A stretch of 64,000 nucleotides of DNA from Cryptosporangium minutisporangium (lineage in GTDB: Bacteria; Actinomycetota; Actinomycetes; Mycobacteriales; Cryptosporangiaceae). Below are positions 1 through 64,000 of this stretch, piece by piece (the stretch's first letter is position 1; each line of letters begins with the position of its first letter). The stretch lies in the NCBI RefSeq assembly GCF_039536245.1, contig NZ_BAAAYN010000017.1, forward strand, positions 123,801-187,800, given 5' to 3'. The notes below the pieces were generated by a model. That model ran no database searches, was not told where the DNA came from, and was given only the letters and a program-made list of their open reading frames with translations. The position numbers and the translations under genes are program-made.

Positions 1-180
1 CGCCAGCGCCGCCACCCGGCTAGCAGCACCCACCCGGCTTCGTTCGCCACTCCAGATTCCCTTCCGCCAAAGCTCGCAGTACTGTCCGACCGGCCGCAGA
101 GTGGCATAACCAGGGCATCAAGTGCCCGTCCCTGTCGTCATGCGGACCGACGACGCCCGAAACCGGTTAGCGTCTATTCA

Positions 181-2595
181 GTGAGCACGGCGAGCCTGGC
201 AGACCACTACCGCGCGTTGACCGACGAACAGCTGGAACGGCTGTTCGCCGCGCGCCCGGATCTGGCCGTGCCGGTGCCGTCCGACTTCTCCGTATTGGCC
301 CAACGTGCCCACTCCCGGATGTCGGTCGCCCGCGCCCTCGATCACCTCGACCGGTTCCACCTGGAAGTACTCGACGCACTCCGCCTGGTCGGCGGCGCCG
401 AGCACCGGGCCGACCGGAAACGAGTGCTTGATCTACTCGCCAGCGCACCGGCGGGCACCGGCTCGGGCGGCAGCGCAGCTCACCCGGTGCCCGACTTCTC
501 CGTCCGCCGGGTACTGGACCACCTGATCACGCTCGGGCTCGCGTGGCCGGACGGCGAGACCGTGCTCCGCCTGCCCACCGTGCTCGACGAGGTCACCTCG
601 CGCTACCCGGCCGGCCTCGGCCGCCCGGTGACGACGCTGGTGGAGGACGAGCGAACCGAGGACCTCGCACCGGTCCTGGCCGCGCTGCACCTCCCTGCGG
701 CATCGCAGCCGGAGGCCACGGTGCTCATCGGGGAGGCTTTCGGCGATTCGGTGCGGCTGGCCGCCCTGCTCGACGCCTGCCCGCCCGAGGCGCTCGTGGT
801 GCTGGAGCGGCTGGCGAGCGGCGGCAACCCGGTCGGAGCGATCCGCGACGTTCGCCGCCCGACCGATCCGACGGACGCCGACAGTCCTGTGCGCTGGCTC
901 CTCGTCCATGGCCTGCTGGTGCCGCTGGACGCGTCCACCGTCGAACTCCCCCGGGAAGTCGGGCTGGCCCTACGCGGCGATGCGCCGCTCGGTCCGCTGC
1001 ACCCGACCGAGCCGGCACCCACAGCGGACGCCGCCGCCCCGGCGATCACCCCCGATCGCATCGACGGCGCGGGCTCCGGCCAAGCCCTCGAAGTACTCCG
1101 ACAGACCACCACCTTGCTCGACGCGTGCGCCGCGGAGCCGCCGCCGGTGCTGAAAGCGGGCGGGCTCGGCGTCCGCGATCTGCGTCGGCTCGCTCGGACC
1201 GCCGGGGTGGACGAGGCGACCGCGGCGCTCCTGCTGGAGATCGCCCACGAAGCCGGACTGCTCGCCCGGACCCCGGACGCCGACCCGACCTGGCTCCCGA
1301 CGGCCGCCTTTGACGTCTGGCAGGCGACGCCGGCCGAACGGCGCTGGGTCCAGCTGGCCGGCGCCTGGCTCGCGATGGCCCGGATGCCGGCGCTGGTCGG
1401 CACGCGGGACGACCGGGACCGGGCGATCGCCGCGCTGTCGGCGGAGGTGACCCGGTCCGCCGCGCCCACGCTGCGGGCTCAGACCCTCCAGGTGCTGGTC
1501 GAGTACCCCGGTCCGCTGACGCACGCCGACGTGGTGAGCGTGCTGGACTGGCGGGCTCCCCGGCGCGGCGGGCGACGTCGGGACGAGGTGATCAGCGAGC
1601 AACTCGCCGAGGCGACCACGCTCGGCGTCGTCGCGCAGACCACGCTCACCAGGTACGGACGAGCGCTGGTCACCGGGGAGGATCCCGTTCCGCTGCTCGC
1701 CGACCTGATCCCCGACCCGGTGGACCACGTCCTCGTCCAGGCCGACCTGACCGTCGTGGCGCCCGGGCCGCTGGAGCCGACGCTCGCCGCCGAGATGGCG
1801 CTGGTCGCCGACGTCGAGTCCGCCGGTGGCGCCACGGTCTACCGGGTGACCCCGGAGAGCGTCCGCCGGGCCTTGGACGCCGGGCGGTCGGGTAGCGAGC
1901 TCCAGGCGTTCTTCGGCGCCCGGTCCCGGACGCCGGTGCCGCAGTCCCTGACGTACCTCATCGACGACGTGGCCCGTCGGCACGGCGGGCTGCGTGTCGG
2001 TGCAGCCGGCTCCTACCTGCGCACCGACGACCCGGCGCTGCTCGCCACCGTGCTGGCCGACCGACGCTGCGCGGAGTTGGGCCTGCGGCGGATCGCCGAC
2101 ACGGTGCTGGTGAGCAGCGCGTCGGTCCAGCGGGTCATCGACCTGCTACGCGGCTCCGGGTACGTCCCGGCCGCGGAGGACGCCGGCGGTGGGCTGGTGC
2201 TCGGGTGGCCGGAGGCCAAGCGGGCGCCCGGACGGTCGAACCGCGCCGTGCCGCGCGGCGCGAGCGAAATCTCGCTCGATCGGGACTACCTGGCCGGCGC
2301 GGTGGTAGCGGTCCGACGCGGCGACGAGGCCGCCCGGACGGCCCGCCGGGCGCCGGTGCTCACCCAGCAGGGCGAGGCCGATCCCGGTGCGGCGCTCGGC
2401 GTCCTGCAGCAGGCGGCGCGCGACCGCGCGCGGGTCTGGCTGAGTTATGTGGACGCGCACGGCGGCGTCACTGCTCGAGTGGTCCGGCCGGTCTCGGTCG
2501 GTGCCGGTTACCTCCGCGCCGAAGACGACCGGACGGAGACCGAGCACACTTTCGCTCTGCACCGCGTGGTCTCAGCGATCAGGACGCCGGAATGA
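181..2595 (+). CDS. Helicase-associated protein (XPB/Ssl2 N-terminal-like domain)
   Basis: 804-residue protein resembling the actinobacterial helicase-associated family (Rv0862c type), which normally lies beside the bacterial XPB helicase. An xpb gene is present 1.6 kb downstream, which supports the call. The N-terminal half is helical with winged-helix-like stretches (HYRALTDEQLERLFAARPDL near residue 10). The C-terminal third carries the XPB/Ssl2 N-terminal-like region and ends with a WYL-like strand pattern (ARVWLSYVDAHG ... RVVRPVSV). The GTG start at 181 has no obvious Shine-Dalgarno, so a leaderless message is possible. No helicase motifs are present, so it is an accessory protein. The next gene overlaps its stop by ATGA. 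The biochemical role is inferred, probably in DNA repair. Confidence 0.85.
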   Translation: MSTASLADHYRALTDEQLERLFAARPDLAVPVPSDFSVLAQRAHSRMSVARALDHLDRFHLEVLDALRLVGGAEHRADRKRVLDLLASAPAGTGSGGSAAHPVPDFSVRRVLDHLITLGLAWPDGETVLRLPTVLDEVTSRYPAGLGRPVTTLVEDERTEDLAPVLAALHLPAASQPEATVLIGEAFGDSVRLAALLDACPPEALVVLERLASGGNPVGAIRDVRRPTDPTDADSPVRWLLVHGLLVPLDASTVELPREVGLALRGDAPLGPLHPTEPAPTADAAAPAITPDRIDGAGSGQALEVLRQTTTLLDACAAEPPPVLKAGGLGVRDLRRLARTAGVDEATAALLLEIAHEAGLLARTPDADPTWLPTAAFDVWQATPAERRWVQLAGAWLAMARMPALVGTRDDRDRAIAALSAEVTRSAAPTLRAQTLQVLVEYPGPLTHADVVSVLDWRAPRRGGRRRDEVISEQLAEATTLGVVAQTTLTRYGRALVTGEDPVPLLADLIPDPVDHVLVQADLTVVAPGPLEPTLAAEMALVADVESAGGATVYRVTPESVRRALDAGRSGSELQAFFGARSRTPVPQSLTYLIDDVARRHGGLRVGAAGSYLRTDDPALLATVLADRRCAELGLRRIADTVLVSSASVQRVIDLLRGSGYVPAAEDAGGGLVLGWPEAKRAPGRSNRAVPRGASEISLDRDYLAGAVVAVRRGDEAARTARRAPVLTQQGEADPGAALGVLQQAARDRARVWLSYVDAHGGVTARVVRPVSVGAGYLRAEDDRTETEHTFALHRVVSAIRTPE

Positions 2596-3044
2596 GCACG
2601 TTGCTGGTGGTTCACCACACGATCTCGCCGGCGACGCAGGAGCTGTTGGAGGCGGTGCTCGCCGGCGCCCGCACGGACGAGATCGAGGGCGTGGACGTCG
2701 TAGCCCGCCCGGCGCTGGCCGCCACCGTGCCGGATGCCCTGGCCGCGGACGGCGTCCTGCTCGGGACACCCGCGAACATCGGCTACATGTCCGGTGCGCT
2801 GAAGCACTTCTTCGACCAGATCTACTACCCGTGCCTGGACGCCAAAGCCGGGACGCCGTACGGCGTCTGGGTGCACGGCAACAACGACGTCAGCGGCGCA
2901 CTGCGCGGCGTCGAAACGATCACCACCGGCTTGGGCTGGCAACAGGTCGCCGCGCCGGTGACGGTGACCGGGGCGCCGGACAAGGCAGCCCGCGAAGCCT
3001 GCTGGGAACTCGGCGCAACGGTGGCCGCGAGCCTGATGGACTGA
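2592..3044 (+). CDS. Flavodoxin-like NAD(P)H-dependent oxidoreductase
   Basis: 150-residue protein of the flavodoxin/NADPH-dependent FMN reductase fold. It starts with a beta strand and phosphate loop (LLVVHHTISPATQELLEAVL) and has the second FMN-loop signature GTPANIGYMSGALKHFFDQ, followed by YGVWVHGNND. The ATG at 2592 overlaps the previous stop (ATGA), indicating translational coupling with the helicase-associated gene. Members of this family carry electrons or reduce quinones. The partner here is unknown and the link to DNA repair is positional only. Confidence 0.8.
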   Translation: MSTLLVVHHTISPATQELLEAVLAGARTDEIEGVDVVARPALAATVPDALAADGVLLGTPANIGYMSGALKHFFDQIYYPCLDAKAGTPYGVWVHGNNDVSGALRGVETITTGLGWQQVAAPVTVTGAPDKAAREACWELGATVAASLMD

Positions 3045-3049
3045 GTGAC

Positions 3050-3928
3050 TCAGGTCCCGGCCTTGTGGCCGAAGACGTGCACCTCGGAGCCGATCTCGGT
3101 CAGGCCGTAGACCGTCTTCGCGTCGCCGGAGAGCAGGTTCACACCGCGCGAGTCGCTGTCGGGCTCGGTGTAGAACGAGGTATCGGTGGCGTGCAGCCCG
3201 AAGTCCTCGAAGAACCGCTGCCAGTACGGCAGCTCCGCGCCGGAGAGCGTGGGTTCCTTCTCGGTGATCTCGAACTGACCGGTCGGCGTGGCCAGCTTCG
3301 CCCCACTGGTGCGGATCACGACCGGAGCGAACACCACCGAACCGTCGCGCATCACCCAGAGCGTCTGGTGGCTGAGGTCGACGCAGACCGTCGTCGCGTC
3401 GGCGTCCGCCTCGCAGGAGGCCGGGGTGGAGTTGTAGAGCCGGTCCGCGATCTCTGCCGTGGCGTCGTCGGCGAACCCGGTAGCGGTTGGCAGCGCGACC
3501 GCGGTCTGGAACTTCTTGATCGCCGCGCAGTCGACGGCGTCCTGCTTCGCGTCCATCGAGACCTGGCCGAAGCGGGCGGTCTGAGTCGCGAGGTACCGCT
3601 CCACCCGGGCCTGGCCCGGACCGGTGCGGCCGCAATTGCCGCCGGAGCGGGACGCGCGCCCGTCACCGGTGCGGGCCGGCGCGGCGACGTCGATCTGGGA
3701 CGAGGCGGTGGCTCCCGGGCCGGGACCCACCATGGAGACCGCACCGTAGGAGACACTCCCGGCGACCGCCGCGGCCGCTACTCCGGCGCAGGCGATCCTG
3801 GCGGCCCGGCTGGCCGCGCTCTGCCGCCGCCGACGGCCCCGGGGACGGGTGTGCTTGCCGCGCGGCGCTTCCTCAGCGATATAGATGAGTTCTGTGGTCT
3901 CCGCTGAGGATGAATGTCGTCCAGGCAC
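3050..3928 (-). CDS. Secreted L,D-transpeptidase-like protein lacking the catalytic cysteine
   Basis: 292 residues from a GTG start. There is a basic cytoplasmic N-terminus (RPRGRRRR), one membrane segment at about 44-66, a peptidoglycan-binding-like helical region at about 105-165 (CAAIKKFQ), and a YkuD-type domain at about 180-288 (VCVDLSHQTLWVMRDG, TPTGQFEITEKE, LHATDTSF). L,D-transpeptidases use the Cys of an SHGCVNL-type motif. Here the aligned stretch is SDSRGVNL (258-265), with Arg in the His position and the Cys absent. It is therefore either a non-catalytic wall-binding protein or a variant subfamily. It converges with the flavodoxin gene (5 bp gap) and is divergent from xpb. Confidence 0.8.
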   Translation of the reverse strand: MPGRHSSSAETTELIYIAEEAPRGKHTRPRGRRRRQSAASRAARIACAGVAAAAVAGSVSYGAVSMVGPGPGATASSQIDVAAPARTGDGRASRSGGNCGRTGPGQARVERYLATQTARFGQVSMDAKQDAVDCAAIKKFQTAVALPTATGFADDATAEIADRLYNSTPASCEADADATTVCVDLSHQTLWVMRDGSVVFAPVVIRTSGAKLATPTGQFEITEKEPTLSGAELPYWQRFFEDFGLHATDTSFYTEPDSDSRGVNLLSGDAKTVYGLTEIGSEVHVFGHKAGT

Positions 3929-4168
3929 GGACCGAAGGTTACGCGGGCGTCACAGCAAATGCCGACTCTCCGCCGCATTCCGTCCTGACACACACGTATC
4001 TGTGCTGGTCATCTCATGCGTGTGACAGTGCGCACGACGCATCGGGTGGACGTGAGGTAACCCTCCGCGGTTGAACGAGTGATTCATCCGAGCGGCCGGG
4101 TACCTGCGGCCCGCCCGGACAGGAGGGACACTTGTACTTCGCCGTGAAGTTCTTCGAGAGGTGTTCCC

Positions 4169-5830
4169 GTGCCGAACGGTCCGCTGATCGTCCAGTCGGA
4201 CAAGACCCTGCTGCTGGAGACCGACCACCCCGACGCGTCGGCCTGCCGGATGGCGATCGCACCGTTCGCTGAGCTGGAGCGGGCGCCGGAGCACGTCCAT
4301 ACCTACCGTCTGACCCCGCTCGGGTTGTGGAACGCCCGCGCGGCCGGCCACGACGCCGAGTCGGTGGTGGACGCGTTGGTCCGCTACTCCCGTTATGCCG
4401 TGCCGCACGCCCTGCTGGTCGACGTGGCCGACACGATGGACCGCTACGGCCGCCTCCAGCTGCTGAACTCGCCGGTGCACGGCCTGGTGCTGCACGCGCT
4501 CGACCGGGCGGTCCTGGTGGAGATCACCCGGAACAAGAAGGTCTCCCCGATGCTCGGGGCGAAGGTCGACGACGACACGGTTGCCGTCCACCCGTCCGAG
4601 CGGGGTCGCCTCAAGCAGGTGCTGCTGAAGGTCGGCTGGCCGGCGGAGGACCTCGCCGGATACGTCGACGGCGAGGCGCACCCGATCGAGCTGGCCCAGA
4701 ACGGCTGGACGCTGCGCTCCTACCAGCAGGAGGCGGTGGAGAACTTCTGGGCCGGCGGCTCGGGAGTCGTCGTGCTGCCCTGCGGCGCGGGCAAGACGCT
4801 GGTGGGTGCCGCGGCGATGGCCGAGGCCAAGGCAACGACGCTGATCCTGGTGACGAACACCGTCGCGGGCCGGCAGTGGAAGCGCGAACTGGTCGCCCGG
4901 ACGTCGCTGACCGAGGACGAGATCGGCGAGTACTCCGGCGAGCGCAAGGAGATCCGACCGGTCACCATCGCGACGTACCAGGTGATGACGTCCCGCAAGG
5001 GCGGCGAGTACCGGCACCTGGAGCTGTTCGGCGCCCGCGACTGGGGCCTGATCGTCTACGACGAGGTGCACCTGCTGCCTGCGCCGATCTTCCGGCTCAC
5101 CGCCGACCTGCAGTCCCGCCGCCGGCTCGGGCTGACCGCGACGCTGGTGCGCGAGGACGGCCGCGAGGGCGACGTGTTCTCGCTGATCGGCCCGAAGCGG
5201 TACGACGCACCGTGGAAGGACATCGAGGCGCAGGGCTGGATCGCTCCGGCGGAGTGCGTCGAGGTCCGCGTCACGATGACCGATGCCGAGCGGATGACGT
5301 ACGCGGTCGCCGAGCCCGAGGAGCGGTATCGGATCTGCGCGACCGCGCGGACGAAGATCCCGGTCATCCAGAAGCTGGTCGAGAAGCACAAGGGTGAGCA
5401 GGTGCTGGTGATCGGCGCCTACCTCGACCAGTTGGACGAGATCTCCGCGGAGCTGGAAGCACCGGTCATCGAGGGCAAGACGACAAACAAGGAGCGGGAG
5501 CGGCTGTTCGAGGCGTTCCGCCAGGGCGAGATCAACACGCTGGTGGTTTCGAAGGTCGCGAATTTCTCGATCGACTTGCCGGAGGCCGCGGTCGCCATCC
5601 AGATCTCCGGGACGTTCGGCTCCCGGCAGGAGGAGGCACAGCGGCTGGGGCGGGTGCTGCGCCCGAAGGCCGACGGACGGCAGGCGCACTTCTACACGGT
5701 GGTCAGCCGGGACAGCCTGGACGCCGACTACGCCGCTCACCGGCAGCGGTTCCTCGCCGAGCAGGGTTACGCGTACACGATCGTGGACGCCGACGACGTG
5801 CTCGGCCCACCGCTGCCCGACGTCGGCTGA
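4169..5830 (+). CDS. xpb: DNA repair helicase XPB (SF2)
   Basis: 553-residue bacterial XPB (Rv0861c/ercc3 type), a 3'-5' DNA helicase. The N-terminal damage-recognition-like domain spans about 1-170. The Q/Walker A region reads LRSYQQEAVENF and LPCGAGKTLVGAAA (about 200-215), motif II is DEVHLL, and motif III region is RLGLTATLVREDG. Helicase C has ARTKIPVIQKLVEKHKGEQ and motif VI QEEAQRLGRVLRPK near 490. The GTG start at 4169 is preceded by GAGAGG. It is followed by a long perfect hairpin. Together with the upstream helicase-associated gene it probably forms a repair module; bacterial XPB is not tied to a TFIIH complex. Confidence 0.95.
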   Translation: MPNGPLIVQSDKTLLLETDHPDASACRMAIAPFAELERAPEHVHTYRLTPLGLWNARAAGHDAESVVDALVRYSRYAVPHALLVDVADTMDRYGRLQLLNSPVHGLVLHALDRAVLVEITRNKKVSPMLGAKVDDDTVAVHPSERGRLKQVLLKVGWPAEDLAGYVDGEAHPIELAQNGWTLRSYQQEAVENFWAGGSGVVVLPCGAGKTLVGAAAMAEAKATTLILVTNTVAGRQWKRELVARTSLTEDEIGEYSGERKEIRPVTIATYQVMTSRKGGEYRHLELFGARDWGLIVYDEVHLLPAPIFRLTADLQSRRRLGLTATLVREDGREGDVFSLIGPKRYDAPWKDIEAQGWIAPAECVEVRVTMTDAERMTYAVAEPEERYRICATARTKIPVIQKLVEKHKGEQVLVIGAYLDQLDEISAELEAPVIEGKTTNKERERLFEAFRQGEINTLVVSKVANFSIDLPEAAVAIQISGTFGSRQEEAQRLGRVLRPKADGRQAHFYTVVSRDSLDADYAAHRQRFLAEQGYAYTIVDADDVLGPPLPDVG

Positions 5831-5844
5831 ACCTGACGAAAACT

Positions 5845-5882
5845 CGAGGGCGTTGAGTGGACCGGTCCACTCAACGCCCTCG
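5845..5882 (+). terminator. 38-bp perfect palindrome after xpb (terminator and possible MocR site)
   Basis: A 19-bp arm is repeated in perfect inverted form with no spacer. The centre is TGGACCGGTCCA (5858-5869). The hairpin sits 15 bp after the xpb stop and would end transcription from both sides, although no U-tract follows. The same 12-mer recurs at 6097-6108 in front of the mocR gene, so it may double as a regulator site. Confidence 0.65.
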
Positions 5883-5896
5883 TTCGCGTCACGTCG

Positions 5897-6037
5897 TCAG
5901 CTCAAGCGTGGATGTTCCGTCCTCCGCCGGTGCGCTTCGTCGTAGGGACGCCAGTCCATGCCGTCCCGGCTGTCGGCACCGAACCGCGCCCCCAGGAGCG
6001 CGATCGCCACGATCAGGAGCAGGATTCCGAGCATCAT
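5897..6037 (-). CDS. 46-residue single-pass membrane peptide
   Basis: Small gene read divergently from the mocR regulator. The protein begins MMLGILLLIVAIALLGARF (membrane segment about 3-17) and ends with a charged tail containing GADSRDGMDWRPYDEAHRRR. A good Shine-Dalgarno (GGAAGGTGG) lies 7 nt before the ATG at 6037. The reading frame is open with strong G/C third-position bias. Similar tiny membrane proteins occur across actinobacteria without assigned function. The gene lies between two copies of the TGGACCGGTCCA motif, so it may be controlled by the neighbouring MocR protein. Confidence 0.6.
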   Translation of the reverse strand: MMLGILLLIVAIALLGARFGADSRDGMDWRPYDEAHRRRTEHPRLS

Positions 6038-6075
6038 CGGTTCCACCTTCCGCTACCAGTCCAGTCGATCTAGAA

Positions 6076-6108
6076 TTGGTCCGTTCCAAGCTCTGATGGA
6101 CCGGTCCA
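6076..6108. promoter_or_regulatory. MocR/PdxR-type operator cluster
   Basis: Two palindromes lie in the gap between the divergent membrane peptide and mocR: TTGGTCCGTTCCAA (6076-6089) and TGGACCGGTCCA (6097-6108), with centres 20 bp apart, about two helical turns on one face. A further TGGGACCA lies at 6122-6129. MocR-family proteins typically bind repeated GGACC-like half sites in their own divergent promoter regions. The assignment rests on position and symmetry. Confidence 0.5.
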
Positions 6109-6152
6109 ACACCGGGAATCATGGGACCACTTCGATCGAATGGACAGTGCCA

Positions 6153-7676
6153 ATGACCGCCGAGGTGGACCGTTATTCGGGGAACGAGGACCGGGCCAGT
6201 GACGAGGCGCGGCTGCTCGTCGCCCTGAGCGACTGGTCGGTCGGCGACGGCCCGCTCTACCAGCAGCTGGCTGCCGCGATCCGTCGCGGCATCGCGGAGG
6301 GCGCGCTCCCCGCGGGCAGTGCGCTGCCCGCCGAGCGGCGGCTCGCGGCCGTACTGGCGGTCAGTCGGGCCACCGTGGTCGCGGCCTACGACCAGCTCCG
6401 CGGCGAAGGAGTGGTGGAGAGCCGGCGCGGCAGCGGCACTCGCATCGCCCGCACCGCACGCGCCAGCCGGCTGCCGGGAGGAGACGGTCGGGTTCCCGGC
6501 GGCCACTCGGCGCAGCTTTTCCAGCGGCTGATCGACGGGCCCGGCACCGTGCTGTCGCTCGCGTCCGCCGCCGGCAGCGCGGACGCCGCGGTGCCGGCCG
6601 CGCTGGAGGAGGTCGTCCGGCACGATCTGGCCGAAGCGATGCTCGATCCGGGGTACCAACCGCACGGCATCGCGTCGCTGCGGGAGGCGATCGCCGGCTA
6701 CCTGACCCGGATCGGCCTGCCCAGCGGTCCCGGCGAAATCCTGGTGACGACCGGCGCGCACCAGGCCGTCGACCTGGTCGCTCAGCTGTACCTGCGGCCC
6801 GGTTCCCGGGTCGCGGTGGAGGCGCCCGGCTGGCCGGCGTGTTACGACGTGTTCCGGGCCGCGGGCGCGACGCTGGTGCCGGTGCCGATCGACCAGGACG
6901 GCGTCCGCCCGGAGGCGCTCGCCGCCGTGCTGACCGAGACGCCGGTGGATTTGGTCTATTTGATGCCGACGTTCCACAACCCGACCGGCGCGCTGCTCTC
7001 CGCGGCCCGGCGGCGGCGGATCGTGGAGCTGGCGGCCGAGCACGACGTCGTAGTGGTCGCGGACGACACGCTCTCCGGTGTGAGCCTCGGGCACGACGTG
7101 CCGCCGCCGCTCGCCGCCTTCGCCGCCGCGGCAGGCGACCGGCCGGTCAGCCTGATCCAGCTGGGCTCGCTGTCCAAGTCCGTCTGGGGCGGCCTGCGGG
7201 TGGGCTGGGCCCGGGCCTCGACCGACGTCATCAGCCGGCTCGCCCGGCGGAAGGCGCTGGCCGACCTCGGCTCACCGATCATCGACCAACTGGTCGCCGC
7301 ACGGATCGTGCCCGGCTTGGAGACGCTGGTCGAGCGGCGGGTGCCGGAACGTCGAGCCCAGCTGGCGACGACCGAGGCGCTGCTCACCGAACACCTGCCC
7401 AGCTGGCGCTGGCGGACGCCCACCGGCGGGCCGTGCCTCTGGGTGGAGCTGCCCGGCGTCGACGCGGCGGTCTTCGCCCAGGTCGCGCTGCGCCACGGCG
7501 TCGAGGCCATCCCGGGGCGCTCGATGGACCTCTCCGGCGGCCACGACGCGTTCCTGCGACTGCCCTACTGCTTCAGCGACGACTTCCTCGCCGAGGTCGT
7601 CCGTCGGTTCGCCACCGCCTGGGCGGAACTGGACCGGCACGGCCCCTGGGAACCGAGGCTCCGACCCGTCGTCTGA
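6153..7676 (+). CDS. MocR/PdxR family PLP-dependent transcriptional regulator
   Basis: 507 residues. The N-terminal GntR winged helix is at about 25-100 (GPLYQQLAAAIRRGI, LPAERRLAAVLAVSRATVV, RGSGTR), followed by a fold-type-I aminotransferase domain. The PLP lysine is K342 in GSLSKSVWGGLRVGWA, and MPTFHNPTG and VVVADDT match the cofactor pocket. Such regulators sense PLP or an amino compound and usually control a divergent gene. Here the divergent gene is a 46-residue membrane peptide rather than a PLP biosynthesis or transport gene. The ATG at 6153 is chosen because the operator-like repeats lie just upstream; the longer reading frame would run through them. Confidence 0.9.
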   Translation: MTAEVDRYSGNEDRASDEARLLVALSDWSVGDGPLYQQLAAAIRRGIAEGALPAGSALPAERRLAAVLAVSRATVVAAYDQLRGEGVVESRRGSGTRIARTARASRLPGGDGRVPGGHSAQLFQRLIDGPGTVLSLASAAGSADAAVPAALEEVVRHDLAEAMLDPGYQPHGIASLREAIAGYLTRIGLPSGPGEILVTTGAHQAVDLVAQLYLRPGSRVAVEAPGWPACYDVFRAAGATLVPVPIDQDGVRPEALAAVLTETPVDLVYLMPTFHNPTGALLSAARRRRIVELAAEHDVVVVADDTLSGVSLGHDVPPPLAAFAAAAGDRPVSLIQLGSLSKSVWGGLRVGWARASTDVISRLARRKALADLGSPIIDQLVAARIVPGLETLVERRVPERRAQLATTEALLTEHLPSWRWRTPTGGPCLWVELPGVDAAVFAQVALRHGVEAIPGRSMDLSGGHDAFLRLPYCFSDDFLAEVVRRFATAWAELDRHGPWEPRLRPVV

Positions 7677-7700
7677 TTCGCTCGGAAAATGTTCGACATT

Positions 7701-7778
7701 GTCATCGCGGCGCGCAAATCCCCGTTAACATCCTGCCCGCGATGACTGAGTAACCGGCACCACCGCTCGATGGTGCCG
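7701..7778 (+). terminator. Hairpins after mocR
   Basis: In the 222-bp gap before the PorA-like gene there are two inverted repeats. GTCATCGCGG (7701-7710) pairs with CCGCGATGAC (7737-7746). CGGCACCA (7755-7762) pairs with TGGTGCCG (7771-7778), with an 8-nt loop. The second looks like the mocR terminator. The first is a perfect 10-bp inverted repeat over a 26-bp spacer and could instead be an operator or structured leader. Confidence 0.45.
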
Positions 7779-7898
7779 AGGCCCTGGCCTGGCATTCTGC
7801 AAACTGCCGCGCCCGCGTGTTACCCCGTGGTAACTTACCTCACTCAAGATTCGTGACGGGCATCACCCTTAGCGCCGACTTCAATTCCGGGGGAAGCC

Positions 7899-9566
7899 AT
7901 GCGCCGCGGCATCGGTTTCACGCTCATCTGTCTCGGCCTTTTCCTCGCCGTCCTCGGTGGAGCGATTCGGTACTGGGCCCACGAACGGCTCGTGGTGGTG
8001 CCGATCGACCTCTACAACACCCTCGACCTACCCGGCCGAGCAACCTACCTGGACATGACGACGGTCAAGGAGAAGACCGCGGACGTCGTCGCCAGGCAGA
8101 CGATCCGCGCCGACGTCGACGCGAGCTCCGACCGGGTACTGGTCGCGGACCTCTCGCAGGTGATCTCCACCACGGACGGTCAGTTCATCCGGGCCAGCGT
8201 CGAGCGGGCCGCGATCGACCGGCGGACCGGCGTCGCGGTCAACTGCTGCGGCGAGATGGTGGAGCAGAAGCCCGCACGGCACGACGGCTACCTGTTCAAG
8301 CTGCCGTTCGACACACCGCAGAGCGACTTGGTGCTCTGGGACAGCACGACGGCGTCCGCGAACCCCGCTCGGTTCGAGGGCACGGACGTGATCGCTGGTC
8401 ACCGGGTGCAGAAGTACGTCACGAACGTCCCCGGCCAGCAGATTCGCACGCAGCCCGACAGCGGCCTGCTGGTGGGCGAGTCCCGCACGTTCGACGCTCC
8501 GGTATGGAACACGAGCACGAAGACGCTCTGGGTGGAGCCGGTCACCGGAACGCCGCTCGCGGTCGAGCTGAAGACCCGGACGACGCTGCGGAACTCCCGC
8601 GGGCAGGACAAGGTGACGGTCTTCGCGGCGACGCTGCGGACGGATCGCGCGAATCTGGCCCCCGAGACGCTCGCGCTGGTCGAGGACAGCAAGCGCCGGA
8701 TCGGACTCGTCCGGCAGGCACCACCGCTGGCGCTGGGTGCCGGTGCGACGCTCGCCGCGCTCGGCGTCGGGCTGCTGCTCCTGCGTCGCCGGCCGACCTC
8801 GACCGCGAAACACGCACCGGTCAGCCCCGCCGTGCCCGCGGGTCGTCTCGCGCTGGAGCCCGCCCGATCGGGCCGGCCCGAGTCCGCGCGGCCAACCGCC
8901 GAACCGCCTGCTCAGCGACGTCGCCCTGAGTACGGGCGGCCGGAAGGGCAGGAGCGGGGCCGACGCGCTACCGAGCAACGGCGCAGCGGTCGCCACGCGA
9001 CCGGCGAATTCGCGGTTCCGGCGGCGCTCCGTCCCGGCGTCGAATCTCCGCGACGGCCACCGCAGGAGGTGCGGCCGTCGTGGGACGAGATCGGCCCCGG
9101 CCGTCCGGTGTCGCCGGCACCGGTGGCCGACCGGCCGCTGAGCCGCTACATCCGGCCCTATCTGGACGGTGACACCGGCGCTCACCGGCGTCCGGACCTC
9201 GGCCACGACCCGGTGGGCGAGCGCACCGGCAGTCATCGGGCGCCGGACCTCGACGGGGACACCGGTACCCACCGGCTTCCGGAACTCCCCCGGGAGGGTC
9301 GCCGTCGGGCGGCACCGGGCCCGGACGACGAGTGGTTCACCCAGATCCGACCGGAGGGCCTGGGCAGGCACGGGCGGCTCGATCCGGCGGACTGGTCACC
9401 GGCGTCCACGAGCGACCGACCCGCCACGCCCAGGTCGGACCAGGGCGCGCCGGCCGACCGCTCGCTCACCGACCTTCTGTCGGCCGACCGCGACGCGGCG
9501 GACGCGCCACCGCCCGTGGTCCCGCCCCGGCGCACGCAACGACGCCGGTACCCCGACGGCTGGTAG
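7899..9566 (+). CDS. PorA-like envelope protein (DUF3068) with disordered tail
   Basis: 555 residues. N-terminal membrane anchor at about 5-25 (GFTLICLGLFLAVLGGAI), a large extracytoplasmic beta-rich DUF3068 domain at about 30-265, a second membrane segment at about 275-295 (LALGAGATLAALGVGLLLL), then some 260 residues of Arg/Pro/Gly-rich low complexity. The tail has imperfect repeats of the form DGDTGxHRxPxL (about residues 422-465). DUF3068 proteins are annotated as porin PorA family, but the two-TM topology suggests a membrane-anchored protein. The start has GGGGGAA five bases upstream. It converges with the pfpI gene with only 3 bp between stops. Confidence 0.8.
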   Translation: MRRGIGFTLICLGLFLAVLGGAIRYWAHERLVVVPIDLYNTLDLPGRATYLDMTTVKEKTADVVARQTIRADVDASSDRVLVADLSQVISTTDGQFIRASVERAAIDRRTGVAVNCCGEMVEQKPARHDGYLFKLPFDTPQSDLVLWDSTTASANPARFEGTDVIAGHRVQKYVTNVPGQQIRTQPDSGLLVGESRTFDAPVWNTSTKTLWVEPVTGTPLAVELKTRTTLRNSRGQDKVTVFAATLRTDRANLAPETLALVEDSKRRIGLVRQAPPLALGAGATLAALGVGLLLLRRRPTSTAKHAPVSPAVPAGRLALEPARSGRPESARPTAEPPAQRRRPEYGRPEGQERGRRATEQRRSGRHATGEFAVPAALRPGVESPRRPPQEVRPSWDEIGPGRPVSPAPVADRPLSRYIRPYLDGDTGAHRRPDLGHDPVGERTGSHRAPDLDGDTGTHRLPELPREGRRRAAPGPDDEWFTQIRPEGLGRHGRLDPADWSPASTSDRPATPRSDQGAPADRSLTDLLSADRDAADAPPPVVPPRRTQRRRYPDGW

Positions 9567-9569
9567 GGA

Positions 9570-10115
9570 TCAGACCGCTGCCCGGACCAACTCCAGAACC
9601 TTCGCGCAGAACGCAGGCAGATCGTCCGGCTTCCGGCTGGTGACCAGCGTGCCGTCGACCACGACCTCCTGGTCGACCCACTCGGCACCGGCGTTGCGGA
9701 AGTCGGTCTGCAGGCTGGGCCAGGAGGTGAGCGTCCGTCCGGACACGACACCGGCCTCGATCAGCACCCAGCCGCCGTGACAGATCACGCCGACCGGCTT
9801 GCCTGCCGCGAAGAAGCCCTTAACGAAGTTCACAGCTCGCTCGTCCGCACGGACGAAGTCCCCATTGGCCACTCCGCCGGGCAGCACGAGCGCTGCGTAG
9901 TCGTCCGCGTTCACCGCGTCCAAGTTGTGGTCGACCTGACGGGTGTCGCCGTGGTCGAGGTGGTTGAAGGCCTGGATCTTCCCGGCGGAGAGCGAGATCA
10001 GTTCGGGGCGACCGCCGGCGTCGCTGATCGCGGACCACGGTTGGTCGAGTTCTACCTGCTCGACGCCGTCCGTAGCGACGAATGCGATCCGGGCGCCGTT
10101 CAATTGCGTAGCCAT
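9570..10115 (-). CDS. DJ-1/PfpI family protein
   Basis: 181 residues with the PfpI fold. The acidic residue is in DGVEQVEL, the nucleophile elbow is GVICHGGWVL (Cys followed by His as in PfpI/YhbO), and DDYAALVLPGGVANGDF matches the strand and loop around the active site. Family members act as glyoxalases/deglycases or stress chaperones. The ATG at 10115 is preferred over an upstream in-frame start because GGAAGG sits at the right distance. Confidence 0.88.
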   Translation of the reverse strand: MATQLNGARIAFVATDGVEQVELDQPWSAISDAGGRPELISLSAGKIQAFNHLDHGDTRQVDHNLDAVNADDYAALVLPGGVANGDFVRADERAVNFVKGFFAAGKPVGVICHGGWVLIEAGVVSGRTLTSWPSLQTDFRNAGAEWVDQEVVVDGTLVTSRKPDDLPAFCAKVLELVRAAV

Positions 10116-10370
10116 CGTCAGCCTTCCGTCGTCTTTGTTACCCAGTGCTGACGGCACCGGATGGCCGGAAATTCACAGCCACCCGCTGGCGATTGCCCTC
10201 CGATAGGCCGATCAAACGGTGTTCGCGCTCGCCGTTGCTGACCGTTCTCGGAACGCAGATTAAATTCGGCGATAGCGCAGAGTTGTACTCGTCCCTCGAC
10301 CGGCCGGAGAGATCATCCGAACGGACCAGGGCGCTTGACGGTGGCGACTCGAGGTCCGAGGCTGGGGTGC

Positions 10371-10538
10371 ATGAGCACACCTCTAGTTTTGACCCTCTTC
10401 ACCGCGCTGACTGTCGCGGTTATCGCGGGCATCATGGGTGCGGCGATGTGGGGTCGCAAGCGCTCGAACGACGAGGAGTTCGAGCCTGCCTACGAGGGCC
10501 GCTACGAAGGCTCCAGCATCTTCGACGAGGTGCACTAG
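10371..10538 (+). CDS. 55-residue single-pass membrane protein
   Basis: Small protein MSTPLVLTLFTALTVAVIAG... with one membrane segment (about 4-27), then a basic stop-transfer GRKRSN and an acidic tail (DEEFEPAYEGRYEG). GAGG lies upstream of the ATG at 10371. The frame is open with actinobacterial codon bias. It converges with glpD (23-bp gap). No function is recognised. The 255 bp between it and pfpI are less GC-rich and hold no other gene. Confidence 0.6.
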   Translation: MSTPLVLTLFTALTVAVIAGIMGAAMWGRKRSNDEEFEPAYEGRYEGSSIFDEVH

Positions 10539-10561
10539 CTCCCTGCGCCCCTCCCGGGCCG

Positions 10562-12304
10562 TCAGGGCCTGGTGGAAGGCTTGCGAACGTCCGGAGCACC
10601 GAGCCGGGCGGCATCCGCGGTCCGGTCGTCGGGCATCCGCTGCGACTCCCGCTCCGCCAGCACCCGCGCCCGGTAGTGCTCCACTTCACGTCGCCGGGTC
10701 GCGGCGTCCCACCCGAGCACCGGAGCGAGCACGTCGGCGACGTCCTCCACCGAGTCGAGCCCCCGATGGGCCGTCTCGATCGAGATCCGGGTGCGCCGCG
10801 TCAGCACGTCTTCGAGGTGCAACGCCCCTTCGTGGGAGGCGGCGTACGCGATCTCGGCCGCGAGGTACTCGGGCGCGCCGACCACCGGCCGCCCCAGCCG
10901 CGGGTTCACGTCGATGCTTTCGAGCAGCTCAGCGGTGAGCGACCCGTACCGCTCCAGCAGGTGTTCGATGGCCCCGACCGTCAGCCCGTGCCGCCGCGCG
11001 AGATCGGCACGGTTCGCCCACACCGCAGCGAACCCGTCCGCGCCGATCAGCGGGATGTCCTGGGTACGGCTCTCCGGCACGTCGTGCAGCCGGCGTGCGG
11101 CCTTGTCGATGACGTCCGCCGCCATCACCCGGTACGTCGTGTACTTACCGCCGGCCACCAGCATCAGCCCGAGCATCGGCTCAACCACCGCGTGCTCCCG
11201 GGACAGCTTCGACGTCGCCTCGACCTCGCCCGCCAGCAGCGGACGCAGCCCGGCGTAGACGCCCTCGATGTCCTCGTGGGTGATCGGGCGCTCCAGCACC
11301 GCGTTCACGTGGTCGAGGATGTAGTCGATGTCGACGCTGGAGGCGGCCGGATGTGCCCGGTCGAGGTCCCAGTCGGTGTCGGTGGTGCCGATGATCCAGT
11401 GCCCGCCCCAGGGAATGACGAACAGCACCGACTTCTCGGTACGCAGGATGAGCCCGACGTCGCCCGAGATGACCGAGCGCGGCACGACGAGGTGGACGCC
11501 CTTGCTGGCCCGCACCCGCAGACCGGGGCGCTCGTGCAGCATCTCGGAGAGATCGTCGCTCCACACCCCGGTCGCCGCGACGACCGTGCGCGCGCGCACC
11601 TCGAACTCCTCTTCGCTCTCCAGGTCACGTACCTGGACGCCGACCACCTCGCGCGCGTTGCGGATCAGGCCGACCACCCGGGCGCTGGTGGCGGCAACCG
11701 CGCCGTAGGACGCCGCAGTGCGGGCCAGCGTCAGCACGAACCGGGCGTCGTCCACGTGACCGTCGTAGTACCGGATCGCGCCGACCAGGGCGTCCCGACG
11801 GAGGCCGGGGAACAGGCGACGCGCCCCGGTACGGGTCAGGTGCTGGTGCCGGGGCAGGCCGCGGGAGGTGCCGAGGATCGAGCCGAGCGTGTCGTAGAGC
11901 GCGACACCGGCGCCGTAGTAGAGCCGCTGCCAGCCGCGGTGCTCCAGCGGCAGCAGGAACGGCGTCGGCCGTACCAGGTGCGGCGCGAGCGTGGTCAGCA
12001 GCCGGCCGCGCTCCTCCAGCGCCTCCCGGACCAGCCCGAAGTTCAGCTGCTCCAGATACCGCAGCCCACCGTGGATGAGCTTGCTCGACCGGCTGGACGT
12101 CCCGGCCGCGTAGTCCCGCGCCTCGACGAGCGCGACCGAGAGGCCGCGGCTGGCGGCGTCGAGCGCTGCTCCGGCGCCGGTGACGCCACCGCCGATCACG
12201 ACGACGTCGAACGTCTCGGTACGTAGCCGCTCCATCGCGGCGGCGCGCTGCTGCGGTCCGAGCTGGCTGGCGGCGAAGCGGGACACCTGAGGATCACGGC
12301 TCAC
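10562..12304 (-). CDS. glpD: Glycerol-3-phosphate dehydrogenase (FAD, aerobic)
   Basis: 580-residue GlpD, oxidising sn-glycerol-3-phosphate to dihydroxyacetone phosphate and feeding electrons to the quinone pool. The FAD-binding strand is DVVVIGGGVTGAGAALDAA near residue 30, followed by VALVEARDYAAGTSSRSSKL and IHGGLRYLEQ, typical of GlpD. The C-terminal DAO-C helical domain includes RRTRISIETAHRG. The GTG at 12304 (VSRDPQVSRF) is chosen because upstream residues of the longer frame are low complexity. No glpF or glpK is adjacent. Confidence 0.93.
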   Translation of the reverse strand: MSRDPQVSRFAASQLGPQQRAAAMERLRTETFDVVVIGGGVTGAGAALDAASRGLSVALVEARDYAAGTSSRSSKLIHGGLRYLEQLNFGLVREALEERGRLLTTLAPHLVRPTPFLLPLEHRGWQRLYYGAGVALYDTLGSILGTSRGLPRHQHLTRTGARRLFPGLRRDALVGAIRYYDGHVDDARFVLTLARTAASYGAVAATSARVVGLIRNAREVVGVQVRDLESEEEFEVRARTVVAATGVWSDDLSEMLHERPGLRVRASKGVHLVVPRSVISGDVGLILRTEKSVLFVIPWGGHWIIGTTDTDWDLDRAHPAASSVDIDYILDHVNAVLERPITHEDIEGVYAGLRPLLAGEVEATSKLSREHAVVEPMLGLMLVAGGKYTTYRVMAADVIDKAARRLHDVPESRTQDIPLIGADGFAAVWANRADLARRHGLTVGAIEHLLERYGSLTAELLESIDVNPRLGRPVVGAPEYLAAEIAYAASHEGALHLEDVLTRRTRISIETAHRGLDSVEDVADVLAPVLGWDAATRRREVEHYRARVLAERESQRMPDDRTADAARLGAPDVRKPSTRP

Positions 12305-12394
12305 TACTCCACGGTACGTCCCGCTCCTGGTGGGCCGCCCGGCAGACCAGGGTGAGTCCGGTTGCTGTTCAGCGCCGGAGGATACGGTGCGCGC

Positions 12395-14815
12395 ATGCAG
12401 CCCCACACCCCTGCCGCCGGCGGTGTTCCCCGCTGGGTCGCGCCCACCCTGGTTTCGCTGGCCGGAGTATGGGCCGTCGCGGTCACCGCGATCGGGCAAC
12501 CGGTCGCGTGGGGGCTCGAAGAGGTACTGGTCATTTCCGGGTTCGACCCGCCGGGAGCGTACTGGCCGGGGCTGACCGTCCTGACCGCCCTGCTGTCCGG
12601 CGCACCGGCGGCGCTGGCGTGGCTGCTGGTCAAGCGTCCGGTGATCGCAGGTGTGGCACGCGCGTGGACGCTTGCGGCCGGCTGCGCTGCGCTGATCGGC
12701 CTCGTGCGGATCGTGCCGTGGTCGGCGGGCGACACCGCGGTCGGCCTGCTGGAGGCGCTCGTCGCGCTGGTGCTGGCCTTCCTGTTGCGGCGCCGGTGGC
12801 GCCCGGCGGAGACGGCTTCCGATCGCTCCCGGATCGGGGGCGTCGGCGCGCTCACCGCGACCGCGGCCGGGCTCGTCGTGCTGTTGCCGTGGTGGTGGGT
12901 GGGCGCGTTGGGCAGCCCGCTCGACGCGGTAGCGGCGGTGCTGGCCGCGGTGGCGCTCAGCGCGCTCGCGGTGCGACTGCGGCGGTCCGGTCCGGTCCGG
13001 CTGCCGGTGGGTGGTCCGATCGCGGGGCTAGTGCTGGATGCGCTGGTGGTGGCGGTCTCGCTCACGCTGATCGGGGGCGCCTTCGGCGCGCCGGGCGCTC
13101 AGCTGCTCCTGCTCGCGGTGCTGCCCGCGACGTGTCTGCTGGTGGCGTGTACGGATCCGGCCCGTCGCTTTGCGGACGCACTGCTGCTGGCCGCCGCAGC
13201 GTTCGGTCCGCTCGCACTGGTCGACGCGGAGGAGGTCACGCTTCTCCTGGTGCCCGGCGACGTTCCACGCTGGGCGGCGATCGGTGCGGGGCTGTCGGCG
13301 TGGCTGGCCCTGGTCGCCGGAGCCGTCGTCGCGCTCGTCCTGCTCCTGCGCGTCCGGCACACGCTCCGCCCGTCGGGGGCGGAGGCGGCGCCGGGAAGGG
13401 CGCGGGCGTCGATCCGCGGGGGTGCGGGGCGGCGAGTGCTCGCGGGCGCGTCGATCGTGGCGCTGGTCGCCGCGTCGGTGGCCCTCTGGGTCGGTCCCGG
13501 GCAGTCCGGCTTCCACGGTGACCGGCTGTTCGTGGTTCTGAAGAGCCAGGCCAACCTGACCGCGGTCGGCAACGGCACCACCGACCTCTCCGATCGACGC
13601 GGCACGGTCTACCGGACGCTGGTCGAGCACGCGCGGCGGACGCAGGCTCCCGTGCTCTCGGCGCTGGATCGCTTCGACCCGGACCCGACGTCGTACTACC
13701 TGGTCAACGCCGTGGAGGTCGACGACACACCGCTCGTGCGCGCGGCGCTGGCCGGTCGGGACGACGTCCTGTCGGTCCGGCCGAACCCCGAACTCCGGCC
13801 GATTCCGGGCGAGCCCGGCCCCGCCGCGCAGAACGTCCCGGCACCGACCACGACGCCCACCAACCTGCTGACGATCAAGGCACCCCAGGTGTGGGCGGAC
13901 GACGTCGACGGGCAAGGGGTCGTCGTCGGGATCTCCGACAGCGGTGTGGACGCCACCCATCCGACGCTGCGCGCCGGTTACCGCGGGGGCGCCGACAGTT
14001 GGTACGACCCGTGGTTCGGGACGACGTCCCCGCGCGACTCGAACGGCCACGGCACGCACACCGCGGCGAGCGCCGTCGGCAAGCAGGTGGGGGTGGCGCC
14101 GGGGGCGACTTGGGTGGGGTGCGCGAACCTCGCCCGGCCGCTCGGGAACCCGGCGTACTACCTGGGATGCCTGCAGTTCATGCTGGCGCCGTTCCCGACC
14201 GGCGGTGATCCGTTCGCCGACGGCAACCCGACCCGGGCCGCGGACGTGCTCAGCAACTCGTGGGGGTGCCCGGAATTGGAAGGCTGCGCGACCGAGACGC
14301 TCGAGCCGGCGGTCGACGCACTGAGCGCCGCGGGCGTCTTCGTCGTCGCGGCGGCCGGTAACACGGGGCCGCGCTGCGGTTCGCTCAGCGACCCGATCGG
14401 GCGGTACGACTCGGTCTTCACGGTCGGGGCGGTCGACGACGAGCGGAAGGTCGCGCCGTTCTCCAGTCGCGGACGGGTGCCGGGGGACGCGTCGGCGAAG
14501 CCCGATCTGGTCGCGCCGGGCGTCGACGTGCTCTCGGCGTGGCCGGGTGGCCGGTACGCCCGGCTGGACGGGACGTCGATGGCGACCCCACACGTGGCGG
14601 GGGTCGTGGCGCTGATGTGGCAGGCCGTCCCGGCCCTACGCGGGGACGTCGCGCGTACGGCGGCGCTGCTGCGGGCCAGCGCACAGGAGGCGACGCTCGG
14701 CCCGAGCGTCACGGTGTGCGGCGACAGCGAGCGCAACGTCATCGGCGCCGGTGCGGTGGACGCCGCAGCCGCGGTCACCCTGGCCCGCAAGTCCCAGTCG
14801 ACCCGCCCACGCTGA
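12395..14815 (+). CDS. Multi-pass membrane subtilase (S8 peptidase)
   Basis: 806 residues. The first ~360 residues are a series of about ten hydrophobic segments (for example WVAPTLVSLAGVWAVAV, LLEALVALVLAFLL). Next comes a region of about 95 residues that resembles an I9-type propeptide, then a subtilisin domain. The triad is visible: Asp515 in VVGISDSGVDATHPT, His552 in NGHGTHTAAS, Ser728 in GTSMATPHVAG, with the oxyanion Asn in VVAAAGNTGP. The protease is thus tethered outside the membrane by a large N-terminal domain, unlike mycosins, which have one C-terminal TM. No ESX genes are nearby. GGAGG lies 13 nt before the ATG. Substrate unknown. Confidence 0.85.
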   Translation: MQPHTPAAGGVPRWVAPTLVSLAGVWAVAVTAIGQPVAWGLEEVLVISGFDPPGAYWPGLTVLTALLSGAPAALAWLLVKRPVIAGVARAWTLAAGCAALIGLVRIVPWSAGDTAVGLLEALVALVLAFLLRRRWRPAETASDRSRIGGVGALTATAAGLVVLLPWWWVGALGSPLDAVAAVLAAVALSALAVRLRRSGPVRLPVGGPIAGLVLDALVVAVSLTLIGGAFGAPGAQLLLLAVLPATCLLVACTDPARRFADALLLAAAAFGPLALVDAEEVTLLLVPGDVPRWAAIGAGLSAWLALVAGAVVALVLLLRVRHTLRPSGAEAAPGRARASIRGGAGRRVLAGASIVALVAASVALWVGPGQSGFHGDRLFVVLKSQANLTAVGNGTTDLSDRRGTVYRTLVEHARRTQAPVLSALDRFDPDPTSYYLVNAVEVDDTPLVRAALAGRDDVLSVRPNPELRPIPGEPGPAAQNVPAPTTTPTNLLTIKAPQVWADDVDGQGVVVGISDSGVDATHPTLRAGYRGGADSWYDPWFGTTSPRDSNGHGTHTAASAVGKQVGVAPGATWVGCANLARPLGNPAYYLGCLQFMLAPFPTGGDPFADGNPTRAADVLSNSWGCPELEGCATETLEPAVDALSAAGVFVVAAAGNTGPRCGSLSDPIGRYDSVFTVGAVDDERKVAPFSSRGRVPGDASAKPDLVAPGVDVLSAWPGGRYARLDGTSMATPHVAGVVALMWQAVPALRGDVARTAALLRASAQEATLGPSVTVCGDSERNVIGAGAVDAAAAVTLARKSQSTRPR

Positions 14816-14834
14816 CCGGGGCTGGCGCGTCCGC

Positions 14835-14880
14835 ACGCGGAAGGGCGGGCCCGGGATATCCCGGGCCCGCCCTTCCGTGT
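14835..14880. terminator. Bidirectional terminator between subtilase and groEL
   Basis: Inverted repeat centred on GATATC (14855-14860), with arms of about 23 bp and a single G-U pair. It lies between two convergent genes and would stop both. A GCTAGCTAGCTAG tract follows. Confidence 0.8.
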
Positions 14881-14900
14881 GCTAGCTAGCTAGGCGGGAC

Positions 14901-16733
<1,833 letters not shown>

Positions 16734-16778
16734 CAAACGGGGAGCGGCGAGGAGGCCCACGGACATGCGTCACAGGCG

Positions 16779-16884
16779 CCGGGCCTCGTGCGGCGTCCCC
16801 GCGCGGGGGGACGCCGCCGGGCCTCGTGCGGCGTCCCCGCGCGGGGGGACGCCGCCGGGCCCCGTGCGGCGTCCCCCCGCGCGC
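16779..16884. repeat. 38-bp tandem palindromic repeat (2 full + 1 partial unit)
   Basis: GGGCC(T/C)CGTGCGGCGTCCCC starts at 16781, 16819 and 16857, giving an exact 38-bp period. The first two units are identical and each contains the self-complementary GGCGTCCCC ... GGGGACGCC with a 6-nt loop. The third unit is diverged and truncated. The array lies between the CIRCE sites and the cold-shock gene terminator and could form a row of hairpins or act as an insulator or slippage-derived element. Confidence 0.8.
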
Positions 16885-17021
16885 AGAATCCGACGACCCG
16901 TTCGGGAATCGGAGAAACGGCTTCCGAGTTCTTGCCGGACCGGACACCGTCGAATACGCGCCGGAATTCACCGTGCGGTTTCCCCACGCGTAAGGGTCGG
17001 CCTCGTCGACCGACAAAATCA

Positions 17022-17064
17022 GGCGGGGCCCGTTCCAGTCACACCCACCGGAACGGACCCCGCC
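17022..17064 (-). terminator. Terminator of the cold-shock gene
   Basis: 15-bp arms (17022-17036 and 17050-17064) with one mismatch and a 13-nt loop, just after the csp stop on the minus strand. The minus-strand transcript continues with a TTTT tract, so this looks like a classical intrinsic terminator. Confidence 0.75.
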
Positions 17065-17076
17065 GAAGTCTGTGAA

Positions 17077-17295
17077 CTAGGAGGTAGGTCCGCCGTTGAG
17101 CACCGTGACGTTTTCCGCCTGCGGACCCTTCGGACCCTGAGTGACCTGGAAGTCGACCCGCTGGCCGTCTTCGAGAGCCTTGTACCCGTCCATCATGATT
17201 GCCGAGTAGTGGACGAAGACATCAGCGCCGCCGTCGACAGCGATGAAGCCGTAGCCCTTCTCGGAGTTGAACCACTTGACAGTGCCCTGCGCCAC
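17077..17295 (-). CDS. csp: Cold-shock protein (CspA family)
   Basis: 72-residue single cold-shock domain, a single-stranded RNA/DNA-binding RNA chaperone. It has the RNP1-like GYGFIAV and RNP2-like VFVHYSAI motifs, and ends [13 protein letters not shown]. The start is GTG (17295) with GAAGGAAG upstream. The slightly unusual [12 protein letters not shown] stretch replaces the common FSAIQ(S/T)xGFK. Regulation through a long 5' leader is likely, since about 450 bp separate it from the next gene. Confidence 0.95.
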
Positions 17296-17749
17296 TGTGC
17301 ACTTCCTTCACTGCTGTTGCCCGCGAGGACGCACTCCTTGACCATGCGCCCCGGGTCTTTCGTCCAAGAGCCCCGCACCGCACAAAGCACGAACACTGGC
17401 AAGAACGAACTACGACCGGTCAGGACGGTACCGGACCTCTAGGCAGTGCGAAAGTGACGCTCCGAAAAGGGCTGACTAACTGCGGAGCCTTCGACACTCG
17501 ATCAGATATCCCCGCCGCGATCCGCATTCCCGCGGGATATCCCACCAGCACTCCAGGGACCACCAGACCGGCCAGGACCAGCAGAACCAGCGGCCCCATA
17601 GATCTGAGTAAGAGCTATTCGGAAATACGCGCCCGGATTAATGCTCCTCGCGAATCGGCGCATTATTCGCACAGCTATATAGATATTTATCGTGTTACGA
17701 GAACGTTCGTCTAAATCGTCCTGGCGACGCACACTCCCGGTAACTGGCA
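17296..17749 (-). promoter_or_regulatory. Long csp upstream/leader region, including a doubtful 59-codon frame
   Basis: 454 bp with no clear gene. The stretch 17640-17700 is the most AT-rich part of this area (TATATAGATATTTATCG) and is a plausible csp promoter, implying a leader of several hundred nt. Within it a minus-strand frame, 17420-17599, could encode MGPLVLLVLAGLVVPGVLVG plus 39 further residues, with a signal-like start. It has no Shine-Dalgarno, and its second half loses G/C third-position bias and includes a TTA codon, so it is not called as a gene. Confidence 0.4.
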
Positions 17750-17786
17750 GACGGACGGCTCCGCGCGATACGCGGAGCCGCCCGTC
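17750..17786 (-). terminator. thrC terminator
   Basis: Arms 17750-17765 and 17771-17786 pair with a single A/C mismatch around a CGATA loop, 16 bp after the threonine synthase stop. Confidence 0.75.
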
Positions 17787-17801
17787 GACCAGCCGTGAAC
17801 G

Positions 17802-19079
17802 TCAGCTCAGCAAACCCGCCTCGCGCGCTCCGCGGAGGGACGGAGCGATCCGGTGCGTCGGGCCGACCTGGTTCTCCACCGCGTCCGCGGTCTTGAGCCC
17901 TTCGCCGGTGTTGAAGATGACGGTCTCGGCGTTCGGGTCCAGCTCGCCCGAGGCAACCAACTTCTTCAGCACCGCGACGGTCACGCCGCCCGCGGTCTCG
18001 CCGAAGATGCCGGTCGTCTCGGCCAGCAGCCGGATCCCGTCCCGGATCTCGTCGTCGCTGACCGCGGCGATCGAACCACCCGTTCGCCGGACCGCGTCGA
18101 GCACGTACGGGCCGTCGGCCGGGTTACCGATGTTCAGCGACTTGGCGATGCCGGTCGGCTTCACCGGGCGGACGACGTCGTGCCCCTCGGCGAACGCGGC
18201 GTACACCGGCGAGCACCCGGCCGACTGTGCGCCGAACACGCGCCAGGGGCTCTCCGCCACCAGGCCGCCCTTGATCAGCTCGCTGAACGCCTTGTCGATC
18301 TTCGTCAGCAGCGACCCGGAGGCGATCGGCACTACGACCTGCGCCGGCAGTCGCCAGCCGAGCTGCTCGGCCACCTCGTAGCCGAGCGTCTTCGAGCCCT
18401 CGGCGTAGTATGGCCGCACGTTCTGGTTGACGAACGCGGTGGACTCGAACGCCTCGTCTTCCTGCAACTCGCTGGTGAGCCGGTTGACGTCGTCGTAGCT
18501 GCCCTCGACCGCGACCAGGCGCGGGTTGTAGATCGCCGAGGCCAGGATCTTGCTGGGTTCCAGGTCGGACGGGATGAACACAGTGGCCTGCCAGCCCACG
18601 CGGGCGGCGTGCGCGGCCACCGAGTTGGCCAGGTTGCCGGTCGACGCGCAGGCGACGGCGTTGTAGCCGAGCCCCTTGGCGGCGGTGAGCGCTAGCGAGA
18701 CCACTCGGTCCTTGAACGAGTGGGTCGGGTTGGCCGAGTCGTCCTTCACCCAGAGCGGCGCGTTCAGGCCGATGGCCTCGGCCAGCCGGTCGGCGCGGAC
18801 CAGCGGCGTCAGGCCGGGGTTGAGCGTCACCCGGTCGTCCGGGTTCTGCCCGACCGGAAGGAGCGGCGCGTAACGCCAGATGTTCTGCGGACCCGCTTCG
18901 ATCTGCTCCCGGGTCACCGACGCGAGCGCGTCGGCGTCGTAGCCGACCTCCAGCGGGCCGAAACACTCCGCGCAGGCGTGCACCGCGATCAGCGGGAACT
19001 CGGCGCTGCAGTTGCGGCAGCGGAGCACTCGGGCAGGGCTGGAGGAAGCAGTGTTCAGGGCACCGAGCAGCGACGTCAT
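17802..19079 (-). CDS. thrC: Threonine synthase
   Basis: 425-residue PLP enzyme converting O-phosphohomoserine to threonine. An N-terminal zinc-ribbon-like CRNC ... CAEC pair (residues about 21-39) precedes the catalytic domain. The PLP lysine is in NPTHSFKDRVVSLAL, the substrate loop is ACASTGNLANS, and the phosphate-binding turn is SGSLLTK. This is the long threonine synthase class with the rubredoxin-like head. Its 5' leader is a SAM riboswitch whose closing stem overlaps the GAGG Shine-Dalgarno. The adjacent Spo0M gene is unrelated. Confidence 0.95.
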   Translation of the reverse strand: MTSLLGALNTASSSPARVLRCRNCSAEFPLIAVHACAECFGPLEVGYDADALASVTREQIEAGPQNIWRYAPLLPVGQNPDDRVTLNPGLTPLVRADRLAEAIGLNAPLWVKDDSANPTHSFKDRVVSLALTAAKGLGYNAVACASTGNLANSVAAHAARVGWQATVFIPSDLEPSKILASAIYNPRLVAVEGSYDDVNRLTSELQEDEAFESTAFVNQNVRPYYAEGSKTLGYEVAEQLGWRLPAQVVVPIASGSLLTKIDKAFSELIKGGLVAESPWRVFGAQSAGCSPVYAAFAEGHDVVRPVKPTGIAKSLNIGNPADGPYVLDAVRRTGGSIAAVSDDEIRDGIRLLAETTGIFGETAGGVTVAVLKKLVASGELDPNAETVIFNTGEGLKTADAVENQVGPTHRIAPSLRGAREAGLLS

Positions 19080-19091
19080 AGCGAGGCTTAC

Positions 19092-19218
19092 CTCATCTCT
19101 CCCGGGTCACCGGGACGGAAGTGGCACCTGTCGCACCTGCCTCGCTGTACGCGAACCGCATGGATGCGATGGTTGCCGGGGCTTCACCGGGCCGTGTCCC
19201 TCTGCCCCTCTGGATGAG
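19092..19218 (-). ncRNA. SAM riboswitch (SAM-I/S-box class) upstream of thrC
   Basis: On the minus strand the P1 5' strand CTCATC (19218-19213) pairs with GATGAG (19097-19092). Between them are the conserved blocks AGAGGGGCAGAGGGA, GGCCCGGTGAAGCCCCGGC, CAACC, and GGTGCCACTTCC, then a P4-like hairpin (TCCCGG-TGA-CCGGGA) and GAGAGATGAG. These match the SAM-I core. The Shine-Dalgarno GAGG (complement of 19091-19094) shares bases with the 3' strand of P1, and the ATG is 12 nt beyond. P1 closure by SAM should therefore block ribosome access, i.e. translational control. Confidence 0.93.
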
Positions 19219-19398
19219 TTCCGTATGCAGTTGTGTCGTCCAGTTTACGGCGCCCTCCCCGCTCTGCGTCCGCTTGCTCCCAACCGCTGGGAGTTGTCTA
19301 CCTCACTGTGCAGACAGTGATCACACAGCGAAGCGGACGCCGCGCGCAGCGACGTCCGCATCAGCAGTTGCTTTGCAGTTGTACTTACTACGGACCGC
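19219..19398. other. thrC promoter region and small hairpins
   Basis: No gene. TCACTGT-GCAG-ACAGTGA (19303-19320) and CTCCCA-ACCGC-TGGGAG (19277-19293) are short hairpins downstream of spo0M and upstream of the riboswitch. Either could terminate spo0M transcription or bind a regulator. Confidence 0.35.
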
Positions 19399-20190
19399 TC
19401 AGCTGAAAAGGCCGCGGCGTTGGGTGAGGATCTGCAGGTGCTCGTGGAGCCACTGCTCCCAGTTGAGCTGCTCGGCACCCGCGTACTGCACCGTGAAGCG
19501 GTTGTACGCGTCGCTCCCCGAGCTGAGGAACCCGCCGCGCTTGTCCAGCTCCAGCAGCACGTCCATGGACTGCGGACCGGAGATGAACGTGACCTCGAGC
19601 TCGTTGATCGCGCCGGCGTACTGGTGCGCCGGGTAGAACTCGATCTCCTGGAAGAACGGCAGCCGCGAGCCGTACAGCGTCCCGCGCTCCAGGTCGGCAC
19701 CCTTGAACTGGAAGCCGAGCCGGCTGAACGCGTCGAGCAGCCGGGCCTGGGCCGGCAGCGGGTTCACCTGGATCGGGTCCATGTCGCCCTTGTCCAGCGC
19801 ACCGGCCAGCTCCAGCTCGGTGCGGACGCCCAGCTGCATGCCGTGCAGCGGGTAGCCGTTGACGCTCGTCACCGGCGTCTCCCACGGCACCGCGAGCTCG
19901 AACGGCACCGCGTGGTGCGCGCCGGGCTGCAGGCTGAAACGGTGCCCCAGGTGCAGCCGCTGGAACGCCATCATCGTGTTGTGCTCGTAGTCGTCCCCGC
20001 CGACGGTCTCGCCCTCGACCTCGACCTTGGCGACCAGTTCCAGCTCGACCCGGTCGACGACCATCTCGACGTTGCCACCGCTGATCCGCACCTCGCCGCG
20101 GAGCACATCGCCCGGCCGGGTGTGCGGGGAGGCGAGCACGGTATCGACGGAGGCCCCGCCGCCGAACATCGCCGAGAGTTTCTTGAACAT
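19399..20190 (-). CDS. spo0M: Sporulation-control protein Spo0M (arrestin-like)
   Basis: 263 residues of the Spo0M family, an arrestin-like beta-sandwich found in bacilli and actinobacteria and linked to sporulation or cell-cycle control. Diagnostic stretches are MFKKLSAMFGGGASVDTVL at the N-terminus, GYPLHGMQLGVRTELELAGA in the middle, and FYPAHQYAGAINELEVTFI. The ATG at 20190 is preferred to the GTG one codon before because AAGG then lies 8 nt away. Flanking 235 bp upstream is gene-free. Confidence 0.9.
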   Translation of the reverse strand: MFKKLSAMFGGGASVDTVLASPHTRPGDVLRGEVRISGGNVEMVVDRVELELVAKVEVEGETVGGDDYEHNTMMAFQRLHLGHRFSLQPGAHHAVPFELAVPWETPVTSVNGYPLHGMQLGVRTELELAGALDKGDMDPIQVNPLPAQARLLDAFSRLGFQFKGADLERGTLYGSRLPFFQEIEFYPAHQYAGAINELEVTFISGPQSMDVLLELDKRGGFLSSGSDAYNRFTVQYAGAEQLNWEQWLHEHLQILTQRRGLFS

Positions 20191-20393
20191 CACGCGATCC
20201 TTAACGTTGCTGAGATGGGCTACTGCCGTGCCGGGTGCGACACCGCGAACAGCAATCGAGGAGCTTGCTGACGCGCCGTCATAATCGCAGCCCGCGCCCC
20301 AGAAAGGGACGCACTCGTCAGGGATGCGACTACCGGATGATCGCCCCTGCCGAGCCCGGACCGACGAATACCGGATACCGGCGCCGGTCGCTG

Positions 20394-20419
20394 CGGCCAG
20401 CCGGGGAAATTCCTGGCCG
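20394..20419 (-). terminator. Terminator of the ABC permease unit
   Basis: CGGCCAG (20394-20400) pairs with CTGGCCG (20413-20419) over a 12-nt loop, 6 bp after the permease stop on the minus strand. Short stem, so moderate support. Confidence 0.5.
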
Positions 20420-20425
20420 GTCCGC

Positions 20426-21331
20426 TCAACTCACGATGTCTTTACGCAAGAAACGCCACCACGCGAGCGCGAGAAAGACCGTCGTGTACACCACGGCCGA
20501 TACCGCACCCTTCACCATGTCTTCCGCGTCGATCGGCGAGGAGAGCAACGCCAACCATGCCGTTCCGTAGCGGGTAGGTAGCAGTCCGCGAAGATCGCCG
20601 AGCGCGGTGACCGCCTCGAGGATATTCGAGATGATCCACAGCATCACCGCACCCCCGACCGCGCCCAGCGGCGCGTCGGTCCGCACCGACAGGTAAAACG
20701 CGAGCCCGGCGACCGGCAGCAGAGTGATCGCGATGTATCCGACCGCGAGCACGATCCGGCCGAGCGCTTCCCACGCCGGGATGTCGACGCCCAGCTGCGT
20801 GCGCAGCGGTTCCCAGCCGAACGCGATCGTCCCGGCGATCATCGCGACGGTCGGCAGCAGCAGGAGCGCGAACGCGCTGTAGGCGAGGCCGACCGTCAGC
20901 TTCTGGCGCAGCAGCCGCCCGCGCGGCACCGGCGAGGCCAGCAGGTAGCGCAGCGTTCCCCAACTCGCCTCGCTGGCCACCGTGTCCCCGCAGAACAGCG
21001 CGACGACCACCAGCAGCAGGAAGCTGGACGCCACGTAGACCGCGAAGAGCGTGAAGTTCGCGCCGCCTGCCGTCGCCACGTCGGCCAGGCTGCTGCCTTC
21101 CTCCGCCGAGTCGGGATCGTCGGGGACACCGATCTTGAACGCGGCCACCAGGATCAGCGGCAGCACGACCAGGAAGCCCAGCGCGATCTGCGTGCGGCGC
21201 CTGGTCAGCTGGCGCAGCACCTCGGCGCCGAAACTGAGCGTCCGCCCCGGCCGGTACGCCGCCGGCCCACCGGCGGCCCCGGAGGCGTCCGGCGCGACGT
21301 CGGCCGTGCTGCGAGTCTGCGGCTCGGTCAT
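20426..21331 (-). CDS. ABC-2 type transporter permease
   Basis: 301 residues, six predicted membrane segments (FLVVLPLILVAAFKIG, FTLFAVYVASSFLLLVVVAL, LLLLPTVAMIAGTIAF, ILAVGYIAITLLPVAGLAFY, LGAVGGAVMLWIISNI, AVVYTTVFLALAWWRF). ABC-2 membrane components of this type carry the motif WGTLRYLLASPVPRGRLL on the cytosolic loop after TM2. Its ATG overlaps the stop of the upstream fusion gene by 4 bp, so the two are translationally coupled and almost certainly one exporter. Substrate unknown. Confidence 0.88.
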   Translation of the reverse strand: MTEPQTRSTADVAPDASGAAGGPAAYRPGRTLSFGAEVLRQLTRRRTQIALGFLVVLPLILVAAFKIGVPDDPDSAEEGSSLADVATAGGANFTLFAVYVASSFLLLVVVALFCGDTVASEASWGTLRYLLASPVPRGRLLRQKLTVGLAYSAFALLLLPTVAMIAGTIAFGWEPLRTQLGVDIPAWEALGRIVLAVGYIAITLLPVAGLAFYLSVRTDAPLGAVGGAVMLWIISNILEAVTALGDLRGLLPTRYGTAWLALLSSPIDAEDMVKGAVSAVVYTTVFLALAWWRFLRKDIVS

Positions 21332-24273
21332 CGGCCCTCCCCCACGAGCTCCAGGAACACGTCTTCGAGACGACGCCTGGCGACCAGGCGCTCCACGCCG
21401 ACCCCGGCGCCGACCAGTTCCCGGACGACGTCGCTGCGCTCGGCACCGGCCAGCTCGACGACGAGCCCGCGCCCGTTCGGGTGGACCAACGCTATCCCCG
21501 GCATCGACGTCAACGCGGCGAGCGCGGCGTCCCGATCGCCGTCGGAGACTTCGACCAGGACCGACCGGCCCTCGCCGACGATCTCCGCGACCGTTCCGGC
21601 GGCGACGCCGGTGCCCTTGCTCATCACGACGACGTGACTGCAGACCTGCTCGACCTCGGCCAGCAGGTGCGAGGAGACCAGCACGGCCCGCCCGTTGGTG
21701 GCGTACCGGGAGAGCACCGCCCGCATCTCGGCGATCTGCGGCGGGTCGAGTCCGTTCGTCGGCTCGTCCAGGACCAGCAACTCGGGCAGGCCGAGCATCG
21801 CCTGCGCGATCGCCAGCCGCTGCCGCATGCCCTGGCTGTACGTCTTCACCTGCCGGTGCACGGCGGCGCCGAGTCCGGCGATCTCCAGCGCCTCCTCCAG
21901 ATGGGCGGCCTCGGCCGGACGTCCGGTGGCCTGCCAGTACCGGTGCAGGTTGGCGAGGCCGGAGAGGTGCGGCAGCAGACCAGGGCCCTCGACGAACGCT
22001 CCGATCCGGGAGAGCACGGGCGCGCCCGGCCTGATCCGGTGACCGAACACCAGGATCTCGCCGCCGGTCGGCCGGATCAGGCCCATCAGCATGCGCAGGG
22101 CCGTCGTCTTGCCTGCGCCGTTGGGGCCGAGCAGACCGACGACCTGGCCGGGCTCGACCGTGAACGACAGGTCGCGGACCGCGAGGTATCCGTCGCCGTA
22201 GGCCTTCCGCAGCCCGCGGACGACCAGCGGCAGCCCGGCGGCGTCCGAGTCGACGGCGACTTCTTGCCGTCGGCGACGCAACCGGACGACCAGCACCGCG
22301 GTGGTCACCCCGAGGACGACGGCGGCGAGCAGACCCGCCAGCGCCCACAGCCAGGCCCCGGTCGCGTCCGCGACCGGCACCGGACTGACCTGGGGCAGCT
22401 GCAGGCTGTTGGCCTGCACGGAAACTTGGTAGACGACGGGCGCGGGCGGCCCGGCGTACGCCTGGTCGGCGGTGGCGACGACGAGCCGGATGCTGTGCCC
22501 GGCCTCGAACCGGTGCCCGATGGTCGGCAGCGAGACCGTCACCAGCGGCGCGGTGCCGATCGCATCGACGCTGCGCGGCAGGCCGGTCAGTCTGATCGGT
22601 GCGACCGAACCGCCCGGCAACGTGGCCCGGCCGTCCGCGTCGACGTCGTAGAGCTTCAGGAAGAGCACGGCTTCGCCGGTCGGCGAGGCGGCACGGAGCC
22701 GGACCGTGGGAGCGCCCGCGACGTCCACCGAGCGGGGCAACTCCACCCCGCTGTACGCGGCGAACTGGCCGGGCACGTCGATGCCTGCGCTGGCGAGTCG
22801 GCTGGTCAGGGCGCCCGCGCCGGGGAGCGAGGAGACCCCGGCTGGCGTTCCGGCCGGTGGGTTCGCGACCGGCTGCGGGCTGATGCCGTTCAGCCGAACG
22901 CGGTACCCGTCGCCATCTGACCCAGGCCGGTAGTCGTCCAGCGTGTAGATCCGGGTGGTCGGCCGGGTGTCCCGGACGCTGATCGCACCGGCGGTCGTGT
23001 AGCTGAAGTCGTCGGACGGTGCGGGGCCGGTCTCGTCCAGGTAGTGCCGCAGCCAGGCCAGCGTCATCTCGTCGACACGATCGGCCTCCCGCGTCGAGGC
23101 GGTCGCGTCGTGTCCGCCCGCGTACCAGGCGACGCTGACCGGTGTCCCGTTAGCCGCGATGCCGCGCGCGTTGGCGTCGGCCTCGGAGAGCGGGAACAAC
23201 GTGTCGGCCTGGCCCTGGATCAGCAGCGTCGGAGCGTTGATCCGGTTGAGCACGCTCGCCGGGCTCGACCGGCGAAGTCGTTCGACGATCGCCGGGGTGG
23301 CCCGGCCGGACGTCGCAGCTTCGAGGTAGAGCCGGCAGAGGTCGGGGGCGAACCGCCCGCACTGGACCAGTTCCTCGGCCTTCGACGGGTCGACGGTGCT
23401 CGGGTCGATCTCGCCGTTCTCGTCCGGCCGGGCTCCCAGCAGCGCGGCGAGGTCGGCGACGCTGGTGGCACCCCCGGCGCTCGCGCTGCCGAAGAACAGC
23501 CCCGCCCAGGAGCGCTTGAACACGCCGTCGGCGGGCCCTGCCCCGGTGGATTCCGGGAAGAACGCGGTCGACAGGTCGTTCCAGGTGATCTGCGGGACGA
23601 TCGTGTCGACTCGCTGGTCGTAACCGGCGAGCAGCAGGCTCAGCGCACCACCGTAGGAGCCTCCGACCGCGGCCACGCGCGGGTCGCCGTCGGCGTCGCG
23701 CCGGACGTCGTCGCGGTCGGCGAGCCGGTCGATCAGCGCGCGGGCGTCGTTGACCTCGTAGTCCGGGTCGTCGAGCGAGATCGTGCCGCCGGAGCGGCCG
23801 AACCCGCGGGCGCTCCACGTCATCACGACGTAGCCCTGCCCGGCCAGGCGGCGTGCGTCGGCGGCGACGCTCGCCTTGCTGCCGCCGAAGCCGTGGGCCA
23901 GCAGGATCGCCGGTGCGGGGTCCTTCGCCGTCGCGCTCTCCGGGACGTAGATCGTCGTGTCGAGCTCGATCGGTTCGTTGCGACCCGGACCGGACTGCAC
24001 GGTGACCATCGCCGCGTCTGCGCGCACCGGCTCGCCCTCCGGCCAGCGGATCCACACCACCAACGCGGCGATGGCGGCGATCACGGCCACCGTGGTGACG
24101 ATTCGTCGAGTAGTGACCACCGCACGCCAGCCGGTGCGCGCCGGCCCAGGCATGCCGCGGGCCGGGTGCCCGTCCGCCGGGTGCCCGTCCGCCGGGCCCT
24201 CGCTCGCTGAGGTCCCGCTCGCTGGGGTTTCGTCCGCGGCACCGTCCGCCCGGGAGGGCTGGTCTTGGCTCAC
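21328..24273 (-). CDS. Fusion: extracytoplasmic alpha/beta hydrolase + TM + ABC transporter ATPase
   Basis: 981 residues in three parts. (1) A cytosolic 50-residue tail with a DGHPADGHPARG repeat, then a membrane segment (about 58-76). (2) An extracytoplasmic hydrolase of the X-Pro dipeptidyl-peptidase/CocE type at about 90-630: ILLAHGFGGSK, nucleophile elbow GGSYGG with Ser206, LLIQGQADTLFP, His in YAGGHDA, followed by a C-terminal jelly-roll. (3) A second membrane segment (about 640-663) and a complete ABC ATPase at about 681-981: Walker A GPNGAGKTT, signature YSQGMRQRL, Walker B LLVLDEPTNGLD. The domain order puts the hydrolase outside and the ATPase inside. Its partner permease is the next gene. 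Confidence 0.9.
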   Translation of the reverse strand: MSQDQPSRADGAADETPASGTSASEGPADGHPADGHPARGMPGPARTGWRAVVTTRRIVTTVAVIAAIAALVVWIRWPEGEPVRADAAMVTVQSGPGRNEPIELDTTIYVPESATAKDPAPAILLAHGFGGSKASVAADARRLAGQGYVVMTWSARGFGRSGGTISLDDPDYEVNDARALIDRLADRDDVRRDADGDPRVAAVGGSYGGALSLLLAGYDQRVDTIVPQITWNDLSTAFFPESTGAGPADGVFKRSWAGLFFGSASAGGATSVADLAALLGARPDENGEIDPSTVDPSKAEELVQCGRFAPDLCRLYLEAATSGRATPAIVERLRRSSPASVLNRINAPTLLIQGQADTLFPLSEADANARGIAANGTPVSVAWYAGGHDATASTREADRVDEMTLAWLRHYLDETGPAPSDDFSYTTAGAISVRDTRPTTRIYTLDDYRPGSDGDGYRVRLNGISPQPVANPPAGTPAGVSSLPGAGALTSRLASAGIDVPGQFAAYSGVELPRSVDVAGAPTVRLRAASPTGEAVLFLKLYDVDADGRATLPGGSVAPIRLTGLPRSVDAIGTAPLVTVSLPTIGHRFEAGHSIRLVVATADQAYAGPPAPVVYQVSVQANSLQLPQVSPVPVADATGAWLWALAGLLAAVVLGVTTAVLVVRLRRRRQEVAVDSDAAGLPLVVRGLRKAYGDGYLAVRDLSFTVEPGQVVGLLGPNGAGKTTALRMLMGLIRPTGGEILVFGHRIRPGAPVLSRIGAFVEGPGLLPHLSGLANLHRYWQATGRPAEAAHLEEALEIAGLGAAVHRQVKTYSQGMRQRLAIAQAMLGLPELLVLDEPTNGLDPPQIAEMRAVLSRYATNGRAVLVSSHLLAEVEQVCSHVVVMSKGTGVAAGTVAEIVGEGRSVLVEVSDGDRDAALAALTSMPGIALVHPNGRGLVVELAGAERSDVVRELVGAGVGVERLVARRRLEDVFLELVGEGR

Positions 24274-24379
24274 GTCCCCACCCTAGGTGGGCGTTCCTGA
24301 GAGTCGGCTGACCTCTCAGGCGCCTGTCAGCTCCGGTTGGAAACGTCAAAAGCTTGCGGGAGACCGCAGACTTGCTGAC

Positions 24380-26785
24380 GTGACCACTGAGCCACCCTCG
24401 CTAACCCTTACCGCTAGCTTGCGTTCGGCCGTGCTCGACGCCCGGCGCGGTGTGGTGCGGCTCCATCCGGAGGTACTGGCAGCGCTCGACCTGCGCCCCG
24501 GCGACCCGGTGCTGCTGCGGAGCGCCGAGCGCACTTCCGCCGGGATCGCGGCCGCGAGTGAACCGGGCTCGGCGCGTGGGTTGCTGCTCGCCGACGACCT
24601 GACGATGGGCAACCTCCGGGTCCGGGACGGGGCGCCGGTCGACGTCAGCCCCGCACCGGTCCAGGCCGCCCGCACGATCACCCTGGCCGGGGACGCCACC
24701 GTGGTTGCTGCGGTCTCGCCGGAGATGCTCCGGCTGGCGCTGCTGAGCAAGGTGGTCACCAGCGGGGACGAAGTGTCGTTGCTGCCGCAGGACCTCGACC
24801 CGACCCATCCGCACCGCCCGCTGGTGGAGACCGCCCGGCGGAGCCTGTCCAACACGGTCGGCAGCGGCTGGACGGCCGCGCTGCTCACTGTGGTGTCCGC
24901 CGAGCCGGAGACGGCCGCGCTGGTCACACCGGACACCGTGGTCACCTGGTCGGAGGGTTCCGGCGGCGGGGTGTGGGGAGCCGGGCGGACGGCGAGCCCG
25001 GCCTGGTCGGCTGCGGGTCCGCGGGGCTCGGGCAGCGCGAACAGCGGGCTCGGGACCCCCGGTCTGCGCGCGAGCGGCCTCCCCGGAGCGACCGGAGCCG
25101 GGGGCGTCTCCGGAGCCGCGGGGGGCGCTACCGGCGCGTCGAGCGTCCGACCGAGCACGGGAACCGACGAACTGCAGCGCCTGTTCGGCGAACCCGGAGC
25201 CGCGGTCGACGACGAGCCCCGGCCGCCGGAGGAGCTGATCGGCCTGCGCAGCCAGGCCGGCCACCTGACCGAGCTGTTCGACCTCGCGTTCCACCACCGG
25301 GAGGTTCTCGACCGGCTGGGCACCACCGTGCAGCTCGGGGTCTTGGTCACCGGGCCGCCCGGCGCCGGGAAGTCGACGCTCGTCCGGTCGGTCGCGCAGG
25401 CCACCGGCGCGGCCGTGCTACGGATCTGGTGCCCGGGACTGGCTGCGGTGTCCCCCGACGCCGCCGCGGACGTGCTCCGTCGCGCCACCGCTCGGGCGAC
25501 GTCCGAGCAGCCGACCGTGCTGCTGCTCAACGACGTCGAGGCGCTGGCGCCGCGGACCGATCCCGGGCCGCTGGCCACCGTGCTCACCCAGCTGATCGCC
25601 GGTCTGGCGGGCGCCGGACGGACCGCGGTGGTCTGCACGACGAGTAGGCCGGAGGACGTCGACGCCGGTCTGCGCCGCCCCGGCGTGCTCGACCACGAGC
25701 TGCGGGTACCGATGCCGGACGCCGCCGAGCGGCGGGAGCTGCTGTCGCTGTTCACCCGCGCGCTCCCGGTCGCCGACGACGTCTCGCTGGACGACATCGC
25801 CGCGCGGACGCCCGGGTTCGTCGCCGCCGACCTGGGCACGCTGGTGCGCGAGGCCGGCGTGCGGGCGGCGATCCGGCAGCGGAACGACGACACGCCGCAG
25901 ATCGCGAAGACCGACTTGGAGGCCGCCATCCAGTCGGTACGCCCCACGTCGATGGCTGAGTCGACGCTCGAGGTCGCGTCGCTGTCGTTGGACGACGTCG
26001 GCGACATGAAGGAGGTCAAGGAGGCGCTGACCGAGTCGGTGCTGTGGCCGCTGCGCTACCCGGACACGTTCACCCGGCTGGGCGTCGACCCGCCGCGCGG
26101 CGTGCTGCTCTACGGGCCACCCGGCTGCGGCAAGACGTTCCTGGTGCGGGCGCTGGCCGGCACCGGGCAGGCGAACGTGCTCGCGGTGAAGGGCGCGGAG
26201 CTGCTGACGAAGTGGGTCGGCGAGAGCGAGCGGTCGGTGCGGGAGCTGTTCCGCCGGGCTCGGGAGGCCGCGCCGACGCTGATCTTCCTCGACGAGGTGG
26301 ACGCGCTGGCGCCGGTCCGCGGTCAGGCCACCGACGGCGGCACGACCGACCGCGTGGTGGCCGCGCTTCTCACCGAGCTGGACGGCGTCGAGGGGCTGCG
26401 TAACGTCGTCGTGGTGGGCGCGACGAACCGCCCGGACATGGTCGACCCGGCGCTGCTGCGGCCCGGCCGGTTGGAGCGTCTGGTGTTCGTGCCGCCGCCG
26501 GACGCGGAGGCGCGCGCGGACATCCTCCGCGCCGCCGCCCGGAAGGTGCCGCTCACCGCCGACATCGACCTGGACGAAGTGGCCGTCGAGCTCGACCGTT
26601 TCTCGTCAGCGGACTGCGCGGCGCTGGTTCGCGAGGCGGCGCTCGCCGCGATGCGTGAGTCGATGGACACCGCCGAGGTGACCGCCGCCCACCTGCGTAC
26701 CGCCCGCGGCCGGGTCCGCCCGTCGCTCGACCCGGTGCAGGTCGCGCACCTCGCGGCGTACGCGGAGCACCGGGAGAGCCGCTGA
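24380..26785 (+). CDS. Double-AAA ATPase, CDC48/VAT-like
   Basis: 801 residues from a GTG at 24380. There is an N-domain with a double-psi-like LHPEVLAALDLRPGDPVLL, a Gly/Ala/Ser-rich linker (about 195-265), then two AAA modules. D1 has Walker A GPPGAGKSTL (about 325-333) but its Walker B is LLLNDVEAL, with Asn384 where Asp is expected and Asp in the Glu place. D2 has intact GPPGCGKTFL (about 579), LIFLDEVDAL (Asp638), sensor GATNRPD and arginine-finger region LLRPGRLERL. It is an unfoldase/segregase; D2 is the likely motor. An upstream GTG (24287) would crowd the divergent promoter. Downstream is a strong hairpin. Confidence 0.9.
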   Translation: MTTEPPSLTLTASLRSAVLDARRGVVRLHPEVLAALDLRPGDPVLLRSAERTSAGIAAASEPGSARGLLLADDLTMGNLRVRDGAPVDVSPAPVQAARTITLAGDATVVAAVSPEMLRLALLSKVVTSGDEVSLLPQDLDPTHPHRPLVETARRSLSNTVGSGWTAALLTVVSAEPETAALVTPDTVVTWSEGSGGGVWGAGRTASPAWSAAGPRGSGSANSGLGTPGLRASGLPGATGAGGVSGAAGGATGASSVRPSTGTDELQRLFGEPGAAVDDEPRPPEELIGLRSQAGHLTELFDLAFHHREVLDRLGTTVQLGVLVTGPPGAGKSTLVRSVAQATGAAVLRIWCPGLAAVSPDAAADVLRRATARATSEQPTVLLLNDVEALAPRTDPGPLATVLTQLIAGLAGAGRTAVVCTTSRPEDVDAGLRRPGVLDHELRVPMPDAAERRELLSLFTRALPVADDVSLDDIAARTPGFVAADLGTLVREAGVRAAIRQRNDDTPQIAKTDLEAAIQSVRPTSMAESTLEVASLSLDDVGDMKEVKEALTESVLWPLRYPDTFTRLGVDPPRGVLLYGPPGCGKTFLVRALAGTGQANVLAVKGAELLTKWVGESERSVRELFRRAREAAPTLIFLDEVDALAPVRGQATDGGTTDRVVAALLTELDGVEGLRNVVVVGATNRPDMVDPALLRPGRLERLVFVPPPDAEARADILRAAARKVPLTADIDLDEVAVELDRFSSADCAALVREAALAAMRESMDTAEVTAAHLRTARGRVRPSLDPVQVAHLAAYAEHRESR

Positions 26786-26801
26786 CGCGGAGCACCGGGA
26801 T

Positions 26802-26828
26802 CCGCTGACCCCCATTGGGGGTCAGCGG
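26802..26828 (+). terminator. Terminator after the CDC48-like gene
   Basis: Perfect 12-bp stem CCGCTGACCCCC / GGGGGTCAGCGG with an ATT loop. It sits in a tandem duplication of the gene end: GCGGAGCACCGGGA occurs at 26764-26777 inside the gene and again at 26788-26801 after the stop. Confidence 0.8.
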
Positions 26829-26895
26829 AATCTCCGGAGCGTCCGTACCATCCGCCCCAACAGAGGTCCGAGGAATTCGTCCCGGAGGCGCAGTG

Positions 26896-28662
26896 GTGCC
26901 GCGCGCGGTCCTGCCGGTTCCCGGTCAGACCGGCCGGGCGGTGCTGGCCGGGCTGGTAGCCGCCGTACTGGTGCTGGTCTGCGGCGCTCCGTACTGGCGG
27001 GAACACGTGCTCGCCGCCGCGCTGATCTGCGCCGGCTGCGCGGGGTTCGGTGCCGCCGGCGGCCTGCTCGTGGGCAGCGACGACAGCCGTCGTCGGACCG
27101 GCGTGCTGCTCCTGCTCGGCTCGGTCTGCGGCTCGCTGGCCTGGCTCGCGTCGTGGAACACCGGGATCTGGCCGATGATCTCGTTCTACGGCCAGGGCGC
27201 GTTGTACGTCCTGGCCGGCTGCGCCGTGCTGCTGTACCCGAGCAGACGGCCGACCGGACGCCCGGAGCGGGCCTGGGTGGTGTACGGGATCGTGGTGCTG
27301 ATCGTCGGGCAGCTGGCGGTGCAGGCCGTCTCGCGTCCGGAGTGGAACGGCCTGGATCCGGACGTGGTCTGGCCGAACGTCGCGTCCGAGCGGTGGATCT
27401 TCGACACGACGATCCTCGTCGTCATCGGCGGGCAGCTGGTGCTGGTGGTCTGGTACCTCGTGCTGCTGGTCCGCCGGGCCCGCCTGCTGTCCGGGCTGGA
27501 GCGACCGGGCGTCCTGCCGGTGCTGCTGGCCACCGGCGTCACCGGGGGTGCCGCAGCGGTCCTCACCGTCCAGAACGACGCCTGGACGAACCTGGACGCG
27601 CTGCTGTCGTTCTACGTCCTGTTCGACACGATCGCGATCGCGATACCGCTCGCGGTCCTCTCCGGCGCGCTCCGCGAACGCTGGCGTGAGGTCGAGGCAC
27701 CGAACCGGGTCGTCCGGATGACGTCCATGACCACGTCGGTGGCGACCGTGCGGGACGCGCTGGCCTCCGCGCTCCGCGACCCCACGCTGGAGCTGCTGTT
27801 CTGGGCGCCGGCGGAGCAGAGTTACGTCGATCGCGCCGGTCGGCTGGTGAGCCGCCCGATCGACCGCCCCACGACCACCGGTCGCTGGTGGGTGGAGGCC
27901 CGTACCGACGAGCGGCTGCCGCTCGCGCTGGTCGCGCTCGACGAGGCGCTCCGGCTCCGTCCGGCCATGGTGGACGCCGTGCTGCGCGCCGGCAGCCAGG
28001 CACTGCTCACCGCCCAGCTGCAGGCCGTGGCCACCGCCCACCTCAAGCAGGTGCTGGCCGCCCAGGCCCGGGTCGAGGAGCGGGAGACCGCCGAGCGGCA
28101 GCGGCTGGAGAACGACCTCCGGGAGGGGGCGCAGCGGCAACTGGTCGCGCTCTCCGCCCGGCTCGACCGGCTCGCGGCCGGAGGGGGCGGGCTGCCGGAG
28201 GCGGTGCGGACGGTCGCCGTCTCCTGCCGCGACGAGGTCCGGGAGACCATCGACGACCTGCGGGCACTGGCGCGCGGGCTGCACCCGCCGGTGCTGCGGA
28301 CCGACGGGCTGGGTGCCGCGCTGGACGCGGTGGCCGAGCGGCTCGGGCTCACGGTGGACCTCGCGGTGCACACCGGGAGGCAGTCCTCGGCGGTCGAGGC
28401 AACCGCGTACTTCGCGCTCTGCGAGGGACTGACCAACGTGGCCAAGTACGCACCCGACGCGCGGGTGCGGATCGAGGTCGTCGAGGCCGACGGCTGGCTG
28501 CACGGCACGGTCGCCGACGACGGGCCCGGCGGCGCGCGGGTGGTGCCCGGCGGTGGCCTTGCCGGGATCGCCGAGCGCATCCGCGCGCTGCACGGGTGGT
28601 CCGTCGTCGAGAGTTCCGTCGGCGCCGGCACCCGCCTGCGGGTCAGCCTCCCCTGTGACTGA
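26896..28662 (+). CDS. Orphan NarL-type histidine-kinase-like membrane protein lacking the H-box histidine
   Basis: 588 residues. The N-terminal half has eight or more membrane segments (from AVLAGLVAAVLVLVCGA to IAIAIPLAVLSGAL), then a GAF-like segment, a coiled coil (about 385-410), a DHp helix and a HATPase domain. NarL-type kinases carry DLHDGAQQRLV. Here it reads DLREGAQRQLV: the phospho-acceptor His is Arg409. The ATP site is retained (EGLTNVAKYAP, VADDGPGG, GGGLAGIAERI). No response regulator is adjacent. The GTG at 26896 has GGAGG 7 nt upstream; the GTG immediately before is possible. Likely a pseudokinase or ATP-sensing membrane protein. Confidence 0.82.
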   Translation: MPRAVLPVPGQTGRAVLAGLVAAVLVLVCGAPYWREHVLAAALICAGCAGFGAAGGLLVGSDDSRRRTGVLLLLGSVCGSLAWLASWNTGIWPMISFYGQGALYVLAGCAVLLYPSRRPTGRPERAWVVYGIVVLIVGQLAVQAVSRPEWNGLDPDVVWPNVASERWIFDTTILVVIGGQLVLVVWYLVLLVRRARLLSGLERPGVLPVLLATGVTGGAAAVLTVQNDAWTNLDALLSFYVLFDTIAIAIPLAVLSGALRERWREVEAPNRVVRMTSMTTSVATVRDALASALRDPTLELLFWAPAEQSYVDRAGRLVSRPIDRPTTTGRWWVEARTDERLPLALVALDEALRLRPAMVDAVLRAGSQALLTAQLQAVATAHLKQVLAAQARVEERETAERQRLENDLREGAQRQLVALSARLDRLAAGGGGLPEAVRTVAVSCRDEVRETIDDLRALARGLHPPVLRTDGLGAALDAVAERLGLTVDLAVHTGRQSSAVEATAYFALCEGLTNVAKYAPDARVRIEVVEADGWLHGTVADDGPGGARVVPGGGLAGIAERIRALHGWSVVESSVGAGTRLRVSLPCD

Positions 28663-28683
28663 CGTGGCTGACCCGCGGGTGCG

Positions 28684-29103
28684 TCAGAGGCGGACGCCGA
28701 GACGGCGGGCGGAGCGCTGACGCTGGCGAGCCGCGCGGACTCGACGGAGCCGCTTCACCAGCATCGGGTCGTGCACCAGCGCCTCGTGGCGATCGACCAG
28801 CGCGTTCAACAACTGGTAGTACCGGGTGGCCGACATCGAGAACTGCTCGCGGATCGCCTGCTCCTTGGCGCCGGCGTACTGCCACCACTGGCGTTCGAAC
28901 TCCAGGATCGCGCGTTCGCGATCGCTCAATCCGGACCCTTCCTGCTCCTTCGCGACGGTCAGGTCGGCGTCCGGCGGCGTTGCCCGCTCGGGGCCGACCG
29001 CCCCGTCCTGATCGTCACCATGCTCCGGCCCGGCGTACTCGGCGACGTCGTCAGCGTGCTCGGCGACTTCGTCGAGGGGCGCCGGGACGTGGCTGTGGTC
29101 CAT
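28684..29103 (-). CDS. DUF3263 protein (HTH-like)
   Basis: 139 residues. An acidic disordered N-terminus (HADDVAEYAGPEHGDDQDG) is followed by the DUF3263 core LSDRERAILEFERQWWQYAG and FSMSATRYYQLLNALVD, a helix-turn-helix-like pattern widespread in actinobacteria, then a very basic tail (KRLRRVRAARQRQRSARR). It may bind nucleic acid. GAGGAG precedes the ATG at 29103. It converges with the kinase-like gene (21 bp). Confidence 0.82.
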   Translation of the reverse strand: MDHSHVPAPLDEVAEHADDVAEYAGPEHGDDQDGAVGPERATPPDADLTVAKEQEGSGLSDRERAILEFERQWWQYAGAKEQAIREQFSMSATRYYQLLNALVDRHEALVHDPMLVKRLRRVRAARQRQRSARRLGVRL

Positions 29104-29340
29104 TGACTCCTCGTCCCTCCTCCGGCGCGTCGCCTCGCGAACTCTTGGTCCGCCCGGCACCATGACTCGGCGCCGAACGATGGGAAGTGGCTAGCGAGGG
29201 CGATGACCGGATGACCCTTGTGGCGCGGCAGCGACCCCACTCTAGCCATCCGATCGGCTCCGGACGGGGCGGTGTGAACAGTCTGGCGTCAGCGGGGATC
29301 AGGCGGCCGGACACAATTGGCCGAAGGTACGATGACCAAC

Positions 29341-29375
29341 GGTCATGATCTGCGTCATCCCAGGGTCATGATCTG
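29341..29375 (+). promoter_or_regulatory. Direct-repeat operator in front of nagA
   Basis: GGTCATGATCTG occurs twice (29341-29352 and 29364-29375), offset by 23 bp, within 55 bp of the nagA start. The first overlaps the palindrome ATGACC-AAC-GGTCAT, the second is part of GGGTCA-TGATC-TGACCC. The pattern suggests binding of a dimeric regulator. It does not match the DasR consensus. The rest of 29104-29394 has no gene. Confidence 0.5.
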
Positions 29376-29394
29376 ACCCCGGCGGAGGAGCGGC

Positions 29395-30540
29395 ATGACC
29401 GTGCTATCCGACGCCACACTGGTGCTTCCGGTCGGTGTCGTCCAGGGTGGCTGGGTGGCCGTCGCCGACGGTCGGATCACCGCGGTCGGTGGGCCCGAGC
29501 GGTCCCGGCCCCGTGATCCAGACGTCGTCGACCTCGGTGGATGCTGGGTCGTCCCGGGTTTCGTGGACCTACACGTCCACGGTGGGGGCGGCGAGTGTTA
29601 CGACGACGCCGGGCCGGAAACGATCGGGGCGATCAGCTCGCTGCACCGCGCACACGGCACCACCACCGCACTGGCCAGCCTCGCCACCGCACCGCTGGAC
29701 GAGATGCTGCGCGCCGCAGGAATCCTGGCCGATCGGGTCGATTCCGGAGCGCTCGCCGGCATCCACGCCGAGGGCCCGTTCCTCTCCCCCGCGCACGCCG
29801 GTGAACAGGATCCGGCCGCGATGCTCGTGCCGGACCCGGACGTGCTGTCCCGGCTGCTCGACGCGTGCCGAGGTCATCTGCGCGTCCTCACCGTCGCTCC
29901 CGAGCTGCCCGGCGCGTTGGAACTGGTCAAGCGGGCCGTCGACCAGGACGTGGCAGTGTCGATCGGGCACACCGGCGCCGGGTACGAGCGGACGCTCTCC
30001 GCCATCGAGGCCGGCGCCACGCTCGCGACCCACCTGTTCCACGCGCAGCCCGGCCCGCAGCAGCGCGAACCCGGCGCCGTCGCCGCGCTGCTGGAGCACC
30101 CGGACGTCGTCGTGCAGCTGATCGCCGACGGCATCCACCTCCATGACGCGTTGCTCGCGATGGTGTTCCGACTCTGCGGCTCCGATCGGGTCGCGCTGGT
30201 CACCAACGCGATGGCCGCGGCCGGTGCCGGCGACGGGCGGTACACGCTGGGCACGCGGGAGGTCGAGGTGCGCGGCGGGGTGGCACTGTTCAAAGACACC
30301 GGGACGCTCGCCGGCAGCACGCTGACCCAGGACGCCGCCCTGCGCCGGGCGGTGGACGCCGGGGTGCCGCTGCTGGACGTCGTCACTGCGCTGAGCGCCA
30401 CCCCGGCGCGCGCGATCGGGCTCGGCGGCCGGGTGGGCGCGCTGGTGCCGGGGCTGGCGGCCGACCTGCTGGTGCTGGGTCCGCGTCTGGAGGTCGACGG
30501 CGTGATGGTCGGCGGGAGCTGGCTGCGCGCGCCCCACTAA
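29395..30540 (+). CDS. nagA: N-acetylglucosamine-6-phosphate deacetylase
   Basis: 381 residues. NagA removes acetate from GlcNAc-6-P, in chitin/cell-wall amino-sugar use. Metal-ligand motif VDLHVHGGGGE, active-site AGIHAEGPFLSP, SIGHTGAGYE, THLFHAQ, and VTNAMAAAGAGDG with the catalytic acid region are all present. GGAGGAG precedes the ATG. It heads a tight run with the next three genes (spacers of 9 bp, 5 bp, then overlap). Repeated GGTCATGATCTG sites lie just upstream. Confidence 0.95.
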   Translation: MTVLSDATLVLPVGVVQGGWVAVADGRITAVGGPERSRPRDPDVVDLGGCWVVPGFVDLHVHGGGGECYDDAGPETIGAISSLHRAHGTTTALASLATAPLDEMLRAAGILADRVDSGALAGIHAEGPFLSPAHAGEQDPAAMLVPDPDVLSRLLDACRGHLRVLTVAPELPGALELVKRAVDQDVAVSIGHTGAGYERTLSAIEAGATLATHLFHAQPGPQQREPGAVAALLEHPDVVVQLIADGIHLHDALLAMVFRLCGSDRVALVTNAMAAAGAGDGRYTLGTREVEVRGGVALFKDTGTLAGSTLTQDAALRRAVDAGVPLLDVVTALSATPARAIGLGGRVGALVPGLAADLLVLGPRLEVDGVMVGGSWLRAPH

Positions 30541-30549
30541 CCTGGGCCG

Positions 30550-31530
30550 GTGGAGAAGCCGCTGCGCTGGGGAATTCTGGGTACCGGGTCGATCGCCCGC
30601 TCGTTCACGCACGACCTGCTGACGCTGGACGGCCACGAGGTCGTCGCGGTGGGTTCGCGGGCCGCCGAGACCGCGCAGGCGTTCGCCGACGCGCACGGCA
30701 TCCCGCGGGCACACGCGTCCTACCAGGCCCTCGCCGAGGACGCCGAGGTGGACGTCGTCTACGTCGCGACACCGCACTCCGGCCACGCGGCGGCGGCCCT
30801 CACCTGCATCGCGGCCGGGCGCGGCGTCCTGGTGGAGAAGCCGTTCACGCTGGACGCCGTTTCCGCGGCCGAGGTGGTCGACGCCGCCCGCGCGGCCGGC
30901 GTGTTCTGCATGGAAGCGATGTGGACCCGATTCAACCCGGCGGTCGCCCGGATGCGGGAACTGCTCGCCGACGGCGCGATCGGTGAGGTGGTGTCGATCC
31001 ACGCCGACTTCGGGTTCCCGGCGCCGTACGACCCGGCCGGCCGCCTGTTCTCCCCGGAGCTGGGCGGCGGCGCTCTGCTCGACCTCGGTGTCTACCCGAT
31101 CTCCCTGGCCTCGATGGTGCTGGGCGCACCGTCGACCGTGCTGGCGACCGCCGGGCTGGCGCCGACCGGCGTCGACGCCAACACCGGCATCGTGCTCGGC
31201 TACGACTCCGGCGCGGTGGCGGTGCTGCACTGCTCGCTGCGTGGTTCGTCGCCGATCCGCGCCACGATCGTGGGCACCGCCGGACGAATGGAGCTGCCCA
31301 CACCGTTCTTCCGGGCGGAGGCGCTGACGTTGGTGCGGTCCGACGCCGAGCCGGTGACCGAGACGTTCGAGCTGCCCGGCCTCGGCTACACGTTCCAGGC
31401 CGAAGAGGTGGCGCGCTGCGTGCGCGCCGGGCTGACCGAGTCGTCGCTGATGACGCTCGACGAGACGCTGTCGATCATGCGCACGCTCGATGAGGTGCGC
31501 GCGGCGGTCGCGCCCCCTGTGGTTGGCTAG
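30550..31530 (+). CDS. Gfo/Idh/MocA family oxidoreductase
   Basis: 326 residues. Rossmann motif LRWGILGTGSIARSF at the N-terminus, VYVATPHSGHAAAA, and the conserved VEKPFTLD with the catalytic Lys. The C-terminal alpha/beta domain has GGGALLDLGVYPISLA. NAD(P)-dependent sugar or inositol oxidoreductase. GTG start 9 bp after nagA suggests work on an amino-sugar or related wall-derived sugar, but substrate cannot be read from the sequence. Confidence 0.92.
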   Translation: MEKPLRWGILGTGSIARSFTHDLLTLDGHEVVAVGSRAAETAQAFADAHGIPRAHASYQALAEDAEVDVVYVATPHSGHAAAALTCIAAGRGVLVEKPFTLDAVSAAEVVDAARAAGVFCMEAMWTRFNPAVARMRELLADGAIGEVVSIHADFGFPAPYDPAGRLFSPELGGGALLDLGVYPISLASMVLGAPSTVLATAGLAPTGVDANTGIVLGYDSGAVAVLHCSLRGSSPIRATIVGTAGRMELPTPFFRAEALTLVRSDAEPVTETFELPGLGYTFQAEEVARCVRAGLTESSLMTLDETLSIMRTLDEVRAAVAPPVVG

Positions 31531-31535
31531 AACTC

Positions 31536-32075
31536 ATGTCCGAGACGCTCAACTGGCTATCCGCCGCTGACCACCCCGAGTTGCTCGCCGCTCCGGTGAC
31601 GAGCGTCGTGGAGCGACTGACCAAGGAAGGCCGCGAAGTTCAGGTAGCGGCGATCGACCCGGCCGACGCGGACACCGAGGCGTTCTGCGCGCGGTACGGC
31701 GAGCCGCTGGACGAATCGGCGAACTGCGTCGTCGTGGCCGGCAAGCGGGGCGGCGTCCTGAAGTACGCCGCCTGCCTGGTCCTGGCCACGACCCGCGCGG
31801 ACATCAACGGGCTCGTCCGGCGCCACCTCGACGTCCGCAAGGTGTCGTTCGCCCCGCTGGACGAGGTGGTGACCGCCACCGCGATGGCCTACGGCGGAGT
31901 CACCCCGCTGGGCCTGCCTGCCGACTGGCCGGTGCTGGTCGACGGAGCCGTCGCGGCCAGTACCGGCGTGGTGATCGGCAGCGGCCTGCGCGAGTCGAAG
32001 TTGCGGGTCGCCGGTTCGACGCTGGCCGCGCTGCCCACCGCTCAGGTCCTGGACGGGCTCGGGGTAGTTCGGTGA
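31536..32075 (+). CDS. YbaK/ProX-type aminoacyl-tRNA deacylase-like protein
   Basis: 179 residues of the YbaK/aminoacyl-tRNA synthetase-associated domain. The conserved lysine is within CVVVAGKRGGVLKYAACLVLATTRAD, and GGVTPLGLP matches the family glycine-rich loop. Such proteins hydrolyse mischarged tRNA. It sits between the oxidoreductase and the LD-carboxypeptidase with tight spacing, so it is co-transcribed, but no functional tie to wall recycling is known. Confidence 0.85.
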   Translation: MSETLNWLSAADHPELLAAPVTSVVERLTKEGREVQVAAIDPADADTEAFCARYGEPLDESANCVVVAGKRGGVLKYAACLVLATTRADINGLVRRHLDVRKVSFAPLDEVVTATAMAYGGVTPLGLPADWPVLVDGAVAASTGVVIGSGLRESKLRVAGSTLAALPTAQVLDGLGVVR

Positions 32076-33064
32076 CGACGCTGCCGCCGCGGTTGAAGGC
32101 CGGCGACCGGATCCGGGTGGTCGCGCCGTCGATGTCGCTCAGCCTGGTGTCGGACGCCACCCGTACGGGCGCGGTCGCCCGGCTCACGGCGGAGTTCGGG
32201 TTCGACGTCACGTTCGGCGCGCACGTGGACGAGTCGGGGCCGCTGGGCACCGGACCGATCGCCGGACGCGTCGCCGACCTGCACGACGCGTTCGCCGACC
32301 CGACCGTGGCCGGCATCCTCACGGTGCTCGGCGGGTTCCACGCCAACCAGCTGCTCCCCCACCTCGACTACGACCTGATCCGAGCCAACCCGAAGGTGTT
32401 CTGCGGGTTCTCCGACATCACCGCGCTGCAGGGTGCTCTGCTCGCCCGCGCCGGCCTGGTCACGTACTCCGGCCCGCACTTCTCGACGTTCGCGATGCAG
32501 GAGCACAACGAGGCGACGATCGAGGCGTTCCGCCGCTGCGTCTTCGAGGACGCTCCGGTCAGCTGGGTTCCGGCGTCGGCCTGGACCGACGACGAGTGGT
32601 ACCGACTGCAGGACACCGCGGAGGGACGGGACGCACCGGCGCGGAACGAGGGCTGGTGGGTGCTGCAGCCGGGCACCGCGAACGGCCCGCTGGTGGGTGG
32701 CAACCTCTGCACGCTCAACCTGCTGCAGGGCACCCCGTACTGGCCGGATCTGGACGGCGCGGTGCTGGTGATCGAGGACGATTTCGAGTCGCACGCGCAC
32801 GACTTCGCCCGCAACCTCACGTCGCTCCTGCAGACCGGCATCGGGGTCCGAGGGCTCGTGGTGGGCCGCTTCCAGCGGAAGAGCGGCGTCGACCAGGAGC
32901 TGCTGCGGCACATCGTCACCAGCGCACCGCAGTTGGCCGGCGTGCCGGTGCTGGCGAACGTCGACGTGGGCCACACCAACCCGCTCTATACGTTCCCGGT
33001 CGGCGGTTCGTGTTACCTGGCCGCCGAGCCGGGCGCCGTGGAGATCGTGCTCACTCGGCACTAG
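32072..33064 (+). CDS. LD-carboxypeptidase (S66 family)
   Basis: 330 residues. S66 peptidases remove the terminal D-Ala from murein tetrapeptides (LdcA) or cleave microcin C (MccF). Family motifs: LKAGDRIRVVAPS, the nucleophile region VFCGFSDITALQ, the acidic VLVIEDDFES, and the His in VDVGHTNPLYTFPVGG. GTG start overlaps the previous stop. The MccF-like extra segment (residues about 165-215, WYRLQDTAEGR) is present. Together with nagA it points to peptidoglycan recycling. Confidence 0.9.
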   Translation: MTTLPPRLKAGDRIRVVAPSMSLSLVSDATRTGAVARLTAEFGFDVTFGAHVDESGPLGTGPIAGRVADLHDAFADPTVAGILTVLGGFHANQLLPHLDYDLIRANPKVFCGFSDITALQGALLARAGLVTYSGPHFSTFAMQEHNEATIEAFRRCVFEDAPVSWVPASAWTDDEWYRLQDTAEGRDAPARNEGWWVLQPGTANGPLVGGNLCTLNLLQGTPYWPDLDGAVLVIEDDFESHAHDFARNLTSLLQTGIGVRGLVVGRFQRKSGVDQELLRHIVTSAPQLAGVPVLANVDVGHTNPLYTFPVGGSCYLAAEPGAVEIVLTRH

Positions 33065-33109
33065 AAACGTTGCCGTTTCCTGTCAGGGTTTCGCTGCAGA
33101 CTGTCGCAC

Positions 33110-33580
33110 ATGGCGAAGTGGGAACAGTTCTCCGCAGAGGCACCAGACCTCGCGGCAGCGATCAAGGCACGGTTCACGGCGACGAAGCACCACGTGTTGG
33201 CGACCCTCCGGGCCGACGGGTCTCCGCGGGTGAGCGGCACCGAGGTCGAATTCCGCGGCCCGGACCTGATCTTCGGGTCGATGTGGCAGGCGCGAAAGGC
33301 TCTGGACCTGCGGCGTGACGGCCGGATGGCGATCCACGCCAACCCCGGCGACGGCTCGATGGAGGGCGGTGACGCCAAGATCAGCGGCGTCGCGGTGGAG
33401 GTCGTCGCCGAAGCGGAGCTGAGCGCGTTCGGCGACGATCAGCACCCACCGGAGCCGTCCCATCTCTTCCAGATCGACATCCGGGAAGCGGTACTGATCT
33501 CGGTCGACCACGAGCGCAACCTGATGATCGTCGAGCTGTGGCGTCCGGGCCGGCCGGTGCAGCGCACCGAACGAACTTAG
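33110..33580 (+). CDS. Pyridoxamine 5'-phosphate oxidase-like flavoprotein
   Basis: 156 residues with the split-barrel fold. HHVLATLRADGSPRVSGTEVEF is the opening beta hairpin, broken here as ATLRADGSPRVSG; MWQARKALDLRRDGRMAIH is the dimer/FMN helix. Members bind FMN, F420 or heme. Nothing in the neighbourhood specifies a substrate. A bidirectional hairpin follows. Confidence 0.85.
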   Translation: MAKWEQFSAEAPDLAAAIKARFTATKHHVLATLRADGSPRVSGTEVEFRGPDLIFGSMWQARKALDLRRDGRMAIHANPGDGSMEGGDAKISGVAVEVVAEAELSAFGDDQHPPEPSHLFQIDIREAVLISVDHERNLMIVELWRPGRPVQRTERT

Positions 33581-33599
33581 GCGACCATGCTCCCCCCGC

Positions 33600-33627
33600 G
33601 GGTGGCCGGTGTCCGCACCGGCCACCC
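33600..33627. terminator. Bidirectional terminator
   Basis: Perfect 12-bp stem GGGTGGCCGGTG / CACCGGCCACCC with TCCG loop between the stops of two convergent genes. Confidence 0.85.
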
Positions 33628-33633
33628 CCGGAT

Positions 33634-34137
33634 TCACGGCGCGGGTGTCGCCCAGGCAGTACGCCACTCCGAGCAGATGTCCCGCCACGGCGCCTGCCGG
33701 TCACGGCAGACCTTCCAGAGCACGCGGTGCGGCGGTGACGCATCCGCCGTCGGCGCGTATCCGGTGACCGAGCTCGTGCGGCCGGCGCCTTGCCGGTGGT
33801 AGATCGAGCGCACGCCGCCGCTGGTCGTCCGCCAACCCACGTAAACCGAGTCCCCGTCCCGGTTCAGATCCGTGATCCCGCAGATGATCCGGACGAGATG
33901 CGCGCTGACCGCGGCCGCGACGCAGTCGGCGGCCCCGCCGTCGGTGGTGCTGCCGGTGGCGGTCCGGGGCGCCGCCGCAGCGAGCGGCAGACCGACGCCG
34001 AGCATCGCCAGTACGACCAACCCCGCGATGACGACCACGCGCTGCCCGGTGGCCCCCGCCCGTAGCGCGCTCGGCATCCGGTGCGCCCCCCGACGCAGAC
34101 GCCGCCGTTTCTGGACCCGGTGTAACCCTTTCGGCAC
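33634..34137 (-). CDS. Secreted or membrane-anchored protein, unknown function
   Basis: 167 residues. A very basic N-terminus (VQKRRRLRRGAHR) is followed by a hydrophobic segment (VVVIAGLVVLAMLGVGLPLAAA), then a small extracytoplasmic domain with paired cysteines (CVAA ... IICGITDLNRDG; VCRDR ... DICSEW). GTG at 34137 is chosen because GGGGAGGGG lies 6 nt upstream. DLNRDGDSVYVG has a calcium-loop look. No family recognised. Confidence 0.6.
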   Translation of the reverse strand: MPKGLHRVQKRRRLRRGAHRMPSALRAGATGQRVVVIAGLVVLAMLGVGLPLAAAAPRTATGSTTDGGAADCVAAAVSAHLVRIICGITDLNRDGDSVYVGWRTTSGGVRSIYHRQGAGRTSSVTGYAPTADASPPHRVLWKVCRDRQAPWRDICSEWRTAWATPAP

Positions 34138-34494
34138 GGTTCTGCCCCTCCCCAGATTGACGAGGACACCGCACTGCATCCTCGGAGATCCGTCCGGATT
34201 CAACTAATTACGCTAAGTAGTGAACGCGCATCGCGCTGCCCCACCGGTTCATCCATCCGGTCAGCAGTCACCCTGCCCCTGTGGCCGAGGTGAATGGGAC
34301 TTGCGGCGCTTCGCCCGGAAACGCGTCGACGCCGCCCCCCGAATAGGGGGCGGCGTCGGGAACGACATCAGACCAGGCGCCCGGAGGGACGTCGGAATGG
34401 CGTCGGCGCGAACGCGCACCGGCCCGCGCGGGGAGGGGAGGCGCGGGCGGCGGTGCACGGCCGGGCGCGGCCGTTACAGCACGGAAATCCGAGG
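34138..34494. other. Gene-free interval with MBL-gene terminator
   Basis: 357 bp. Holds an AT-richer promoter-like patch (CAACTAATTACGCTAAG at 34201-34217) for the minus-strand secreted protein, and the long hairpin listed separately. No open frame with proper codon bias was found. Confidence 0.5.
34327..34358 (-). terminator. Terminator of the MBL-fold gene
   Basis: 13-bp perfect stem CGACGCCGCCCCC / GGGGGCGGCGTCG with a 6-nt loop, about 135 bp after the MBL-fold gene stop on the minus strand. Confidence 0.65.
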
Positions 34495-35694
34495 TCAGGC
34501 GATCGGTCGCCACCAACCGTCCGGCATCCGCGGAGCGTCCACGTCGACGACCTCACCGGGGCGTGGGACCGCGACCCGGACGCCGCACTGGGCCGCCTCG
34601 GCGAGCAGCCGCTCGACCGGCTCGGACCAATCGTGCAGCGCCAGGTTGAACGTCCCCCAGTGCACCGGAACGAGCAGACCACCGTTCACCGCGACGTGCG
34701 CGGCGACACCTTCCTCGGGTGTCATGTGAATATCGGGCCAATACGGTGCGTAGGCACCGATCTGGATCAGCGCCAAGTCGAACGGCCCGTGCGCCGCGCC
34801 GATCGTGGTGTAACCCTCGAAGTAACCGGAGTCCCCGGTGTAGAACACCTTGCGGTCGGCGCCCGCGACCACCCACGAGGCCCAGAGCGTCGCGTTGTCG
34901 GAACGGAGCCGCCCGGAGAAGTGGCGAGCCGCGGTCGCGGTGAAACCCAGGCCGGCGATGGTCGCGGTCTCGTCCCAGTCCAGTTCGACGATCCGGGACG
35001 ACGGAACGCCCCAGCGCTCGAGGTGGGCGCCGACCCCGAGCGGCACCAGGAACGATGCCTCCTGCAGCCGGGCGAGCGTCCGGATGCTGGCCTCGTCGAG
35101 GTGGTCGTAGTGGTCGTGGGAGATGACGACCGCGTCGATCTTCGGAAGCTCACCGAGTTCGAGCGGCACCGGGTGCAGCCGTCGCGGGCCGGCCAGCGAC
35201 GACGGCGAGCAACGCTCGCTCCAGACCGGGTCGAACAGCACCCGGCGGCCTTCGATCTCCAGGAGGACGGTGGCGTGACCGAGCCAGGTGGTGCGCAGAC
35301 CGGCCGCAGCGGGGGCCGCCAGCTCGGCGAACGATGGGGTGACGACCGGAACGGGCTTGCTCGGCCGTCGGCGCTGACGGCCGAAGAGGAGCTCGCTGAC
35401 CATGTTGCGGCCCCCGGGTACCCCGGTCGGGGCCACCGACGCCGGATCCTCGTTCTGGAACGCGCCGTCGCGGTACCGCGGCGACTGACGCATCCGATCC
35501 AGCCGGGCACCGGCGGGGCGGCCGCCCAGCGCGGAGGGGATGTCCCTGGCGGCCCAGGCGAGCGATGCGGCGACGCCGGTCACCGCCAGCGCGGTGAACA
35601 GCGACCTGCTGCCCACCGATCGGCCGCTCGCGGTGGCCGTGTCGACGAGTCGGGACGAGCGGAGCAGTTCGTCCGATAAGAAGTTCTTCGACAC
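34495..35694 (-). CDS. MBL-fold metallo-hydrolase (NAPE-PLD/UlaG-like), membrane-anchored
   Basis: 399 residues. N-terminal membrane helix at about 32-48 (SLFTALAVTGVAASLAWAA), then a metallo-beta-lactamase domain: TTWLGHATVLLEIEG, the di-zinc motif VISHDHYDHLD, ARHFSGR, FYTGDSGYFEG, VPVHWGTFNLALH. This layout is typical of NAPE-hydrolysing phospholipase D-like proteins. GTG at 35694 has AGGGGA at 8 nt. Substrate unknown. Confidence 0.88.
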   Translation of the reverse strand: MSKNFLSDELLRSSRLVDTATASGRSVGSRSLFTALAVTGVAASLAWAARDIPSALGGRPAGARLDRMRQSPRYRDGAFQNEDPASVAPTGVPGGRNMVSELLFGRQRRRPSKPVPVVTPSFAELAAPAAAGLRTTWLGHATVLLEIEGRRVLFDPVWSERCSPSSLAGPRRLHPVPLELGELPKIDAVVISHDHYDHLDEASIRTLARLQEASFLVPLGVGAHLERWGVPSSRIVELDWDETATIAGLGFTATAARHFSGRLRSDNATLWASWVVAGADRKVFYTGDSGYFEGYTTIGAAHGPFDLALIQIGAYAPYWPDIHMTPEEGVAAHVAVNGGLLVPVHWGTFNLALHDWSEPVERLLAEAAQCGVRVAVPRPGEVVDVDAPRMPDGWWRPIA

Positions 35695-35799
35695 GCCGGA
35701 TCCCCTAACCCTCAGACCTGCACCCTCAACCGGTCGCACAACGAATAAGAGAGGTCACCGGGTGCCGTGATACCGAACCGCGACGTAGCTCACACCGGA

Positions 35800-36225
35800 C
35801 TACGAGGTCGACGTTGCGCGCTGCTGCCGACCTGCGGTCATCGTGTGCGCGCACCACACGGTGTGGCCGACGTTCTGCGCCACCAGGACGCCGTCGACCT
35901 TGATCCGGCACCGCAGCTCGACAGCGGTCGCCGGCGGCGGGAGCACCGGCTCCTCGGCGATCCGGACCTCGCCGAACAAGTAGAGATCGGTCACGTCCGG
36001 GTAGTGGAACGTCAGTTCGCGGTCCCAGGACGAGCCGAAGTGAATGCTCCTCTTGTCCGCGAGCGGCTTCAGCGAATAGCTGGCCTTCATGTCCGCGTAG
36101 GTCGAGGGACGGACGGTCTCGAGTTCGAACGACACGATGTGCGTCTCGGTGGACGGCACCGCGCGCAACGCCGTACAGCCGGTCATCAGTAACAGCCCGG
36201 CGACCAGCACGACGAGCTGCCGCAT
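35800..36225 (-). CDS. Lipoprotein, MmpS-like beta-sandwich
   Basis: 141 residues. Signal peptide with lipobox VAGLLLMTGCTAL (Cys at about 17). The mature part is beta-rich and ends CRIKVDGVLVAQNVGH ... WCAHTM, resembling MmpS-type accessory domains which end C-x-I-x-VDG. GGAGG 7 nt before ATG 36225. No MmpL gene is in the window, so the MmpS similarity may be only structural. Confidence 0.6.
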   Translation of the reverse strand: MRQLVVLVAGLLLMTGCTALRAVPSTETHIVSFELETVRPSTYADMKASYSLKPLADKRSIHFGSSWDRELTFHYPDVTDLYLFGEVRIAEEPVLPPPATAVELRCRIKVDGVLVAQNVGHTVWCAHTMTAGRQQRATSTS

Positions 36226-36367
36226 CCCTGAACCTCCATCACCTCTCCTGCGGCAGCTTAGTGTCCCGTCGCCAACATGCCAAAAGAACCTTTGATGCCT
36301 ATTTAGACGTTTCGCCAGCACCGATGTTCGCGCTGCCGGTATCGGCGGGATTCGTTACGGTAATCCG

Positions 36368-36742
36368 ATGGCCCGAGGAACGCTGATCGCGGAAAGCCTC
36401 GAAGTCGGCACGGTCGTCGAGGATCTCTCGCTCCGCGTGGACCGGCTCGAACGCGTCCGGCCGACGAACGTCTCACCGGAGCAGACGGCTGCTGGGGCGC
36501 CCCCCGAGTGGACGCTCCTGTTCTTCGACGTCGCCGACGAGGACGCCGAGCGGCTGGCGGACGTGCTCGCCGGCTCCCTCGGTTCGTTCGGCTGGTACGT
36601 CGACTTCACCACCGACGACGAGACGTTCGTCGTGTTCGCCCGCCGGGTGTTCCGGTACCGCCGCGGCGATGATGCCGGGCGGGCCGAGGCGCAGGCCTAC
36701 GCGCTCTCGGTGGGCGTACCGGTGAGTCAGACGGACTGGTGA
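36368..36742 (+). CDS. Conserved protein of unknown function
   Basis: 124 residues, no signal peptide. Begins MARGTLIAESLEVGTVVEDL and contains EWTLLFFDVADEDAERLADV, FGWYVDFTTDDETFVVFARR and ends GVPVSQTDW. It has a ferredoxin-like alternation of strands and helices. Its last 16 bp overlap, tail to tail, the convergent hydrolase gene. Confidence 0.7.
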   Translation: MARGTLIAESLEVGTVVEDLSLRVDRLERVRPTNVSPEQTAAGAPPEWTLLFFDVADEDAERLADVLAGSLGSFGWYVDFTTDDETFVVFARRVFRYRRGDDAGRAEAQAYALSVGVPVSQTDW

Positions 36743-37569
36743 GACACCCGCCTGGCGACGAACGAGGCGATGTCCGCGGCGACCGTGGCTGATGCGTTGA
36801 GGTCGGGTGCGTTGTGGTCGAGCTCCGGACGGATGCGGCAATCGGCGTCAGGCATCAGCTGGTGCAGCCTTCGGAGGGCGGTGGTCAGGTAGTCCGCCGT
36901 ACGCCCACCGCCCAGCAGCAGGGTCGGTGACCGGACGCTCGCGTACCGGCGTCCGTCGGAGTCCAGCCGAGCGATCTCGGCGACCTCGGCCGGTGTCGCC
37001 GACATCATCGACCTGGCCGCCTCCCCGTCCGCGCCGTGCAGCAGCAGGTGGGCGAGTCCTCGATAGACGAACATCGGCGCGTCGCCGAGCGGCACCATCC
37101 GGGTCCCCTTGAGGAACGTCGCCATCGCCGCGCTGTGCCGCCCGAGCGCGAGGTGGCGCCGGAACTCCGGCAACCAACTCGCGTCGAACGATCCGCCGAT
37201 GCTCACCGTCGGCTCGTAGACGACCAGCGCGTCGACCGGTCGCCACAGCGCCAGGTGGAGCGCGACCAGCCCCCCGTGACCGTGCCCGAACAAGAGATCG
37301 GACCCCGTCTCCCGCAGCACCGCGAACACGTCCGCGGCCTCCGCCTCGATGCTGTAGTGCGGTCCCTGCGGGCCGCTACGCCCGTGCCCGCGCCGATCGA
37401 CGACGTGCACCGTGAAGTCTCCGGAGAGCTCGCGGGCCAGTCCGTCGTAGTGGTGCGCCCTGCGGTTGTTGTCGGGGACGACGACGAGGCCGGGACCTCG
37501 TCCGGTACTGAGCACGTCGATCGGCGTACCGTCCGCCGACCGTACGATGCAGGTCGAAACAGTGCTCAT
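36727..37569 (-). CDS. Alpha/beta-hydrolase fold protein lacking the nucleophilic serine
   Basis: 280 residues. Typical strand order and the VVDRRGHGRSGPQG loop are present, as is a late His in PELDHNAPDLN. The nucleophile elbow, normally G-x-S-x-G, reads LLFGHGHGGLVAL, so the Ser position is Gly97. The protein may have a non-hydrolytic role (cofactor-free dioxygenase or decarboxylase-like) or be inactive. GAAGGAG precedes; the ATG at 37569 and the GTG one codon earlier are both possible. Confidence 0.8.
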   Translation of the reverse strand: MSTVSTCIVRSADGTPIDVLSTGRGPGLVVVPDNNRRAHHYDGLARELSGDFTVHVVDRRGHGRSGPQGPHYSIEAEAADVFAVLRETGSDLLFGHGHGGLVALHLALWRPVDALVVYEPTVSIGGSFDASWLPEFRRHLALGRHSAAMATFLKGTRMVPLGDAPMFVYRGLAHLLLHGADGEAARSMMSATPAEVAEIARLDSDGRRYASVRSPTLLLGGGRTADYLTTALRRLHQLMPDADCRIRPELDHNAPDLNASATVAADIASFVARRVSHQSV

Positions 37570-37670
37570 CACATGGCGCTCCTTCGCCGGCCGGCCGCTT
37601 GCAGATCAGTGTGCGGATTCGACCTGTTAGGACGCTGATAGAGCGCTGACAGACCCGTGGCGGGCCGGTC

Positions 37671-38288
37671 TCAGCAGGCGATCGCCAGCCCGAACGGCAC
37701 CGGCCCGAGCGTCCGGACCGTCGGGCGAACCGCGAGCACGAACCCCTCCACCCAGCGCGCCGTCGGCAGCCCGCCGAGGTCGAGCACCTGGTCGGCCACC
37801 CAGCCCAGGTCACCGAGCAGGGACCGCGTCACTGCTTTGGCGTCCACGTCGTCCCCGGAGAGGAAGGCGGTCACCGGCGCGCCCGGGTGCGCCATGAGCG
37901 AGACGTGCATCGTGTTGAGCGTCTTGACGATCCGCGCGGTCGGGAGCGCGGCCTGCAGCTCTTCGGCGAGGCTGCTGCCGGGGTAACGCAGGCCGGCGGC
38001 GAACCCGTCCGGGCCGGTGTGCACGGCGTTGGCGACGTCGACGAGCACGGCACCGGCGGGCACCGGGAGCCCGGCGAGCACCTCCACCGCGACGTCGCCG
38101 GGGAGGCCGTTCACCACGACGTCCGCCTGCGCGACGGCGTCCACCGCGGCGCGAACGGTCGTACCCGCGACCGGTACCGTGCCCGCGGGCCGGCGGGAGC
38201 CGAAGACCACTGGGTGGCCGGCGGCCACGAGCGGTCCGGCGAGCGTCCGGGCGACGGCCCCGGTGCCGAGGATGGCGATTCGTGTCAT
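37671..38288 (-). CDS. NADPH-dependent F420 reductase-like / NAD(P)-binding oxidoreductase
   Basis: 205 residues. Rossmann start TRIAILGTGAVARTLAGPL, VVFGSRRPAG for NADP phosphate, ADVVVNGLPGDVAVEVL, and IVKTLNTMHVSLMAHPG, as in the F420-NADP oxidoreductase-like family. Divergent from an HxlR regulator with a palindromic operator between, so it is its likely target. Could act in redox or aldehyde stress. Confidence 0.85.
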   Translation of the reverse strand: MTRIAILGTGAVARTLAGPLVAAGHPVVFGSRRPAGTVPVAGTTVRAAVDAVAQADVVVNGLPGDVAVEVLAGLPVPAGAVLVDVANAVHTGPDGFAAGLRYPGSSLAEELQAALPTARIVKTLNTMHVSLMAHPGAPVTAFLSGDDVDAKAVTRSLLGDLGWVADQVLDLGGLPTARWVEGFVLAVRPTVRTLGPVPFGLAIAC

Positions 38289-38327
38289 ACGCCGACGCTA
38301 TTTTCGAATCGAACGCTCGCGGGAGTA

Positions 38328-38343
38328 GGCACTTCGAAGTACC
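38328..38343. promoter_or_regulatory. HxlR operator
   Basis: Palindrome GGC-ACTTCGAAGT-ACC in the 70-bp divergent promoter region. HxlR proteins bind short AT-centred palindromes of this kind. A related GAAAGT ... ACTTTC inverted repeat follows the hxlR stop (38723-38743). Confidence 0.55.
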
Positions 38344-38358
38344 CACCGGGAGGAACCC

Positions 38359-38724
38359 ATGACGCCCGAGGCCTATCTGACCGCCGTCGGCGCCTGCCCC
38401 GGCCATCGGGTGCTCGACCGCCTCGGCGACAAGTGGGTCAGCCTGGTGCTCAAGGAGCTGGGCGAGGGGCCCTGCCGGTCCGGCGAGCTGAGCCGGACGC
38501 TGGCGGGCGTGAGCCGGAAGATGCTCACCCAGACGCTGCGCGGCCTCGAGCGCGACGGGTTGGTGGCCCGGACGACGACCGGCGGAGCGCCCTCTCAGGT
38601 CGAGTACCGCCTGACACCGCTCGGCCGCGGGTTGCGCGAAGCCATGCTCGTGGTGGTCGGCTGGGCAGAGGCCCACATCGGGGAGGTGGACGCCGCCCGG
38701 GCGGCTTACGACGGGAATTGCTGA
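38359..38724 (+). CDS. HxlR family transcriptional regulator
   Basis: 121 residues, single winged helix: GHRVLDRLGDKWVSLVLKEL, RSGELSRTLAGVSRKMLTQT, RGLERDGLVART. Cys13 sits at the place used for thiol sensing in some HxlR proteins (HypR, YodB type), and a second Cys lies at the extreme C-terminus. GGAGG precedes the ATG. It probably represses the divergent oxidoreductase and itself. Confidence 0.92.
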   Translation: MTPEAYLTAVGACPGHRVLDRLGDKWVSLVLKELGEGPCRSGELSRTLAGVSRKMLTQTLRGLERDGLVARTTTGGAPSQVEYRLTPLGRGLREAMLVVVGWAEAHIGEVDAARAAYDGNC

Positions 38725-38822
38725 AAGTTGGCATCCCACTTTCGGTGTGGAGCCGATTGCTTCGGGTAGGGGCGAGCGGAATCGCCTTGTCCGGGCAGGG
38801 CCTGATCCCAGGGAGCGGAACC

Positions 38823-39053
38823 GTGGGTCTCGTCTGGCACCGACCATTGACGTCCGAAGACGTCGCGACCGCCTATCGGTTGCTCGAGTTACACCAGCCG
38901 ATCAAGCCTTACCGAGGCGAGGCGGTCTGCGGCAACGCCGGCCACTGGACCTCGCCCCCGGCGTGGCCCTGCACGCGTGCGCGGTGGGCACACGAGGTGC
39001 TGGCCGCGGCCGAGCGCGGCGAGATACCGGACGATCTGCGAGCACCGGCATGA
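38823..39053 (+). CDS. Small conserved-type hypothetical protein
   Basis: 76 residues from GTG 38823 (GGGAG at 7 nt). Contains GEAVCGNAGHWTSPPAWPC and RWAHEVLAAAERGEIP, a pattern like the small actinobacterial proteins with C-x(n)-WPC-x3-RWA. The cysteines are not arranged as a clear zinc ribbon. Followed by an ATGA overlap with the next gene. Confidence 0.55.
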   Translation: MGLVWHRPLTSEDVATAYRLLELHQPIKPYRGEAVCGNAGHWTSPPAWPCTRARWAHEVLAAAERGEIPDDLRAPA

Positions 39054-39307
39054 ACCGACCGCCGGACGCCCCGGCCCAGGAGACTCCCGATTTGGGGCTG
39101 ACCGCAGGCGACATCGTCGCGCTCGTCGCCCAGCAGATCGAGATCCGTGGCGCCCGGCCCACGCTGACCAGCGAGTCGAAGGAAGCCGCCGAGCGCGCCG
39201 CTGGGCAGTTGCTGGACTCCCTCGGCGGCTGGGATGCCGCGCAGTCACCGGCCGTCGTCGCCCACGCCAACGGCGCGGAACACCCCCCGCCGCCTCCCCC
39301 GGGCTAA
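39050..39307 (+). CDS. Small hypothetical protein
   Basis: 85 residues. Helical core (LTAGDIVALVAQQIEIRG; ESKEAAERAAGQLLDSL) and a poly-proline C-terminus (PPPPPPG). Overlaps the upstream gene by 4 bp, so co-translated. No family recognised. Confidence 0.55.
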   Translation: MNRPPDAPAQETPDLGLTAGDIVALVAQQIEIRGARPTLTSESKEAAERAAGQLLDSLGGWDAAQSPAVVAHANGAEHPPPPPPG

Positions 39308-39324
39308 CCCTCCGAGCAGCTTCT

Positions 39325-39381
39325 TCAACCTATCGGTTGACAACACCACGGACGCTCCTTCTTGTTCAACCAGCTGGTTGA
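39325..39381. promoter_or_regulatory. Two ArsR operator sites
   Basis: TCAACC-TATC-GGTTGA (39325-39340) and TCAACC-AGCT-GGTTGA (39366-39381) share both half sites and a 4-bp spacer, and are 41 bp apart, about four helical turns. They lie just upstream of and inside the arsR start region and are typical of ArsR proteins paired with AHSA1 genes. Confidence 0.75.
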
Positions 39382-39401
39382 ACAAGAAGGAGCGTCCGTG
39401 G
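39346..39401. repeat. 56-bp perfect palindrome over the arsR start
   Basis: Two 28-bp arms, exact reverse complements with no spacer, centred between 39373 and 39374. The inner 16 bp is the second ArsR operator. The right arm carries the arsR Shine-Dalgarno (AGGAG, 39388-39392) and GTG start (39398). The left arm carries the mirror copy, which points an identical Shine-Dalgarno and GTG (39349) to the minus strand, opening a 34-codon frame down to 39245. Confidence 0.97.
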
Positions 39402-39775
39402 CGGCCGATCCGCTCTCCCGCGTCTTCTCGGCGCTCGCCGACCCGACCCGACGCGACATCGTGGCCCGGCTCGCCGTCGGCGACGCGACCGTCAACGAAC
39501 TCGCGGCGCCGTACGAGGTGAGCGTTCAGGCGGTCTCCAAGCACCTCAAGGTGCTGGAGGACGCCGGACTGGTGAGCCGGAGCCGGGAGGCACAACGCCG
39601 CCCGGTGCACCTGGAAGCGGAGGTGTTCGACCTGATGACTGCGTGGATCGAGCGATATCGGCGACAGGCTGAGGCCCGGTACCGCCGCCTGGACGAGGTC
39701 CTGCGGGACCTGCCCGACGAACCGCCCCGACCCGATCACCCCCAAGGAGGCAGCCATGCCCACCCACACCCGTGA
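39398..39775 (+). CDS. ArsR family transcriptional regulator
   Basis: 125 residues: MAADPLSRVFSALADPTRRD, VNELAAPYEVSVQAVSKHLK, VLEDAGLVSRSREAQRRP. No metal-binding cysteines, as is usual for the ArsR-AHSA1 subclass, whose partner protein binds a hydrophobic ligand. The GTG start lies inside the 56-bp palindrome; its C-terminal 20 bp overlap the AHSA1 start. Autorepression through the two TCAACC-N4-GGTTGA sites is expected. Confidence 0.93.
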   Translation: MAADPLSRVFSALADPTRRDIVARLAVGDATVNELAAPYEVSVQAVSKHLKVLEDAGLVSRSREAQRRPVHLEAEVFDLMTAWIERYRRQAEARYRRLDEVLRDLPDEPPRPDHPQGGSHAHPHP

Positions 39776-40235
39776 GACGGAGATCGTCGCCGACCCGACC
39801 GTCCCGCTGATCCGGATGACCCGGGAGTTCGACGCTCCGCCGGAGAAGGTCTTCCGCGCCCACGTCGATCCCGATCTGCTCGTGCAGTGGCTCGGCCCGG
39901 CGAAGAACGAGATGGTGATCGATCACTTCGACTGCCGAACCGGCGGCTCGTACCGCTACCTGCACGTGGACGGCGATGCCCAGTACGGGTTCCACGGGAG
40001 CTTCCACGAGGTGCGCCCGTTCGAGCTGATCATCCAGACGTTCACGTTCGAAGGGGCGGGCGACGGCGTCTCGCTGGAGAAGGTCGTGTTCGAAGACCTC
40101 GGCGACGGCCGGACCCGCCTGGTGTCCACGGCGATGGTCGACAGCTTCGAGGAGCGGGACGCCTGGCTGGTCAACGGCATGCAGGAAGGCGTCCGCGAGG
40201 GTTACCAGCGGCTGGACACCCTGCTGGCGAGCTGA
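39756..40235 (+). CDS. SRPBCC/AHSA1 family protein
   Basis: 159 residues of the START-like helix-grip fold: LIRMTREFDAPPEKVFRAHV, LLVQWLGPAKNEMVIDHFD, GGSYRYLH, FHEVRPFELIIQTFTFEG. Binds a hydrophobic ligand; with the upstream ArsR gene it forms the common ArsR-AHSA1 pair. GGAGG precedes the ATG. Physiological ligand unknown. Confidence 0.92.
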   Translation: MPTHTRETEIVADPTVPLIRMTREFDAPPEKVFRAHVDPDLLVQWLGPAKNEMVIDHFDCRTGGSYRYLHVDGDAQYGFHGSFHEVRPFELIIQTFTFEGAGDGVSLEKVVFEDLGDGRTRLVSTAMVDSFEERDAWLVNGMQEGVREGYQRLDTLLAS

Positions 40236-40246
40236 CCGTGATCGAG

Positions 40247-40277
40247 CGGTGCCGCGATCGCTACGGTCGCGGCACCG
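40247..40277 (+). terminator. Terminator of arsR-AHSA1
   Basis: 11-bp perfect stem CGGTGCCGCGA / TCGCGGCACCG with a 9-nt loop, 11 bp after the stop. Confidence 0.8.
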
Positions 40278-40338
40278 TTGTGACGGCTGGGCGCTTTCGA
40301 CCGGAATAGGAACGCCGTTTCTGGGCAGAGACGCCGAC

Positions 40339-41316
40339 ATGACTACGACACACAGCGCGGTGGTCGGGGCTCCCGACGAGACCCGGCGCGACGAGGCTCT
40401 GATTCAGCTCGGGCAGGCGCTCAAGGCCCTGGGTTACATGTTCACGACCGTCACCCCGGTCACCCACGAGCGGGTCAACCGGCGTCCGGACAACGCCTGG
40501 GCGCACGACCTGCGCGGCGCTCTCGGCTGGAGCCGCCCGTTCCGGCCGGACACGCTCCCGCCGTCGATCGTCGAGGCGATGGACGCCGCCGGCGTGCTGC
40601 ACCGCGACGGTGACACCTGGCGCAGCCTCGTGCGGTTCTCCAGCTACGACGACGAGCTGTTCGTGCACTCGGCGTTTCCGACCAGCGCACCGGACGCGGT
40701 GTTCTTCGGGCCGGACACCTATCGGATGGCCGACGCCGCGGCGGCACACGTCGAGTCATGGCGGGGCCGACCGATCCGCCGTGCGGTGGACATCGGCTGC
40801 GGCACCGGCGCCGGGGCCATCGCGGTCGCCAAGCGAGCCCCGGACGCCGAGGTGCTGGCCGTCGACATCAACGAGAACGCGCTGCGGTACGCCGAGGTCA
40901 ACGTCGCGCTGGCCGGCACGGACGGCGTCCACCCGTGCCGCAGCAACCTGCTGCACGACGTCAGCGGGTCCTTCGACTTGATCATCTCCAACCCGCCGTT
41001 CATGGTCGACCCGGCCGGGCGCGCGTACCGCGACGGCGGCGGGCCCGGCGGGCACGCGCTCTCGCTCGACATCATCGACGTGGCCGCCGAGCGGCTGGAA
41101 CCCGGTGGTTCGCTGGTTCTGTTCAGTGGTGTCGGCATCGTCGACGGGCGTGACTCGCTCCGCGCCGCCGCCGCGGAACGACTGGCTGGTACCGACCTCA
41201 CCTGGACCTACCGCGAGGTCGACCCGGACGTCTACGACGAAGAGCTGGACGGCGACGCGTACGGGAACGCCGAGCGGATCGCGGTCGTGCTGCTGACCGC
41301 AGTGCGCGCCGAGTGA
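40339..41316 (+). CDS. Class I SAM methyltransferase (HemK/PrmC-like, NPPF motif)
   Basis: 325 residues. SAM site AVDIGCGTGAGAIAVAKRAP, VLAVDINENALRYAEVN, and catalytic-type NPPF in LIISNPPFMVDPAG, used by enzymes that methylate planar nitrogen (Gln, Asn, bases). An N-terminal ~150-residue domain (LGQALKALGYMFTTVTPVTH) is not the PrmC one, so the target is unknown. Overlaps the next gene's GTG by 4 bp. Confidence 0.88.
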   Translation: MTTTHSAVVGAPDETRRDEALIQLGQALKALGYMFTTVTPVTHERVNRRPDNAWAHDLRGALGWSRPFRPDTLPPSIVEAMDAAGVLHRDGDTWRSLVRFSSYDDELFVHSAFPTSAPDAVFFGPDTYRMADAAAAHVESWRGRPIRRAVDIGCGTGAGAIAVAKRAPDAEVLAVDINENALRYAEVNVALAGTDGVHPCRSNLLHDVSGSFDLIISNPPFMVDPAGRAYRDGGGPGGHALSLDIIDVAAERLEPGGSLVLFSGVGIVDGRDSLRAAAAERLAGTDLTWTYREVDPDVYDEELDGDAYGNAERIAVVLLTAVRAE

Positions 41317-42395
41317 ACACCGCACCAGGCCGGGCCACGGTCGGCGTCGAGGAGGAGTTCCTCCTCCTCGACCCGGTCACCGGCGAGAACGTGCCGCTGG
41401 TCGAGCAACTCCTGGCGAAGCTCCCGGACGACCTGCGGGACCGGACCCGGCTCGAGTTCCGCCACTGCATGCTCGAGCTGGTGACAGCCCCGGCCGTCGA
41501 CCTGACCGACGTGCGGGAGCAGCTGAACCGGCTGCGGTCGGCGGCGGCCTCTGCCGCGACGAGCGTCGGGGCGGGCGTGGCGCCGGTGGCCGCGACCCCG
41601 GTCGCCGACACCGACCGGCAGGCCACCGACGACGAGCGGTTCGCCGCGATCGCCCGGCACTACGGCCCGATCGCGCACGATCCGGCGGTGTGCGGCTGCC
41701 ACGTGCACGTCGGCGTGCCGTCCCGGGCAGCGGCGATCGACGTGTGCCGACGGATCCGACCGTGGTTGCCGGTCGTCCAGGCGCTGGCCGCGAACTCGCC
41801 GCTGTACCTCGGCGCCGACACCGGGTACGCGAGCTGGCGGTCGGTGCAGCTCGACCGCTGGCCGAGTCTCGGGCCGATTCCGCACCTGGAATCCGTGGAC
41901 GACTACGACCGGGCCGTGGCGGCACTCGTCGCCTCCGGCGCGATGCTCGACGAGACGATGGTGCTCTGGCACGTCCGTCCGTCGGCCACGTACCCGACGG
42001 TGGAGGTACGGGTCGCCGACGTGTGTCCCACGGTCGACGACACGGTGCTGGTGGCCGGTCTGGTGCGCGGCCTCGTCGCGACCGCGCTCGGGAGTTCTTC
42101 TGACGCCGGGCGCGTCCCGGATCACCTGCTGCACGCCGCCCACTGGAACGCCGCGCGCACCGGGCTGACCGGCACGCTGCTGGATCCCCGCGACGGACGA
42201 GCCCGCCCGGCGTGGTCGCTGGTGGACGAACTGGTCGACACGATCGGCCCGGAGCTGCGACGGCACGGCGATCTGGACGTCGTCACCGCGCAGTTGGAGC
42301 GGCTGCGCCGCGACGGAACCGGAGCCGACCGCCAGCGCCGAACGCTGGCGCGCACCGACAGCATCGCCGCGGTCCTCGCCGAACTGACCTGCTAG
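41313..42395 (+). CDS. Carboxylate-amine ligase, YbdK family (GCS2)
   Basis: 360 residues. ATP-grasp-like glutamate-cysteine ligase 2 fold: TVGVEEEFLLLDPVTG, EFRHCMLELVTAPAVDL, VCGCHVHVGVPSR, LAANSPLYLGADTGYASWR, and TYPTVEVRVADVCPTVDD. YbdK proteins show weak gamma-glutamylcysteine ligase activity; the true role is unclear. Translationally coupled with the methyltransferase, so the two may modify one small molecule. Confidence 0.92.
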   Translation: MNTAPGRATVGVEEEFLLLDPVTGENVPLVEQLLAKLPDDLRDRTRLEFRHCMLELVTAPAVDLTDVREQLNRLRSAAASAATSVGAGVAPVAATPVADTDRQATDDERFAAIARHYGPIAHDPAVCGCHVHVGVPSRAAAIDVCRRIRPWLPVVQALAANSPLYLGADTGYASWRSVQLDRWPSLGPIPHLESVDDYDRAVAALVASGAMLDETMVLWHVRPSATYPTVEVRVADVCPTVDDTVLVAGLVRGLVATALGSSSDAGRVPDHLLHAAHWNAARTGLTGTLLDPRDGRARPAWSLVDELVDTIGPELRRHGDLDVVTAQLERLRRDGTGADRQRRTLARTDSIAAVLAELTC

Positions 42396-42659
42396 TTACT
42401 CGAACAACGAGCCGCTATCGGAGCCGGCCCGGTTCCGAGCCCGCCGTCGCAACTGGATGACGACCAGGTCGACCAGCGCCACGACCGCTAGCGCCACCAT
42501 GATCCAGGCGGGTACGGCCTGGTCGGCGACGAACAGCAGGACCGCGAGCACCGCGGAGACGACGAACCCGAACGCGGCCAGGACGAGCCGCAGGTTGAGC
42601 GGACTGTACGCGTGGCCGACGGTGCCCCGCCGACCCGGAGGCTGAGCGCTGAGAGGCAT
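42396..42659 (-). CDS. Small two-TM membrane protein
   Basis: 87 residues: RRGTVGHAYSPLNLRLVLAA leads into two membrane helices (FGFVVSAVLAVLLFVA; WIMVALAVVALVDLVVIQL) and a basic tail. Possibly the DUF6343-type family, but not certain. Its stop directly abuts the YbdK stop (0 bp), so the two genes converge tightly. Confidence 0.65.
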   Translation of the reverse strand: MPLSAQPPGRRGTVGHAYSPLNLRLVLAAFGFVVSAVLAVLLFVADQAVPAWIMVALAVVALVDLVVIQLRRRARNRAGSDSGSLFE

Positions 42660-42668
42660 GCTCTGGCG

Positions 42669-43319
42669 CTACCCGGGTTCGCCGGCTCCATTCGCCGAGT
42701 GGCCGCCGCTCTTCGTCGCGGCCTCGGCTTTGATGCCAGCGAGCAGCAACCGCAGGCCGTATTCGAACTGATCGGCCGAGCCGACGACCGGCAAGTCGAC
42801 GCCTGCGGCATCCAGCGCATCGACAGCCCGGGCCGCCTGGTGCCAGCGGGGGTCGCGCTCGCCGGCCCGGACCGCCATCGCCAACGCCGCGGCCAGGTAG
42901 GCGACCAGCGCTTGCGAGGCCCGGACGACGTCGGCGGGGGGCAGACCGGCGTCGGCGAGGGCGGTCAGCACGGCGGCGCCGAGCCGCTGTCCGTTCGCGC
43001 CGAGCGGCGGGCGGGACGCGATGTGGGCGGCGATGCCCGGGTGCCGCAGCGCCGCAGCGCGGATGCCGTCAAGAACCTCGCGGAGCCGCACGTCCCACGG
43101 CGCGTCCGCATCCGGCTCGACGACGTCGGCGAGCGCCTGGTCAGCGACCGCGTCGAGCAGCGCTTCGCGGTCGCCGAAGTGCCGGTAGAGCGCCATCGGG
43201 TCGCAGCCGAGCTCGGCGGCGATCCGCCGCATGGACATCGCCTTCGGTCCGTCCCGATCGCCGACCTGGAGGGCGGCCGCCGTGATCACCGTCGGGCTCA
43301 GCGTGCGTTGCCGGGGCAT
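42669..43319 (-). CDS. TetR family regulator
   Basis: 216 residues. N-terminal HTH: LSPTVITAAALQVGD, MSMRRIAAELGCDPMALYRH, FGDREALLDAVADQALADV. The helical C-terminal ligand domain resembles TetR_C. Divergent from a membrane protein gene with two identical-type palindromes between them, so autorepression and control of that gene are expected. Confidence 0.92.
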   Translation of the reverse strand: MPRQRTLSPTVITAAALQVGDRDGPKAMSMRRIAAELGCDPMALYRHFGDREALLDAVADQALADVVEPDADAPWDVRLREVLDGIRAAALRHPGIAAHIASRPPLGANGQRLGAAVLTALADAGLPPADVVRASQALVAYLAAALAMAVRAGERDPRWHQAARAVDALDAAGVDLPVVGSADQFEYGLRLLLAGIKAEAATKSGGHSANGAGEPG

Positions 43320-43327
43320 GCGCCAAA

Positions 43328-43371
43328 TCTACGCCGTAGACATTCAGGAGCACGCATGTCTACGCTGTAGA
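43328..43371. promoter_or_regulatory. Two TetR operators
   Basis: TCTACG-C-CGTAGA (43328-43340) and TCTACG-C-TGTAGA (43359-43371) are 13-bp palindromes with centres 31 bp apart (three helical turns), between tetR and the divergent membrane gene. The second is extended by TG/CA on each side. Confidence 0.85.
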
Positions 43372-43398
43372 CAACCACGAATTACCGGAGGTGGCTCG

Positions 43399-43761
43399 AT
43401 GCCCGTCGTCCAGGCTGCTCGTCTCCTTGCGCTCTTCCTGAGCGCAACCACGTTCGCGTTCCTGTTCCTCCACGACAGCTGGCGTACCGACAACCTGTTC
43501 CTGGTCCCTGATCTGCTGCTCTGCGCCGCACTGGTGGCCGCAGCCGCCGTCCCGGCCGAGCGAGGCCTGCCGTACCTGCTCGCCGCGTTCGGATATACGT
43601 CCGGCGTCCTGACCACCGCGGCGTTCGAGTACGTGGCCCAGGGGCAACTCGGCGTTCCGAGCCTGCTGGGCGCGCTCGGCGCGGTCGCGGTCACCGTCCT
43701 ACTCGCTCGCGCCGTCGCCACACCGGCCCGGGTTGCCGCCCCCGTCCCTGCCGAACGCTGA
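43399..43761 (+). CDS. Four-TM membrane protein, TetR target
   Basis: 120 residues, about four membrane segments (LLALFLSATTFAFLFL; LFLVPDLLLCAALVAAAAV; LPYLLAAFGYTSGVLTTAAF; LLGALGAVAVTVLLARAV). GGAGGTGG precedes the ATG. No family recognised. The TetR operators lie 30-70 bp upstream, hinting at inducible resistance or homeostasis. Confidence 0.75.
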   Translation: MPVVQAARLLALFLSATTFAFLFLHDSWRTDNLFLVPDLLLCAALVAAAAVPAERGLPYLLAAFGYTSGVLTTAAFEYVAQGQLGVPSLLGALGAVAVTVLLARAVATPARVAAPVPAER

Positions 43762-43827
43762 TCCCGCGTCTCCTCGGCGGCCATGCTGCCGGAGTGCCGG
43801 CCGAATCCCCTTTGCGACCATGGAGGC

Positions 43828-44379
43828 GTGACGTACCAGGTGCGGCGAATTCGTCCCGACGATTGGCTGGAGCTCCGTCGTCTTCGACTGGAAGCGCTGA
43901 AAGACTCCCCGCTGGCCTTCGTCGAGCAGTACGACGACGCGATCGCGCTCCCGGACAGCGCCTGGCAGGAGCGGGCGCGCTCCACCGCCACCGGACGAGA
44001 GGGAGCACGCTTCGTCGCCGCGGACCCAGCCGGCCAACTCGTCGCCACGGCCGGCGTGTTCCGCGAGCCGGAGATCCTCGACCACACCTCGGCGATGCTC
44101 GTCGGCGTCTACGTCACGCCTGCCTACCGAGGCCCGGAGCGGCGCACGGCAGCGGCGGTCACCGACGCCGCCGTCGAGTGGGCGCGCACCGAGTTGCGCG
44201 CGGATCGCATCCGGCTGTTCGTCCTGGCGATCAACGAACGCGCGAAGTCCTTCTACCGACGCGCCGGCTTCGCCGAAACCGGCGAAACGATGCGCTACCC
44301 GCCCGACCCTAGTTACCTGGAGCTAGAAATGGCGTGCGCGAGCAGCCCTCGGAGAGCTGCCGAGGCAGTCGAACCCTGA
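43828..44379 (+). CDS. GNAT family N-acetyltransferase
   Basis: 183 residues: VRRIRPDDWLELRRLRLEAL, VATAGVFREPE, MLVGVYVTPAYRG, and LAINERAKSFYRRAGFAETG, which is the typical GNAT end. The acetyl-CoA loop after VTPAYRG reads PERRTAAAV instead of a clear R-G-x-G-x-A/G, so cofactor binding may be altered. Start: GTG 43828 gives the usual family N-terminus but GGAGG is only 1 nt away; an in-frame ATG at 43783 is the alternative. Confidence 0.82.
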   Translation: MTYQVRRIRPDDWLELRRLRLEALKDSPLAFVEQYDDAIALPDSAWQERARSTATGREGARFVAADPAGQLVATAGVFREPEILDHTSAMLVGVYVTPAYRGPERRTAAAVTDAAVEWARTELRADRIRLFVLAINERAKSFYRRAGFAETGETMRYPPDPSYLELEMACASSPRRAAEAVEP

Positions 44380-44866
44380 CCGCCTCCGGGGACCACCGCG
44401 GCGCCATGAGCGCGACGACTCGCGCCCGAGCGATCCGGCGGCGCGCTTCGGCCGCTTGGGTCCGGGCCACCGCGGATTCCTCCCGTGACAGCCGACTTTC
44501 ATTCCTCGTCACACCAGCGAAGAAGTGCAGATCTCGTGAGCAGCGGCGCGCGTGGTGACAATCGAGCATCACGCGCGCGATCCGACGAACGGCGTCACCA
44601 CCGGGGCCCCTGCCGCGCGGGGCTCGGGCGGCGGCCGAAGGCCGCCCTTGATCTATGTAAGGGAACTTTGAACACAGCGACGTCTGACCGGCACCGCGGC
44701 AAGCCCGCCGCTCACCGGAGATAGAACCCCGCCTGGCTGCGCTCTGTCTCGTGCCGTGGCCGGGCGGGGCCGTAGAGCGGGGATAGCGCAGTCGGCAGCG
44801 CAGCGGTTCCAGGCGTCCAGGATGTGCGGCTCGATACTGTGCGCCCAACAGCGGGAGGGCGTCAGC
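44380..44866. other. 487-bp gene-free interval
   Basis: No credible gene on either strand. Contains the hairpin GGCGGCC-GAA-GGCCGCC (44630-44646), which may terminate the GNAT gene late, and a tRNA D-arm-like stretch (GATAGCGCAGTCGGCAGCGC at 44779-44798) without a matching anticodon or T arm. Confidence 0.4.
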
Positions 44867-45532
44867 ATGGCAGTGCTCATCGACAGCAGCCGGATCCGAC
44901 CGGGCCGGGTCTGGTACGTCATCGTCAGCGTCGTGTTCGGTCTCAGCCTGATCGCCGGAATCGCTGTGTTCTTGTTCGGAGTCTCGAAAGCGAACGACGC
45001 CGACCCGAAGGTGCTGACACAGTCGAGCGGCTCCACGCCCACGCAGGTCTTGCTCGGCTACGACACCAGCTACGTGATCTACGTCGAGCAGAGCGCCAGC
45101 ACGCCGACCTGCACGGCGAACCCGTCCTCTGACATCGCGCTCAGGCGGCCGCAGGACGACCCGCTGTTCAAGCGGCTGCATAAAGACGGCCGCTTCGATC
45201 ACGGCGGCAAGACCTGGAAGCCGGCGGTGACGGTCTTCCCTCACAGGACCCACACGGTCGCCCTCTCCTGCGGGAGCACGCCGTTCCTCGTCGGCGACCA
45301 GGCGCCAATCACGGGCAGATTCTTCGGCGGTGCTGCCGGATTGGTCGGCCTGCCTTGCATCGGCTTTGTGATCGCGATGATCATCGGGTTGATCACGGTG
45401 ATTCGTCGCAGCGGCAGCAGGAAGCGGTTGCAGATCGAGGCGGCCGCCCCGTACGGCCCCAACGCCTACCAGCAGCCCGGTCCTTACCAGCAGCCCGGCC
45501 CGTACGGAGGCCAGTACCCGCCGCAGTACTGA
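44867..45532 (+). CDS. Two-TM protein with Pro/Tyr/Gln-rich tail
   Basis: 221 residues. Membrane segment at about 15-38 (VWYVIVSVVFGLSLIAGIAV), extracytoplasmic domain with cysteine pair (TCTANPSS; SCGSTPF), second segment at about 155-177 (LVGLPCIGFVIAMIIGLITV), and a cytosolic tail of YQQPGPYQQPGPYGGQYPPQY type. GGGAGGG precedes the ATG. Seen widely in actinobacteria as hypothetical; low-complexity tails like this often mediate protein contacts. Confidence 0.75.
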   Translation: MAVLIDSSRIRPGRVWYVIVSVVFGLSLIAGIAVFLFGVSKANDADPKVLTQSSGSTPTQVLLGYDTSYVIYVEQSASTPTCTANPSSDIALRRPQDDPLFKRLHKDGRFDHGGKTWKPAVTVFPHRTHTVALSCGSTPFLVGDQAPITGRFFGGAAGLVGLPCIGFVIAMIIGLITVIRRSGSRKRLQIEAAAPYGPNAYQQPGPYQQPGPYGGQYPPQY

Positions 45533-45564
45533 GCGGCCCCTCTCCCACTCGAAATACCCGTGCA

Positions 45565-45813
45565 TCATGTCGACGCGTCCTGACTGCCGCGGCCAGGCAA
45601 TGCCAGGGCTCCGTAGGCGGCAAGAAGGATCGCAGCGCCGTACTCGGCTCCGCTGATCGCTTCGGCGCTGGTGGGTGGATTCAGCCCCCGAGCGGCGAGT
45701 AGATCGTGCACATGTGCGGCCAGATCTGCTGGGCTGATGGGCACCGACTCAGGCGGCAGGTCGGTCTCTGCGTCGATGTAGACCGTGCCGCGATTGGTAG
45801 CGAGCATTGCCAC
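45565..45813 (-). CDS. Small hypothetical protein
   Basis: 82 residues from GTG 45813, 3 bp after the stop of the upstream minus-strand gene. Contains VPISPADLAAHVHDLLAARG and an alanine-rich helix (YGAAILLAAYGALALPG). Its partner gene and the adjacent XRE/TPR remnant suggest a regulator-plus-small-proteins locus of the sort common in streptomycete-like genomes. Confidence 0.55.
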   Translation of the reverse strand: MAMLATNRGTVYIDAETDLPPESVPISPADLAAHVHDLLAARGLNPPTSAEAISGAEYGAAILLAAYGALALPGRGSQDAST

Positions 45814-45816
45814 GAC

Positions 45817-46056
45817 TCAGACCGCCGTTTCGACGGCAGGCAGGATCTCGCCGCGGTCGTCGGCGGCGAGCACATCAACGGCCCACCGATGGTGGTCGCA
45901 CGGCCACAGCGGCGCGTAAATCTGGTGCGTGGCCGACGCACACAGCCGGACCGGGTTATCAGGGTGACCAGTGGGCGCGCAGGGCTGGTGCTGGTTGATG
46001 ATTCCGCGTGCGGTCTCGACGTCATCGGGCACTTCCGGCAGCAGCTCACCCAGCAC
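45817..46056 (-). CDS. Small hypothetical protein
   Basis: 79 residues: GIINQHQPCAPTGHPDNPVR, CDHHRWAVDVLAADDRGEIL. The Cys/His content is notable (CAPTGH, LCASATH, WPCDHH) and could bind a metal. Start uncertain (GTG 46056 or GTG 46032), no strong Shine-Dalgarno. Its first ~65 bp are antisense to the remains of the XRE/TPR gene. Confidence 0.5.
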   Translation of the reverse strand: MLGELLPEVPDDVETARGIINQHQPCAPTGHPDNPVRLCASATHQIYAPLWPCDHHRWAVDVLAADDRGEILPAVETAV

Positions 46057-46896
46057 TACGCCGCTGACATGATGCTCGGGCCGCTCGCGCTCCTGGAGAC
46101 GATCGCGGCGCAGTGCAGACTGATCGGTGGCCTGATCGACGCGGCCGACGGCCCGACTCGGCGGAACATGGCCCGATCGGCGTGGCCTATTCGACGTTCG
46201 CGGCCTGGCTGCACCTCGACGCAGGCGACCCGGGCGGCGCGCTGCGGTGGCACGACGTAGCTCAGGAATGGGCTTACCGTGCCCAGGACCGGGTAGCGGT
46301 TGCGCGTGCGCTCGTGGACCGAGCGATGGCGCGAACCGATCTCGGCACGGGTGCCGCCGTGGTGGACCTCTGCGAGGCTGCCCTACTGGACGGAGCCGTC
46401 TCCATCCCGAGGTGCGGGTCTTCGCCTACCAGCAGCAAGCACACGGTGCGTCGCTGCTGAACGACCGGGCCGAGGTCGATCGGCTCCTCGACACCGCCGG
46501 GGCGCTGATCGGCTCCGTCGACGTCGAGCTGTGGGGCACCGCTTGCCTGCGTACTCCGCACTACGTCGAGGTCCAGCGGGCCACCTGTTACGGGCGGCTG
46601 GGAGTCCCCCGCGAGGCCGAGCGCATCTGGTCGCAGATCCTGCCGGAAGCTCCGCCGTCAGCTCGCCGAGACGTCGGGGTGTGGTCTGCCCGGCGCGCTC
46701 AGGCGGCAGCAGCGGCCGGGGAGCCTGAGCAGGCGGTCGAGCTGGCACGTCAGTCGGTGGCAATCGCCGTGACACCGGGTCAGCCCGCGCTCGCCGGGAG
46801 CTGGCCGCGCTGAACGTAGCCATGACCCCGTGGCAATCCGACCCGGTCGGGCGTGACCTGGCCGAGGCACTGGCACGGATCACCGGGAGGATCTGA
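45990..46896 (+). pseudogene. Decayed XRE-family regulator (TPR half only)
   Basis: Joining three frames gives the tetratricopeptide half of an actinobacterial XRE regulator: MLGPLALLETIAAQCRLIGG (frame of 46059), then TFAAWLHLDAGDPGGALRWH (46190s), then RVFAYQQQAHGASLLNDRAE (46410s), YYGRLG-type repeats and QAAAAAGEPEQAVELARQSV, then ELAALNVAM. Frame changes lie near 46160, 46400 and 46800. The N-terminal HTH is absent. At least three indels plus the 5' loss make it non-functional. Its last bases provide the Shine-Dalgarno of the next gene. Confidence 0.82.
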
Positions 46897-46897
46897 C

Positions 46898-47197
46898 GTG
46901 GCCGAGGCACTGACCCACGAAGAGATCGAGAAGCGCATCGCCGATCTGCCGGGTTGGACGACGGACGGTCGCAAGATCGAGCGCACGTACGACATCGCGC
47001 ACATCCCCGGAGCGGCATTCGTCGTGCACATCGCGGCCATCCAGGACGACCTCGGACATCACTCCGACGCCACGCTCGGCTACCGGCAGCTGCACGTGTC
47101 GATCAGCTCCAGCGACCTGGGCGGACGCGTCGCCGAGCACGACATCGAGCTAGCCCGTCGCATCGAGGCAGCCGCACCCGCACACGGCGCGATCTAG
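46898..47197 (+). CDS. Pterin-4a-carbinolamine dehydratase
   Basis: 99 residues of the PCD/DCoH family: LTHEEIEKRIADLPGWTTDG, FVVHIAAIQDDLGHHSDATL, VSISSSDLGGRVAEHDIELA. It recycles 4a-hydroxytetrahydrobiopterin or acts in pterin-related metabolism. The usual [E/N]HHP motif is GHHS here, keeping both histidines. GTG start with GGGAGG 7 nt upstream. No aromatic hydroxylase gene is nearby. Confidence 0.85.
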   Translation: MAEALTHEEIEKRIADLPGWTTDGRKIERTYDIAHIPGAAFVVHIAAIQDDLGHHSDATLGYRQLHVSISSSDLGGRVAEHDIELARRIEAAAPAHGAI

Positions 47198-47332
47198 TCG
47201 CGGAGAGTAATCACCCCCGCGAGCAATCCACCCTGGATCGACCGCCCCCAGGTACGCCGGTTCTCGGGGGGTAAGTGGGGGGCGCGAACCAGGGAGCGCC
47301 GAGGCCGGGCCCCCGCTGACCAGCAAGAAGAG

Positions 47333-47405
47333 AGCTGGTGAGGGGACTTGAACCCCTAACCGCCCGATTACAAGTCGGGTGCGCTGCCAATTGCGCCACA
47401 CCAGC
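47333..47405 (-). tRNA. tRNA-Thr (anticodon TGT)
   Basis: Minus strand folds into a canonical cloverleaf: acceptor GCTGGTG/CACCAGC, D arm GCGC-AATTGGCA-GCGC, anticodon stem CCCGA/TCGGG with loop CTTGTAA (anticodon TGT, reading ACA), variable CGGTT, T arm AGGGG-TTCAAGT-CCCCT. Discriminator is T and no CCA is encoded. Confidence 0.97.
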
Positions 47406-47455
47406 AGGTACGCCTGATCGTAGCCGCTCCCCACACACCCCTGCTGGGACGCTGC

Positions 47456-48025
47456 TCACTGATGGGTCTGTGCCCCCATCGCGAACTTCGTCAGGTCGGT
47501 CCAATCGAACGCCCCGATGGCGAGCGGCTCCGGCGGCGTCTGGTCGACCACCGCGTCCTCGAACTCCGGACGCCACCCACCGACCGTCGCGATCACACCC
47601 GACTCCAGGTAGCTGGCCACGTCCAGGTTGAACCACTGCCGGGACGTCGGCCTGCGCCCCGTCCCCGCTGGGCGCGGAGCGTCCAGGCCGAGGTAGCTGG
47701 CCTGGGAGCGTAAGGCCCCCGCGTCCGCCATCTCGTGCAAGTCGCAGACCTGCGCCCGGATCACCCGGGACCAGGCGGAGAAGCCGTCCATGACGTCGAG
47801 GTCGAGATCCTCCCGTGCCCAGTACCGCTCGAACGGCGGAGCGGACGCATCCAGGGCTTCGTGGATCCACTCCACCAGTTCGTCGGGCTCGAGCGCCTTC
47901 TCGTCGCTCCGGTCGTACCCGGTCGACCACCAGGCGCGCAGGAACTCCTCCAGCGGTCTACGGGTGGAGGACCCGAATCGGGACATCGCGAGGTACAGGT
48001 CACTGTTGGTTCGGACGGTGGGCAC
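47456..48025 (-). CDS. Hypothetical protein
   Basis: 189 residues from GTG 48025 (a TTG four codons earlier is possible). Soluble, Trp-rich: EFLRAWWSTGYDRSDEKALE, LDVMDGFSAWSRVIRAQVCD, SRQWFNLDVASYLESGVIAT. No family recognised. Lies between tRNA-Thr and a LacI regulator. Confidence 0.65.
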   Translation of the reverse strand: MPTVRTNSDLYLAMSRFGSSTRRPLEEFLRAWWSTGYDRSDEKALEPDELVEWIHEALDASAPPFERYWAREDLDLDVMDGFSAWSRVIRAQVCDLHEMADAGALRSQASYLGLDAPRPAGTGRRPTSRQWFNLDVASYLESGVIATVGGWRPEFEDAVVDQTPPEPLAIGAFDWTDLTKFAMGAQTHQ

Positions 48026-48048
48026 TCGACCATCCAACTAGACCCAGG

Positions 48049-48067
48049 GGTCCCTCCAACAGGGACC
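48049..48067 (-). terminator. Terminator of the lacI-type gene
   Basis: GGTCCCT-CCAAC-AGGGACC stem, 23 bp after the regulator stop on the minus strand. It also sits just upstream of the hypothetical gene, leaving little room for a separate promoter. Confidence 0.55.
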
Positions 48068-48090
48068 TGCGGCCAGTTAACCCAATCGAC

Positions 48091-49164
48091 TCAGCGGGGT
48101 CCGGTCGTCGTCTGTCGGATGCGCAGTTCGGTCGGAATGGTTGCCCGCATGGTCGGCGTCTCGTCCCGGTCGTCGCGGCTGAGCAGACGCCAGGCGGCCC
48201 GGCCCTTCTCCGCGTGCGACTGGTGGATCGTCGTCAACCCGCTGATGCTGGCCTCGGGGATGTCGTCGAAGCCGGTGACCGAGAGGTCGCTCGGCACCTG
48301 CCGCCCCATCGCCTTGGCCGCCTGGATCGTGCCGAGGGCCAGGACGTCGGTGGTGCACGCGACCGCAGTCAGGTCGGGGTACTGGTCGAGCATCTCCTTG
48401 GCCGCGCCCGCTGCCGAGTCGATCGTGTTCTCCCAGCACTCCCAGACCGGAACGTCTTCCCGGTCGAGCGCCAGCCCGTCGAACAGGCCGTCGAGCCGCA
48501 GCCGCACGACGTCGTAGGGCGAGGACCGCTGGCGCTCCGGGGTGGCCTGGCCACCCGGTCCGCGCTGCGAGCTGATCCGGCTACAGATGATGCCGATCTT
48601 CCGGTGCCCCAGCTCGGCCAGGTGCGCGCCGGCCTTGGCGGCCGCCGCCCGGTCGTCGATACCGACGAAGTCGGCTCCGGTCGCGTTCAACGGTTCGTCG
48701 ACAATGACGGTCGGCAGCGGACGCGCGAGCGCGGCTTCCAGGTGCGGGTCGTCGTTCGGCAACGAGTAGACGATGAAGCCGTCGACGGCGGCGGCCGCGG
48801 CGAGAGCCGGGTCGGTACCGGCGCCCGGCACCGCGGGGACGAGCAGAAGTCCGGTCTTCGCGTCCTCGCACTCACGCGCCAGGCCGGCGAGGAACTCCAC
48901 CGCGGCGGGGTCACGGAACGCGTACGACAGGGCCTCGGTGAGGAGCAGCCCGATCGCGCCGGCCCGCCGCGTACGCAGCGAGCGCGCGAGCGGGTCGGGA
49001 CCGGGATACCCGAGACGCTTCGCCGCCTCGAGGACGCGCTGACGCAGCTGGGGGGACAGCTGGTCAGGGCGGTTGTACGCGTTGGAGACGGTGGTGCGGG
49101 ACACGCCGAGTTCCGCCGCCAACGACGCGAGCGTGGCGGTTCGACGGGGCTGCCGCTGGACCAT
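48091..49164 (-). CDS. LacI family transcriptional regulator
   Basis: 357 residues. HTH ATLASLAAELGVSRTTVSNA and hinge RVLEAAKRLGYPGPDPLARS, then a periplasmic-binding-protein-like sugar domain (AIGLLLTEALSYAF, GFIVYSLPNDD, CTTDVLALGTIQAAKAMGRQ, VTGFDDIPEAS). Divergent from the msiK-type gene, so it likely regulates sugar uptake. A TGAA-ACGA-TTCA site lies 95 bp upstream of its start. Confidence 0.93.
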   Translation of the reverse strand: MVQRQPRRTATLASLAAELGVSRTTVSNAYNRPDQLSPQLRQRVLEAAKRLGYPGPDPLARSLRTRRAGAIGLLLTEALSYAFRDPAAVEFLAGLARECEDAKTGLLLVPAVPGAGTDPALAAAAAVDGFIVYSLPNDDPHLEAALARPLPTVIVDEPLNATGADFVGIDDRAAAAKAGAHLAELGHRKIGIICSRISSQRGPGGQATPERQRSSPYDVVRLRLDGLFDGLALDREDVPVWECWENTIDSAAGAAKEMLDQYPDLTAVACTTDVLALGTIQAAKAMGRQVPSDLSVTGFDDIPEASISGLTTIHQSHAEKGRAAWRLLSRDDRDETPTMRATIPTELRIRQTTTGPR

Positions 49165-49515
49165 GGGCGGACCCTAACCGATCAAGGGCGCTGCGTATAC
49201 CCGCCAGTAACCGACCGACTTTGTGATGTAGGTCATCTGCACATACCTAGTGTGGGTTTGAAACGATTCATGGCGATAGACATTACTCTTTGCATAGACC
49301 CGTTTACTGATTGCGACTCGGTCTGATAATGATGAATCGGATCTAAAGCGCGTCCCTTTCACTCTCTTTCGCCGAACGGCAACGTCGCTGACATGCGGGA
49401 GATATGTTTGCTCCACGATCGGGCCTGATGCCCGTTCGCGGGAGGCGGAGCTGTCTGCACCGTCCTCACCACTCGGATCGTCCGGCACGTTCCTGCCGGT
49501 GGAAAGGACTGCACC
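49165..49515. promoter_or_regulatory. Divergent lacI / msiK promoter region
   Basis: 351 bp with AT-richer DNA and no gene. TGAAACGATTCA (49259-49270) has the central CG and near-symmetric halves of a LacI-family operator. It lies 95 bp from lacI and 246 bp from msiK. Confidence 0.5.
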
Positions 49516-50604
<1,089 letters not shown>

Positions 50605-50670
50605 GGATTGTTCAGCCGGCCTCTGCGCTGCAGAGCTGAGCGGCTGAATGGTTCGCACTAGTTCGTAGTA

Positions 50671-50709
50671 GGAAAGACCTGCGCCGACGCATTCGGCGCA
50701 GGTCTTTCC
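50671..50709 (+). terminator. msiK terminator
   Basis: Perfect 17-bp stem (GGAAAGACCTGCGCCGA and its complement) with a 5-nt loop; the 3' arm ends in TCTTTCC. Located 67 bp after the stop. Confidence 0.9.
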
Positions 50710-50738
50710 ACGTTCTGGGGGTCAGCATCGTCAGCGAG

Positions 50739-51266
50739 TTGTCAGCGATCGTGCTCGTCGCGGTGGTCGTCCTGGCGTTGGCAGCACTGGGGTGGCGACC
50801 GCTGGTACGGCACTCGGGAACCCATCCGCTCGTCGCGATCGGGTTGCTGCTGAGCCTGGCCGGGGTCGCGATCGTGACGCTCACTCCTGCGCCCACGCCG
50901 TTCGCGAACCACTGGCAGGGATGGGGATGCGTCCGAGCCGGCTGGCAGCCCGACTGGGTTCCGTGGCCGTTCGTGGGAACGATCAACGGGCGCAGCCTCA
51001 ACGTCTGGATGTTCGTGCCGCTCGGTGCGTTCATCGCGCTGACCGGTACACGCAAGCCCGCGACGCTGTGGACGCCGTTCACGCTCGCGGCGTTCGCGAC
51101 GCTCCTGCCGTTGGGGATCGAAGCGGCTCAACGGCTACTGCCGCTGAGCCGGTTCTGCGACACCCGGGACGTTGCGGACAACGTCTACGGGCTGCTGATC
51201 GGCGTCGGGCTGGGACTGGCGCTTCGGCCGGCCCGCCACCGCTTCCGTCAGCTGCTCCCGTCGTGA
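50739..51266 (+). CDS. VanZ family membrane protein
   Basis: 175 residues, four membrane segments. VanZ hallmarks: GVAIVTLTPAP, NVWMFVPLGAFIAL, LLPLGIEAAQRLLPLSRFCD, TRDVADNVYGLLIG. Some VanZ proteins give glycopeptide tolerance; no van operon is present. Start TTG 50739, weak ribosome site, so the true start may be the GTG at 50751. Confidence 0.85.
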   Translation: MSAIVLVAVVVLALAALGWRPLVRHSGTHPLVAIGLLLSLAGVAIVTLTPAPTPFANHWQGWGCVRAGWQPDWVPWPFVGTINGRSLNVWMFVPLGAFIALTGTRKPATLWTPFTLAAFATLLPLGIEAAQRLLPLSRFCDTRDVADNVYGLLIGVGLGLALRPARHRFRQLLPS

Positions 51267-51287
51267 CGCGCGCTCCCACGCCCAGAT

Positions 51288-51332
51288 ACGTCGAATCCGC
51301 TTCCACGAGCTCCGTGGAAGCGGATTCGACGT
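51288..51332. terminator. Bidirectional terminator vanZ / rlmB
   Basis: Perfect 20-bp stem (51288-51307 with 51313-51332) and AGCTC loop between convergent genes; it ends 4 bp before the rlmB stop. Confidence 0.9.
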
Positions 51333-51335
51333 GAA

Positions 51336-52313
51336 TCAGCGCGGAAGGCGGCGCTGGCGCGCTACCTCGGCGAGCAGCACGGCGGCCGCCACCGATGCGT
51401 TGAGCGACTCGGTGTCGGCGGTCATCGGGATCGACACCCGCTGGTCACAGGCCTCGCCGACCAACCGCGACAGCCCGCGTCCCTCGGAGCCCACCACGAT
51501 CACCACCGGGTCGGTGCCCACCTCCAGGTCGTCGGAGGTCACCTCGCCGTCGGCGTCCAGACCGAGCACGGTGAACCCCTCGTCCTGCAGCGACCGCAGC
51601 GTCCGGGTGAGGTTCGTGACGCGAGCCACCGGCACCCGAGCCGCCGCACCGGCCGACGTCCGCCACGCGGTGGCGGTCATGCCCGCGGCACGACGCTCCG
51701 GAAGTATCACGCCGTGGGCGCCGAACGCCGCAGCCGAGCGCACCACCGCACCAAGGTTGCGCGGGTCGGTGACACCGTCCAGCGCGACCAACAACGGCGT
51801 CCCGGACACCGACGCCAGCACCTCCGGCAGGTCGGCGTAGGCGTACGGCGGCACCTTGAGCCCGATGCCCTGGTGCAGCACTCCCCCGGTCATCCGGTCG
51901 AGCTCGGTGCGGCTGACCTCGATGATCGACAGACCCCGGTCGCCTGCGGTCTGCACCGCCTCGTTGATCCGCTCATCGATGTCGACGCCGAGCGCGAGGA
52001 ACAGCGCGCTGGCCGGGATCTCCGCCCGCAGCGCCTCGACCACCGGGTTGCGGCCGACGAGCAGCTCGGCGCCCTCCCGAGAGCCCTGCGCACGCCGCCC
52101 GGGTGCCGTACGCGCCCGCTCGGAGCCGGGCGAGGGAGATCGCCGAGCCGCTGCCGCCGACTTCTTGTGCGCCTGGTGCTTGTACCGGTCGACGGCCTTG
52201 GGCGTCGGCCCCTTGCCTTCCAGTGCCTTACGACGCTGGCCGCCCGAACCGACGACTGCGCCCTTCTTGGTGCCCGCCTTGCGGCGGTTGGGGCGCTGGC
52301 TGTTGCCGGGCAT
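51336..52313 (-). CDS. rlmB: 23S rRNA (guanosine-2'-O)-methyltransferase RlmB
   Basis: 325 residues of the SPOUT/TrmH class. A lysine/arginine-rich ~80-residue N-terminal tail precedes the substrate-binding domain ([20 protein letters not shown]) and the knotted catalytic domain: [55 protein letters not shown]. Methylates G2251 of 23S rRNA. 28 bp downstream of cysS, the usual actinobacterial cysS-rlmB operon. Confidence 0.93.
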
Positions 52314-52341
52314 ACGTATCGCTTTCGATCGAAATGGAGAG

Positions 52342-53718
52342 CTACAAAGACCAGCGGGGACCCGCCGGCGTGTCCTCAACCACGATACCGGCGTCCTTGA
52401 GCTGATCCCGGATGCCGTCTGCGGCACCGAAGTCCTTCCGCGCCCGGGCAGCCTGACGCTGTTCCAGCGCCACCGCCACCAGCGAGTCGACGACGCTCCG
52501 CAGGTCCTCCGACGCACCGTCGTGGGCAGTCCACTGCGACGGGTCGAGTCCGAAGACCTCGAGCCCGCCCCGGACCTCGGCCAACGCCGAGCGCACCGCC
52601 GCATCGTCCCCGGTGGCCAGCGCCGCGTTCCCGGCCCGCACCGCCTCGTGCACGGACGCGATCGCAGCCGGCGTGCTCAGGTCGTCGTCGAGCGCGTTGA
52701 CGAACGCCGGCGACAACGAGGTCTCACCGGCCCCGACCCGCTCGACTGCCCGCTCGACGAAGTTCTCGATCCGCCGGTACCCGACAGCGGCCTCGAGCAG
52801 CGATTCCTCGCTGTAGTCGATCGTCGAGCGGTAGTGCGGCGTCGCCAGGTAGTAGCGGAGGTCGACGGCGCGGACCAGACCCAGGACGTGCGGCAGGTCG
52901 ATCACGTTCCCGATCGACTTGCTCATCTTCTCCGGACCGAGGTTCAGCAGCGCGTGGTGCACCCAGTAGTTCGCGAACCCGAATCCGGCGGCCTTCGACT
53001 GGGCGATCTCGTTCTCGTGGTGCGGGAACACCAGGTCGAGGCCGCCACCGTGGATGTCGAACGTCTCGCCGAGGTAGCGGCCGGCCATCGCCGAGCACTC
53101 GAGGTGCCAGCCCGGACGGCCCGGGCCCCACGGCGTCGGCCAGGACGCGGTCGCCGGCTCTTCGGGCTTACGGCTCTTCCACAGTGCGAAGTCGCGGGGG
53201 TCGCGCTTGCAGTGCTCGTCCGTCCCGTCGCCCTGCACGTGGTCGAGCCGCTGCCCGGAGAGCGCGCCGTACTCGGGGTAGGAGACGACGTCGAAGTACA
53301 CGTCACCGTCGGCCGCGTACGCGTGACCACGCTCGATCAGCGTGTGCATCAGCTCGATCATCTCGGGCACGTGGCCGGTCGCCCGCGGCGCGATCGTGGG
53401 CGGCTGGCACCCGAGGGTCGCGTACGCGTCGGCGAACGCGCGCTCGTTGGTGTACGCCAGGGCCCACCACTCGAGGCTGCCGGCCTTCGCCAGGATCTTG
53501 TCGTCGATGTCGGTGACGTTCTGCACGAACGTCACCGCGTAACCCGACCGGGTCAGCCACCGCCGCAGCACGTCGTAGTTGACGGCCGAACGCAGGTGCC
53601 CGATGTGCGGAGCGGACTGCACCGTCGGACCGCACAGGTAGATCCCGCATCGCCCCGGCGAGAGGGGGACGAACTCGCGGATCGACCTGCTGGCAGTGTC
53701 ATGGAGACGGAGCGTCAC
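52342..53718 (-). CDS. cysS: Cysteinyl-tRNA synthetase
   Basis: 458-residue class I synthetase. HIGH box in [17 protein letters not shown] in [11 protein letters not shown], zinc ligands in YLCGPTV, HLECS and [14 protein letters not shown] at 53718 ([12 protein letters not shown]) is preferred; the longer frame adds a Pro/Arg-rich stretch not typical of the family. No ispF/ispD gene upstream, unlike mycobacteria. Confidence 0.95.
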
Positions 53719-53871
53719 GCCGCGCGATTCTACGCGGACCCGAGACCGCGGTGCCTCGCCCGGACCAGTACCCGACACGGAATCCGGACGTTGCCGCAAC
53801 CCCGAGGACTCCCAGCCCCCTCTTAAGAGGGCAGGCACCCGGCGAAGTCAGTGCTCCGGAGAGGGATGGGC

Positions 53872-54387
53872 GTGGCCGACCAAGAGGACGAGGAGTACCA
53901 CGAGTACGTCCGGTCCGCGCTACCGGCGTTACGCCGGCTGGCCTACGTCCTCAGCCAGGACGGCCACCGCGCCGACGACCTGGTGCAGAGCGCGCTGGTG
54001 AAGCTCTACCTGCGCTGGGACCGGGCACGCACGGCCACCAACCGGGACTCCTACGCCCGGACGGTGCTGATCCGGGTGTTCCTCAGCGAACGCCGCACGG
54101 GCTGGGCCCGGCGCGTGGTGCTGGTCGACCATCTCCCGGAGAGCATGGTGACCGGCCCGGATCCGGCCGCCACGCTGGCCCTCCGGGCCGCGTTGGCGAC
54201 GCTGCCCGCGAAACAGCGCGCCACGTTGGTCCTCCGTTACTACGCAGACCTCTCGGTGGACGAGACGGCCGAGGCGCTCGGCTGCCCGGCGAACACGGTG
54301 AAGAGCCACACCGCACGGGGTCTCGCGGCACTGCGCCGATTACTCCCCGACGAGTCCTACCCCACCGAGACGAGGAGTGGACGATGA
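53872..54387 (+). CDS. SigE-family ECF RNA polymerase sigma factor
   Basis: 171 residues. Region 2: YVRSALPALRRLAYVLSQDG, HRADDLVQSALVKLYLRW; region 4: LPAKQRATLVLRYYADLSVD, ETAEALGCPANTVKSHTARG. GTG 53872 is chosen since GGAGAGGG lies 6 nt upstream; the ATG two codons earlier is too close. A 14-bp palindrome CCCTCTTAAGAGGG (53818-53831) lies in its promoter area. The next gene overlaps by 4 bp and may be its membrane partner. Confidence 0.92.
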   Translation: MADQEDEEYHEYVRSALPALRRLAYVLSQDGHRADDLVQSALVKLYLRWDRARTATNRDSYARTVLIRVFLSERRTGWARRVVLVDHLPESMVTGPDPAATLALRAALATLPAKQRATLVLRYYADLSVDETAEALGCPANTVKSHTARGLAALRRLLPDESYPTETRSGR

Positions 54388-55466
54388 ACGAAACGACACT
54401 CCGGACCTTGTTGCACGACGTCGCGGCGGAGACGCCGGAGACGACCGCAGTGGACTCCTACCTGGCGGCCGAGACCGCCCGGCGTCAGCTGCGCTCGCGT
54501 CAGCGGCTGGTGACCATCGGCGCGGCGGCGCTGGTCCTGCTGGTGACGGTGGCGGCGGTCGTGGTGGCAGCGGTGGTGCGCGACCGCCCAGCGCCGCCTG
54601 TCGTTCCCGGTCCCAAGCCGTCGGCACCCCCAGCTCCCACCGCGTTCGACCCGGCCGACACCCGGCTGCAGATGGGCTTCCTGCCGCCGGGGTTCGACCG
54701 ATGGGTGAGGCGGCTGGAGAGCCCGGGGGTCCGCTTCCAAACGACCAAGGACAACACCTCCGGTCGAGAGATCGACGTCTACCTGGCCGCACGTGGAGCA
54801 CGGTTGGCCTCGGCCCCACGCATGGATGGCTTCGCCGAACCCACCGACCCGAACCCGGACGACCGAATCGCCGGGCCCACGGTCAGAGGACGCGAGTCGA
54901 CCTGGTTCCCGCGGGACATCGCCGCCGGGAAAAACCGGGCGGGCGAATTGCGGTTCACCTGGGCTCCCGGCGCGCTCGGCTCGGTGACGCTGTGGGACGT
55001 CGGCGACGCGATGAACGTCGCCGCGAAGATCGCCGAAACACTCCGCGTGGACGTTGGTGTCCCAACCGCGCTCCCGTTCACGATGATCCGCCCGAAGGTT
55101 CCGCTCACCCGGCTGGAGATCGCGCACTACGACCGGTACAGCGCGCCCGACGGTGCCTCCGCGTTCAGTTTCGTGTACTCGGCGAAGGACGAGGTCGGGC
55201 CGGGCATCGACATCCAGGTCGACACGGTGACCGCTGCGCTGTCACCCGACCGGAGGATCGGGCCGTGGCAGGTCGACACGGTCAACCGCAACGGCGCGAC
55301 CTCCTACAGCTTCCAAGCCGAGCCCGAGACGTTCGTGCAACTTCGGCCCCGGGCGGAGCGCAGCTCGGCGGAGGAGATCCAAGCGGCGCTGAAGCTGACC
55401 GAGGACATCATTGCGAGCTTCCGGATGACCGGAAAGATGCGCCATCCGTCGACGTGGAGGTCCTAG
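54384..55466 (+). CDS. Membrane-anchored partner of the sigma factor (paralog A)
   Basis: 360 residues. Cytosolic N-terminus of ~48 residues (LRTLLHDVAAETPETTAVDS), a membrane helix (LVTIGAAALVLLVTVAAVVV), a Pro-rich linker, and an extracytoplasmic beta-rich domain (MGFLPPGFDRWVRRLESPG; TWAPGALGSVTLWDVGDAM; SFRMTGKMRHPSTW). This layout is that of SigE-family-associated proteins, possibly anti-sigma or signal-sensing, but no zinc (ZAS) motif is present. ATGA overlap with the sigma gene. Confidence 0.75.
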   Translation: MNETTLRTLLHDVAAETPETTAVDSYLAAETARRQLRSRQRLVTIGAAALVLLVTVAAVVVAAVVRDRPAPPVVPGPKPSAPPAPTAFDPADTRLQMGFLPPGFDRWVRRLESPGVRFQTTKDNTSGREIDVYLAARGARLASAPRMDGFAEPTDPNPDDRIAGPTVRGRESTWFPRDIAAGKNRAGELRFTWAPGALGSVTLWDVGDAMNVAAKIAETLRVDVGVPTALPFTMIRPKVPLTRLEIAHYDRYSAPDGASAFSFVYSAKDEVGPGIDIQVDTVTAALSPDRRIGPWQVDTVNRNGATSYSFQAEPETFVQLRPRAERSSAEEIQAALKLTEDIIASFRMTGKMRHPSTWRS

Positions 55467-55471
55467 GACGC

Positions 55472-56445
55472 ATGACCCGGCAACGGCTGATCCTTGCAGG
55501 CGCAGCGGCGCTCGTCCTGCTCGTGACCGTGACCGCCACTGTGCTGACAGTCGGTTTTCCGAGCGCCCCGCCCCACCGGCCGAACCCGCGCCGGTACCGG
55601 CGCAGGCACCGGCCGCCTTCGACCCGCTACGGACGAAGGTCACCCCGACCTGGCTGCCCGACGGCGTCGACCGCTGGAAGGTGCACATCGAGGCCGGCGG
55701 CGTGACGTTCTCCGCCGGTTCGACCCCCGACATCGACAACGTGTACGTCTACTTGGCGGCCCGGGGCGGTGGAGTGCAGTGGGGTGGCAAGCTGCCTGAT
55801 TCGGTCCCGACCGAGCGACCCAACCCGACCAGTGAACCGGGTCCGACGATCCGAGGCGCGAAGTCGACGTGGTGGCCGAACGGCGACCATACGTTCGCCG
55901 CCTACGCCGGTCACTTCGGCCAGCTGGACTTCGTCTGGGCCGAGGGGGCGAGGGCGATCGTCGTGATCAAGGACCTGCCGGACGGGCGGAACACCGCGAT
56001 CCGAATCGTCGAGTCGCTCGGTGTCCAACTCGGCGTCCCCACCGGCGTTCCGTTCACGTTCGCGAAGCCGAAGGTGCCGCTGCTGCGGATCGACATCACC
56101 CACTGGAACAAAGTCGGTTCGGCGTTCCGCCTGTTCTTCTGGGAGCGGCGAGGCATCGGGCCGGGTGTTCAGATCGACGTCGCGACGAACCCGGCGGCCG
56201 GGCTGACGCTCGAAACGCCGCTCGAGGACATCGGGCCGTACCAGGTCGAGCATCGGCCGATCATGCAGACCGGCTTCGAGACCTTCCGATTCGCGCCGCG
56301 GAAAGACGTCCTGGTCGCGATGGAGAGCCGTCCAGAAGGATCGGTCGCGACGAACTCGGTTCCCGCCGCGCAACTCGCCTCGCGCACGATCAAGAGCTTC
56401 GAACTGACCGGTGATCTCCAAGACCCGTCGACCTGGAAGTCCTGA
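55472..56445 (+). pseudogene. Frameshifted paralog B of the sigma-partner protein
   Basis: Starts 5 bp after paralog A (ATG 55472) as MTRQRLILAGAAALVLLVTV, a membrane helix, in one frame; the rest (ERPAPPAEPAPVPAQAPAAF, TWLPDGVDRWKVHIEAGG, VYVYLAARGGGVQWGG, SFELTGDLQDPSTWKS) is in the -1 frame and aligns with paralog A throughout. The switch is at 55555-55562, at CGGTTTTCCGAG. One missing base, a real mutation, a sequencing error, or -1 slippage at TTTT would explain it. The downstream part is intact and free of stops, so the loss is recent or corrected. Confidence 0.78.
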
Positions 56446-56451
56446 ACGACA

Positions 56452-56490
56452 GTCGGGCCGGCTCGGAGTGTTCCCCCGGACCGGCCCGAC
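56452..56490 (+). terminator. Terminator after the sigma operon
   Basis: GTCGGGCCGG (56452-56461) pairs with CCGGCCCGAC (56481-56490); inner CGG/CCG pairs extend it. 7 bp after the stop of paralog B. The remainder to 56702 is gene-free. Confidence 0.75.
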
Positions 56491-56702
56491 CTATGACGCA
56501 GTGACTCTGTGGCGTGGTGTCGAGTTCTCGAGCGATCACCTCCTCGAATAGCCGGGACTAAACCTGTGGCCGCGACGGCGGGTGCCGACGCTCGGGTGGC
56601 CGAGTCGAACCGTTCGGGCTCGGGGCCGTCCGACGCGAAACCGGACGACGAGCCGACGGGCGGCGGAAGCCGGTGAAGGCGCGTGGAGTCCTCATGTCCG
56701 GA

Positions 56703-57662
56703 TCACCTCCAGCTGGTCGGGTAACCGACGGCGTTCAGCGACTTGGCGGCGGTGCCATCGGACTTGGCCTTCATCACCCGCGGTTCGCTCTCGGTGGCCT
56801 GCGCCCACGCGGCGTAGGCGATCGCGGTTCCGGTCGGCGCCCACACCGTGTCCTGCTCGCCGACGCCCTTCGTGCGGGTGATCTGGCGGGCGCCGCTGCC
56901 GTCCGCCTTCATCGTCCAGAGGTCGTACGTGTCCGCAGCGGTGGCGTGGCTGAACACGATCGTGGTCCCGTCCGGGCTCCACGCCGGGCTGTTCTTGTCC
57001 CCACCGTTCCGGGTGAGCGCGGTCTCGCGGGTGCCGTCGACCCGGACGACGACCACCTCGTGGTTGTACGGCTCACCGCTGCGCTCGTCGACCTGGCCGC
57101 GGGTCACCGCGAAGCGGTTGCTGTCGGGGGCCCAGCTGATGCCGGTGCCGTAATAGAAGCCGTCGCGGCTCACCTTGCGCGCGCCGGTGCCGTCCGCGTT
57201 CATCACCCAGATCGCGCCCTGCGTCTGGTACGCGATGCGCCGACCGTTCGGCGACAGCTCGGGGCCGAACGCTTCGCTCTCCAGCGAGGTGAGCTGGCGG
57301 CGGTTCGAGCCGTTCGCGTCCATGATCCAGACCTGCGCGCCGAAGCCCGTGCGGCCCTGGTCGGAGTAGACGATCTTGCGACCGTCCTTGGAGTACGCGC
57401 CGTACTTACGCTGGAAGACCTCGCCGGCCAGCAGCGTCTTGGTGCTGCCGGACGCGATCTGGTCCATGTCGCGGCCGTTGTCGACCAGCAGGCGACCGTC
57501 GCTGTTCGCGGTCCACGCCGACCCGGCCGGGTGGCCCGCCTGCGGCTGCGCGGCCTGGGCCTGCGCGGCCAGGGCCGGGCTGGTCAGGGCGAGCGCCGCC
57601 CCGACGAACGCCGTGCCGACCGACGCCGTCGCCCGAAGCCCCGTGTTGATCATCCGCCGCAT
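56703..57662 (-). CDS. Secreted TolB-like beta-propeller protein
   Basis: 319 residues. Sec signal peptide (LRATASVGTAFVGAALALTS-PALAAQAQ). The mature part consists of PD40/TolB-like blades: KIVYSDQGRTGFGAQVWIMD, PELSPNGRRIAYQTQGAIWV, FYYGTGISWAPDSNRFAVTR, NSPAWSPDGTTIVFSHATAA, each with the xLSPDGxxIAF pattern. Probably binds other envelope proteins or ligands. GGGGGAGC precedes the ATG. Confidence 0.88.
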   Translation of the reverse strand: MRRMINTGLRATASVGTAFVGAALALTSPALAAQAQAAQPQAGHPAGSAWTANSDGRLLVDNGRDMDQIASGSTKTLLAGEVFQRKYGAYSKDGRKIVYSDQGRTGFGAQVWIMDANGSNRRQLTSLESEAFGPELSPNGRRIAYQTQGAIWVMNADGTGARKVSRDGFYYGTGISWAPDSNRFAVTRGQVDERSGEPYNHEVVVVRVDGTRETALTRNGGDKNSPAWSPDGTTIVFSHATAADTYDLWTMKADGSGARQITRTKGVGEQDTVWAPTGTAIAYAAWAQATESEPRVMKAKSDGTAAKSLNAVGYPTSWR

Positions 57663-57789
57663 GGTTGCTCCCCCGTAGCTCGCCCGGTGTCCGGGCTGCG
57701 TGCACCCTTCGCGCTACCTGTCGGCTCCGGCGCGGCACCCTTGCAGGTTTTCGTCCGGTTATCTTGTGGTATAGCGCGGATCACACTTT

Positions 57790-58362
57790 TCAAACGAGAG
57801 CGTCGGGGGTATCGACGTCGTCCGGGCGACCGGTGTCGTCGCACGCCACTGGAGTGATCAGGCCCCTGTTCGCGGCGAGGAACGCGCGGGCACCGACGTC
57901 ACCGACGGCGGTGGCGGCCACCGCCGCCCAGTGCTCGGCCCCGAGCAGCACCGGATGGCCACGTTTCCCGCCGTAGGTAGCGGTGACGACCGTGGCACCG
58001 CCCCGGTACGCCGAGATCAGCCTGCGGACGGCGTCGGCCCCGAGAAAGGGTGTGTCGACCGGCACGAGCACCGCAGCGCCGGCTGTGCCGGCCTTGCCGG
58101 CCGCGGTCAGGCCGACGCGGACCGAGGACCCCATGCCCTCGGCCCAGCCGGGATTGTCGACGACCGTCGCGTCATCGACGCTCAACGGCGCGGCACCGGC
58201 GACCACGAGGACGCGGTTGCAGCCACCGTCGCGCAGCAGGCGCACCGCCCGGTCGACGAGGCGATCACCCCGGTACTCGACCAGTGCCTTGGGCCGCCCG
58301 AACCGACGCCCGGCCCCGGCCGCCAGCACGATCCCGACCACGTCAGCCGCACCGTCGTCCAC
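57790..58362 (-). CDS. MobA-like nucleotidyltransferase (molybdenum-cofactor type)
   Basis: 190 residues: GIVLAAGAGRRFGRPKALVE (nucleotide and Mg site), VVAGAAPLSVDD, WAEGMGSSVRVGLTAAGKAG, LVPVDTPFLGADAVRRLISA, KRGHPVLLGAEHW. This subgroup makes molybdopterin cytosine dinucleotide for molybdenum hydroxylases (MocA type). It follows the ring-opening amidohydrolase, separated by a hairpin, so it may be partly uncoupled. Confidence 0.88.
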   Translation of the reverse strand: MDDGAADVVGIVLAAGAGRRFGRPKALVEYRGDRLVDRAVRLLRDGGCNRVLVVAGAAPLSVDDATVVDNPGWAEGMGSSVRVGLTAAGKAGTAGAAVLVPVDTPFLGADAVRRLISAYRGGATVVTATYGGKRGHPVLLGAEHWAAVAATAVGDVGARAFLAANRGLITPVACDDTGRPDDVDTPDALV

Positions 58363-58377
58363 GGCGCCGAACGTAGC

Positions 58378-58408
58378 GGAGCCCGGGCCCGACCGGGGCC
58401 CGGGCTCC
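58378..58408 (-). terminator. Intercistronic hairpin between amidohydrolase and nucleotidyltransferase genes
   Basis: 13-bp perfect stem GGAGCCCGGGCCC / GGGCCCGGGCTCC with a GACCG loop in a 54-bp gap. Could terminate or attenuate, lowering nucleotidyltransferase expression. Confidence 0.7.
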
Positions 58409-58416
58409 GACGAGAC

Positions 58417-59550
58417 TCAGCCGCGGTAGCCGGTCGGCTCCCCCGCACCGAGGTCCACGATCGCAGCGACCGGGCCGCCACCGTCCGGCCCCTGGTGCGC
58501 GGCCGACACCGAGACGAACACGGCCGGGTCGCCGGTCACCGCCGCGGTGACGCCGCCGACCGTTGCCTTGATCTGGCGGTGCCAATGCACGTCCGAGTCG
58601 TCGAGCATCGCGTTGCGGCGGCCGCGCACGACGCCGTCCTGCGAGACCTCGCACTTGAGGAAGACGTTGACGAGCTTCCCACCGAGGTCCGACGGGTGCG
58701 GACGCTCGGGCAGCTCCAGACCGGCGCTGCGGATCGCGTCCCAGATGCCGTCGGCGTCCAGCGCGTCCTTCATGACGCCGTGCCCGATCCGGTAGCGGCC
58801 ACCGACGCCCCGGGCGTTGCCGACGACGACCACCTGGGCTTGGTCGAGCTCGACGCCCGAGGAACAGGACGCCACCGACGAGTAGAGCGACCGGTCGTGC
58901 ATGACATCCGCGTCGGTCGGCATGTCGATCTCGCCCAGGGCCACCGCGATACCGAGTGCGGTGGTGCCGTTCGAGAGGTCCATCGACTCGTGGGTGTGCT
59001 CGGTCCAGACCGTCTTGCCGCGGCTCTTGGCGTCCCGGATCGTGTGGATCGTCAGCAGCGGGGTCTTGGTCTGGACGTAGTGCACGTCGGCGGGGTCGGT
59101 GATGCCGGCCCGCTCCATCGCGACCTTCACCGCGGCGGCGACCTTCTCGACCATCGCGACGCGACCGATGTCCTCGGGCAGCAGCACGTCGCTCATCGCG
59201 AAACCGACGGTCAGCCGCGGCTCGTCGGTCTTCTCCGCCTGCTCCGGCGGGATCGTCGCGAACACGGTGGCGTGCGGGGAGAGCACGCCGTCGGTGCCGC
59301 CGGACCAGACGATCGGGATCTGCTTGACCTCGTCCGCGCTACGAGTGCCCTTCTCGACGAGCACCTCGCGGAACGCCCGGTCGGCGATGATCCGGGTGTA
59401 GTCGTTGACGCCGCCGTTGCCCTCGGTCTTGCCGATGACGGCGATCACCCGGTCGGCGTCCAGGATCTTGTCGTCGATGAGCTGAGCGAGGCCCGACGCG
59501 TCGCTGACGTTCAGAATCGGGACCTTGCGAACTTCAATGGCGTCGGGCAC
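58417..59550 (-). CDS. Ring-opening amidohydrolase (cyanuric acid amidohydrolase / barbiturase family)
   Basis: 377 residues. The family has three homologous domains, each giving a Lys-Ser pair; visible here as [11 protein letters not shown] with [23 protein letters not shown] with [11 protein letters not shown], and [10 protein letters not shown] with [19 protein letters not shown], which also holds the C-terminal metal loop. These enzymes open s-triazine or pyrimidine rings. Sequence alone cannot separate cyanuric acid from barbiturate. GTG 59550 is chosen because GAAGGAG lies 5 nt upstream, overlapping the carbamate kinase end. Confidence 0.9.
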
Positions 59551-59564
59551 TGGCTCTCCTTCAG

Positions 59565-60485
59565 TCATTTCGGGGTTACTACCGTCCCCACGGTGCTGTG
59601 GACGGCGTCCGCGATGGAATCGAGCGACGTGATCACCGAGCGGCCACCATTCTCGGCGAACCGGCAGGCGGCTTCGACCTTCGGCCCCATCGACCCGGAC
59701 GCGAAGTGGCCCTCGGCGGCGAGCCGACGGAGCTCGACCACGTCGATTTCGCCGAGCGGACGGGCTTGCGGGGTGCCCCAGCCGATCACGGCGGCCTCGA
59801 CGTCGGTCGCGATCACCAGCGTGTCAGCGCCGAGCGCGTGCGCCAGTAGGGCCGCGCCCAGGTCCTTGTCGATGACCGCCTCGACGCCGCGCAGCCGACC
59901 GTCGGACTGGCGGACGACCGGGATGCCGCCACCGCCGTTGCAGACGACGACGTACCCGGCGCCGAGCAGCGTGCTGATCGCCGGAGCGTCGACCACCGCC
60001 CGGGGCTCGGGACTCGCGACCACCCGCCGCCAGCCGCGCTCCCCGCGGTCCTCCCAGAGCTGACCGTGCTGGATCATCACCGCGGCCTCGGCTGCGCTCA
60101 GGTACCGACCGATGGGCTTGGTCGGGTTGACGAAGCCGGGGTCGTGCGCGTCGACCAGAGAGCGGGTCACCAAGGCAGCGACGGGTCGGTCCGGCAGCCT
60201 GGCCTGCAGCTCGTTGAGCAGGACGAAACCGACCGTTCCCTGGGTCTGGGCACCGCACCAGTCGAGCGGCACCGGCGGCACCACGTGGGCCGCCATCTCG
60301 TTCTTCACGAGCAGGTTGCCGACTTGTGGGCCGTTCCCGTGGGTGAGTACGACCTCGGCGCCGGTCGCGACCACCTCGGCGATCGGTGCGGCGGCGCGGC
60401 GGATGGCCGCGATCTGGTCCTCGGGACGGGCACTGCCGTCGGCCGAGGTCATCGCGTTCCCACCGAGAGCGATCACGACCCGCAT
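59565..60485 (-). CDS. arcC: Carbamate kinase
   Basis: 306 residues: [100 protein letters not shown]. Converts carbamoyl phosphate + ADP to carbamate + ATP. No arcA/arcB (arginine deiminase pathway) gene is adjacent; instead it heads a unit with a ring-opening amidohydrolase, so the carbamoyl phosphate may come from a heterocycle or ureide breakdown. Confidence 0.94.
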
Positions 60486-60621
60486 CAGGCGAGCGTAGGA
60501 ACGATTCCGTCCCTGGACATGGTCAACACTCGCCCAAAGAAGCTCCATCTTTCGGCAGACGCCCAGATGAGCGTCCGCATCGTGCCCCGGCCCCGGGCGA
60601 CGGGGCGCCGTGCCCGGCAAT

Positions 60622-60673
60622 TTTTCGGGAAGACCACCTCTCCGGGCGCCCTGAGAGGTGGTCTTCCCGAAAA
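60622..60673 (-). terminator. Terminator of the carboxyltransferase gene
   Basis: 21-bp perfect stem (60622-60642 with 60653-60673) and a 10-nt loop, 11 bp after the carboxyltransferase stop; shields the carbamate kinase promoter. No U-tract on the minus strand beyond the stem. Confidence 0.88.
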
Positions 60674-60683
60674 TCGGGACTAG

Positions 60684-62180
60684 CTAGCCGCCGATGCGGC
60701 GGTAACGATCGGTGCGGGCGGCGACCCGGCCTTCCGGCTCCTGGTCCAGCAGGCCGACCAGTTCGTGTTCGATGACCCGCCCGAGTCTGGCCAGGAACGC
60801 CTCCGGCTCGTCGGCCGCGTCCGGTCGCTCGGCGACGATCCGGTCGACGATGCCGTTCGCCAGCAGGTCCCGGGCCCGGACGCCCTGCGAGGACGCCATC
60901 TCCGGTGCGCGATCGGTGGTCCGGTGGACGATCGCCGAGGCTCCCTCCGGCGGCAGCGGCGACAGCCACGCGTGCTCGGCCGCGATCACCCGGTCGGCAG
61001 GCAACAGCGCGAGCGCCCCGCCGCCGGTGCCCTCCCCCAGCAGGACGCAGAGCGTCGGCGTCGGGAGGTCGATCAGATCGGCCAGGCACCGCGCGATCTC
61101 CCCGGCCAGCCCGCCCTCCTCAGCCTCTTGGGACAGTGCGGCCCCGGGCGTGTCGATGATCGTCACCAGCGGTAGCCGCAGCTCCTGCGCCAACCGCATG
61201 CCGCGCCGCGCGGTGCGCAGCGCCGCCGGGTCCAGCGGGCTGTCCGCCGTCTGCCCGCGACGGTCCTGCCCCAGGACGACGGCGGGCGCCGCACCGAACC
61301 GCGCGAGGGCGAGCCGCATGCCCGATCCGGTCTCGCCCTGCTGCGTACCGTGCAGCGGGATCACCGGCTGTGCCGCGTGCTTCAGCAGCCTGCGGACGCC
61401 CGGCCGGTCGACCCGGCGGGAGCGCGTCACCGACTCCCACGCGGGCACGTCAGGAAGGTCCTCGCGGGGGACGTCGGAGGGGCGAGGGAGCCCGCTGCGG
61501 GGCGAGCAGAGGATCTCCAGCGTCCGCGCGGCAAGATCGGTGACCTGCTCGGGCGGGAGCACGGCGTCGACCAGGCCGTGCGCGAACAAGTTCTCGCCGG
61601 TCTGCACTCCGGCCGGAAACTCTCGTCCGTTGAGCAACTCGTACACCCGCGGGCCGAGGAAGCCGATCAGCGCCTCCGGCTCGGCGACCGTGACGTGACC
61701 GAGCGAGCCCCACGACGCGAACACACCACCGGTGGTGGGGTGCCGCAGGTAGACCAGGTACGGCAGACCAGCGGCCTTGTGCGCGGTCACCGCGCGGGTC
61801 ATGTTCGCCATCTGCAGGAACGCAACCGTGCCCTCCTGCATGCGGGTGCCGCCTGAAGTCGGCGCGGCGATCAGCGGCAGGCCCTCCCGAGTGGCCCGCT
61901 CGACGGCGGCGGCGACCCGACGGGCGGTGGCCACGCCGATCGAACCGGCCAGGAACCGGAACTCGCCGACGACCACGGCGACGCGGCGTCCGCGCATCCG
62001 ACCGGCGCCGGTGAGCACCGCCTCGTCGACGCCGGACTTTTCCCGAGCGGCCGCGAGTGCCGCCCGGTAGTCGTCGTCGGCGTCGACCGGGTCGGTGACC
62101 GGCTCGTCCCACGACTCCCAGCTGTCCTGGTCGAGTGCGCTCTCGATGAGTTCCCGGGCAGAGAGCCGGCGTCGGGTCAC
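60684..62180 (-). CDS. Fused AccD/AccA-type acyl-CoA carboxylase carboxyltransferase
   Basis: 498 residues in two crotonase-like halves. N-half (AccD-like): PLIAAPTSGGTRMQEGTVAF, GVFASWGSLGHVTVAEPEAL. C-half (AccA-like): LGQDRRGQTADSPLDPAALR, TIIDTPGAALSQEAEEGGLA, CVLLGEGTGGGALALLPADR. The AccD zinc ribbon is missing. GTG 62180 has GAGGAGG at 5 nt. The split differs from the common actinobacterial beta subunit (AccD5/PccB); substrate (acetyl- or other acyl-CoA) is not evident. No biotin carboxylase gene in the window. Confidence 0.85.
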   Translation of the reverse strand: MTRRRLSARELIESALDQDSWESWDEPVTDPVDADDDYRAALAAAREKSGVDEAVLTGAGRMRGRRVAVVVGEFRFLAGSIGVATARRVAAAVERATREGLPLIAAPTSGGTRMQEGTVAFLQMANMTRAVTAHKAAGLPYLVYLRHPTTGGVFASWGSLGHVTVAEPEALIGFLGPRVYELLNGREFPAGVQTGENLFAHGLVDAVLPPEQVTDLAARTLEILCSPRSGLPRPSDVPREDLPDVPAWESVTRSRRVDRPGVRRLLKHAAQPVIPLHGTQQGETGSGMRLALARFGAAPAVVLGQDRRGQTADSPLDPAALRTARRGMRLAQELRLPLVTIIDTPGAALSQEAEEGGLAGEIARCLADLIDLPTPTLCVLLGEGTGGGALALLPADRVIAAEHAWLSPLPPEGASAIVHRTTDRAPEMASSQGVRARDLLANGIVDRIVAERPDAADEPEAFLARLGRVIEHELVGLLDQEPEGRVAARTDRYRRIGG

Positions 62181-62294
62181 GGATCCTCCTCGGCGTCGTG
62201 GAGACGTCTCATCCTGCCGGGTCAACGGCTTCGGGATCGTTCCAGACCGATCGATGTCACAACGCGGGCCTCGGCGGGGCGTCCCCCGACGTCG

Positions 62295-62327
62295 AATCGG
62301 GGTCCACGACGCCCGTGGACCCCGATT
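62295..62327. terminator. Terminator hairpin
   Basis: 14-bp perfect stem AATCGGGGTCCACG / CGTGGACCCCGATT with an ACGCC loop, followed by TT on the plus strand, between two minus-strand genes; ends the 62386 gene. Confidence 0.8.
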
Positions 62328-62385
62328 TTGGTTGTCGGCCCCGAAGAGCGCGCTGCTCGTCGCTTAGGGGCGACGGAAGCGGCGC

Positions 62386-63084
62386 TCAGGACTCGTCGTC
62401 GCCCTCCAGCCGCCGGCTCGCCTCCTCGGCCTCCTCGCGGGTGGCGTAGCGCGGCTCGGCGAGGTCGTAGAGGAGTTCGTCCTCCTCCTCGCTGATCAGA
62501 AGCTCCTCCAGATCGACGCCGGGGCCGACGATGTCGTCGGGCTCCAGCGGCGCCGCGGTGTGGTGCACGGTCATGAAGCCGCTACCCGGCTCCAGCTCGG
62601 GCACGTCCAGCGCGGGGAACGTGGCGCCGGAGAGATGGAAGAGCTCGTAGATCGCCTCGCCGACGCCGGTCACCGGCTCGGCCCCGTGCGGGTCACCGTC
62701 CCAGGAGCGGATCCGGGCCAGCTGTCCGGCGCGGACCAGCGCCTCCGGGTCCGCGATGCGGTAGTCGTACCGGGCCCGGACGGTGATGGTCATCGGCGGC
62801 GTCGCGCCGGGATCCACGCCGTTGTGCGCGTGCTCGTGGTCGTCCTCGAGTTCGTCCTCGTCGAAGTCGTCTTCGTCCAGGTCGGCGAAGACGGGGCCCC
62901 AGCCGGACGTTCCGAAGATGACTTCCTCGTAGCGGCGGGCCGAGGTGCGGAGCGCCTCGATCGCCGCCAGCGCGACCCGGACCGGAGCGTCCGGGTCGAC
63001 CATGACCGCGGCGTGCCGCCGGATCTCTTCGGCCAGCACCTCGGCGGCCGCGGCGACATCCTCGTTGGAGAAGGCGTTCGACAT
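62386..63084 (-). CDS. Acidic hypothetical protein
   Basis: 232 residues, strongly acidic (DLDEDDFDEDELEDDHEHAH; EELLISEEEDELLYD). N-terminal helices (NEDVAAAAEVLAEEIRRHAA), then a strand-rich part with YDYRIADPEALVRAGQLARI. Family not recognised. Stands alone between terminators. Confidence 0.7.
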   Translation of the reverse strand: MSNAFSNEDVAAAAEVLAEEIRRHAAVMVDPDAPVRVALAAIEALRTSARRYEEVIFGTSGWGPVFADLDEDDFDEDELEDDHEHAHNGVDPGATPPMTITVRARYDYRIADPEALVRAGQLARIRSWDGDPHGAEPVTGVGEAIYELFHLSGATFPALDVPELEPGSGFMTVHHTAAPLEPDDIVGPGVDLEELLISEEEDELLYDLAEPRYATREEAEEASRRLEGDDES

Positions 63085-63220
63085 GGCGCAGACCCTACGA
63101 GAACGGTTGCCGTGCTACTAACGGCGCGCCCAGCACTGAGCTCATCGGGCCCTTCGCGACCACCCGCACCGCCGCCAACGACGCGCAGGAGTGAACACCG
63201 CCACGTCGCGGGACGAGGTT

Positions 63221-64000
63221 TCAGAGCGACCCCAGGAGTTCCTTCGCTCGGTCGCGCGTTCGCCGCACCACGTCCGCCGGAACGTCGCCGACCGCAGCCG
63301 CCGCCCGGTCGACTGCCTGACCCGCGCCGTGCAGCATTCGCTCGATCTCCCCCGACGCAACCGGCGCCGGCATCCGCCAGGTTCGCGCTTCGGCCAGCAG
63401 GTCGGCGCCGGTCACGGCGTCGACTTCCCAGACACCGTTCACCGACATCGCCAGCGATGAGCTGAGCGGCGCTTCCCCCGGTCGGACCGTGAGCAGGGTG
63501 GTCGGTACCAGGTCGTAGAGCGGCGCAAGGCGCCGATCCCGGGGGCTCCGGTAGGCCATCGAGAAGTTCCGCGCGTGCGCGTCGGCATTGCCGATCAGGA
63601 CGGTCAGGACGGCCGCATGCAGTAGTCGGACGAGGTCCACCGGCGGTTCCGAACTGACCGCACGCAGAGCGAAAGCGGCGTCGACGAATCCCGGACCCCC
63701 GTCGGCCTGGTACTTCGCCACCGGCGACCGCCCCAACGCCTGGCAGAAGTCTTCCTGGTGGATCCGGAGAACTCGGCCGTCCTCCCCGACTCGGCGGTCG
63801 AACCGGCTCACTGCGAGCACCGGCCGTCCAGCAACCTCGACGACGTCGGCGTCCGCGACCGTCATGCCGAGTTCGCGAGCGACGGCTAGCCCGAAAGCCT
63901 CCAGGCGGGCCAGCCCGGGGAACCGCGCCGGTTCCGGCTTGAGGATGTGAGTGGACGGCGCCCCGTCGACCGGCCGTGCCCACCGGCCGTCGGGCAGTCG
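63221..64000 (-). CDS. HipA-family Ser/Thr kinase (5' end outside window)
   Basis: 259 residues of the C-terminal part are visible; the start lies beyond position 64000. HipA motifs: STHILKPEPARF (nucleotide-binding lysine region), FGLAVARELGMTVADADVVE, RFDRR, IHQEDFCQALG, the catalytic GNADAHARNFSMAY, and APLYDLVPT. HipA kinases phosphorylate GltX or other targets and pair with an HTH antitoxin HipB, which would be just outside the window. No antitoxin is found downstream. Confidence 0.88.
   Translation of the reverse strand, partial: RLPDGRWARPVDGAPSTHILKPEPARFPGLARLEAFGLAVARELGMTVADADVVEVAGRPVLAVSRFDRRVGEDGRVLRIHQEDFCQALGRSPVAKYQADGGPGFVDAAFALRAVSSEPPVDLVRLLHAAVLTVLIGNADAHARNFSMAYRSPRDRRLAPLYDLVPTTLLTVRPGEAPLSSSLAMSVNGVWEVDAVTGADLLAEARTWRMPAPVASGEIERMLHGAGQAVDRAAAAVGDVPADVVRRTRDRAKELLGSL

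Follow-up and report, generated by a model that had tools for sequence, protein, structure and literature searches.

A perfect 56-bp palindrome over an operator and the start codon of arsR in Cryptosporangium minutisporangium, probably produced by template switching

In Mycobacterium tuberculosis the Rv2034-Rv2035(-Rv2036) locus encodes an autorepressing ArsR-like protein and an overlapping SRPBCC-type (polyketide_cyc2) gene, and the Rv2034 operator is a palindrome with a 4-nt spacer lying beside the start codon, according to the available part of the report (PMC3338718). Quasipalindrome-associated template-switch mutation, the mutational mechanism closest to the present case, has been described for Escherichia coli (available part of PMC7202029). 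Literature searches on template switching in bacterial genomes, on read-through sequestration of the Shine-Dalgarno sequence and on ArsR in Cryptosporangium genomes, as well as one combining ArsR, SRPBCC, operator and palindrome, found no paper. A ribosome-binding site that is hidden solely in the longer, read-through transcripts is known from gene e of phage T4. The locus described here, from Cryptosporangium minutisporangium, shares elements with each of these systems. It lies in a stretch of 64,000 nucleotides, the whole of which is called the window below, and it comprises the following features.

39050-39307, plus strand: small co-directional ORF that can be aligned with the same-genus relative and stops 17 nt short of operator 1
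39325-39340, no strand assigned: operator 1, TCAACCTATCGGTTGA, overlapping the -35 and conserved in relatives
39337-39342, plus strand: -35 hexamer TTGACA, recognised by its sequence and its spacing in relatives; the right half of operator 1 runs into it
39346-39401, no strand assigned: perfect 56-bp palindrome, dyad axis between 39373 and 39374
39346-39365, plus strand: left outer arm, most likely a derived reverse-complement copy of 39382-39401, in the place of the -10-bearing linker of relatives
39360-39366, plus strand: -10 position, occupied by TCTTGT (17 nt past TTGACA) and CTTGTT (18 nt past it), neither having A at position 2
39366-39381, no strand assigned: operator 2, TCAACCAGCTGGTTGA, the palindrome core
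39373-39374, plus strand: predicted transcription start, projected from the in-frame operator 2 ATG of six relatives with 56-57-nt spans
39387-39392, plus strand: Shine-Dalgarno sequence AAGGAG of arsR, by sequence
39398-39775, plus strand: arsR, GTG start, 125 aa, ArsR/SmtB-type winged helix, 0 cysteines
39756-40235, plus strand: AHSA1/SRPBCC gene, 159 aa, overlapping the end of arsR and having its own AAGGAGG; PF08327 68.4 bits (cut-off 22.1)

A preliminary description of this DNA had claimed a spacer-free palindrome with 28-bp arms, and the inverted-repeat search of the window returned exactly this: a perfect 56-bp palindrome at 39346-39401, whose arms (39346-39373 and 39374-39401, 28 nt each) match at 100% with 0 nt between them. 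Its core was correctly recognised there as one of two TCAACC-N4-GGTTGA operators, and the Shine-Dalgarno sequence (39387-39392) and the GTG of arsR (39398-39400) do lie in the outer part of the right arm. The two operators are 41 nt apart, start to start, and flank the promoter. Taking the 16-bp operator as given, the 20 further matched pairs have a probability of about 4^-20 by chance. In a sample of the same genome comprising the window and 40 other stretches (863,854 bp of 9.23 Mb), this is the longest perfect loopless palindrome, and only four with arms of at least 14 nt were found (arms of 28, 23, 20 and 19). When loops of up to 12 nt were allowed, the list of repeats with arms of at least 14 nt had 51 rows; three of these were N runs, and the other 48 are real inverted repeats. 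Gene context was assigned to 21 of the 48, the arsR palindrome among them, using a rough gene filter that overlooked arsR itself; by this filter the remaining assigned repeats are mostly intergenic, often just past a gene end, and one lies over the start of a mechanical ORF.

Three of the four loopless palindromes in the sample (5845-5882, 14838-14877 and 39346-39401) and 10 of the 48 inverted repeats fall within the 64-kb window. The window also carries two copies (51288-51332 and 62295-62327) of a dispersed hairpin family, AATCCGYCTCCACG-N5-CGTGGAGRCGGATT, which has 41 sites in the whole genome at up to 2 mismatches. Variants of this hairpin change both arms in step, and most of the five copies examined are intergenic or close to gene ends.

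The product of arsR scores above the cut-offs of three ArsR/SmtB-family profiles (NF033788, 79.4 bits against 55; PF01022, 44.3 against 22; PF12840, 47.3 against 27) and below that of the SdpR autorepressor subfamily (NF033789, 61.6 bits against 100). The cysteine metal-binding motif of metalloregulators is absent from its 125 residues, which include no cysteine at all, and metal sensing via thiolates is therefore not claimed. The gene is under purifying selection relative to the same-genus copy (dN 0.029, dS 0.371, dN/dS about 0.08 over 103 codons). Together, arsR and the AHSA1 gene probably form an autorepressed operon. The ORFs upstream of arsR run in the same direction, the last one stopping 17 nt short of operator 1, and no terminator-like site (hairpin plus T run) was found in 39000-39500; hence read-through into arsR from the upstream ORFs is possible, with the ORF at 39050-39307 as a possible source. 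The same negative result led us to reject the palindrome as an intrinsic terminator.

ArsR-like proteins of any kind were found in 60 of 61 genomes searched, and the exact two-operator pattern in 56 of 397 genomes of the order and 27 of 246 genomes of a class sample, the genome under study being counted in all three figures. At least 80 named loci were taken from Blastococcus, Geodermatophilus, Gordonia, Nocardioides and others, leaving out the genome itself and its very near relatives. An operator-2-like site (up to 3 mismatches) is present in 78 of the 80 named loci listed, where the dyad run never exceeds 5, and is missing from L100 and L161; in a few loci that have no recognised operator 1 (e.g. 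L121, L139 and L151) the site scored may be operator 1. By eye, L100, from an Acidimicrobiia MAG in which there is no operator 2 within 3 mismatches, has another long looped inverted repeat directly 5' of arsR.

For quantitative comparison we used 138 distinct promoters including that of the window, oriented by the downstream helix-turn-helix and with identical cores removed. To be included, a promoter had to show both operators at the stated degeneracy, to span 54-68 nt from the start of operator 1 to the end of operator 2, and to come with a recognised helix-turn-helix motif. This selection dropped three short-span sites, L077 and L210 (57 nt) and L080 (58 nt), which were examined separately and have dyad runs of 0, 1 and 2, respectively. 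The span is 61-63 nt in 122 of the 138 promoters and 57 nt in the window. The exact dyad run past operator 2 is 0 per side in 92 promoters and at most 7 in all but two, namely L007 with 9 and the window with 20; over 20 flank positions the window has 20 matches and the others at most 12. The palindrome is thus unique among the 138 promoters. The 137 others have alike operator pairs ahead of an ArsR-type helix-turn-helix, a count made on promoter and ArsR alone, of which the AHSA1 gene was not part. The N4 of operator 2 in the window is AGCT and itself palindromic, a property found in 15 of the 138. A long palindrome as the operator of the whole family was rejected, the extension in the other 137 promoters being 9 nt or less. 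In L007 and L074 operator 2 is extended differently and less far, by 9 and 7 nt on each side, into the Shine-Dalgarno region 5' of arsR, possibly an independent, milder case.

The preliminary description had proposed a comparison of the intergenic region in relatives, and the palindrome is absent both from the same-genus ortholog (G002) and from the other 137 promoters, so that among the promoters compared it is restricted to its own genome. The ortholog, the single copy on which the genus-level comparison rests, is syntenic, encodes an ArsR 95% identical over 103 aa, and has a 62-nt operator span with TAACTT 17 nt past TTGACA. It also indicates the likely direction of copying. The right arm of the window matches the right flank of the ortholog with a score of 12 and the reverse complement of the left flank with 6, and the left arm matches the reverse complement of the right flank with 12 and the left flank with 6, which argues that the left arm is most likely the derived copy, some 20 nt replacing some 25, and that the right arm with the Shine-Dalgarno sequence and GTG is mostly ancestral. 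Among the 137 relatives the right arm fits their own right flank better in 91 and the left flank better in 26, with 20 ties. The inner 8 nt of the arm are ambiguous (left flank of the ortholog 6, right flank 5). This ambiguity, together with the 26 relatives that fit on the left, means that more than one copying step, or copying in both directions, is possible.

The allele has the form that template switching leaves: one arm is an exact reverse-complement copy that is absent from relatives keeping the other arm, with the inner 8 nt ambiguous. Furthermore, the relatives have a weak quasi-dyad at this place. Their mean run is 0.91, a value that none of 500 re-paired controls (mean 0.56) reached, and their matches in the first ten flank positions average 3.84 compared with 3.54 (1 of 500), both by a statistic that ignores relatedness. 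Operator 2 and the weak flanking dyad would together provide the pre-existing imperfect repeat that a template switch needs. We therefore infer, as the probable origin of the palindrome, a single template-switch (quasipalindrome) mutation at operator 2 in a conserved and probably autorepressed arsR-AHSA1 promoter, the outer arms having no conserved role. In such an event the operator 2 hairpin would let the nascent strand fold back and copy about 20 nt of its own arm. The arm copied would be the adjacent ribosome-binding sequence with the Shine-Dalgarno and GTG, laid backwards onto the promoter linker, and synthesis would then rejoin the template, leaving the region about 5 nt shorter overall than in the same-genus relative. 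The outer arms would probably be a neutral or mildly harmful by-product, and ArsR dimers would most likely bind just the two operators of 16-18 bp. Two points speak against the by-product reading: perfect arms could equally mean selection, and, if the cell still uses arsR, losing the -10 beside this conserved gene is hard to explain.

The absence of the usual -10 is seen directly in the promoter comparison. The best-fitting -10 hexamer lies 17-18 nt past TTGACA in 136 of the other 137 promoters; its second base is A in about 93% and its sixth is T in about 99%, as scored with a matrix seeded with TANNNT and thus biased towards such hexamers. NANNNT at spacers of 16-19 nt occurs in 130 of the 138 promoters and is absent from the window, whose best hexamer, CTTGTT at a spacer of 18, has the fourth lowest score of all. 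The three promoters below it include the short-span L111 and L123, and just above it are L130 and L226. All four of these have a conserved arsR, and a low -10 score is hence not proof of a dead promoter. The left arm has thus taken the place of the usual -10 and may have weakened the promoter. The replacement of the -10 is a cost that was missing from the earlier account of the palindrome.

The short-span promoters also suggest where transcription starts. Besides the window, six of the promoters examined have spans of 56-57 nt (L111, L123, L130 and L226 within the 138, and L077 and L210 among those dropped by the motif filter), and in all six an ATG in frame with the ArsR-like protein begins at the ninth base of operator 2. 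L111, L123, L130 and L226 have no later start in the first 50 nt, and L111 and L123 have possible upstream starts too. The 58-nt spans differ, with L209, L211 and L080 starting past operator 2 and L157 having candidates at both places. The six are apparently leaderless, with an RNA that would start at an ATG inside the repressor's own operator. Counted either from TTGACA or from operator 2, this ATG projects to 39373-39374 in the window, i.e. the dyad axis. The promoter is conserved, with TTGACA in operator 1, and a start at or within operator 2 is therefore to be expected.

A start at the axis would alter the consequences for translation. Computed folding energies are -9.7 kcal/mol for 39372-39420, -65.3 for 39310-39420 and -51.9 for the 56-nt palindrome. 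In six RNAs starting upstream (from 39310 or 39340) the unpaired probability is 0.00 for the Shine-Dalgarno sequence and at most 0.02 for the GTG, so that the earlier proposal that an upstream-started RNA folds the ribosome site into the hairpin is upheld by the model. RNAs starting at 39372-39374 give 0.18-0.87 for the Shine-Dalgarno sequence and 0.03-0.58 for the GTG, varying with length and start. The RNA of the promoter itself is thus predicted to escape the 28-bp hairpin, carrying the right arm alone and keeping ordinary local pairing, and the lock on the ribosome site would be limited to read-through RNA from upstream. The general, strong self-repression of ArsR translation that had been suggested does not follow, given that the predicted start yields an RNA without the 28-bp hairpin. 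Likewise, the preliminary description had named a start at or after 39390 as refuting its proposal; this is stricter than needed, since a start at the axis already avoids the hairpin.

The mirror copy had also been said to open a 34-codon frame on the minus strand. The mirrored GTG is indeed present at 39349. On that strand, though, arsR is already crossed by a mechanical frame of 174 aa (39769-39245), of which the proposed frame is the tail; the copy hence added a start codon and opened no frame. Within the window 63 of the 105 nt of the minus-strand frame are antisense to the ORF at 39050-39307. In the 140 nt read from the same-genus relative, the homologous frame has one stop and is open beyond it, which we attribute to its lying antisense to that ORF, and no GTG is found at the matching place in these 140 nt. 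A consensus scan found no minus-strand promoter, though the same scan also misses the plus-strand promoter. We rejected a divergent minus-strand gene on these grounds (tail of a longer frame, no promoter-like site in a weak scan, no GTG in the relative); the sequence lends it no support, nor does it amount to proof against it.

The main rival to template switching alone is a palindrome selected as a gate against read-through, closing the ribosome site in upstream RNA so that ArsR is made from its own axis-start promoter alone, as the extreme of a weaker hairpin present across the family. The co-directional upstream ORFs ending 17 nt before operator 1 and the lack of terminator-like sites in 39000-39500 would suit such a gate. 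In the read-through RNAs of 49 relatives, pairing between the linker and the Shine-Dalgarno sequence averages 0.61 compared with 0.41 for shuffled linkers, and it is above the null in 35 of the 49, with a folding z below -2 in 12; the remaining 14 show no excess, the statistic ignores relatedness, and other causes may account for the pyrimidine-rich linker. A weak family-wide effect thus has room. The long extension, however, occurs in just 1 of 138 promoters, the copying also deleted the usual -10, which selection for a gate should retain, and the Shine-Dalgarno sequence is merely partly open in the own-start RNA as well. We regard selection for the gate as unlikely, while taking it seriously. 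A broader form, in which ArsR-AHSA1 promoters have a start-site-dependent translation gate (operator-started RNA translated, the operator-centred hairpin of read-through RNA covering the Shine-Dalgarno sequence) that template switching perfected here, is in our judgement quite unlikely. If it were true, one dyad axis would be the operator centre, the transcription start and the boundary between silent and active RNA.

It is highly unlikely that arsR is translationally silenced, its own promoter dead for want of a -10, the locked read-through RNA its sole transcript and AHSA1 expressed without the repressor. The fourth lowest -10 score of 138, the -51.9 kcal/mol of the 56-nt hairpin and the AHSA1 gene's own AAGGAGG would agree with silencing, but arsR is intact, shares 95% identity over 103 aa with its ortholog and has a dN/dS of about 0.08, and L111 and L123 score lower still, and L130 and L226 nearly as low, all with conserved ArsR. 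That ArsR or another dimer touches the outer arms, as the symmetry itself might suggest, is scarcely plausible given that extensions in the 137 other promoters, whose operators are similar, stop at 9 nt or less. An assembly or library artefact is barely credible: the assembly is a draft in 152 contigs and contains at least one run of N, but the palindrome is interior to a 650-kb contig, and beyond it the sequence picks up correctly again at operator 1.

Collectively, the template-switch reading makes this locus look like ordinary parts with an unusual mutation: a promoter of the usual self-regulated type that suffered a single copying accident, and not a new type of switch. The promoter may have lost strength, and read-through RNA may be conditionally locked. 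As an allele found in nature, it would show a promoter rewritten by a template switch for which an operator palindrome was probably the seed, about 20 nt of ribosome-binding sequence having been placed onto the linker at the expense of the usual -10. The locus lends itself to a clean test of how operators serve as hot spots for mutation, and it could equally show whether a perfect start-codon palindrome matters when transcription begins at its centre.

Compared with phage T4 gene e, the predicted arrangement is alike in that an upstream start gives a hairpin over the Shine-Dalgarno sequence and start codon and an internal start frees both. It differs in that the hairpin here is encoded by a perfect palindrome in the DNA, at whose centre lies a repressor operator, with the predicted start at the axis. 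As in the E. coli quasipalindrome mutations (available part of PMC7202029), an imperfect inverted repeat would have been made perfect by copying one arm onto the other; unlike that case, a natural allele is inferred here against relatives, with about 20 nt per side gained at once or stepwise. The closest likeness is to Rv2034-Rv2035, as far as the available part of PMC3338718 describes it: arsR overlaps a downstream SRPBCC-type gene (arsR ends at 39775 and the PF08327 gene spans 39756-40235), and an N4-spaced palindromic operator lies in its own promoter, here as two sites with putative autorepression. The Rv2034 operator is CCGTAAGT-N4-ACTTACGG, whereas here it is TCAACC-N4-GGTTGA, and unlike the Rv2034 layout two operators flank the promoter, the second extended into the 56-bp palindrome.
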